A stretch of 33,813 bases of DNA from an uncultured beta proteobacterium (lineage in GTDB: Bacteria; Pseudomonadota; Gammaproteobacteria; Burkholderiales; Burkholderiaceae_C), in the NCBI GenBank assembly GCA_903885585.1, contig CAISJH010000637.1, positions 1-33,813 of the forward strand. The letters are read 5' to 3'. A model generated the notes under the pieces. The model did no database searches. It worked only from the letters and a program-made list of their open reading frames with translations, and had not been told where the DNA came from. The translations under genes were made by a program, and so were the position numbers. Positions within the stretch are counted from its first letter, which is position 1. Every line of letters starts with the position of its first letter. Shown here one piece after another: positions 1-33,813 of the stretch.

Positions 1-519
1 CTTCGCCTTGAGCGTGGCCGCCGCCTGCAGCATCTCGGCATAGGTGGTGGGCACCTTGATGCCGTGCTTGTCGAAGAGGTCCTTGCGGTAGAAGAGGTTC
101 TGGGCGTTCTGGATGAAGGCCACCGCCATGACCTGGCCGTTGACGCGTATCAGCATCCCGTCTTCCAGGCGGTAACGGGTGCGGTACTTGTCCACCAAGT
201 CGGTCATGGGCTGCAGTTGCCCCAGGCTTTGCAGCTTGACGAACTCCCCCATCGAGACCGCAGCGCCACTGAACGGGGACTTGCCCGCCGCAAAAGCACG
301 CTCTGTCTCCTCGCGGGCCTGTGGGGTGATCTTGAAGGCCACCTTCAGCCCCGGGCGGGCACAGGCCTCGATCTGCCGCGCCACGTGCGTCACGGCAGGA
401 AATGAGTTGCCGATGAAGCTGAACTCACCCTGCCCCTTGATATCAGGGCATGAAGCCCAAACCGGCAGCGCGGCGACGGCCAGGATGGCGCAGGCCAGAA
501 GCGATCGCGGGGAGTGCAT
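1..519 (-). CDS. ABC transporter substrate-binding protein, sugar type (3' end outside window)
   Basis: Leftward gene whose first 173 codons are in the window; the rest lies beyond base 1. It starts at ATG 519-517. The N-terminus (MHSPRSLLACAILAVAALP, then VWAS) is a signal peptide for export to the periplasm. The mature part runs through segments typical of extracellular solute-binding family 1 (for example NGQVMAVAFIQNAQNLFYRK and DLFDKHGIKVPTTYAEM), which bind sugars or glycerol-phosphate-like ligands. The gene lies 58 bp downstream of a MalK-type ATPase, so the two are probably parts of one importer. No permease is in the window; the permease genes would be expected beyond base 1. The ligand cannot be read from the sequence. 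The family call is fairly sure, the substrate unknown. Confidence 0.8.
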   Translation of the reverse strand, partial: MHSPRSLLACAILAVAALPVWASCPDIKGQGEFSFIGNSFPAVTHVARQIEACARPGLKVAFKITPQAREETERAFAAGKSPFSGAAVSMGEFVKLQSLGQLQPMTDLVDKYRTRYRLEDGMLIRVNGQVMAVAFIQNAQNLFYRKDLFDKHGIKVPTTYAEMLQAAATLKAK

Positions 520-577
520 GTACGGGTTCTCCAGGTTCTTGCGTGGATGGGCCTGAGGGAGCCCGTCGTGGTTCGGT

Positions 578-1639
578 TCAGGCCGACCACTGCAGGCGAG
601 CCTGCGTGGTGGCGTCGAAGAGGTGGCATTGAGCTGGGCGCAAGGTCAGCCCCACTGGTTGACCCACGGTCGTCCGAAACTCCTTGGCCGCTCGAGCAGT
701 GAACAGCCGGTCTCCAATACGGACGGTCACCAAGGTGGCGTCACCCGTGAGTTCGAAGGAGAAGACTTCTTTGACCAAGTCTGCGCCTTCGATCTGGCCC
801 ACAAGGACATCCTCGGCGCGCACGCCCAGTACGGCAGCCGCATGCGTCGCCTGCCCAAAGCCTGTCACGCGCACATCAGGTGAAGTGAACACGCCGTCCT
901 TCAATGAGCCTTCCAGCAGGTTCATCGACGGCGAGCCCACGAAGCCCGCCACAAACAAGTTGGCCGGCTCGTTGTAGATCTGCTCGGGCGTGCCCACCTG
1001 CTGGATGCGGGCCTTGCTCATCACCACCACCCGGTCGGCCAGCGTCATGGCCTCGATCTGGTCGTGCGTCACGTAGATCGTGGTCACACCCAGCTCGTGG
1101 TGCAGATGCTTCAGGTGCACCCGCATGCTCACGCGCAGTTGTGCGTCGAGGTTGGACAGGGGTTCATCCATCAGAAACACTGACGGACGCCTCACGATCG
1201 CCCGAGCCAAGGCAACCCGCTGGCGCTGACCGCCCGAAAGCTCTCTGGGACGGCGCTTGAGGAACTCGGTCAACTCGACCTTTGCCGCAGCCTGGGCTAC
1301 GGCCTGCACTACCTGCTCGGGTGGCATGCCGCGGATCTTTAGCGGAAAGCCGATGTTCTCGGCCACGGTCATGTTGGGATATAGGCCATAGCTCTGGAAG
1401 ACCATCGCCACATCGCGGTCCTTGGGCTCGGCCTCGTTCACACGGCGGCCACCGATGCGGATCTCACCCTCGCTGGGATCCTCCAGCCCCGCCACCATGC
1501 GCATGGTCGTTGTCTTGCCGCACCCGGACGGACCCAACAGCACCAGGAACTCGCCGTCAGCGATGTCCAGCGACATCGGCTCGACGGCGACGGAACCGCC
1601 CCAGCGCTTGCTCACCCCTTCAAGTTCAATCCTGGCCAT
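578..1639 (-). CDS. Sugar-type ABC transporter ATP-binding protein (MalK/UgpC class)
   Basis: Predicted 353-aa ATPase that powers a CUT1-type carbohydrate importer at the inner membrane. Walker A is GPSGCGKT (about residues 36-43). Later come the ABC signature LSGGQRQR, Walker B ending in LMDEP, the D-loop SNLDAQLR and the H-loop THDQIEAMTLADRVVVM. The C-terminal third resembles the TOBE/MalK regulatory domain, as expected for this length. An upstream in-frame start exists at 1687, but the ATG at 1639 gives the standard N-terminus MARIELEGVSKRW and sits 4 bp after the preceding gene, so it is preferred. It is the fourth gene of the leftward SDR-LacI operon. Such ATPases can be shared between several importers, so the partner is inferred from position. 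Confidence 0.92.
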   Translation of the reverse strand: MARIELEGVSKRWGGSVAVEPMSLDIADGEFLVLLGPSGCGKTTTMRMVAGLEDPSEGEIRIGGRRVNEAEPKDRDVAMVFQSYGLYPNMTVAENIGFPLKIRGMPPEQVVQAVAQAAAKVELTEFLKRRPRELSGGQRQRVALARAIVRRPSVFLMDEPLSNLDAQLRVSMRVHLKHLHHELGVTTIYVTHDQIEAMTLADRVVVMSKARIQQVGTPEQIYNEPANLFVAGFVGSPSMNLLEGSLKDGVFTSPDVRVTGFGQATHAAAVLGVRAEDVLVGQIEGADLVKEVFSFELTGDATLVTVRIGDRLFTARAAKEFRTTVGQPVGLTLRPAQCHLFDATTQARLQWSA

Positions 1640-1643
1640 GAAC

Positions 1644-2601
1644 TCAGTCCTGCCGGCCAAGGACTTGCATCCAGATGGCCACGTCATCGATCAGGTGCCA
1701 TTCGCGCACCACGCGACCTGCTTCGAACTCTGCGTGCGTGATGCCCATCACCTCCACGGTGTGTCCGGTGGCGCGGCCGTAGCGGCCGTCGCCTGTGTGC
1801 CGTGTCTGCACGCGCCATCGCATGGCCAAGGGCGTGGCGCGCCCTGGCCTATCGTTCAGTGTCAGGTGCTCGATAACCGGCTCCGCGCCGCGCAGGGCCT
1901 GGGCCATACCGGCCCAGAAGGCAGCCAGCGCCGAGGCGCCTACCGCCCGCTCTCCGCCTGGCAGGGCGGCGATGACATCCGAGGCGTACAGCGACGAGAC
2001 ATCAGAGACTTTGCTGCCCGTCCAACGGGAGAGGAAGACACTGGCGTAGGACTGTGCCAACGCCGAGTGGTCGATCGCTGAACGGTAGCGGCCAGGGGGT
2101 GGTGGCGCCACCGGCTTGGACCAGCCGCCCGCCGTGAGCAGCCAACGCTCGGCCAGCTCGCGTGCGGACAGCCCGATCTGCCGGGCGATCGCGGCCTGGT
2201 CGCGCACCAGCCACTCGTGGACAACGCGGTTGTCCAGGCACACGCAGTCGGCGATGGTGCGCACGTGTACCGCATGCCCACTTGGAGCGCCGAAGACCCC
2301 GGGGCCGGCATGCGTCATCGGGCTGAAGATGCGGTGTGAAGACAGAAAGCCGTCTTCGTCGTCGCCAGAAGCGATGACATCCTCGGCCAGCAGGCGGCGG
2401 TCCGGAAAAGGCTTTGAGGGTGGCCCAGGTGCCATCGATCACTGGCTGCACACCCACGCTGACCGCCGAAGGCGTTTCGACCACGCAGCCCTCGCCGTAA
2501 TAGCGTCGGATGTCGTCGACCCTGCGGCCCTCCCAGATGCGGTCGGTGATGACGCGGATGTAGTGATCCAGGTCCTGGAACTCGGGGTCGAAGCCTTTCA
2601 T
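1644..2601 (-). pseudogene. NTF2/SnoaL-like protein, two domains, broken by a +1 frameshift
   Basis: The leftward reading frame starts at ATG 2601 (MKGFDPEFQDLDHYIRVITD) and runs in phase to a run of four T (coding strand) at 2409-2406. From there homology-like sequence continues in the next frame (PDRRLLAEDVIASGDDEDGF) down to the stop at 1644. Removing one T would give a 318-aa protein. Each half contains an NTF2/SnoaL-type segment, for example VRDQAAIARQIG and AEFEAGRVVREWHLIDDVA, as in ester-cyclase-like proteins. Without the correction the first frame ends near 2002 after 199 aa. It lies 10 bp after lacI and 4 bp before the ATPase. Possible explanations are a real mutation, a sequencing indel in a homopolymer, or slippage at UUU-U. 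No reaction can be assigned. Confidence 0.7.
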
Positions 2602-2611
2602 GTGGTCCTGT

Positions 2612-3718
2612 CTATGTGATGGAGGAAGGAGGTCGTCGCGCCGAGTCGCGGACGATCAACTCACCGGGCACCACGATGTTGCGGGCCACTGGAGAGGAGT
2701 CATCGCGCAGGTAGTCCTGCAGCAGCGTGACTGTGGCCTCGATCATTGGATCGACGGGCTGCTCCACGGTGGTGAGGCTGTAGCTGGCCCAGGCGGCTTG
2801 CGGGACGTTGTCAAAGCCGATGACCGAAACGTCCTCAGGCACTCTCAACTTGAGTTCGTGCCGAAGGGCGTCCATCACGGCGAAGGCCATGTGATCGCTG
2901 GCGACGAAGATGGCGTCAGGGTGCGCCTGGCCACTGCGGAACATGTCGAGGGCTGCTCGCCTGGCTTGCTCGAAGTCATAGTTGCCGGTGGCGCGCGCCC
3001 AGATGTGCAAGCCCGCATCAGCCAGACCCTCGCGAAACCCTTTCTCGCGTTCCAGGTTGGTGGAGGACTCTTCATTGCCCGCAATGAAGGCCACACGCTG
3101 GTGTCCCGCCTGCGCCAGGAATCGGGCCACAGCCCTACCGCCGGCGATGTTGTCGGAGCGCACCGAGCTCACCGCCCCTGCGCTGCCCGTGGCCATGATC
3201 CGGTTGAACAGCACCACCGGGATGCTGGCGTCGGCGCAGTTGCGTGCCAGCGCGGATGACAGCGTGGCGGCGGCCAGCACGATGCCGTCCACGTGGTACT
3301 GCAAGATTTCCGACACCAGGTCGTCGGCATTCGGGTTGTGGTTGACGAACAGCAGCACGTGGTAACCGTCATGCTGCAGGCGTTCGGCCAGCCGTTGAAG
3401 GGCCACCGGGTAGAAGAGGTTCTCCATCGCCGACAGCACCAGGCCAATGATGCGCGAGCGCTTGGTGATCAGGCTGCGTGCGTGCGCGTTGGGCCGGTAG
3501 CCCAGCTTCTGCGCGGCATCGAGCACGCGCTTTCGGGTGGCTTCTGACACGCTCGCGCCGGGCGTGAACGTTCGGCTGACCGCTGATTGGGACACCTGGG
3601 CCAGGCGAGCGACATCGAAGGAGGTGACATTCGGCTTCATGGCCGCCATCATGCCGTCTCTGGCGCGCTGGAGGTCCCAGCGCCCGATCTCGGGCCCCGA
3701 TATGCCGTGCGCCGTCAT
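2612..3718 (-). CDS. LacI-family transcriptional regulator
   Basis: Predicted cytoplasmic DNA-binding repressor or activator of 368 aa. The N-terminal helix-turn-helix is clear (VTSFDVARLAQVSQSAVSRT), followed by the hinge helix region KRVLDAAQKLGYRPNAHARS. A periplasmic-binding-protein-like effector domain follows (SRIIGLVLSAMENLF; DGIVLAAATL; FVASDHMAFAVMDALR). The ATG at 3718 overlaps the stop of the SDR gene in an ATGA arrangement, which suggests translational coupling; ATG codons at 3652 and 3640 would start nearer the HTH and remain possible. The gene sits inside the operon it probably controls. Candidate operators with a central CG, typical of this family, are at 4498-4509, 4689-4700 and 6423-6434. 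The effector is unknown. Confidence 0.92.
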   Translation of the reverse strand: MTAHGISGPEIGRWDLQRARDGMMAAMKPNVTSFDVARLAQVSQSAVSRTFTPGASVSEATRKRVLDAAQKLGYRPNAHARSLITKRSRIIGLVLSAMENLFYPVALQRLAERLQHDGYHVLLFVNHNPNADDLVSEILQYHVDGIVLAAATLSSALARNCADASIPVVLFNRIMATGSAGAVSSVRSDNIAGGRAVARFLAQAGHQRVAFIAGNEESSTNLEREKGFREGLADAGLHIWARATGNYDFEQARRAALDMFRSGQAHPDAIFVASDHMAFAVMDALRHELKLRVPEDVSVIGFDNVPQAAWASYSLTTVEQPVDPMIEATVTLLQDYLRDDSSPVARNIVVPGELIVRDSARRPPSSIT

Positions 3719-4488
3719 GCGGCCGTCCAGCCGCCGTCGACCATCAGCGCCGTACCGGTCACCAGTGCTGACGCATCGCTGGCCAGGAACACGAAGGCGC
3801 CCATCACGTCATCCAGCCGCCCGAGGCGCCCGAGCGCGATGCGGCTGCGCACCTGTTCTGCAAAGGCGGGGTCGGCCAGCATGGGCGCCGTCATGGCGGT
3901 TTCAATGAACGTGGGGCAAAGCGTATTGACGCGAATACCGTGCGGCCCCAGTTCCCAGGCCAGCGCCTTGGTCATGCCCTCCAGCGCGTGTTTGGTCGCG
4001 CAGTAGACCGCTCTTTTGGGCCCGCCCACATGGCCCATCTGTGACGACACGTTGATGATGGAGCCGCCTCGGCCGGCGGCGATCATGCCGCGCGCAGCTT
4101 CGCGGGTGACCACCATGGCGCACCGCACATTGAGATCCAGGACATCCTGCAGATCCTGGTCAGAGGTGTCCGTGAGCCTCGCTGGCCGGTTGGTGCCTGC
4201 GCTGTTGACGACGATGTCCCACGGCCCGTCATCTGCCATGCCGCGGGCCACGGCCTGGGCATCGGTCACATCCAGCGCAAGCACCTGTGCCATGCCCCCG
4301 CGGGAGCGCACCGTGCCAGCTACCGCCTCCAGTTCATCGCGCGATCTGGCTGCGAGCGTCACTTCAGCGCCGGCGCCGGCCAGGGCACAGGCTCCTGCGG
4401 CGCCGATGCCGCGGCCTGCGCCCACGATCAGGGCGCGTCGGCCATCCAGGCGGAAGCTTGGCGTGAAGGGAAGATCTTGAGTGACCAT
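3715..4488 (-). CDS. Short-chain dehydrogenase/reductase (classical SDR)
   Basis: Predicted 257-aa NAD(P)-dependent oxidoreductase, cytoplasmic. The Rossmann glycine motif GAGRGIG is at about residues 23-29, NSAG at 95-98, Asn120, and the catalytic Ser149, Tyr162 and Lys166 (VSSQMG, then VYCATK) have the standard 13- and 4-residue spacing. The C-terminus has the usual SDR end (DASALVTGTALMVDGGW). ATG 4488 is chosen; a GTG nine bases upstream (4497) would add three residues. It is the first gene of the leftward operon, and its stop overlaps the lacI start. A LacI-type box (4498-4509) touches the start region. Many SDRs in such loci oxidise a sugar or secondary alcohol, but the substrate here is not deducible. 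Confidence 0.93.
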   Translation of the reverse strand: MVTQDLPFTPSFRLDGRRALIVGAGRGIGAAGACALAGAGAEVTLAARSRDELEAVAGTVRSRGGMAQVLALDVTDAQAVARGMADDGPWDIVVNSAGTNRPARLTDTSDQDLQDVLDLNVRCAMVVTREAARGMIAAGRGGSIINVSSQMGHVGGPKRAVYCATKHALEGMTKALAWELGPHGIRVNTLCPTFIETAMTAPMLADPAFAEQVRSRIALGRLGRLDDVMGAFVFLASDASALVTGTALMVDGGWTAA

Positions 4489-4497
4489 CTTGTGCAC

Positions 4498-4509
4498 GAA
4501 TACGTATGC
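4498..4509. promoter_or_regulatory. Candidate LacI-type operator, box A
   Basis: GAATACGTATGC differs at two positions from the perfect palindrome GCATACGTATGC and has the central CG common in LacI-family operators. It sits just before the SDR start in the divergent region. Boxes B (4689) and C (6423) each differ from the same palindrome at one position. Binding by the LacI protein encoded at 2612-3718 is inferred. Confidence 0.5.
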
Positions 4510-4522
4510 ACTTTACGGGGTA

Positions 4523-4534
4523 TCGAAGTTTCGA
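4523..4534. promoter_or_regulatory. Dyad TCGAA-GT-TTCGA next to box A
   Basis: Perfect 5-bp arms, 6 bp if the flanking A and T are counted (ATCGAAGTTTCGAT). It begins 13 bp after box A. A nearly identical dyad (TCGAA-T-TTCGA, 6447-6457) begins 12 bp after box C in front of the TonB-dependent receptor gene. The repeated arrangement suggests a shared control module rather than chance. Confidence 0.45.
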
Positions 4535-4688
4535 TCATGCGGGAAATCCCTCGCAGGGGCTAGTTCACTGCCAGTACATGCAGTGCTTCCTTGGTTCACA
4601 TAGCTCGGTTGCTGGACCGGTTTGCCTGTGCGGATGGCGCCACAGCAGGGTAAACACCAGCACACAAACAAGACTCGGCCTCCAGAAT

Positions 4689-4700
4689 GCATGCGTATGC
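4689..4700. promoter_or_regulatory. Candidate LacI-type operator, box B
   Basis: GCATGCGTATGC, one mismatch from GCATACGTATGC; it is the exact reverse complement of box C. It covers the ATG codons at 4691 and 4697 of the hydrolase gene. If the hydrolase really starts at GTG 4754, the box would be about 54 bp upstream of the gene. Confidence 0.5.
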
Positions 4701-5827
4701 GAACAGTTGATCTCAACTGCGTGCAGCCGCTTCTTGCGTGGCGGCATGGGGCTGTGCGAGTGGCTTCAGTCTTGGCCGCTTTGGTGGTCAGCGGCGTGGC
4801 CGTGGCGCAGCCAAGCGCCGGCGGCTCAGCGCCTTTCGCGCCCCCGACCGCCATCGAGCAGCTGCGCGAGGCTTCCGCGTCCGCCTCCAAGCCCGAGTTT
4901 GTTCGGCATCTTGAGGACGGCCCGGGCTTCAAGGCCTCATTGGTGGCCTATCGCGTCGGTGGACGCCGCTTGCATGCCTTGGTCACTACGCCCGAGAGCG
5001 TTACGCCCAGGCAAGGCTTTCCCGTGCTGGTGGCACTCCACGGGTATCACCCCAACCCTCCTCGCTACGGCTACGGGCAAGACGGCCAGGACCGCAGACC
5101 CGGGGACTACTACCGGTCCGTTCCTGGCGCTTATGCCCGGGCTGGGTTCATGGTGGTCATGCCCGACTACAGAGGGCACAGCAATTCCGACGGCGCCGTG
5201 TTCACCCAGCATCCGTTGGCACCCGCCTATTACGCGGAAGACGTTGTGGGCTTGCTGCACGGCCTGTCTGCTTTGCCTGGGGCCGACACCACTCAAGTCT
5301 TTGTATGGGGCCACTCCATGGGCGGCGAGATCGCCCTGCGCGCGGTACTCGCCTGGCCGGAGGTGAAAGCTGCATCGCTGTGGTCCACCTCAGGCGGCGA
5401 CGCCTGGGAACAAGCCCATCACTACGACCGCCTGAACGCGCCCCTGCAGCAAGACTCCACAAGCCGCCCCAAGGCTGGTCTGGACAGGTTGCGCAGCGCT
5501 CTGGCTGCATTTGGACTTCAGGATCGCCAAGAGGCCCGCGAACCTCTGCTGCATCTCCATCTGCTGAAGACGCCTCTGATCCTGCATCACGCCCTGGAAG
5601 ACACCAGCACCGACCCCCGATGGTCCGCGCGGCTGGCCCGCGATTTGTACCTGCGTGGTCTGACCTATGAGTTCCACAGCTACCCGGGCAGCGACCACTT
5701 CTTCCAGGAGCCCCAGCGCACTGACGCTGTTGCCCGGGACATCGCATTCTTCAAGGCCCATCAGGGCACCAGGAGCAATGCGGTGCCCAAGATCACTGCA
5801 CCCACCAGCACACAGGACACCAAATGA
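4691..5827 (+). CDS. Exported alpha/beta hydrolase (prolyl-oligopeptidase/S9-like)
   Basis: Predicted secreted or periplasmic serine hydrolase of about 378 aa. A hydrophobic segment ending in an Ala-X-Ala site (VASVLAALVVSGVAVAQ) is a signal peptide. The oxyanion region FPVLVALHGYHP, the nucleophile elbow GHSMGG (Ser209), an Asp in ALEDTSTD (Asp304) and His in YPGSDHFF (His336) form a complete alpha/beta-hydrolase triad. The start is uncertain: ATG 4691, ATG 4697, or GTG 4754, which would give the neat signal peptide MRVASVLAALVVSGVAVAQ and leave box B upstream. Its stop overlaps the next gene (ATGA). The substrate is probably an ester or peptide-like compound brought in by the nearby TonB-dependent receptor; this is inference. 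Confidence 0.85.
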   Translation: MRMRTVDLNCVQPLLAWRHGAVRVASVLAALVVSGVAVAQPSAGGSAPFAPPTAIEQLREASASASKPEFVRHLEDGPGFKASLVAYRVGGRRLHALVTTPESVTPRQGFPVLVALHGYHPNPPRYGYGQDGQDRRPGDYYRSVPGAYARAGFMVVMPDYRGHSNSDGAVFTQHPLAPAYYAEDVVGLLHGLSALPGADTTQVFVWGHSMGGEIALRAVLAWPEVKAASLWSTSGGDAWEQAHHYDRLNAPLQQDSTSRPKAGLDRLRSALAAFGLQDRQEAREPLLHLHLLKTPLILHHALEDTSTDPRWSARLARDLYLRGLTYEFHSYPGSDHFFQEPQRTDAVARDIAFFKAHQGTRSNAVPKITAPTSTQDTK

Positions 5828-6381
5828 AAGGCTCACGCCCAGAACAGGCGCGGTTGACGCGTGACAACGACCTGAGAAAGACGGAGGAAACCCGCCGCGT
5901 CGTGGAAGGGATGGTCGACGGGTTGAACGACCATGTCATCGACGGCATTGGTGATTTCTTCCACCAGGACTTTCGCTGGATGGGGAACGCCGGATGCGGC
6001 ACCAAGCTCGGGCTGAAGTCCTTTCAGGACCACTGGCAGCGCCCCTTCCAGGCCGCCTTCTCCGACAAGGTGTGCACCGATGAGGCGCGACTGGCCGAGG
6101 GCGAATGGATGGCAGCCTTCGGTGCGCAGATAGCCACCCACAGCGGTGAGTTCATGGGCATCGCCCCCACGGGCAAGCGGGTGGAGATCCGCTACATGGA
6201 CTTCTGGCGCGTCAAGGACGGCAAGATCGTCGACAACTGGGTGATGGTGGACTTTCCGCACGTGATGCGCCAACTCGGCGTGGACCCGTTCAACGGCCAT
6301 GGGTGGGAAGCGTTTGACACGGGTGAGCGTGAAGCTCCCCGGCCGACTGCACCGGCAGCCGCCGACCCCACCCCGCGCTGA
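5824..6381 (+). CDS. SnoaL/NTF2-like (ester cyclase-type) protein
   Basis: Predicted 185-aa protein of the NTF2-like fold. Typical features are DHVIDGIGDFFHQDFRWMG early, then a central GKRVEIRYMDFWRVKDGKIV and the end VDNWVMVDFPHVMRQLGVD, as in SnoaL-like ester cyclases, which bind small ligands in a cone-shaped pocket. It starts in an ATGA overlap with the hydrolase stop, so the two are probably made together. No signal peptide is evident although the hydrolase has one. A longer, frameshifted relative lies in the leftward operon (1644-2601), so the locus carries two proteins of this fold. These folds include isomerases, hydratases and cyclases; the reaction is not determinable here. Confidence 0.85.
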   Translation: MKGSRPEQARLTRDNDLRKTEETRRVVEGMVDGLNDHVIDGIGDFFHQDFRWMGNAGCGTKLGLKSFQDHWQRPFQAAFSDKVCTDEARLAEGEWMAAFGAQIATHSGEFMGIAPTGKRVEIRYMDFWRVKDGKIVDNWVMVDFPHVMRQLGVDPFNGHGWEAFDTGEREAPRPTAPAAADPTPR

Positions 6382-6422
6382 CCTTGCGCGCAATGGCCAT
6401 GGACACAGAAGCCCCCGCATTT

Positions 6423-6434
6423 GCATACGCATGC
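6423..6434. promoter_or_regulatory. Candidate LacI-type operator, box C
   Basis: GCATACGCATGC, one mismatch from the palindrome GCATACGTATGC and the exact reverse complement of box B. It lies 117 bp upstream of the TonB-dependent receptor start and 12 bp before a TCGAA-T-TTCGA dyad, repeating the layout seen at 4498-4534. Confidence 0.5.
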
Positions 6435-6446
6435 GCCTGTCCTCCT

Positions 6447-6457
6447 TCGAATTTCGA
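6447..6457. promoter_or_regulatory. Dyad TCGAA-T-TTCGA next to box C
   Basis: Perfect 5-bp arms around one base. It matches the dyad at 4523-4534 apart from a one-base shorter centre, and has nearly the same distance from the LacI-type box. It may be a second factor's site or an extended part of one operator. Confidence 0.4.
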
Positions 6458-6550
6458 TGCCTGTCCGCTGCCGCTTCGTCGACAGCGGTGCGTGTCATCG
6501 ACTCGCCCGCGGAGCCCCATCCGCATCCACCCACCCCGGAGACCGTTGAC

Positions 6551-8968
6551 ATGACATCCCGCACCTTTCGCCCTTCCAGCGCAGTCGCCAGGCGCATGGC
6601 CACTCGACCCACAGTGTTGGCCAGCCTCATTGGCGTGGCCTTTGCTGCACCGCAGGCCTGGGCACAAGCCTCGACCCAGGAGAACGATCCTCGCTTCGGC
6701 GCCCAGACCATCACGGTGACCGCGACCAAGCGCGCACAGACCGTCCAGGAGGTGTCAGCCTCAGTCACGGCCATCGACGAGAAGTCGATGGAGATCGCCG
6801 GCATCGTGGATCCCACCCGACTGGGCCTGGTGGTGCCGGGCCTGCGCGTGGGCTATTCCGGCGACGAGGCCCGGTTTGCGATCCGCGGCGCGCGCACTAA
6901 CAACGTGGGAGTGACGGCTCAGCAAGTAGTCGGCGTGTTTAACGATGGCGCCTACGCCGCCACCACAGGCCAGACCTTGGCCAGCTACCTCGATGTGCAG
7001 CGCATCGAAGTGTTGCGTGGCCCGCAGGGCACGCTGTACGGCCGCAACACCTTTGCGGGGGCCATCAACATCATCAGCAATCAACCCGAGTTTGGCGACA
7101 CCTACGGCAACGTCAACGCCCTGCTGGGTGACTACCGTCGCGTACGTGCGCAGTCGGTGCTGAACCTGCCCCTGAGCAATACCTTTGCCGTGCGCGTTGC
7201 ACTGATGGGTGATCGCCATGATGGCTATATCCGTAACTCCTATCTTGAAGGCACCAGCGACGACTTGCGCAACGAAAACGTGCAGGTAGGCCGCGTGACC
7301 ATGCGTTGGAAACCAACCAAGGACTTCGACGCCAGCCTGCGCATCACCTCGTACGACCGCGATACCAACAGCGATGCCATCTGGGGCTACACCCAGATCG
7401 GCTGCTACCGCAACAATGGCGACGCCTCAACGGCTACCAAGCTCTCGGCCAATGCGGTCTACGTCAAGGGCCACTGCTGGCGGCCCGGGCCGGACTCAGC
7501 GGGCTCCACGGGGACCAGTGGAGCCTCCACGAAGGATGATGCTGGACCCTGGGACATCAGCCGGGATGGGCCGTCACGCGGTATGGCCAAGGGTACGAGC
7601 GTGAATTTGCAGGCGCAGTACAACATGGGCTTCGGAACGCTTTCCGTTCAGGGGGCGCACGACCGCTACAAGTCGCTCCAGTACTTTGACCCGGACTACA
7701 GCAACGGCTTCCACTATGGCCAGTACGGCCAGAGTTCGCTGACGAACTTCTTCGCAGGTTACGACAACGACCAGACCAGCCAATCGCTGGAAGTGCGGCT
7801 GGCCTCGAACGGCAACACCCGGCTGAAGTGGTTGCTGGGCGCCTACCAGTTCCAGCAGCGCGCCAACTGGAACTTCGGTTACCTCGACAACGGCCAGTAC
7901 TTACGCTACGACAAGAAGGGCGACACCTTCGATTCGGACTCCCAGGCCGTCTTTGCCAACGCGTCGTACAACCTCACCGAGAAGTTGCGCGTGCTAGGCG
8001 GCATCCGCAGCAACAAGGACTCGCAGAAGCTGACTGGGGGCGCCAATGGGGGCGGTGGCAGCAAGCCGCTGTGGCGGCTGGGTGCCGAGATGGACGTGGC
8101 CAAGGACATGATGCTCTACGCCACGGCCTCCACGGGCTACCGAGTGGGTGGCGTAAACGGCGCCACCTTGGTGGCCGCAGGGGCGCCTGCCGTCTACGGC
8201 CCCGAAACCGTGACCGCCCTGGAGCTCGGCTTCAAGAGCCAGTTCATGAAGCGCACACTGACGCTGAACGGCTCGCTCTACAGCAACCGGTACCGCAACA
8301 TGCACGCGCAGTCCTTCGTGACCGCCTGCATCGACCCGAGCAAACCCGCCACCTGCATCGCATCGGAGTTCACCAGCAATGGTGGCGAGATCGATGCCAA
8401 GGGTGCCGAGCTGGAGTTCAACTGGATCCCCGGCAAGAGTTTCTTCCTCAACGGCTCCCTTGCTTTCCTGGACGCCAAGTTCGGCAACTACCTGGTCAGC
8501 CAACTGTCCGGCCTGGGCAATCTTGGCGGGCGCCAGGAGGTGACGAAGACGAAGGAACAGATCGTGGCTGCCGGTGGTGTCCCTGCGTTGCAGCTGCGAG
8601 GTTGGCAGCCCGCCCTGTCACCGAAGTTCACCGCCTCCATGCAGACCGGCTACGTGATGCGTCTGGGTGACGGCAGCCTGCTGACACCCATGGCTCAGGT
8701 GTCGTACTCCGACAAGTACTGGAGCTTCGATTACAACGTGCCGGGCTCGGAGCAGAAGGCCTACGCCAAGACCGACTTGCGCCTGCGCTGGAAGAACGAG
8801 AAGAAGGGCATCACGGTCGAGGGCTACGTCGAGAACGTGACCAACCAGGCCGTCCTGGTGCGCTCGGTGGTCTTCAAGCCTGATGAGGCCAATGTGCCCA
8901 CCGCCTCCATCCAGGCCAACTACGGTGACCCGCGCACCTGGGGCATCAAGGTGGGGATGGAGTTCTGA
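6551..8968 (+). CDS. TonB-dependent outer-membrane receptor
   Basis: Predicted 805-aa gated outer-membrane transporter. ATG 6551 follows a GGAGA ribosome site and gives a signal peptide (…VLASLIGVAFAAPQAWAQ). A TonB-box-like stretch follows (QTITVTATKRAQTVQEVSA), then the plug domain (DPTRLGLVVPGLRV; RFAIRGARTNNVG; IEVLRGPQGTLYGRNTFAGA) and a long beta-barrel ending in aromatic Phe (GIKVGMEF). The open frame extends further upstream, but without a signal peptide at its start. The barrel has a TonB-receptor C-terminal pattern (LRLRWKNEKKGITVEGYVEN). Control by the LacI regulator is inferred from box C. The sequence does not look like a typical siderophore or vitamin B12 receptor by eye, and the neighbouring hydrolase and sugar-type ABC genes suggest an organic carbon source. 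The ligand is unknown. Confidence 0.93.
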   Translation: MTSRTFRPSSAVARRMATRPTVLASLIGVAFAAPQAWAQASTQENDPRFGAQTITVTATKRAQTVQEVSASVTAIDEKSMEIAGIVDPTRLGLVVPGLRVGYSGDEARFAIRGARTNNVGVTAQQVVGVFNDGAYAATTGQTLASYLDVQRIEVLRGPQGTLYGRNTFAGAINIISNQPEFGDTYGNVNALLGDYRRVRAQSVLNLPLSNTFAVRVALMGDRHDGYIRNSYLEGTSDDLRNENVQVGRVTMRWKPTKDFDASLRITSYDRDTNSDAIWGYTQIGCYRNNGDASTATKLSANAVYVKGHCWRPGPDSAGSTGTSGASTKDDAGPWDISRDGPSRGMAKGTSVNLQAQYNMGFGTLSVQGAHDRYKSLQYFDPDYSNGFHYGQYGQSSLTNFFAGYDNDQTSQSLEVRLASNGNTRLKWLLGAYQFQQRANWNFGYLDNGQYLRYDKKGDTFDSDSQAVFANASYNLTEKLRVLGGIRSNKDSQKLTGGANGGGGSKPLWRLGAEMDVAKDMMLYATASTGYRVGGVNGATLVAAGAPAVYGPETVTALELGFKSQFMKRTLTLNGSLYSNRYRNMHAQSFVTACIDPSKPATCIASEFTSNGGEIDAKGAELEFNWIPGKSFFLNGSLAFLDAKFGNYLVSQLSGLGNLGGRQEVTKTKEQIVAAGGVPALQLRGWQPALSPKFTASMQTGYVMRLGDGSLLTPMAQVSYSDKYWSFDYNVPGSEQKAYAKTDLRLRWKNEKKGITVEGYVENVTNQAVLVRSVVFKPDEANVPTASIQANYGDPRTWGIKVGMEF

Positions 8969-9026
8969 AGTAATGTGTCCAGCACCCTGTCTGGCCTGAA
9001 AAACCAGATGGGGCGTTGAAGCCGAC

Positions 9027-9052
9027 ACAAGGCCTGCCGCGGCGGGCCTTGT
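9027..9052. terminator. Hairpin between convergent genes, likely terminator
   Basis: An 8-bp perfect stem (ACAAGGCC / GGCCTTGT) with a 10-base GC-rich loop lies between the receptor stop (8968) and the convergent cyclase stop (9058). There is no strong T-run on either side, so its strength is uncertain. Confidence 0.45.
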
Positions 9053-9057
9053 GCATT

Positions 9058-10344
9058 TCAGGAGCCGGATGAAGGTCCCAAAGGAAAGCCTGCTGGAGCT
9101 GCTACGAAGTACATGTCAATCAGTCCCTTGCCTTTCACTTCGATCTTTCCGCGGTACTCGCACGGGAAATCTTCGCGGATCAGGTGACAGGTGTAGGCGG
9201 ACACGTTCACCCGTCCCGCCTCGCCACTGGCCTCCATGCGGGCCGCGATGTTGACGGTATCTCCCCAGACATCGAAGGCGTACTTGCGTTTGCCCACCAC
9301 CCCAGATACGACGGGACCCGAGTGGATGCCAACGCGTAGGCCCCACTTGAAAGCTGAGGACGCGTTGCGTGCTTGCATGAACTGCAGCATCTCCCGCGCA
9401 GCGCGTACGCAACGCTGTGCATGGTCGCTGCAACTCTGCGGAACGCCTGCTGCAGCCATGTAGGCATCACCGATGGTCTTGATCTTTTCCACGCCGCACT
9501 CGTCGCAGATGTCGTCGAAGGCTGCAAAGATTTCGTTGAGCTGGCTGACTACCATGTCTGCGGGCATGGCCGCAGAGGCTTGGGTGAAACCGCTGAAGTC
9601 GGTGAACAAGATCGACACGGCGTCGTGTCGCACGGGCTTGGTCGAGCCGGTGCTCGCCAGTTCCTGAGCCACGTCGCGTGGCAGCATGTTCTCCAGAAGG
9701 GCCTGCGTCTCCTGCGCCCGCGCCTCCTTTTCCTCGACCAGTTGCGTGGCCAGAAAGCGGCTCTGGCGACCATAGAAATACACGGCCACGAGGCCGACGG
9801 CGGTGGTCCCCACCATGTTCGAAAGACTCAGAGTCGTCAGCATCCAGGCGGGCGGGAGCTGGTCCACTGGGGCGTAGGGAGCGGCCCATACTGAAGCCCC
9901 ATACACGCCTATGCCTGCCACCAGGGTGAACACGGCAGCACGCACACCGTCAATGGCGTAGACCACCAAAGGAAAGAACAGCACGTAGATGAGCGAGCCC
10001 TGAGCGTGCTGAAGACCACCCAATGAGTGATTGATCAGGAACATCAGGACAAAGTGCAAAGCTGTGTAGACGCGCCATAGCGGAACAGGATCAGCCACTC
10101 TGGGCATGACGGCCGCCAGCGCCGCGGCGACCACGGCACCGAACAGGTCGAGCGCAGCGGTGCGAAACGCGCCGCCCGCTGCGAAGAAGGCCGCATGAGC
10201 CAGAAAAAAGAAGAAGGCCAGCGCCAGAAACGCAAGCACGATCATCTTTTTCAGGCGCGCGTCGGCCGAGGCACCAGGATGGACAAGCCTGGCCTCCAGG
10301 GCATCGAGCCACGTCGGCTTGGGTGGCGATGGCGTACGAATCAT
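9058..10344 (-). CDS. Membrane-anchored class III adenylate cyclase
   Basis: Predicted 428-aa enzyme making cyclic AMP from ATP. The N-terminal half has about six hydrophobic segments (for example MIVLAFLALAFFFFLAHAAF), then a linker (LVEEKEARAQETQALLENML) and a class III cyclase domain. Visible catalytic residues are the metal Asp249 in FTDFSGFT and Asp293 in KTIGDAYMA. Lys289 and Asp358 (FDVWGD) are at the positions that select adenine over guanine, and Asn365 and Arg369 (NIAARM) are the transition-state residues. ATG 10344 is chosen; a GTG at 10371 would add nine residues. It lies 156 bp downstream of the lyase gene on the same strand, so it may have its own promoter. The signal sensed by the membrane part is unknown. 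Confidence 0.88.
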   Translation of the reverse strand: MIRTPSPPKPTWLDALEARLVHPGASADARLKKMIVLAFLALAFFFFLAHAAFFAAGGAFRTAALDLFGAVVAAALAAVMPRVADPVPLWRVYTALHFVLMFLINHSLGGLQHAQGSLIYVLFFPLVVYAIDGVRAAVFTLVAGIGVYGASVWAAPYAPVDQLPPAWMLTTLSLSNMVGTTAVGLVAVYFYGRQSRFLATQLVEEKEARAQETQALLENMLPRDVAQELASTGSTKPVRHDAVSILFTDFSGFTQASAAMPADMVVSQLNEIFAAFDDICDECGVEKIKTIGDAYMAAAGVPQSCSDHAQRCVRAAREMLQFMQARNASSAFKWGLRVGIHSGPVVSGVVGKRKYAFDVWGDTVNIAARMEASGEAGRVNVSAYTCHLIREDFPCEYRGKIEVKGKGLIDMYFVAAPAGFPLGPSSGS

Positions 10345-10500
10345 GGGGAATCCGCATGCAACTGCAGACACCCCTGTTCGGTCACTGCGCGCATAAAAGA
10401 GCCCGATACATCGCGCTCGGCTGGAACAACACTGACAGGCCCAACAAAGGCTGCGCGGATCTCAAGCCACGCATTGTGCGATGGGACGTCGTGTAATCCA

Positions 10501-12099
10501 TCAGGGGGCGACGAGCCTGGAGAACGCAGTATCCAGACGCGCATCAGCGTCCTTGAGCTTTTGGCGCGTGCCCTGCATCCAGGCCTTGTCCGAGCGCAGT
10601 TGCGACTGGGCGGCTCCGAGCATGCGCTCGACCTCCGCAGGCTGCGGCCCACCAATACCCACCCGCGTGCGCACCATCTCAGCCGGTGACAGCAACGATC
10701 GCAGCGCCAGCTCAGACAGCGGCAGCTTTGCCTCGGGCAACTTGTTCTTGGCGAGGGCGGCGGCAAAAAGCTGGACCGCCTTGTCGTAGGGAAACTCCTT
10801 GGGTCGCAGGCCCTGGGCCCGCGCGTGGCCCACCATGTCAGAAGCGAAGGTGTGGCCCACACGGAAGGGCACCTGATGGTCTTTCTGCAGCTTCTCGGCA
10901 ATGTCGATGGAGGTGGTCCAGTCGTCCTCCAGTTCGGCCAGCGCTCGCGCAGGATTGACCGTCAACACATCCATGACCGCGTTCATCGACGCGATCATGC
11001 GCACCGCCTGCGGAAACAGCGCGAGCTCTACTGGCGTTTGCTTGTAGTCGCGCATACCGGGGGTCACGTTGTGGGCGCGCAGGCTCACGGTATGCGCCAG
11101 GCCCACCACGGTGGAGGCCTGCTCACGCGCATTCATCACCAAGCCTGGGTTGCGCTTTTGCGGCATGGCGCTCGACCCATAAGTGGACCCCTCCTCCAGC
11201 AGCAACCACGGGCGAGTCTGGTGGTACTGGGTGTGGATGTCGTTGAGCAAGGCCCCCAGGCGAATGGCGGTCGAGGAGGGAATGCCCGCGGCCTCGATCG
11301 GGATGTCGAAGGTGGAGACCTGCCCGGCATCGTAGGAGTTCTCGATCAGACCGTCGAACCCGAGCAGGTCAGCCATGCGGCGGCGGTTCAGCGGCCAGCT
11401 CGAGTTGGCCAGCACGGCGGTGCCCATGGCGCTGCGGTTGAGCCGGGCATGCAGTTCACGCATGCGCTGGGCATCACGCGCGAAGGAGGCCTCGAAAGCC
11501 AATAGGTAGTGGGCATAGCTGATGGGCTGGGCCTGCACACCGTTGGTGTAGGCCGGCACCACCGTGTGGACGTGCCTGGCTGCGGTGATCAGCACACGGT
11601 CTCGGAAGCTGCTGATAGCGTCGTAGAAGTCGAGCACCTGGTTGCGCAGCTGGGCCGCACGGAAGGTGGCGTACATGTCCTGCCGGCTGCGCCCGGCGTG
11701 GATCAGCGACGCGTCCGGCCCGACGTGAGTGGTGATGATGTCCTCGATCTGGATCACGTCTGAAGGGCTCTTGCCGCCTGGCTTGCCCGCCTGGTCGATA
11801 GTGAAGGCCACCCCCTTGGCGATCAGGCGCCCAGTCTCCAGGGGAAGGATCTTCTCCTCGACCATCATCACGACAGACGCCTTGTTGATCTTGTTCATCC
11901 AGTAGAACTGGCTCTCTGCCTGATCGACGGGGCTTGTGGTGTTGCCGCGCGAGGCCGGCGCGGGCACGAACGCACCGATGCGCGCCGCTTGGGCGTTGCA
12001 CTCCTCCGTGGTCTTGCAGGCCAGCGTGCCCGGCGTGGCGGCGAGCGTGGCATGGCTGGTCAGGGCCCACAAGATGCAAAGACTCCAATGGCGGCTCAT
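10501..12099 (-). CDS. Exported argininosuccinate-lyase-like protein (fumarase/aspartase superfamily)
   Basis: A 532-aa protein of the superfamily that eliminates fumarate or a similar acid by breaking C-N or C-O bonds. The signature GSSAMPQKRNP is at 308-318 and supplies the catalytic Ser loop. HAGRSRQDM at 134-142 matches the argininosuccinate-lyase motif HTGRSRNDQ. The third conserved region reads AYTNGVQAQP, where argininosuccinate lyases have YTHLQ-AQP, so the conserved His is Asn186 here. The N-terminus (MSRHWSLCILWALTSHATLA) is a plausible signal peptide, which is very unusual for this family. ATG 12099 has a GGAG site. It is the last gene of the Bug/racemase/RraA operon, 51 bp after the aldolase. 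It is unlikely to be arginine-biosynthetic; the substrate is unknown. Confidence 0.85.
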   Translation of the reverse strand: MSRHWSLCILWALTSHATLAATPGTLACKTTEECNAQAARIGAFVPAPASRGNTTSPVDQAESQFYWMNKINKASVVMMVEEKILPLETGRLIAKGVAFTIDQAGKPGGKSPSDVIQIEDIITTHVGPDASLIHAGRSRQDMYATFRAAQLRNQVLDFYDAISSFRDRVLITAARHVHTVVPAYTNGVQAQPISYAHYLLAFEASFARDAQRMRELHARLNRSAMGTAVLANSSWPLNRRRMADLLGFDGLIENSYDAGQVSTFDIPIEAAGIPSSTAIRLGALLNDIHTQYHQTRPWLLLEEGSTYGSSAMPQKRNPGLVMNAREQASTVVGLAHTVSLRAHNVTPGMRDYKQTPVELALFPQAVRMIASMNAVMDVLTVNPARALAELEDDWTTSIDIAEKLQKDHQVPFRVGHTFASDMVGHARAQGLRPKEFPYDKAVQLFAAALAKNKLPEAKLPLSELALRSLLSPAEMVRTRVGIGGPQPAEVERMLGAAQSQLRSDKAWMQGTRQKLKDADARLDTAFSRLVAP

Positions 12100-12150
12100 G
12101 GTGTGCTCCGGAGGTTGAGTTGCAAAGGATGAATCAGAACGAACGTCGCA

Positions 12151-12642
12151 TTACGCAACCGGCGGTGACGGCAGCACGACCACACCGTCCTCGTCGGCCA
12201 CGATATGGCGGCCCGGCTCGACCAACACGCCCCCCACATGCACAGGCACACCTGACTGCCCGAACGACTCCAGTTGCCCCCGCTTTGGGCAGCTGCCCAG
12301 CGCCATCACGGCCAGGGGGAGGGTGGCGAGGATGGCGGTGTCGCGCACCGCACCGTGGATGATCACGCCGGCCCATCCGTTGGCAACGGCCTGTCCGCCC
12401 AGGCGATCCCCAAGCAAAGCGCAAGTAAGCGCCCCACCGCCGTCCACCAACAACACTCGTCCGTCGCCTGGTTGTGTCAAGGTGTCCCGAACCAAGCCCA
12501 CACTGCCTGGGCTCGTCAAGGTGACGACCGGTCCTTGCATACATTGACGCCCACCATAGTGACGCCAAGGCAGGACGATGACTTGAGCTGCTGCGTCCGC
12601 GTCACACAGGTCAGCAGTGGTCACCTGCATCTGTTCACTCAT
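12151..12642 (-). CDS. RraA-like protein (HMG/oxaloacetate aldolase-type)
   Basis: Predicted 163-aa protein of the RraA family, which includes class II 4-hydroxy-4-methyl-2-oxoglutarate aldolases, oxaloacetate decarboxylases and the RNase E inhibitor. The diagnostic run is present: DGGGALTCALLGDRLGGQAV, then NGWAGVIIHGAVRDT with the conserved Arg100-Asp101, and VPVHVGGVLVEPG and DEDGVVVLP near the end. ATG 12642 shares one base with the stop of the upstream racemase gene (TGATG), so translation is probably coupled. The catabolic neighbours favour an aldolase or decarboxylase role acting on a 2-oxo acid made by the racemase-family enzyme, rather than RNase control. Confidence 0.87.
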   Translation of the reverse strand: MSEQMQVTTADLCDADAAAQVIVLPWRHYGGRQCMQGPVVTLTSPGSVGLVRDTLTQPGDGRVLLVDGGGALTCALLGDRLGGQAVANGWAGVIIHGAVRDTAILATLPLAVMALGSCPKRGQLESFGQSGVPVHVGGVLVEPGRHIVADEDGVVVLPSPPVA

Positions 12643-13775
12643 CACAGCACTTTCTGGCCGAACTTTCGGACAGCGGCGGGTGAAAGGCTGAGCCCGAGGC
12701 CAGGCTCTTCGCTCAGATGGAGGAGACCATCTCGCATAGGAGGTGGGTTTTCGAACAGCTCTGCCTGGAGAGGATCCCGCGCAGGGTCGGGGAAAGACTC
12801 GACGATCAGGCCGGCTGGCGAGCCGGCCACGATGTGTGCGTGAATGAATGCATCGTGGTGTGGGGCCACATCGACGTGGTTCACCTCGCACAGCGCAGAC
12901 AGTTTGCGCCCCTCGGTGAAGCCCCCCATCATGGTCACATCAAACTGCAACACGCTGATCGCACGTTCGTCGATGAAGGCACGGCAACCCGCCGTGGTCA
13001 TCTCACTTTCGCCGCCCGTGATGGGAATATGGGTGCGTTGCGCGAGCAACGTGGTCTCGTGGCGGTCATCAGTCCAGCGAAGCGGTTCCTCCAGCCATCT
13101 CGGCTTCAAGGGCTCCAGCAGACGTACTGCTTTGGTAGCGGTACGCAAATCCCAAGCGCGGTTCACGTCCACCATGAGATCGCAGTCCGGTCCGATGACC
13201 TCGCGGATGAGGGCCAGGCGTTCCATGTCAGCATCCAGGCTCAGCCCCCCGACCTTGGCCTTGAAGCGTGTGTGGCCCTGAGCCCTCAGCTTCTGCATCT
13301 CGTCCTTCAACTGCGGCAATCCCTTGCCCGCTTGGTAGTAGGCGCAGGTGACGTAGTAGGGCACTGCAGACCTGAAGCCGCCCAGCAGGCGCCACAGCGG
13401 AAGTCGCGCTGACTTCCCGATGATGTCCCAGCAAGCGATGTCGACTGCAGCAGAGAGCCGAACCAGGGCCTCGCGGGTCCAACCTTTTTCGAAAGCCAAG
13501 CGTTGCCAGGTCAGTGAAAACAAGCGCTGGTACAGCTGTTCGGGCGCCAGTGGGTCTGCACCGATGATGAACTCAGCCAGACCGCTGGTGAGCGTGTGCA
13601 CCAAGGGATCGGTGGAGGTGTAGCTGGTGGCCAGCCCGAAACCCTCGATACCCTCATCCGTCTGCAGCTCGATGAGGATCTCATTGGCGTGCGGCACCTT
13701 GAAGTGACTGACCCAATGGGCCTCGCCAGGGTGAGGGTCGCGCAGGACGTGCGCGCGTAGGGAGGTGATGCGCAT
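12642..13775 (-). CDS. Mandelate racemase/muconate lactonizing-type enzyme (enolase superfamily)
   Basis: Predicted 377-aa Mg-dependent enzyme that removes the proton next to a carboxylate. All residues of the mandelate-racemase subgroup can be placed: the K-A-K pair Lys172/Lys174 (FKAKVGG), metal ligands Asp203 (MVDVN), Glu229 (WLEEPL) and Glu256 (GGESE), and the Asp279/His306 dyad (LQFDV; APHHDAF). It is therefore expected to be active, either as an acid-sugar dehydratase or a racemase. It starts 5 bp after the Bug protein stop and overlaps the RraA gene. Together the three suggest import and breakdown of an alpha-hydroxy or sugar acid. The substrate is not predictable by eye. Confidence 0.92.
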   Translation of the reverse strand: MRITSLRAHVLRDPHPGEAHWVSHFKVPHANEILIELQTDEGIEGFGLATSYTSTDPLVHTLTSGLAEFIIGADPLAPEQLYQRLFSLTWQRLAFEKGWTREALVRLSAAVDIACWDIIGKSARLPLWRLLGGFRSAVPYYVTCAYYQAGKGLPQLKDEMQKLRAQGHTRFKAKVGGLSLDADMERLALIREVIGPDCDLMVDVNRAWDLRTATKAVRLLEPLKPRWLEEPLRWTDDRHETTLLAQRTHIPITGGESEMTTAGCRAFIDERAISVLQFDVTMMGGFTEGRKLSALCEVNHVDVAPHHDAFIHAHIVAGSPAGLIVESFPDPARDPLQAELFENPPPMRDGLLHLSEEPGLGLSLSPAAVRKFGQKVL

Positions 13776-13780
13776 GATGT

Positions 13781-14773
13781 TCAGTCCACCGTGGCACCAG
13801 ACCGCTTGACGACATCAGCCCAGAGAGGCAACTCGGTACGAATCAGCTGAAGGAAGTCAGCGGAAGAAAGCGTGAAGGGAGTGGCACCGGACGCCCCCAG
13901 GCGTTCTTTCACGTCGGCTGAAGCCATAACCTGGCGTACCTCGTTATTAAGCCGGTCAACGATGGCAGCAGGCGTACCTGCCGGCGCGAACAGTCCAACC
14001 CAGGCGTCGCCAGAAAAACGTGGCACTGTTCGGGCTATCGGCGGCACGTCGGGCAACACAGACAAGGGCTCGGTGGAGCTGACACCGATGGCGCGCACCA
14101 GACCAGACTTGATCTGTCCCATGGTAGTGGGCAGCGCTACAAACGCGAACGGCACCTCACCGGCGGCCACAGCCTGCGTGGCGGGCGCAGCGCCCTTGTA
14201 GGGAATGTGCGTGAAAGGCACTCCAGCCATCGTACCCAGCAGTTCACCCAGGAGGTGATTGGGGGTACCGCTACCTGCGGAGGCGTACTGCATCGGCTTG
14301 TCGCCCGCCGCCTTGGCTTTGGCAAGCAGAGCGGCCACGGATTGCACATCAGACTTCGGGTTGACGATCAACGCGTACGGCACCTTCACCAACGGCGAGA
14401 TGGGTACGAAGTCCTTGATGGGGTCAAAACCGGTGGACTTGTACAGGGCCGGATTGATCACCTGAGTGCTGCTGAGCTGGACCATCAGCGTGTGACCGTC
14501 CGGCGCGGACTTGGATACCGCCACCGACCCGATGTTGCCGCCAGCTCCCGCCTTGTTTTCGACGACGAAAGAGCCACCCATGCGCTCTTGCAACTTCTGC
14601 GCGACCAGCCGGCCCACGATGTCGGTGGTGCCACCCGGAGCCATGGTGACCACCACGGTCACGGGGCGAGAGGGGTAGTTGGATTGGGCTGCGGCGACCA
14701 GCGGGGCACACAGGCCCATCAGCACGCTGGTGACTTTGAGGGTCCAGGCAGTTCGGGAGGTGAAAGAGAGCAT
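13781..14773 (-). CDS. Bug-family tripartite tricarboxylate transporter substrate-binding protein
   Basis: Predicted 330-aa periplasmic binding protein. It has a signal peptide (VTSVLMGLCAPLVAAAQ), then the Bug/TctC pattern: YPSRPVTVVVTMAPGGTTDI at the mature start, ENKAGAGGNIGS, SGTPNHLLGELLGTMAGV and HIPYKGAAPATQAV. ATG 14773 has a GGAG ribosome site 7-11 bases upstream. It is the first gene of the leftward operon with the racemase-family enzyme, RraA-like protein and lyase. No TctA/TctB membrane subunits are nearby, as is usual for the many orphan Bug proteins of Burkholderiales. The ligand is likely a carboxylate, by family. Confidence 0.93.
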   Translation of the reverse strand: MLSFTSRTAWTLKVTSVLMGLCAPLVAAAQSNYPSRPVTVVVTMAPGGTTDIVGRLVAQKLQERMGGSFVVENKAGAGGNIGSVAVSKSAPDGHTLMVQLSSTQVINPALYKSTGFDPIKDFVPISPLVKVPYALIVNPKSDVQSVAALLAKAKAAGDKPMQYASAGSGTPNHLLGELLGTMAGVPFTHIPYKGAAPATQAVAAGEVPFAFVALPTTMGQIKSGLVRAIGVSSTEPLSVLPDVPPIARTVPRFSGDAWVGLFAPAGTPAAIVDRLNNEVRQVMASADVKERLGASGATPFTLSSADFLQLIRTELPLWADVVKRSGATVD

Positions 14774-15009
14774 GGGCAACTCCGAGAGCAATAGTGACTG
14801 CCACGAGTCTGCTTTGACTGGCGAACTTCAGGAATCTGGAATCTTCGAGCCGGCCCTTCGGCGCTGACGAATCCAGCGCCGCCACCGGAGGCCTCGCTTG
14901 CTCTTGGCAGGTCCAGCGTGCGAAGGCAACGCTGATCTTGGTGCCGGCCATTAGTTCAGGCTATTCGATAGATCAAAACAATCAGATGGCACAAATGGAT
15001 AGGCAGTGA

Positions 15010-17280
<2,271 letters not shown>

Positions 17281-17287
17281 GCCGAAG

Positions 17288-17319
17288 GTCGTGCGCACTG
17301 TCGCGGCGGTGCGCACGAC
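17288..17319. terminator. Strong hairpin after katG
   Basis: An 11-bp perfect stem (GTCGTGCGCAC and its complement) with a 10-base loop lies between katG and the ZIP gene. It lacks a T-run, so it may be an attenuating or mRNA-stabilising stem rather than a full terminator, lowering expression of the two downstream genes relative to katG. Confidence 0.5.
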
Positions 17320-17360
17320 GGCTCGCCACTGGCGGGCGCACCTCTTTCCGGAGCTTAGCC

Positions 17361-18251
17361 ATGTCCCAACTCCTTCTTCGGATGCAAGACCGTGTGGATG
17401 CGCTCCCCGCGCGGTTCGTGCTGGGTTTGTCGATCTGTCTCGCCGGATGTGCCGTTCTCCTGCAAAGCCTCGTTTCAAGCTTGTGGTCCGTGTGGATTCG
17501 CTTGGATCCAAGCGCAGCCCAGGCACTGCAAGGCTCCATGTTTGCCGGTGCTGCGACAGGTATTGGCGCGCTGGGCGTACTGCTCCTCAGGCGAAGACCG
17601 AACGAGCGGGCGACGTTCGGATTCCTGGCGCTATCAGCGGGAGCCATGCTTTCGGCCGCACTTGTGTCGCTGCTTGTGCCGGCCGTTCGCATGACAACCT
17701 TTCCTTCTGCGCTGGATGTCTTGTTGGCTGCCGTTGTGGGCTACGCCGCCATGGCCGCTCTTGATCGATGGCTGCCCCATATGCACGCGGCTCCTCGTGA
17801 ACAAGGTGGATGGCCACTGGACTCCATGCGGCTGATGGTGATGGCCATTGCCGTTCACAACCTGCCTGAAGGCTTCGCCGTCGGTGCCGGTTTTGGAGGT
17901 GGCGATGCCTTGGGCTGGGGCACAGCGGTATCCATTGGTCTCCAAAACATACCCGAGGGGCTGATCGTGGCAACGGCTGTGTTGTCCATGGGACTGCGCC
18001 GGGTCACGGCGTTTGCGCTCGCACTGGCAACAGGGCTCCTCGAGCCCCTGGGTGCGGCCTTGGGAGTTGCCGCCGTGAGCATCAGTGCGCTGACTCTTCC
18101 CTGGGCGCTTGCTGTGGCCGGCGGCGCCATGATGTTCGTCGTGATGGAGGAGTTGATTCCCGAGTCACTCAAGGGAACTTCGCCTCGTGCTGCATGGCTT
18201 TCATTCACGGCGGGCATGGCAGGCATGACTGCGCTGTTGATAACCCTTTGA
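17361..18251 (+). CDS. ZIP-family divalent metal transporter
   Basis: Predicted 296-aa inner-membrane importer of zinc, manganese or iron with about eight membrane segments. The two ZIP signature helices are plain: AVHNLPEGFAVGAGFG and GLQNIPEGLIVATAV, each carrying the His/Asn/Gln-x-x-Pro-Glu-Gly metal-binding pattern. The end EELIPESLKGTSP is also family-typical. The long basic N-terminal stretch before the first helix pairs is ordinary for the ZupT/GufA-like branch. A GGAG ribosome site precedes ATG 17361. It lies 80 bp after katG and 1 bp before the next small gene, so it belongs to a peroxide-defence operon; manganese uptake would fit, but the metal is inference. Confidence 0.9.
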   Translation: MSQLLLRMQDRVDALPARFVLGLSICLAGCAVLLQSLVSSLWSVWIRLDPSAAQALQGSMFAGAATGIGALGVLLLRRRPNERATFGFLALSAGAMLSAALVSLLVPAVRMTTFPSALDVLLAAVVGYAAMAALDRWLPHMHAAPREQGGWPLDSMRLMVMAIAVHNLPEGFAVGAGFGGGDALGWGTAVSIGLQNIPEGLIVATAVLSMGLRRVTAFALALATGLLEPLGAALGVAAVSISALTLPWALAVAGGAMMFVVMEELIPESLKGTSPRAAWLSFTAGMAGMTALLITL

Positions 18252-18252
18252 G

Positions 18253-18636
18253 ATGGATGTGAACAACACGTGGCTGCACCTGCTGATTCGTCTGGAGCAC
18301 ATGCTCATGGAAACTGAGCGACCGGCCGCCAGCAGACTTTTCAAAGCGCAAGGATCCAGGCGCCTCGGAGTGGCGCAGCAGCAGTTGCACAGAGAGCGTC
18401 GTGAAGTGCTGAGTATTTGCGGCCGTTGGGGGTTGACCATTGCCCTCGATGAGGTGCGCGAAGCAGCGCAAAAGCTTCCTCTGCTGGATGACCTCGAGGA
18501 AGACTATGTCGAACTTGCGAAGGACTACCGCGGTGCCGCTGAAATTGCTGAACGATTGGGTGACCCGATCGCCGCGGATTGGCTTCAATTACGCGCAAAC
18601 ATCCACGATTTGCAGCTGTTCATGCTGAAATCCTAG
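18253..18636 (+). CDS. Small helical protein with Dps/ferritin-like C-terminal helix
   Basis: Predicted 127-aa soluble, alpha-helical protein starting one base after the ZIP stop, so the two are co-translated. The last third (DLEEDYVELAKDYRGAAEIA, then ERLGDPIAADWLQ and a final IHDLQLFMLKS) resembles the final helices of Dps proteins, which sequester iron and protect DNA from peroxide. The N-terminal part has no recognisable His/Asp/Glu ferroxidase set and the protein is shorter than normal Dps (about 150-180 aa). It may be a degenerate or specialised Dps relative or an unrelated helical protein. The context (katG, metal transporter) favours a stress role. Confidence 0.65.
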   Translation: MDVNNTWLHLLIRLEHMLMETERPAASRLFKAQGSRRLGVAQQQLHRERREVLSICGRWGLTIALDEVREAAQKLPLLDDLEEDYVELAKDYRGAAEIAERLGDPIAADWLQLRANIHDLQLFMLKS

Positions 18637-18695
18637 AGAGGGCGGACGTTTGGATCCTTTCGCCCCCGTTACTTCAGTTCGAGCCTCCAGCCTCA

Positions 18696-19619
18696 TCACC
18701 GATCTGCGAAGGACTCTCTGATCTCTTCGATCAGCAACTGGCCACACGCAGGCAGTGCCTTGAAGTCCAGCGCCACCACCCGCCGCTCCCGCAATGCCCA
18801 TGCATCTTGCAGGGGGTACAGCACCAAGGGCATGGCCTTCTGGTAACGAAGCGCAGCCGACTCGGGCACAACGCCCACCCCCACCCCCGCCGACACCATG
18901 CGACACAGGGCTTCAAAGCTTCGAAGTTGAATGCGGGTGCGCGGCCCAGCGGGCAGCGCAGGTGTCACCTCACGCATGAAGGCGCCGTGAGAGGAGCCTT
19001 CCTCCAGCCCTACCTGGGGATAGGCCAGGGATTCTTCGTAGTTCAGGGGCCGCACCGCGCCCAGAGCATGATCAGCCGGTGCCACCACGACCATCCGATC
19101 GGTTGCGAAGTGAATGCTTTGCACCTCTGCCGGTTCAGCGTTGCTGGCGATGATGCCGAAGTCCACCGCACCATCCAGCACACCGCGCAGCACATCGCGC
19201 AAGGGCCGCTCCACCAGGTCAATCGTGACCGACGGACGGCGCGACATGAAAGCGCCAAGAATCCCCGGCATGAACTCCGTGACCGCCGAGGTATTCGCAA
19301 AGATTCGGAGATGACCAATGCTCTCGTCGTCCAGCGCTGCGAGATCTTCGCGAGCCCTGGCAATCTGCTGCAAGACCAACCTGGCGTGCCGAAGAAACGA
19401 CTCGCCAGCCAGGTTCAGCGTCAACCCGTCGCTGGCACGGTAGAAGAGCGGCTTCCCCAGGCGCTCCTCGAGGTGACGCAAGCGCTCGCTGGCCGCAGCC
19501 GGCGAGAGATGTACGCGCGCGGCGCCCTTTGACAAGGCACCGGCCTCTGCCACGGCCTCAAACAAACGAAGATCTTGCAGATCAAGTCGCAAGGCAGAAG
19601 CATCGGCTCGACGAATCAT
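18696..19619 (-). CDS. LysR-family transcriptional regulator
   Basis: Predicted 307-aa regulator. The N-terminal winged HTH (LQDLRLFEAVAEAGALSKGA, then AAASERLRHLEERLGKPLFYR) and the LysR effector domain are both complete (GHLRIFANTSAVTEFMPGIL; VDFGIIASNAEP; AGVGVGVVPESAA). It is convergent to the katG operon, ending 59 bp from it, and it follows the lipoprotein gene on the same strand by 85 bp. It lacks the paired redox cysteines expected of OxyR at the usual place, so peroxide sensing is not supported. Its targets are unknown; the genes downstream of its own promoter region and the adjacent lipoprotein are candidates. Confidence 0.92.
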   Translation of the reverse strand: MIRRADASALRLDLQDLRLFEAVAEAGALSKGAARVHLSPAAASERLRHLEERLGKPLFYRASDGLTLNLAGESFLRHARLVLQQIARAREDLAALDDESIGHLRIFANTSAVTEFMPGILGAFMSRRPSVTIDLVERPLRDVLRGVLDGAVDFGIIASNAEPAEVQSIHFATDRMVVVAPADHALGAVRPLNYEESLAYPQVGLEEGSSHGAFMREVTPALPAGPRTRIQLRSFEALCRMVSAGVGVGVVPESAALRYQKAMPLVLYPLQDAWALRERRVVALDFKALPACGQLLIEEIRESFADR

Positions 19620-19704
19620 CGCCTCGCAGTGTAGGGGCCACTTCGGGGGACAAAAGTCCTCTCACACAGCTGGACACGGCGCCCGGAACTGCGACCCCTG
19701 GGCT

Positions 19705-21018
19705 TCAGCGAAGAGCTACGCCTGTCGCAACCAAAGTGTCCTTGGCAATACCTTGCAGGATCTTGGCCTCATCTCTGGTGATCGCCAGATCTGCCGCAGC
19801 CCGGTCAAGGCCGCCGAAGCGGGAGGGGTCAAGGCCGGTGATCATGCCGAAGCTGACCAGGGCGCTGAGGTAATACCCATACACACTGGCGTGAGTGTTG
19901 TCCAGGAACCAGAGATTCATCTTGGTACCGGAAGCGTCATAGGTACCGTCGGCCTTGTAGAAGCCACTGCCCTTGACGGCACCGGAATTGACGCCCTGCT
20001 GGAACGCATTGCCCACGGGCAGTACGCCTGCATAGCGAGCCTCGCCTGAAGGTCTCTTGACTCCCGCAAGCGACGTGAAAGCCGAGTACAGGTCGGCAGT
20101 CATGTCCGCCAAGTTCTGCTGAGTGGTGGCCTTGGCCGTGTAGTACAGGTTGTTCATGCCTGTGGTTGCGCTGCCATTGCTGCCATTGCCGCAGGTCGGA
20201 TCGACCATGGGCGCGCCATTCATGGTGGACTTGTCATCGTCCACACAACTGTGGGCTTCCACCATGTCCGGGCGCGCCCACGTCTGCATCAGATAGATCT
20301 TCGCCTGCGGATTGGCGAACGCATTTACCGGGATGGTTCGCGAGGTATTGCAAGTGTTTGCTGTCAGGCCGGCACCAGGAGGGGTGGCCGTGACGGCGGC
20401 GGTGCAGTTGGCCAAGCTTCCGAAGATGCCCGCTTCCGTGACGGCGCCGCCGTCGCCGCTGTGGATGTACTGGGCTATCTGGTTGGCGTAAGTGGTGAAG
20501 GAAACCGGGTTGCCATTCTTTGACTTAGCCCGTGGAAGCGGCTCATCACTTTGCCCTTGGAGCACCACAACATCCCACTTCTTGCTCGCGATGTTGCCGC
20601 GCAGGTCCCAGGCGGCATCAGCGGTGTTGAGGAAGTGGCCTCTCAACGTGGCCGCAGACCTGGTGGAGTGGGAGACGATGTAATTCAGCCCTGCTTCGTC
20701 CGTGAGGGCCTTGAAGATGCCGGGCACACCGCCCCAGGGTTTGGGCGAATAGCATCCCACGGCCCCAGACGTGTCCTTGCAGGGCGTCGGCGGAACGCCC
20801 GTCCCGATCGGGAAGGACGATGCCTGAGGAGACACCGCGTTGAACCCGGCAGTCATGTCAGTCACATTGGCAATGTTGTACTGAAGCGCTGCAGTACCTC
20901 GACCAAACGTATAACTGTTGCCCACGAAGAGAACGTGAACCGCGTCAGGCGGACTGCTGCCTCCGCAGGCTGCCAACATCAACATCGCAGCAGCGGGAAT
21001 CACGATTCTTCTGTTCAT
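19705..21018 (-). CDS. Lipoprotein with SGNH-hydrolase-like motifs
   Basis: Predicted 437-aa secreted lipoprotein. ATG 21018 has an AGGAG ribosome site; the signal MNRRIVIPAAAMLMLAAC ends in a lipobox with Cys18 as the acylated residue. The mature protein opens with VHVLFVGNSYTFGRG, like block I of SGNH hydrolases (GNSxT). A VVVLQGQSDEP stretch and FLDNTHASVYGYYLSALV near the end, with an Asp-x-x-His pattern, fit the other catalytic blocks. A lipid-anchored esterase or deacetylase is plausible; the substrate is unknown. It is divergent from the flavin dehydrogenase genes by 336 bp and upstream of the LysR gene on the same strand. Confidence 0.7.
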   Translation of the reverse strand: MNRRIVIPAAAMLMLAACGGSSPPDAVHVLFVGNSYTFGRGTAALQYNIANVTDMTAGFNAVSPQASSFPIGTGVPPTPCKDTSGAVGCYSPKPWGGVPGIFKALTDEAGLNYIVSHSTRSAATLRGHFLNTADAAWDLRGNIASKKWDVVVLQGQSDEPLPRAKSKNGNPVSFTTYANQIAQYIHSGDGGAVTEAGIFGSLANCTAAVTATPPGAGLTANTCNTSRTIPVNAFANPQAKIYLMQTWARPDMVEAHSCVDDDKSTMNGAPMVDPTCGNGSNGSATTGMNNLYYTAKATTQQNLADMTADLYSAFTSLAGVKRPSGEARYAGVLPVGNAFQQGVNSGAVKGSGFYKADGTYDASGTKMNLWFLDNTHASVYGYYLSALVSFGMITGLDPSRFGGLDRAAADLAITRDEAKILQGIAKDTLVATGVALR

Positions 21019-21354
21019 GTTGGTCTCCTGGGGCACTGAGGCTCAATTGGGTGGGTTACCTCACGAAATCCCAGTTTCACAACTTCTTGGTCAGGAGCCC
21101 ATCTGGAAATTCCGGAAGCGGCATTCGACTTCATCGAACCAGTGAGGTGGCGGCGCGCCTTTCGTGCAGTCACGCCTGATCGGCGCCCAAAGACTGCGCG
21201 CGGCAGGCATGCCGTGCCAGACTGCTCGTCACAAAATGATAGGCAAGCCCTTACCATTGCCGTGTATCACTCGTTTTTGGTCGCTGCCGTGAGTCAAGAA
21301 GAAAACCGAAATCGTGACGGAACTTGACATGCAAGTACCGGTGTGTGCCGAGAC
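21019..21354. other. Intergenic region between divergent lipoprotein and flavoenzyme genes
   Basis: About 336 bp without a supported gene. It must hold both promoters. Visible elements are a GGAAATTCC palindrome, a GGCATGCC palindrome and, just before the rightward start, the dyad ACTTG-ACATG-CAAGT listed separately. A TTGACA hexamer lies inside that dyad but has no convincing partner at -10 spacing. Confidence 0.5.
21322..21336. promoter_or_regulatory. Dyad ACTTG-N5-CAAGT before the flavin dehydrogenase operon
   Basis: Perfect 5-bp arms around ACATG, 18 bp upstream of ATG 21355. TTG-N5-CAA dyads are reminiscent of GntR-type operators, but the only nearby regulator genes are IclR and LysR. 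Position suits an operator; function is inferred. Confidence 0.3.
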
Positions 21355-22488
21355 ATGAACACCTCTGCTTCACACAACCGGATTGCAGACACCCTGGTCA
21401 TCGGCGGTGGCGTGGTCGGCATGTCGCTGGCCTACGGACTGGCGAAGGCAGGCGAACGCGTGCTGCTACTCGACGAAGGCGATGACGCCTACCGTGCTGC
21501 CCGGGGGAACTTCGGCCTAGTGTGGGTGCAGGGTAAGGGCCTTGCCTGTCCGCCCTACGCTTCGTGGACCATGCAGTCCGCTGCGGCCTGGCCGGCCTTT
21601 TCTAATGAGTTGCTCGAGTGCACGGGCATCGATGTCGAGCTCTCTCAGCCAGGAGGCTTGACCATGTGCCTGGAAGAACACGACATGACCCAGCGGGCTG
21701 CCCAGCTGATTCGTCTTCGCGAAAAACTGGCGCAACCCTACCCCTTCGAGATGTGGGATGGTGCGGCCGTTCGGCGCCTGATCCCGCAGACCGGGCCGGA
21801 CGTGGTGGGTGCGGTTTGGTGTCCTCTGGATGGCCATGCGAGCCCACTGCGGCTTTTACGCGCGCTGGTCCAAGCCTTTGAGGCGCAGTCCGGTCGCCTG
21901 ATCCCGGGTGTTCGGGTGGCCTCCATCACACCGCGCGCGGGCGGCTTCGAGGTAGCGACCGCACGGGGCACCTTTGCAGCTGCACGCCTGGTGCTCGCAG
22001 CAGGTCTGGGCAACCGCGCGCTAGCGCCTCTGGTGGGCCTGTCTGCGCCCGTCAGCCCCAACCGAGGGCAGATCCTTGTGACCGAACGCATGCAGCCGTT
22101 CCTGAAGCATCCGACGCTGTACGTGCGCCAGACGGGCGAAGGCGTGCTGCAGATCGGTGACTCCAAGGAGGACGTCGGTTTCGACGACAGCACCACGTTG
22201 CTTCAGCTTTCGCGGATCGCGGCGCGCGCGATGCGCTGCTTTCCGCTGCTTGAGCGCGTGAACATCGTGCGCACCTGGGGAGCGTTGCGCGTTATGAGCC
22301 CGGACGGGCTGCCGATCTACCAGGCCTCACAGCAGCACCCGGGCGCTTTCGTCGTCACCTGCCACTCGGGGATCACCCTGGCGCCGCAGCACGCAGGGCC
22401 TCTGGTCGACTGGATCCGTGGCGGGCCGCCGCCAGCGCCCCTTCAACACTTCAAGGCAGAGCGTTTCAATGGCATGGCGACGAATTGA
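21355..22488 (+). CDS. FAD-dependent oxidoreductase, DadA/HcnC-like (dehydrogenase subunit)
   Basis: Predicted 377-aa flavoprotein of the D-amino-acid/glycine oxidase fold. The FAD motif is near the N-terminus (TLVIGGGVVGMSLAYGLAKA), with an Arg-Gly-Asn-Phe-Gly stretch after it (AARGNFGLVW) and the C-terminal GAFVVTCHSGITLAPQHAG. The ATG at 21355 is preferred over a GTG four codons earlier. Its 3' end overlaps the small iron-sulfur gene by 20 bp. This order (HcnC-like, HcnA-like, HcnB-like) matches heteromeric flavin dehydrogenases such as opine oxidases, D-hydroxyproline dehydrogenase and HCN synthase. It probably carries the substrate-oxidising site for an amino or imino acid. Confidence 0.9.
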   Translation: MNTSASHNRIADTLVIGGGVVGMSLAYGLAKAGERVLLLDEGDDAYRAARGNFGLVWVQGKGLACPPYASWTMQSAAAWPAFSNELLECTGIDVELSQPGGLTMCLEEHDMTQRAAQLIRLREKLAQPYPFEMWDGAAVRRLIPQTGPDVVGAVWCPLDGHASPLRLLRALVQAFEAQSGRLIPGVRVASITPRAGGFEVATARGTFAAARLVLAAGLGNRALAPLVGLSAPVSPNRGQILVTERMQPFLKHPTLYVRQTGEGVLQIGDSKEDVGFDDSTTLLQLSRIAARAMRCFPLLERVNIVRTWGALRVMSPDGLPIYQASQQHPGAFVVTCHSGITLAPQHAGPLVDWIRGGPPPAPLQHFKAERFNGMATN

Positions 22489-22801
22489 GGAAGGCGCTCG
22501 CGAAGCCTTGGTCAGCCTGCACATCGAGGGGCGGCCGGTGCAGGCGCGCTCTGACGACAGTGTTGCGGTGGCGATGCTCGAGGCGGGCGTCACGGTCTTT
22601 CGCGAAACGCCCGTCAGCGGCGCTCCCCGGGCACCGCTGTGCCTGATGGGGGTGTGCTTCGAGTGCCTGGTGGAGATCGACGGTCGCCCGAACATGCAGG
22701 CCTGCATGACGCCCGTGGCCGAGGGCATGCAGGTTCGCCCGCAGCAAGGGGCTCGACACCTGCAGGACGCTTGTCAAGCTGACGGGCAGCGACCAGCGTG
22801 A
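22469..22801 (+). CDS. Small [2Fe-2S] ferredoxin-like subunit (HcnA-like)
   Basis: Predicted 110-aa electron-transfer subunit. Four cysteines in a plant-type ferredoxin pattern are visible: Cys58 and Cys63, Cys66 (LCLMGVCFECLVEIDG), then Cys79 (NMQACMTPV). The fold start ALVSLHIEGRPVQAR is typical of the Fer2_4 group found in opine oxidases and HcnA. ATG 22469 lies within the end of the preceding flavoprotein gene (20-bp overlap), consistent with tight co-expression and equal subunit supply. An earlier in-frame ATG (22418) would extend it deep into the upstream gene and is unlikely. Confidence 0.9.
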   Translation: MAWRRIEEGAREALVSLHIEGRPVQARSDDSVAVAMLEAGVTVFRETPVSGAPRAPLCLMGVCFECLVEIDGRPNMQACMTPVAEGMQVRPQQGARHLQDACQADGQRPA

Positions 22802-22832
22802 ACACCTGCAGATGCGGCTGGCTGTGACCGCC

Positions 22833-24245
22833 ATGAACATCACGCACGACCTTGTCGTGATCGGCGCCGGGCCGGCAGGCCTGGCGGCTGTCACCACCGC
22901 CGCGAGCCTGGGCTTGAGCACGCTGCTGCTGGACGAGCAACCACGGCCAGGCGGACAGATCTATCGCAACGTCACCACGGCCACTGCGCGCCAGAGGGCG
23001 CTGCTGGGCCAGGACTACCAGCGCGGCCTGCCGCTGGCAGAGGCTGCCGCAGCCAGTGGGGCCGAAATCCGCCATGACTCCCTGGTCTGGGACGTGGCAG
23101 CGGATCTCACGGTCACGGCGCTGCGGCACGGTCAGGGTTTCCAGGTCCGACCAAAGCAACTGCTCATCGCCACTGGGGCGCTGGAGCGCGCCAGCCCCAT
23201 TCCTGGCTGGACACTGCCCGGAGTCCTCAATGCAGGTGCAGCACAGATCGCCATGAAGAGCGGCGGTCTGGTACCTGAGGGTCGCGTGGTCCTCGCAGGT
23301 GCCGGACCCCTGCTGCTGCTGGTGGCTTGCCAGCTTCTGGACGCAGGTGTGGATGTGGGGGGGCTGGTCGAGACAGCGCCAGCCGCCAACTGGCGTGCGG
23401 CAATGCGCCATCTGGCTGCAGCCTTGGCGGCGCCGGCCTACCTCACCAAGGGGCTGCGCATGCTTTGGCGCCTGCGCCGAGAGGGCATGCCATGGCATAC
23501 CCAAGCCACGGGGCTGGCGGTGCTGGGGAACAGTCGCGCCAGCGGCCTGTCGTTCCAAAGCCGTGGCAAATCCCACCAGATTGCAGCCGACACCGTGCTG
23601 CTGCATCACGGTGTGATGCCCAACACCCAGCTGTCGCGTCTGCTGCGCGTGGACCACCAATGGAGTGATGCCCAAGGCGCTTGGCAGGTCATCACCGATG
23701 ACTTCGGCCAGACCTCGCTAACTGGTCTGCGCATGGCTGGCGATGGTGTGGCCATTGGCGGTGCCATGGCAGCCGAGTCGGCCGGCGTGCTGGCTGCGCT
23801 TGGCGCCGCCCACTCGCTGGGCCGGCTGACCGAAGGCGAGCGCGATCAGCGCGCCGCCACGCCGCTGCACCTGTTGCACCGGGAGAGAGCTGTACGACCA
23901 TTCCTAGACTCGTTGTACCGTCCCTCGCCCGAAATCGTCGCACCGGCGGACGACACCATCGTCTGCCGCTGTGAGGAGGTCACTGCAGGTCGCGTTCGCG
24001 AAATGGCGCGCCTGGGATGTCAAGGCCCCAACCAGACCAAGTTCTTCAGCCGCTGCGGGATGGGCCCTTGCCAGGGCCGCGTGTGCGGCAATGTAGTGAC
24101 GCAGCTCTTGGCCTCAGAGCTTGGCAAGACGCCTGATGAAGTGGGCGCTTATCGTATCCGTGCGCCCATCAAGCCAGTGCCCCTTGGCGCTCTGGTCGAC
24201 TTGAATGTCAGTCAGCCGACGGTGCCGCCCGTGAATGCCGTGTGA
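22833..24245 (+). CDS. FAD/NAD-type oxidoreductase with C-terminal [2Fe-2S] domain (HcnB/OoxA-like)
   Basis: Predicted 470-aa subunit. It begins with an FAD-binding Rossmann motif (HDLVVIGAGPAGLAAVTTAA). Further motifs are a disulfide-free reductase-like middle (LLIATGALERASPIPGW), a second nucleotide motif (GRVVLAGAGPLLLLVA), and TGLRMAGDGVAIGGAMAAE. The C-terminal BFD-like domain carries Cys378-x-Cys380, then Cys408-x4-Cys413, for a [2Fe-2S] cluster. ATG 22833 gives the usual short N-terminus; an in-frame ATG at 22812 adds seven residues. It ends the three-gene operon, followed by a hairpin and the convergent IclR gene. Together the subunits pass electrons from the substrate to a quinone or other acceptor. 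Confidence 0.92.
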   Translation: MNITHDLVVIGAGPAGLAAVTTAASLGLSTLLLDEQPRPGGQIYRNVTTATARQRALLGQDYQRGLPLAEAAAASGAEIRHDSLVWDVAADLTVTALRHGQGFQVRPKQLLIATGALERASPIPGWTLPGVLNAGAAQIAMKSGGLVPEGRVVLAGAGPLLLLVACQLLDAGVDVGGLVETAPAANWRAAMRHLAAALAAPAYLTKGLRMLWRLRREGMPWHTQATGLAVLGNSRASGLSFQSRGKSHQIAADTVLLHHGVMPNTQLSRLLRVDHQWSDAQGAWQVITDDFGQTSLTGLRMAGDGVAIGGAMAAESAGVLAALGAAHSLGRLTEGERDQRAATPLHLLHRERAVRPFLDSLYRPSPEIVAPADDTIVCRCEEVTAGRVREMARLGCQGPNQTKFFSRCGMGPCQGRVCGNVVTQLLASELGKTPDEVGAYRIRAPIKPVPLGALVDLNVSQPTVPPVNAV

Positions 24246-24259
24246 GGCTGACGGCTGCT

Positions 24260-24277
24260 GCGGCCTGAACGGGCCGC
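24260..24277. terminator. Hairpin between convergent operon ends
   Basis: Perfect 6-bp stem GCGGCC / GGCCGC around TGAACG, 14 bp after the HcnB-like stop and 1 bp before the IclR stop codon. GC-rich but lacking a T-run; may serve both directions. Confidence 0.35.
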
Positions 24278-24278
24278 C

Positions 24279-25136
24279 TCAGGTTGACGTGCTGCCGGCC
24301 ATGCGCAGCGCTTCGGCTGGCCTGCGCAGACTGCGATCGAACGGGTTGATCTGAGAAGCGAGTGCTTGAGCTTCCTTCTGCAGCAAGCCCACAACGACCG
24401 GAAGGCGTTCTCCGCTCAGACGAGCAGCAAGCGTTCCGACACTGAAGGCAGCCGCCACACGCCCAGCCGCATCGAAGATCGGCACGCCCACGCCCGACAT
24501 GCCATCGAGGACGCCCGTTTGAGCGGAGGAATAACCGAGCTCACGTGTACGATTTATTTCGGCACGCAGGTAGACCCCGTCTACGACCCCCATACCCACC
24601 ACACGGGGGACGTTGTACCGAAGCACCTCCTCGCACTCCTCGGGCGGCAAGTGGGCCAGGATGCACATGGCGCCCTGTCCCATACCAAGGGGAACACGGC
24701 CACCAATATCGCCAGTAAAGGTACGGATAGGCCACGGACCCTCCCAGCGGTCCAGACAGACCGCGTCGAAGCCTGAACGCACCATCAGGAAAACGGTTTC
24801 GCCCAACGCGGCACCCAGCCGTGTCAACACGGGCCGGCAAATGGCTCGAAGGCCGCCCTCTGCACCAACCTGCTCGGCCGCTCGGGCTGCCAAAGTGGCC
24901 AGCCCCAGACCCAGCGCGTAGCGCTTGTCCTGCGCCAACTGGTACACCAATCCTCCGTCAGCGAGCTGCTGCAGCAAGCGGTGGGTGGTGGCCTGCGTGA
25001 AGCCCAGCGTACGAGCCAAGTCGCTAACGCGGCTTGGCCCTGCGTCAGCCAGCGCGTGCAACATTTGAATCGCCCGTTGGAGGCTTGAAACACTGCCCTC
25101 CGCTTGGGGTGTCAAATCTTGTTGTTTGTTTGACAT
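24279..25136 (-). CDS. IclR-family transcriptional regulator
   Basis: Predicted 285-aa regulator. The winged HTH is near the N-terminus (SVSSLQRAIQMLHALADAGP; SDLARTLGFTQATTHRLLQQ), followed by the IclR effector domain (TFTGDIGGRVPLGMGQGAMC; SSAQTGVLDGMSGVGVPIFD; AAFSVGTLAARLS). The full length fits the family. It is divergent from the DadA-like oxidoreductase gene and the ABC importer, and convergent to the HcnABC-like operon, so it sits in the middle of the catabolic block and is the best candidate to control both halves in response to the imported compound. The ligand is unknown. Confidence 0.95.
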   Translation of the reverse strand: MSNKQQDLTPQAEGSVSSLQRAIQMLHALADAGPSRVSDLARTLGFTQATTHRLLQQLADGGLVYQLAQDKRYALGLGLATLAARAAEQVGAEGGLRAICRPVLTRLGAALGETVFLMVRSGFDAVCLDRWEGPWPIRTFTGDIGGRVPLGMGQGAMCILAHLPPEECEEVLRYNVPRVVGMGVVDGVYLRAEINRTRELGYSSAQTGVLDGMSGVGVPIFDAAGRVAAAFSVGTLAARLSGERLPVVVGLLQKEAQALASQINPFDRSLRRPAEALRMAGSTST

Positions 25137-25364
25137 GCAAATTTATCTTCAATTTATTGCCGTTTCAATTCCATTGGATGAAAGTATGTCATAGGGTTTT
25201 CCGCTAATCGGGATTGCTTGGATTGACTCCCCCTTTCTTGCTGACAAAGAATGTGGTTACGTGGTTGGCGCCGTGAGGTCCTGGATAGAAGTCATGACGT
25301 CGATCGTCGCCCGCCTCCGTGCCAGTCAGCCCTCACGCAGTTCCGAACGCGACTCAAGCCCTTG
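25137..25364. promoter_or_regulatory. AT-rich divergent control region (IclR gene / oxidoreductase gene)
   Basis: About 228 bp, with a marked AT-rich core (25137-25210) unlike the flanks. Two direct TTCAATT repeats (25148-25154, 25164-25170) are 16 bp apart, next to a TCCA-T-TGGA dyad (25170-25178); these could be IclR sites. A possible rightward promoter is TTGACT (25223-25228), 18 bp, AAGAAT (25247-25252). All are inferred from pattern. Confidence 0.4.
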
Positions 25365-26660
25365 ATGAAGCGCACCACCTACCCGGACTACCCAGACCAC
25401 TGCGGATGGAACGCAATGCTGCCGCGCAGGCAGCCGCGCCCGACCGCGAAGGGTGCTCTTCAGGTGAAGTACGCGGTTGTCGGTGCTGGATTTACGGGAC
25501 TCGCGGCGGCAAGGCAACTGGCTGAGATCGACCCGCGCGCCGACATCATCGTCATTGAGGCGACCACGGTGGGAGAAGGTTCCTCAGGACGCAACTCCGG
25601 CTTCTTATCCCCAGCCGACATTGCAGGCAGCATCGATGCGAACGCGGTGCAAAAGAACGTTGCACGCAACCGGTATGTGGGCGAGGCTTTTGACGACTTG
25701 GTGCGCCTGGCCAAAGAGCACCGCATCGACTGCGATCTCATCGCGTGCGGCCGGATCAAGGCTGCGGCCACCACGGGCGGGGAAGCGTCGGTGCGTGACC
25801 TGCAAAAAGTCTGCGATGCGCTGGCGGTGCCCTACCAATTGCTGAACCGGGAGCAGCTTTGCACATGGACAGGCGCTGATTACTACAAGCTGGGCATCTT
25901 CACTGAGGTAGGCCACTTGGTGCAGCCTGCCGCCCTGATCCGAGGCCTCGCAGATGCGCTGCCTTCGGGGGTGATGCTTCACGAGAACTCCCCTGTGATC
26001 TCCCTGCGAAAGCAGGGATCCAAGTGGCTGCTCGAGACGCCAGAGGCACAGATCACGACCGACACCGTGATCATGGCTGCCAATTCCTGGGTCAAGTCGT
26101 TCGGCTACCTGCGCGACCGGCTGGTGACGATCTACACCTATGCAGCCATCACCGAAGTGATAGCGCCATCGGACCAAGGCCAACTGGGTAGCTTGCCATC
26201 CTGGGGTGTGCTGCCTGCGCATAGGCTTGGCACAACACTTCGTCGGGTGGGTTCGGATCGTCTTTTGGTGCGCTCCCTGTACGCCTACGAGCGCGGCGTT
26301 TCACCCGAATACGCGCAGGTTGCCCTGCTGGACCGCTTTCACCGCCGCTATCCGGGCCTTGCCCACGTGGGGTTTGAGCATGTCTGGGGTGGCACGACGG
26401 CCTTGACCATGAACGGTGCGCCGTACTGGGGCCGCATCGATGAGGGTCTGTACGCGTCCGCCGGCTGCAACGGGTCTGGCATCGTCAAGGGTACGGCGCT
26501 TGGCAAGCGGCTTGCTGACTTCGCATGTGGGCGGGCTGTGGATCAAGACCTGCTCTCGGCCTACGGCACAGCGAATCGGATTGCGCCGGAACCACTGCGT
26601 ACTGTGGGCTTCCACGTCATCTCGGCGTGGGAAGGGCGCAAGGCCGGTCTGGAGTCCTGA
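25365..26660 (+). CDS. FAD-dependent oxidoreductase, DadA/PuuB-like
   Basis: Predicted 431-aa flavoenzyme of the glycine/D-amino-acid oxidase family. ATG 25365 gives the N-terminal extension MKRTTYPDYPDHCGWNAMLP, which precedes the FAD motif KYAVVGAGFTGLAAARQLAE and GEGSSGRNSGF, as in gamma-glutamylputrescine-oxidase-type proteins. The C-terminus has AGCNGSGIVKGTALGKRLAD. An earlier in-frame ATG (25251) would add 38 residues without family support. No strong ribosome site is visible. It is followed by an ABC importer for peptides or opines, so it probably oxidises the imported amine or a product of it. The order relative to the HcnABC-like enzyme (on the other side of iclR) suggests two oxidation steps or two related substrates. 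Confidence 0.88.
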   Translation: MKRTTYPDYPDHCGWNAMLPRRQPRPTAKGALQVKYAVVGAGFTGLAAARQLAEIDPRADIIVIEATTVGEGSSGRNSGFLSPADIAGSIDANAVQKNVARNRYVGEAFDDLVRLAKEHRIDCDLIACGRIKAAATTGGEASVRDLQKVCDALAVPYQLLNREQLCTWTGADYYKLGIFTEVGHLVQPAALIRGLADALPSGVMLHENSPVISLRKQGSKWLLETPEAQITTDTVIMAANSWVKSFGYLRDRLVTIYTYAAITEVIAPSDQGQLGSLPSWGVLPAHRLGTTLRRVGSDRLLVRSLYAYERGVSPEYAQVALLDRFHRRYPGLAHVGFEHVWGGTTALTMNGAPYWGRIDEGLYASAGCNGSGIVKGTALGKRLADFACGRAVDQDLLSAYGTANRIAPEPLRTVGFHVISAWEGRKAGLES

Positions 26661-26792
26661 TCCATGGTGATACGGGCTTGCCCCGGCAGAGGTGGTTTGT
26701 TGGTTAGATGAAGAGACGCTGAGTTGTTGGTCTGCGCGGGTGCAGACAGCCTTTGAGACAACGTTCGTTCACACGACGGAAAGGAACTGAAC

Positions 26793-28337
26793 ATGAAGAA
26801 GTTACTGGTTGCGAGCCTCCTGGCTGCGGTAGCCGCCATGCCCGCCATGGCCCAAAAGACGTCGCTCAACGTGGGCCTGGCCTCCGCCGACGTGGGCGTG
26901 CTGGACCCGCACATGAACTCGGCGACGCCCGGCAAGGCCTTTCTGCAGCAGATTTTCAACGGCCTCGTGCGACTGAAGCCGGGCGAGATCAGCCCGGAAT
27001 TCATCGAACCCGATCTGGCCGAAAGCTGGACTTCATCGCCCGACGGCAAGGTCTGGACCTTCAAGCTACGCCGTGGCGTGCAGTGCCACCATGGCTTCGG
27101 TGAATTCACCTCGGCGGACGCGGTCTTTTCGCTCAAGCGCGCGGCCACCCGCGAAACGTCAACTTTTGCTTCGGACTACACCCAGTTCGACAACGTCGAG
27201 GCCCCTGACAAGTACACGGTCAGGATCACGCTGAAGACGGCGCTGCCCTCGCTGCTGGGTATGATCATGAATTACCACGGCGGCAACATGGTATGCAAGG
27301 CCGCCGTTGACCAGATGGGCAACGACGGGTTTCGCCGTCGGCCCATCGGCACGGGCCCCTTCGCATTCGCCGAGTACCTTCCCCAGCAGTACGGCAAGCT
27401 GGTGGCACACGACGCCTACTTTCGCGGCAAGCCGAACTTCCGCGAGGTCACGTTCCGCATGATTCCATCAGATGCTGCGCGCGACCTGGCCTTCCAGGCC
27501 GGTGAGCTCGACATGCTCTACACCCGGCAGGACCAAACAGCCTTCCGTCGGGTTGCTGAAACACCAGGTGTAAAGGCGCTGGCCATCAACCCGGCTGAGA
27601 TGTCGGTGATCCACCTGAACATGACGATGCCACCGCTGGACAACCTCAAGGTGCGGCAGGCCATCGCTCACGCGCTCGACCGTGACGGGATCCATCAATT
27701 CCGTGGACGCGATGTGTCGCGCCCTGCCATGTCGGTCGTACCTCTGGGCTATGCCGGCACCTTGACAAATGCGCCGCTGCTGCCGCACAACCTGCAGCTC
27801 GCGAAGCAACTGCTGACTGAAGCGGGTTATCCCAACGGCATCACACTGAAGACCATTCACACCACTTTGCCCGGCATGTTGACCTTCATGGAGGCGGTGC
27901 AGGCGCAACTGCGTCGTGCCGGCATCAACCTGGAGATAACGCCTGTAGAGCACGCCACCTTCCACCAGCAGATCCGTCAGAACCTGAGCCAGGTAGTGCA
28001 CTTCCAGGCTGCGCGCTTCCCGGTGGCGGACATCTATCTGTCGCAGTTCTTTCACTCGCGCTCTATTGTCGGCACGCCCACGGGCGTGACCAACTTCTCG
28101 CACTGCAAAGTGGCCGATGCGGAGATTGATGCCGCACGCTCAGAGCCGGACAAGGCCAAACAGCTTGCTCTTTGGCATGAGGCCCAGCGCAAGATCATCC
28201 GCGAGGTTTGCGCGATACCGATGAACGAGCGTCTGCAGATGTGGGCACAGAAGGACACACTGGATTTGGGCTACCCGGTCAAGGGTGCCCTGAACCTGGG
28301 TCCCCAGGTTCTGGAAACCAGCAAGTTCATCCGCTAA
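26793..28337 (+). CDS. Peptide/opine-type ABC transporter substrate-binding protein (family 5)
   Basis: Predicted 514-aa periplasmic binding protein. Signal peptide MKKLLVASLLAAVAAMPAMAQ with a strong AAAGGAA ribosome site. The mature chain has the family 5 (DppA/OppA) features: LDPHMNSATPGKAFLQQIFN, LAESWTSSPDGKVWTFKLRR, GTGPFAFAEYLP, LKVRQAIAHALDRDGI and LLTEAGYPNGITLKT. It is the first gene of an importer operon with two permeases and a fused ATPase. The ligand is likely a peptide, opine or other nitrogenous compound related to the oxidoreductases upstream, but this is inference from context. Confidence 0.95.
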   Translation: MKKLLVASLLAAVAAMPAMAQKTSLNVGLASADVGVLDPHMNSATPGKAFLQQIFNGLVRLKPGEISPEFIEPDLAESWTSSPDGKVWTFKLRRGVQCHHGFGEFTSADAVFSLKRAATRETSTFASDYTQFDNVEAPDKYTVRITLKTALPSLLGMIMNYHGGNMVCKAAVDQMGNDGFRRRPIGTGPFAFAEYLPQQYGKLVAHDAYFRGKPNFREVTFRMIPSDAARDLAFQAGELDMLYTRQDQTAFRRVAETPGVKALAINPAEMSVIHLNMTMPPLDNLKVRQAIAHALDRDGIHQFRGRDVSRPAMSVVPLGYAGTLTNAPLLPHNLQLAKQLLTEAGYPNGITLKTIHTTLPGMLTFMEAVQAQLRRAGINLEITPVEHATFHQQIRQNLSQVVHFQAARFPVADIYLSQFFHSRSIVGTPTGVTNFSHCKVADAEIDAARSEPDKAKQLALWHEAQRKIIREVCAIPMNERLQMWAQKDTLDLGYPVKGALNLGPQVLETSKFIR

Positions 28338-28355
28338 GCCTGGAGACCGCCGGTC

Positions 28356-29294
28356 GTGACGGCCTATCTCATCCGGCGGCTCGGTTTTGCGCTGATCACG
28401 CTGTTCGCGGTGCTGACGATCATCTTCGTGATCGTCCGCATCTTGCCTGGGGATCCGGTTCTGGTGATCCTGGGGGATCAGGCTGACGCGGCGACGATCG
28501 CGGCCATGCGCGAGCGCCTGGGTCTGAACCGGACCATCCTCTCGCAGTACGGCACCTTCCTGACGGGGGCGCTCAGCGGTGACTGGGGCGTTTCCCTGGT
28601 GACTGGGCGCCCGGTGATTCAGGAGGTGCTGAATGTATTGGGCTGGACGGTCGAACTGACGCTGGCGTCGTTGGTCATCGGTGCAGCTCTGGGTGTGCCG
28701 CTCGGTGTGTGGGCGGCGAACCATCGCAACAGCTGGATCGATTACGCCACGCGCATGGCCTCGCTGCTGGGGCTGTCGTTCCCTGCCTTCGTGTCCGGCA
28801 TCATCCTGCTGATCGTCTTCGCGATTCAGTTGAAGTGGTTTCCGGTAATCTCGGCCCGTTCTGGATCGCTGGTCGCCTGGTTCCAGTCGCTGGCGCTGCC
28901 GGCCCTCACCCTGGGCCTCATCATGGCGGCCTACATCACGCGCGTGACGCGCTCGGCCATGCTGGAAGTGCTGTCCGAGGACTACGTGCGCACCGCGCGG
29001 GCCAAAGGGGCGCCAGCGCGCATCGTGGTCTGGCGGCATGCGCTGCGCAACGCGCTGCTGCCCATCATCACCGTCGTCGGGCTGTATCTGGGCGTCCTCA
29101 TCGGCAACTCTGTCCTGACCGAGATCGTCTTCAACCGCCCGGGCCTTGGCAAGTTGATCGTGGGTGCGCTCAACCAGCGCGACTACACGATGCTGCAAGG
29201 CATGATGGTGATCTACACGCTGCTGGTGGTGCTGATCAACCTGGCGACCGACCTGATCTACGGCGTGGCCGATCCACGGGTGAAGCTGAAATGA
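28356..29294 (+). CDS. Dipeptide-type ABC transporter permease (DppB-like)
   Basis: Predicted 312-aa inner-membrane subunit with about six helices. It uses a GTG start at 28356 preceded by TGGAG. The N-terminus TAYLIRRLGFALITLFAVLT, then DPVLVILGDQA and the permease loop EDYVRTARAKGAPARIVV are DppB-class hallmarks. The C-terminal VFNRPGLGKLIVGALNQRDY is also typical. The stop overlaps the next start as ATGA. It forms the pore with the following permease. Confidence 0.95.
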   Translation: MTAYLIRRLGFALITLFAVLTIIFVIVRILPGDPVLVILGDQADAATIAAMRERLGLNRTILSQYGTFLTGALSGDWGVSLVTGRPVIQEVLNVLGWTVELTLASLVIGAALGVPLGVWAANHRNSWIDYATRMASLLGLSFPAFVSGIILLIVFAIQLKWFPVISARSGSLVAWFQSLALPALTLGLIMAAYITRVTRSAMLEVLSEDYVRTARAKGAPARIVVWRHALRNALLPIITVVGLYLGVLIGNSVLTEIVFNRPGLGKLIVGALNQRDYTMLQGMMVIYTLLVVLINLATDLIYGVADPRVKLK

Positions 29295-30172
29295 ACGCGG
29301 CCAGCATGCCTTCCACCCCGCCTCGCCGCAGTGCTCTGCGGGCGATCGTGCGCGCCTTCAACACCAACAAGACGTCCTGGGTAGGGCTCGGGCTGTTTAT
29401 GTTCGTCGCCTTGATGGCCATGCTCGCGCCCTGGATTTCTCCGCACGACCCGATCGAGCAGGACATCCTGTCCAAGCTCCAGGGGCCATCCAGCACCTAC
29501 TGGTTTGGCACCGACTACTTCGGCCGCGACATCCTCTCACGCATCCTGCATGGGGCGCAGTATTCGTTGTTCATTGGGTTGACCGCCACCATCTTCGCGA
29601 TGGTCGTTGGCTCGTTCATCGGCATCCTGGCGGGGTACTTCGGGGGGCGCTTCGATCTGCTGGTCATGCAGACCATGGACATCCTGCTGGCCTTCCCGTC
29701 GCTGATCCTCGGCCTCATCATCGTAGCAATGCTCGGGCCGTCGCTTGGCAACATCATCATCGCGATTGCGCTGACGACCATCCCGTCCTTTGCCCGTGTT
29801 GCTCGAGCACCTACCATTTCGGTGAAGGAGCGCGAGTTCGTCGAGGCGGGTCGGGCTCTGGGCTACTCGGATGCACGCTTGATGTTCGGCCATATCCTGC
29901 CGAATATCCTGCCGGAGATCCTGGTCATGTTCTCGCTGTGGACGGCCAGCGCCATCCGCATCGAGGCCTCGCTGGCCTTCATCGGGCTGGGCCTGAAGCC
30001 GCCCACGCCAACCTGGGGCGGCATGATCCGCGAGGGGTTCGAGAACATCCTCGACAGCTACTGGCTGGTGCTGATGCCCGGCCTTGCGATCCTCATCGTC
30101 GTCTTCGCCCTGAATCTGCTGGGCGACGGGTTGCGCGACGCGATCGATCCCAAGCTCAAGGACGAGCAGTGA
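29291..30172 (+). CDS. Dipeptide-type ABC transporter permease (DppC-like)
   Basis: Predicted 293-aa inner-membrane subunit, second half of the pore. ATG 29291 overlaps the preceding stop (ATGA). The sequence shows the DppC pattern LAPWISPHDPIEQDI, GTDYFGRDILSRILHGAQYS, the coupling loop REFVEAGRALGYSDARLMFG and the final GDGLRDAIDPKLKDE. The frame is also open far upstream, but that part overlaps the previous gene and is not coding. Its stop overlaps the GTG start of the ATPase gene. Confidence 0.95.
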   Translation: MNAASMPSTPPRRSALRAIVRAFNTNKTSWVGLGLFMFVALMAMLAPWISPHDPIEQDILSKLQGPSSTYWFGTDYFGRDILSRILHGAQYSLFIGLTATIFAMVVGSFIGILAGYFGGRFDLLVMQTMDILLAFPSLILGLIIVAMLGPSLGNIIIAIALTTIPSFARVARAPTISVKEREFVEAGRALGYSDARLMFGHILPNILPEILVMFSLWTASAIRIEASLAFIGLGLKPPTPTWGGMIREGFENILDSYWLVLMPGLAILIVVFALNLLGDGLRDAIDPKLKDEQ

Positions 30173-31980
30173 GCACCCCCATTCTGTCGGTCCGCCACCT
30201 GACGACGTCCTTCAGGGCAGAAGGGGTCTGGCGGCCTGTGGTCAAAGACCTGTCGTTCGACATCGGCGCGAAGGAAACCGTCGCCGTGGTGGGTGAATCC
30301 GGTTCAGGCAAAAGTGTGACCGCGCTCTCAATCATGAGCCTAGTACCCACCGTCAATGGTCGAGTCGAAGGCTCGGTCCAACTGGTGGGGCGCGAGCTGG
30401 TCAACATGCCCGAGTCCGAGATGCGGCGAGTGCGCGGCAATGAGATCTCGATGATCTTCCAGGAGCCGATGACCAGCCTGAACCCCGTACTCACCATCGG
30501 CTTTCAAATTGCCGAGACGCTGCGATTCCACCGTGGGCTGGACCAGAAGGCGGCCGAGGCAGAGGCTTTGCGCATCCTGGACACCGTGCGCATCCCGGCG
30601 GCGGCCTCGCGCTTCCACGAATACCCGCACCGGTTCTCAGGCGGCATGCGCCAGCGCGTCATGATCGCCATGGCGCTGGCCTGCCGGCCCAAGCTGCTCA
30701 TCTGCGACGAGCCCACCACCGCGCTGGACGTGACCATCCAGGCACAGATCCTCGAGCTCATAAAGACCTTGCAGGAAGAGCTCGGCATGGCGGTCATGTT
30801 CATCACCCACGACATGGGAGTGGTGGCTGAAGTCGCTGATCGCATGGTGGTGATGGTCCATGGCGAGGCCGTGGAGCAAGGTGAGGCAGGGCAGGTGTTT
30901 GCCAGGCCGCAGCACCCCTACGCACGGGCCCTGCTTGCGGCCGTGCCCAAGTTGGGCTCACTGGCGGGCAGCGTGCGGCCCTTGCGCTTTCCGACCGTCG
31001 ACACGCAGACGGGCGAGAGCGACGCTCCTGCGGAAACGCCGGACACCGTGCAGGCCTCAGAACGGCCGCTGCTGGAGGTCTCAGGCCTGGTGACGCGCTT
31101 CGATTTGAGAGGCGGGGTGCTGGGGCGCGTGACGGGGCGTGTGCATGCCGTCGAGAACGTGTCCTTCTCCCTCCATGCCGGTGAGACGCTGTCGCTGGTG
31201 GGTGAGAGCGGCTGCGGTAAGTCCACCACAGGGCGCTCCATCCTCAGGCTGCTGCAGCCCACGTCTGGGACGGTAGTCTTCGAAGGCCGTGATGTCGCCA
31301 GCCTGCCCAAGCAGGAGCTGCGGGCCATGCGCCGGCGTATGCAGATGATCTTTCAGGATCCATTCGCCAGCCTCAACCCGCGCAAGAGCGTGGGTGATGC
31401 CATCGCGGAGCCCATCCTCGTGCACGGTCTCGCCGGCAAGGAAGAGGCTCGCGAACGCGCAGCACAACTCCTGCGCAAGGTGGGCCTGCACCCGGACATG
31501 GCCGACCGCTTACCTCACGAATTCTCAGGCGGGCAACGCCAGCGCCTGTGCATTGCGCGTGCACTGGCGCTGGAGCCGCGGCTGATCGTGGCGGACGAGG
31601 CCGTCTCCGCGCTGGACGTGTCCATCAAGGCCCAGGTCATCAACTTGATGCTCGACCTGCAGGCCGAGCTAGGACTGGCCTATCTCTTCATCTCGCACGA
31701 CATGGCAGTGGTGGAACGAGTGAGCCATCGCGTGGCGGTGATGCACCTTGGAGAGATAGTCGAGATCGGCCCACGCGCGGCGATTTTTGGCGACCCGCAG
31801 CACCCGTACACCCGCAAGCTCCTGTCGGCGGTGCCCGTACCAGACCCAAAGCGCCGGCGCGCGCGCCGCGGCCTGGACAACGACGAGATCCCGAGCCCGA
31901 TACGCAAGCCCGACTACCTCCCCCCCGCGCGGCTGTACCGCGAGGCATCGCCCGGCCACTTGGTGAGGGTAGAGGTTTAA
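30169..31980 (+). CDS. Fused double ATP-binding protein of peptide/opine importer (DppDF fusion)
   Basis: Predicted 603-aa protein carrying both ATPases in one chain. The first has Walker A GESGSGKS (42-49), signature [15 protein letters not shown] and [14 protein letters not shown]. The second has GESGCGKST (345-353), signature [15 protein letters not shown] and DEAVSALD, where most relatives have DEPVSALD (Pro to Ala). Both H-loops are present ([18 protein letters not shown]). The C-terminal oligopeptide-ATPase extension ([16 protein letters not shown]) is seen after the second domain. The GTG start at 30169 overlaps the permease stop. Fused ATPases of this kind (GsiA-like) are common, so this is normal for the family. 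Confidence 0.93.
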
Positions 31981-32170
31981 TCTTCCCCTGATCTGCTACA
32001 TATGTCCCGGCGCAGTGAACTCCCAGTGCACTCCCCTGCACTTTTATGTCGGACGCTTTCTCGTTCACCGTGCCAATGCGATTCGTGACCTCACGTGTGG
32101 TTTTGAGGTCATTCGGATGTCACTTGACACCCGCATCGCTCAGATCGACCTGCGCGCCATTCGCACGAGC

Positions 32171-32185
32171 GTCCGCAGTGCGGAC
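32171..32185. promoter_or_regulatory. 15-bp palindrome GTCCGCA-G-TGCGGAC
   Basis: Perfect 7-bp arms around one base. The loop is too short for an RNA hairpin, so a protein-binding dyad is more likely than a terminator. There is no gene close by to tie it to. Confidence 0.25.
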
Positions 32186-32456
32186 ACTCCGCTACCTGAA
32201 CAACTCCGAGGTCTAACTTCCTCACGACGGACGCATTAGGCAGCACGCAACGGGAGCTTCCGATTCGGGTACCGTTCTGAAGAGGTGAAGAAGTCGCGTC
32301 AACCCTACGCAAGACAGCGCGAGTAGCCGGGATAGCAACAGTGGCGGATAGAGGAGAGTCTCCACCCGTTCGATACAAGTTCGCCAATAAGATAGCTTGA
32401 TAGGCGCCAGCAAGAACAAGTTACGGGCACTAGAAGTGACCCTCAGTCAGCTGTAC

Positions 32457-32480
32457 TGTTGGGGCAAATGTTGGGGCAAA
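32457..32480 (+). repeat. 12-bp tandem repeat, TGTTGGGGCAAA x2
   Basis: Two exact adjacent copies. In one frame they read VGANVGAKPPTRPANQNGLA then Pro and stop (32458-32523), with a stop upstream at 32437. VGANVGA-like tails are something I associate with some phage integrase C-termini, so this may be the tail of a lost integrase beside the tRNA attachment site; this is a weak inference. Confidence 0.5.
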
Positions 32481-32505
32481 ACCGCCTACTAGGCCCGCAA
32501 ATCAA

Positions 32506-32545
32506 AACGGGCTAGCTCCTTGAGAGAGCTAACCCGTTGATTTTA
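32506..32545 (-). terminator. Hairpin terminator, likely of the former tRNA-Arg gene
   Basis: Stem of 13 pairs with one mismatch (AACGGGCTAGCTC / GAGCTAACCCGTT) and a 7-base loop at 32506-32538. On the minus strand it follows the tRNA CCA end and is followed by a T-rich stretch (GTTTTGATTT). It can also serve rightward transcripts (GATTTT follows). Confidence 0.6.
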
Positions 32546-32546
32546 C

Positions 32547-32591
32547 TGGCGCGGCTGGCAGGATTCGAACCCACGACCCCTTGGTTCGTAG
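32547..32591 (-). tRNA. 3' fragment of tRNA-Arg(ACG), likely attachment site
   Basis: On the minus strand the 45 bases from CTACGAA to CCA match the 3' half of tRNA-Arg(ACG): anticodon loop CTACGAA with ACG, stem strand CCAAG, variable GGGTC, T-arm GTGGG-TTCGAAT-CCTGC with full pairing, and acceptor strand CAGCCGC plus GCCA. Upstream (32592 onward) no D-arm or anticodon-stem partner (CTTGG) exists, so the gene is truncated exactly at the anticodon loop. This is the usual scar left by a tyrosine-integrase element inserting in a tRNA gene. The CCA side faces the dpp genes; the element would lie to the right, with the whole tRNA gene beyond the window. Confidence 0.8.
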
Positions 32592-32620
32592 CACTGCACC
32601 ACGCTGCTTCACCTGCAAAC

Positions 32621-32638
32621 ATTTCCTGATCAGGAAAT
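32621..32638. promoter_or_regulatory. hip operator-like palindrome 1
   Basis: ATTTCCTGATCAGGAAAT is a perfect 18-bp palindrome. HipB proteins bind inverted TATCC-type half-sites upstream of their own operon; this has the same TTTCC..GGAAA style. First of three sites whose starts are exactly 49 bp apart. Confidence 0.65.
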
Positions 32639-32669
32639 AAACATTTATCCAAGACCTTCTCGAACTAAA

Positions 32670-32687
32670 ATTTCCCGATCAGTAAAT
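32670..32687. promoter_or_regulatory. hip operator-like palindrome 2
   Basis: ATTTCCCGATCAGTAAAT, close to site 1 with three changes. It starts 49 bp after site 1. It is flanked by a TTTGCAGG that pairs with CCTGCAAA at 32612-32619. Confidence 0.6.
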
Positions 32688-32718
32688 TTGCAGGCTAGGA
32701 GGTGAGTATCAGGCCATA

Positions 32719-32736
32719 ATTTCCCGCACAGGAATT
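32719..32736. promoter_or_regulatory. hip operator-like palindrome 3
   Basis: ATTTCCCGCACAGGAATT, 49 bp after site 2. It overlaps the AGGA ribosome-site-like sequence at 32730-32733, so protein bound here could block the promoter or mRNA start of the hipB gene. Confidence 0.6.
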
Positions 32737-32737
32737 C

Positions 32738-32755
32738 ATGATCTCGATTCTATGA
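32738..32755 (+). CDS. Possible 5-codon leader ORF before hipB
   Basis: ATG ATC TCG ATT CTA TGA (MISIL) has the well-spaced AGGA at 32730-32733, while hipB's ATG (32752) is too far from it for direct use. The leader's TGA overlaps hipB's ATG, so hipB may be translated by coupling. This could be chance. Confidence 0.3.
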   Translation: MISIL

Positions 32756-33006
32756 CCGCCATCACTTCCGCCCACGCCCTTGGCACCGCTCTGCGTGCAG
32801 CCCGAAAGCGCCTGGGCTTGACCCAGCCAGACCTTGCGCTGGCTGCGGGTGTAGGCGTGCGCTTCATTGTCGATTTGGAAGGCGGCAAGCCTACGGTGCG
32901 GATGGAGCAGGTCCTGCGGGTGATTGATGCACTTGGCGGCTCGTTGGTACTGACCGGCTTGGATGCCGTGCCTGACCGGGCCACCGAGGATCGCGATGGC
33001 CCATGA
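32752..33006 (+). CDS. hipB: HipB-like antitoxin, XRE-type HTH
   Basis: Predicted 84-aa DNA-binding antitoxin. A Cro/C1-type helix-turn-helix fills most of the protein (LGTALRAARKRLGLTQPDLA, then LAAGVGVRFIVDLEGGKPT and MEQVLRVIDALGGSLVLTGL). The size and layout match HipB, which neutralises the HipA kinase and represses its own operon; three palindromes upstream are the likely operators. Its stop lies 11 bp inside the start of the next gene. Shifts in style (AT-rich leader, TA genes) and the tRNA scar next door suggest it is on a mobile or accessory element. Confidence 0.88.
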   Translation: MTAITSAHALGTALRAARKRLGLTQPDLALAAGVGVRFIVDLEGGKPTVRMEQVLRVIDALGGSLVLTGLDAVPDRATEDRDGP

Positions 33007-33813
33007 GATCGCCGTCTGGTTGTTTGACCAACCGGTTGGCACGTTATCGCTGGTGGATGGGCGGCTGAGTTTTCAGTACGCGCTTGAATGGCTGTCCAAG
33101 CCTAGCACCACCGGGTTGTCGCAATCCCTGCCGCTCAGGCCGGAGCCCTTCGACGATAACTTCTGCCGCGCCTTCTTTGCAGGTCTGCTGCCAGAGGGCA
33201 ACTTGCGACGACTGATCGCGCAACAGTGCCAAGTCTCCAGCCAGAACGACTTTGCCTTGCTCAACGCCATTGGTGGTGAATGTGCGGGTGCCGTCACCTT
33301 TGTGCCGGCCGGCCAGCCGTTGACCAACGGCGAGCGAGCGGGCGTGGAATGGCTGGACAAGGCCCAGCTGGCCGCCTTGCTTGACGAGTTGCCGCGACGC
33401 CCCATGCTGGCAGGGCGTGATGGCGTTCGCTTGTCGCTGGCCGGCGCCCAAGACAAGCTGCCGGTGGTTTTCGATGGGCAGCGCATCGGCCTGCCAAAAG
33501 GTAACGAGCCGAGTACTCACATCCTCAAGCCAGCCATCGCTGCCGTCGAGGACAGCGTGCTCAATGAGGGCTTTTGCCTGGCCCTGGCACAAGCCATCGG
33601 CCTGCCTGCGGCACAGGCGCAGATCTTCGATGGGGGTGAGCGCCAAGTTCTGCTGCTGACCCGTTACGACCGCCGCGCGGACGGTGACGGGACACCGACG
33701 CGCCTTCACCAGGAAGACTTCTGCCAAGCCCTGGGCGTTGTGCCAGAGATAAAGTACCAGAACGAAGGGGGCCCCGATCTGAAAGCCTGTTTCGACTTGC
33801 TGCGCAAGGCCAC
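32996..33813 (+). CDS. hipA: HipA-like toxin kinase (3' end outside window)
   Basis: First 272 codons of a HipA-family serine/threonine kinase toxin, running past the window end. It starts at ATG 32996, overlapping hipB by 11 bp. The N-terminal HipA domain is seen (PVGTLSLVDGRLSFQYALEW), then RLSLAGAQDKLPV, where Ser147 matches the autophosphorylated serine loop of E. coli HipA. The ATP-loop segment LPKGNEPSTHILKP (Lys178) and TRYDRRADGDGTPTRLHQED are typical. The catalytic Asp and metal-binding residues lie beyond the window, so activity cannot be judged. E. coli HipA phosphorylates glutamyl-tRNA synthetase and causes dormancy; the same target is only assumed here. Confidence 0.92.
   Translation, partial: MAHEIAVWLFDQPVGTLSLVDGRLSFQYALEWLSKPSTTGLSQSLPLRPEPFDDNFCRAFFAGLLPEGNLRRLIAQQCQVSSQNDFALLNAIGGECAGAVTFVPAGQPLTNGERAGVEWLDKAQLAALLDELPRRPMLAGRDGVRLSLAGAQDKLPVVFDGQRIGLPKGNEPSTHILKPAIAAVEDSVLNEGFCLALAQAIGLPAAQAQIFDGGERQVLLLTRYDRRADGDGTPTRLHQEDFCQALGVVPEIKYQNEGGPDLKACFDLLRKA

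What the first reader, a model, noticed from the sequence alone, without database searches (positions are those of the whole stretch)
4498..6457. Composite LacI-type control module repeated in front of two operons, with a third box
Three 12-bp boxes near the perfect palindrome GCATACGTATGC occur at 4498 (2 mismatches), 4689 (1) and 6423 (1). All have the central CG favoured by LacI-family operators and all lie within 3 kb of a lacI gene. At 4498 and 6423 a second dyad (TCGAA-GT-TTCGA; TCGAA-T-TTCGA) begins 13 and 12 bp after the box. I saw no fourth box elsewhere in the window. This links the SDR/lacI/ABC operon, the hydrolase pair and the TonB-dependent receptor into one regulon. The second dyad has no named owner and may be a second factor.
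Basis: partly seen in the sequence, partly recalled or inferred. Interest (0 to 1): 0.75.

Follow-up and report, generated by a model that had tools for sequence, protein, structure and literature searches.

The report
LacI-type repressor and its operator regulon

Summary
The three boxes are real. Best reading: a 14-bp LacI-family operator, TGCATACGTATGCA. Of 80 loci encoding relatives of the window's LacI, 66 hold it with at most 2 mismatches, mostly near a hisD-like/SDR/lacI operon. In 13 distinct loci a hybrid variant, TGCATACGCTTGCA, lies beside a TonB-dependent receptor homologue. Recognition helix and operator vary together: VSQSAVSR orthologs go with TGCATACGTATGCA, most VSTSAVSR and the one VSSSAVSR ortholog with TGCAAGCGCTTGCA-type sites. 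The regulon claim is well supported in silico and extends to a hisD-like gene on contig C54. The TCGAA dyad is real and rare (2 of 4 genome copies sit beside boxes), but no box tested outside the window has it and the closest relative differs there. Another second element, about CTMGGTGTTTTCCCTAG, recurs at preferred distances from the box; the window has its best copy before the hydrolase (4644-4662) and a weak one before the SDR (4537-4555). Best mechanism: autoregulated catabolic repressor plus an unnamed second factor, perhaps an activator. Substrate unknown. An ordinary kind of regulon; I found no paper describing it in the searches made.

The parts
4497..4510 (-). Operator 1 (TGCATACGTATTCG on the minus strand), 5 bases upstream of the SDR start codon (ATG 4491-4489) in the 14-bp reading
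   Evidence: kept in G029
4688..4701 (+). Operator 2 (TGCATGCGTATGCG); contains the probable hydrolase start codon (ATG 4691)
   Evidence: kept in G029
6422..6435 (+). Operator 3 (TGCATACGCATGCG), about 115 bp upstream of the TonB-dependent receptor start
   Evidence: hybrid boxes beside TonB-dependent receptor homologues in 13 distinct relatives
4523..4534 (.). TCGAA-GT-TTCGA dyad; rare in the genome, not seen beside boxes in relatives; one arm and spacing differ in G029
6447..6457 (.). TCGAA-T-TTCGA dyad; rare in the genome, not seen beside boxes in relatives
4644..4662 (-). Recurrent second element (TGCTGGTGTTTACCCTGCT), -44 from operator 2; best hit of the window with the full model (13.3 bits), but below threshold (4.0 against 4.7) with a model trained only on Cupriavidus/Achromobacter/Bordetella-like loci
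   Evidence: kept in G029
4537..4555 (-). Second element, weak copy (TGCGAGGGATTTCCCGCAT, 6.4 bits), -45 from operator 1 in the SDR direction; its core is identical in G029; a 7.5-bit hit inside the SDR coding region outscores it
2612..3700 (-). lacI; probable start (MKPNVTS) at about 3640; recognition helix VSQSAVSR
   Evidence: Pfam LacI + Peripla_BP_3; alignment
3715..4491 (-). SDR oxidoreductase, first gene of the SDR-lacI-SnoaL-malK-SBP operon
1644..2601 (-). SnoaL-like gene, split here over two reading frames
578..1639 (-). ABC transporter ATPase, MalK type
1..519 (-). ABC solute-binding protein, cut by the window edge
4691..5827 (+). alpha/beta hydrolase with an apparent signal peptide (read by eye), divergent from the SDR
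5824..6381 (+). SnoaL-like protein; relatives 78-85% identical sit between hisD and SDR in Rhodoferax-type operons
6551..8968 (+). TonB-dependent receptor

Best explanation
The three boxes are operators (consensus TGCATACGTATGCA) of the LacI-family repressor encoded at 2612-3700. Bound to them, the repressor shuts its own operon (SDR, lacI, SnoaL, ABC importer), the divergent hydrolase/SnoaL pair and the TonB-dependent receptor, together with a hisD-like dehydrogenase on another contig. An inducer, presumably the imported compound or a breakdown product, releases it. Operator 1 sits just before the SDR start codon and operator 2 over the hydrolase start codon, so bound repressor would block RNA polymerase there or soon after it starts; paired boxes (191 bp apart here, 138 bp on C54, 26 bp in Cupriavidus) suggest looping or cooperative binding. 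A second recurrent palindrome, about CTMGGTGTTTTCCCTAG, at -20, -35 or -45 from many boxes, may bind a separate activator near the -35 region. Shown by computation: boxes, conservation, helix-operator co-variation, preferred spacing of the second element. Inferred: binding, repression, inducer, activator role. The confidence below is for the LacI-operator part; I give the activator role about 0.5.
For: Box with <=2 mismatches in 66 of 80 loci; 25 palindromes with permuted half-sites reach 0-10 loci, except one with 31 that I did not explain. Flanks have diverged: 101 of 124 box flanks remained after dropping short ones and those >=60% identical to a kept one. Of 10 relatives' genomes, 7 have one perfect 12-mer and 3 none; by coordinates 5 of the 7 are at the lacI locus, 1 lies 580 bp outside the held stretch, 1 (Roseateles toxinivorans) is elsewhere. 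The box is present in lacI loci where no hisD is found in the held stretch (L036-L038, L045, L050-L052, L057). Helix and operator: over 87 loci at <=1 mismatch, sites anywhere in the locus counted, Q-helix (77): 60 Q-type only, 2 both, 15 neither, 0 T-type only; other or unread helix (10): 0 Q-type, 7 T-type, 3 neither. The hisD-like gene has two boxes on C54 and in G029. Second element: 62 of 82 box clusters; held out, 29 of 54 and 24 of 28 clusters above the random 95% threshold, best offsets clustered.
Against: No binding or expression data. 14 of 80 loci lack the box: 3 contigs start inside the operon (L040, L071, L085); in L056, L064 and L066 a box lies beyond the held stretch; L103, L107 and L110 carry the T-type box; L108 has neither; L065, L070, L106 and L109 remain unexplained. 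One-mismatch 12-mers are not much commoner than the reversed control in ten genomes (62 against 40). The helix-operator switch may be a single evolutionary event. The receptor promoter of the window lacks the second element; only 3 of 18 T-type boxes have a strong one; its motif seed came from looking at flanks of both halves, so the held-out tests are not fully blind; 206 of 2000 random segments also reach 6 bits. Promoters and start sites are not mapped.
Confidence: 0.9

Rival explanations
1. One reading: box plus TCGAA dyad is one control module, the dyad being the site of a second factor shared by the SDR/hydrolase and receptor promoters.
For: Only 4 TCGAA-N1/2-TTCGA sites in 5.48 Mb and 2 of them start 12-13 bp after a box. 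In G029 a differently spaced dyad (GAAGC-G-GCTTC) occupies the same place.
Against: No such dyad beside the boxes tested outside the window. In G029 one arm is changed and the spacing differs, while the neighbouring GGGAAATCCC core is untouched; G029 is the only near relative and its receptor promoter is missing. The dyad lies on opposite sides of the box relative to transcription at the two promoters.
Confidence: 0.15
2. The boxes are sites of some other regulator, and the lacI gene is only a neighbour.
For: Co-localisation alone would not exclude it; in Roseateles toxinivorans the one perfect 12-mer is away from lacI.
Against: The box is found beside lacI where no hisD is held, and the operator differs with the residue at one position of this LacI's recognition helix. 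A hisD paralog 49% identical (L126) has no box in its locus, and none was found in the 4-kb loci of the 14 LacI paralogs L010-L023 (33-40% identical).
Confidence: 0.05
3. The box before the hydrolase (4689) is a coincidence of coding sequence around the start codon; only boxes 1 and 3 act.
For: It overlaps the ATG at 4691, where codons constrain the sequence.
Against: It is kept exactly in G029 while the codons after it differ, and a second-element copy lies at the usual -44; C54 and G029 have a similar two-box layout before hisD.
Confidence: 0.1

Closest known systems
LacI-family local repressors of catabolic operons (LacI, PurR, the regulogs of Ravcheev et al. 2014, PMC4052901)
   Same: HTH plus periplasmic-binding-like domain, CG-centred palindrome, operator in its own operon, transporter and dehydrogenase genes as targets, paired sites
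   Different: Operator half-site TGCATACG; the 26-bp double box in Cupriavidus is not among the spacing peaks given in the passage read (13, 22, 32 bp); the hisD-like/SDR/SnoaL/TonB-receptor gene set is not named in the passages read, and 'histidinol', 'TonB' and 'Comamonadaceae' occur 0 times in that main text
HpsN, DHPS 3-dehydrogenase of Cupriavidus pinatubonensis (PMC11382572)
   Same: Best PDB match of the regulon's hisD-like protein (386.7 bits, against 260.3 for the best histidinol dehydrogenase)
   Different: The defining G-R-Y-A/S-H motif reads G-K-Y-P-L here; the position of His126 holds Leu. Its cluster hpsRNOUPsuyAB differs
CrbR ACTU motif (PMC5715377), considered for the second element
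   Same: Imperfect inverted repeat upstream of the promoter (-52 to -36)
   Different: Printed examples such as TACTACCATCGTCGAAT do not resemble CTMGGTGTTTTCCCTAG

Membership tests
LacI-family repressor | N-terminal LacI HTH domain | tested here: met
   Pfam PF00356, 48.1 bits, cut-off 27
LacI-family repressor | Periplasmic-binding-like effector domain | tested here: met
   PF13377 116.4 bits, PF00532 87.4 bits
LacI-family operator | Even palindrome with central CG, conserved with the regulator | tested here: met
LacI-family repressor | Binds the operator and is released by an effector | not testable with these tools
   needs purified protein
HpsN DHPS dehydrogenase (hisD-like regulon member) | G-R-Y-A/S-H motif with sulfonate-binding His | tested here: not met
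   GKYPL in the Achromobacter protein aligned; the C54 sequence reads GGKYPLL when translated by eye; motif from the paper
Histidinol dehydrogenase (hisD-like regulon member) | TIGR00069 above cut-off | tested here: inconclusive
   passes TIGR00069 (cut-off 243.8): C54 protein 470.7 or 444.1 bits depending on the stretch submitted, Achromobacter protein 447.9; but scores far below the cut-off of NF010343 and closer to HpsN than to HisD structures

The most novel reading that the evidence does not exclude
A betaproteobacterial catabolic regulon with dual-input promoters: a LacI-family repressor whose recognition-helix residue and operator have switched together (Gln with TGCATACG, Thr/Ser with TGCAAGCG), paired with an unnamed factor that reads a recurrent palindrome CTMGGTGTTTTCCCTAG at preferred distances from the operator, controlling an uncharacterised third kind of HisD-like dehydrogenase (GKYPL) and its outer-membrane uptake.
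Probability: 0.6. Interest if true: 0.55.

Novelty: new member of a known kind. Interest (0 to 1): 0.45.

Why it matters
It gives a concrete operator, a testable regulon and a natural one-residue specificity switch for a regulator found in many Burkholderiales. It links an uncharacterised HisD-like dehydrogenase pathway to its transporter and outer-membrane receptor, which narrows the search for the substrate. The recurrent second element points to a second, unnamed regulator of the same promoters.

Tried and rejected
DHPS degradation as the pathway: not claimed, because the hisD-like protein lacks the HpsN motif. CrbR/ACTU as owner of the second element: the printed examples do not match. Finding the owner from genome-wide copies: the pattern at 2 mismatches gave counts near the reversed control in three genomes (G000 0 forward/1 reverse against 2/1; G063 0/2 against 1/0; G061 3/3 against 2/2), and the 10 neighbouring ORFs submitted were of mixed function, so no owner is named. 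The C9 and C210 boxes: inside an ORF, and no CG centre. Second element in T-type loci: above 15 bits at 3 of 18 boxes (L149, L150, L152, at offsets that only partly fit), so not general there; random segments exceed 9 bits in 71 of 1500. An unrestricted motif search first converged on hisD start codons and was set aside. The first counts of second-element flanks (74 of 101; 32 of 65; 30 of 36) count paired boxes that share one element twice; the cluster counts replace them. Paper searches: 59 and 69 returned no paper; one returned three papers holding the 12-mer, unrelated by title, not opened; one returned three, of which one was read in passages. RegPrecise itself and paper supplements could not be searched.

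Full report
Observation. Loose matching is uninformative (12 sites at <=3 mismatches, 10.85 expected), but three sites at <=1 mismatch in 33.8 kb compare with a mean of 0.05 in 60 Markov simulations (maximum 2). In the whole assembly (G000, 5.48 Mb, 862 contigs) seven places match at <=1 mismatch, five for the reversed control. Besides the three here, two lie 138 bp apart before a hisD-like gene on contig C54, with the near-gene variant TGCATACGTATTCG that also stands before the SDR; the other two look like chance.

Setting. The LacI protein lies in an operon SDR-lacI-SnoaL-malK-SBP on the minus strand. An alpha/beta hydrolase and a second SnoaL-like gene diverge from it, followed by a TonB-dependent receptor. 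Box 1 lies just before the SDR start codon; box 2 contains the hydrolase start codon; box 3 lies about 115 bp before the receptor. These start codons are my reading.

Conservation. A scan of named bacterial genomes with an alignment of six LacI orthologs returned the best 80 of 496 loci with a relative (capped list). With the 14-bp reading TGCATACGTATGCA, 66 of 80 loci hold a copy with <=2 mismatches and a CG centre, 41 copies being perfect; 25 permuted palindromes gave no perfect copy and reached 0-10 loci, except one with 31 that I did not explain. Mapping window proteins onto the loci shows a common order box-hisD-(SnoaL)-SDR-lacI-SnoaL-malK-SBP, or hisD-SDR-lacI with TctC-like genes in many Achromobacter, Bordetella and Cupriavidus loci. 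In 13 distinct loci (L025-L028, L032, L033, L035, L038, L052, L055, L057, L058, L063) a hybrid box TGCATACGCTTGCA lies beside a TonB-dependent receptor homologue (27-38% identical to the window's). The 14 loci without a box: 3 contigs start inside the operon (L040, L071, L085); in L056, L064 and L066 a box lies beyond the held stretch (for L064 and L066 judged by coordinates); L103, L107 and L110 carry the other operator type; L108 neither; L065, L070, L106 and L109 are unexplained. In ten whole genomes the perfect 12-mer occurs once in seven and not in three; by coordinates five are at the lacI locus, one 580 bp outside the held stretch, one (Roseateles toxinivorans) elsewhere. One-mismatch-or-better copies total 62 against 40 for the control pattern. 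G029, whose LacI is 96% identical, keeps both boxes of the divergent region and, on another contig, two boxes before a 97% identical hisD-like protein, so the C54 gene is unlikely to be a contaminant, although its promoter region is also nearly identical to that of L049, a Rhodoferax MAG.

Helix and operator vary together. LacI orthologs whose recognition helix reads VSQSAVSR carry TGCATACGTATGCA. The VSTSAVSR orthologs L103, L107 and L110 lack it and have TGCAAGCGCTTGCA-type sites before hisD or SDR instead; L108 has neither. A search in relatives of L107's genome (150 genomes, 14 with a match) and 13 fetched stretches gave five new orthologs with another or unread helix (L149 Ser, L150 Thr, L151 unread, L152 Ile, L153 Thr), all with T-type sites: four at <=1 mismatch, L152 at 2. 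The one new Q ortholog (L156) has before hisD only a site whose CG centre is changed, TGCATACCTATGCA. Over 87 loci at <=1 mismatch, counting sites anywhere in the locus: Q-helix (77) 60 Q-type only, 2 both, 15 neither, 0 T-type only; the other ten: 7 T-type only (5 Thr, 1 Ser, 1 unread) and 3 neither (Thr L108, Arg L106, Ile L152), 0 Q-type. The window itself and L031 count as neither there, because their best copies have 2 mismatches in the 14-mer. The switch may be one evolutionary event, so these counts are not independent. The position corresponds to Tyr17 of E. coli LacI and Thr15 of PurR (recalled, not from a call), known specificity positions.

The TCGAA dyad. It is real, and its closeness to two boxes is unlikely by chance: 4 copies in the genome, 2 of them here; the composite only here. 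But of 124 boxes in 82 loci none outside the window has such a dyad within 90 bp. In the only near relative one arm and the spacing differ, although another dyad lies in the same place. It may be a species-level feature; I give 0.15 for a real shared second site.

The recurrent second element. Six-mers GGGAAA, GGGTAA and CTAGGG are enriched around boxes. A motif model of about ACTMGGTGTTTTCCCTAG exceeds 6 bits in 62 of 82 clusters of non-redundant boxes, against 206 of 2000 random 194-bp segments. Split by locus number (roughly by kinship) and tested on the other part, 29 of 54 and 24 of 28 clusters exceed the random 95% threshold; by single box 32 of 65 and 30 of 36, with best offsets mostly at -44 to -46, at -35 to -37 (read from either strand) and at -19/-20. 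The seed came from looking at flanks of both parts, so the test is not fully blind. In Cupriavidus and some others the element, a first box and a second box 26 bp on occur together (element at -20 and -46); most Achromobacter and Bordetella loci have a single box at -20, many Rhodoferax-type loci one at about -45. In the window the full model's best hit in 33.8 kb is 4644-4662, -44 from box 2 (13.3 bits), and a weak copy lies at -45 from box 1 (6.4 bits, below a 7.5-bit hit in the SDR coding region). With the model trained on the Cupriavidus/Achromobacter/Bordetella part, the weak copy passes (5.5 against 4.7) and the 4644 copy does not (4.0). Both cores are kept in G029 while the sequence around them drifts. 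The receptor promoter has none. With a likely -10 just before the box (my reading), the element would centre near -41, where class II activators bind; this is inference. Its owner is unknown.

Function. The regulon joins an outer-membrane receptor, an ABC importer, an SDR, SnoaL-like proteins and, elsewhere in the genome, a HisD-like dehydrogenase. That dehydrogenase is closer to HpsN than to HisD structures but lacks the HpsN sulfonate motif, so a DHPS pathway is not claimed. One Cupriavidus locus examined (L081) adds 3-hydroxyacyl-CoA dehydrogenase-like and LeuC-like genes, hinting at oxidation of a polyol or hydroxy acid. The inducer and substrate remain open.

Literature. PMC4052901 and PMC5343134 were seen as passages around search terms, PMC11382572 as passages and one section, PMC5715377 as passages; the other papers only in search listings. 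None of these passages describes this regulator. Searches returned no paper, 37 and 39 none that I recognised as describing it; RegPrecise entries could not be checked.

Noticed in passing
1644-2601 (-): The SnoaL-like gene is split over two reading frames here, while the start coordinates of the two parts fall in one frame in the relatives I looked at (e.g. L031, L032); possibly an assembly error in this MAG.
   Followed up: partly
L024:4160-4256 (G029:C197): In G029 the sequence passes from the start of the second SnoaL gene straight to the last codons of the TonB-dependent receptor (read by eye): deletion or assembly collapse.
   Followed up: no
L030 / L001, last ~75 bases (G000:C54): The end of C54 repeats a stretch of the hisD-like gene, which looks like an assembly artefact.
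   Followed up: no
L068 7844, L084 7855, L098 7865; L045 9330/9451 and 17582/17705: Boxes also before hisD in Variovorax, Polaromonas and another Comamonadaceae MAG; the Herbaspirillum locus L045 has two pairs 121 and 123 bp apart with no hisD hit in the locus.
   Followed up: partly
hisD-like proteins of the regulon (L030:11288-12538, L082:7936-9237): They carry G-K-Y-P-L where HpsN has G-R-Y-A/S-H and HisD has G-S-A-P-L: possibly a third HisD subfamily with an unknown substrate.
   Followed up: partly
9058-10371 (-): Class III adenylate/guanylate cyclase gene beside the receptor (PF00211); no box at <=1 mismatch near it.
   Followed up: no
permuted control palindrome ACTATGCGCATAGT in L031-L110: This control matched 31 of 80 loci at 2 mismatches, far more than the other 24 controls; cause not looked into.
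   Followed up: no
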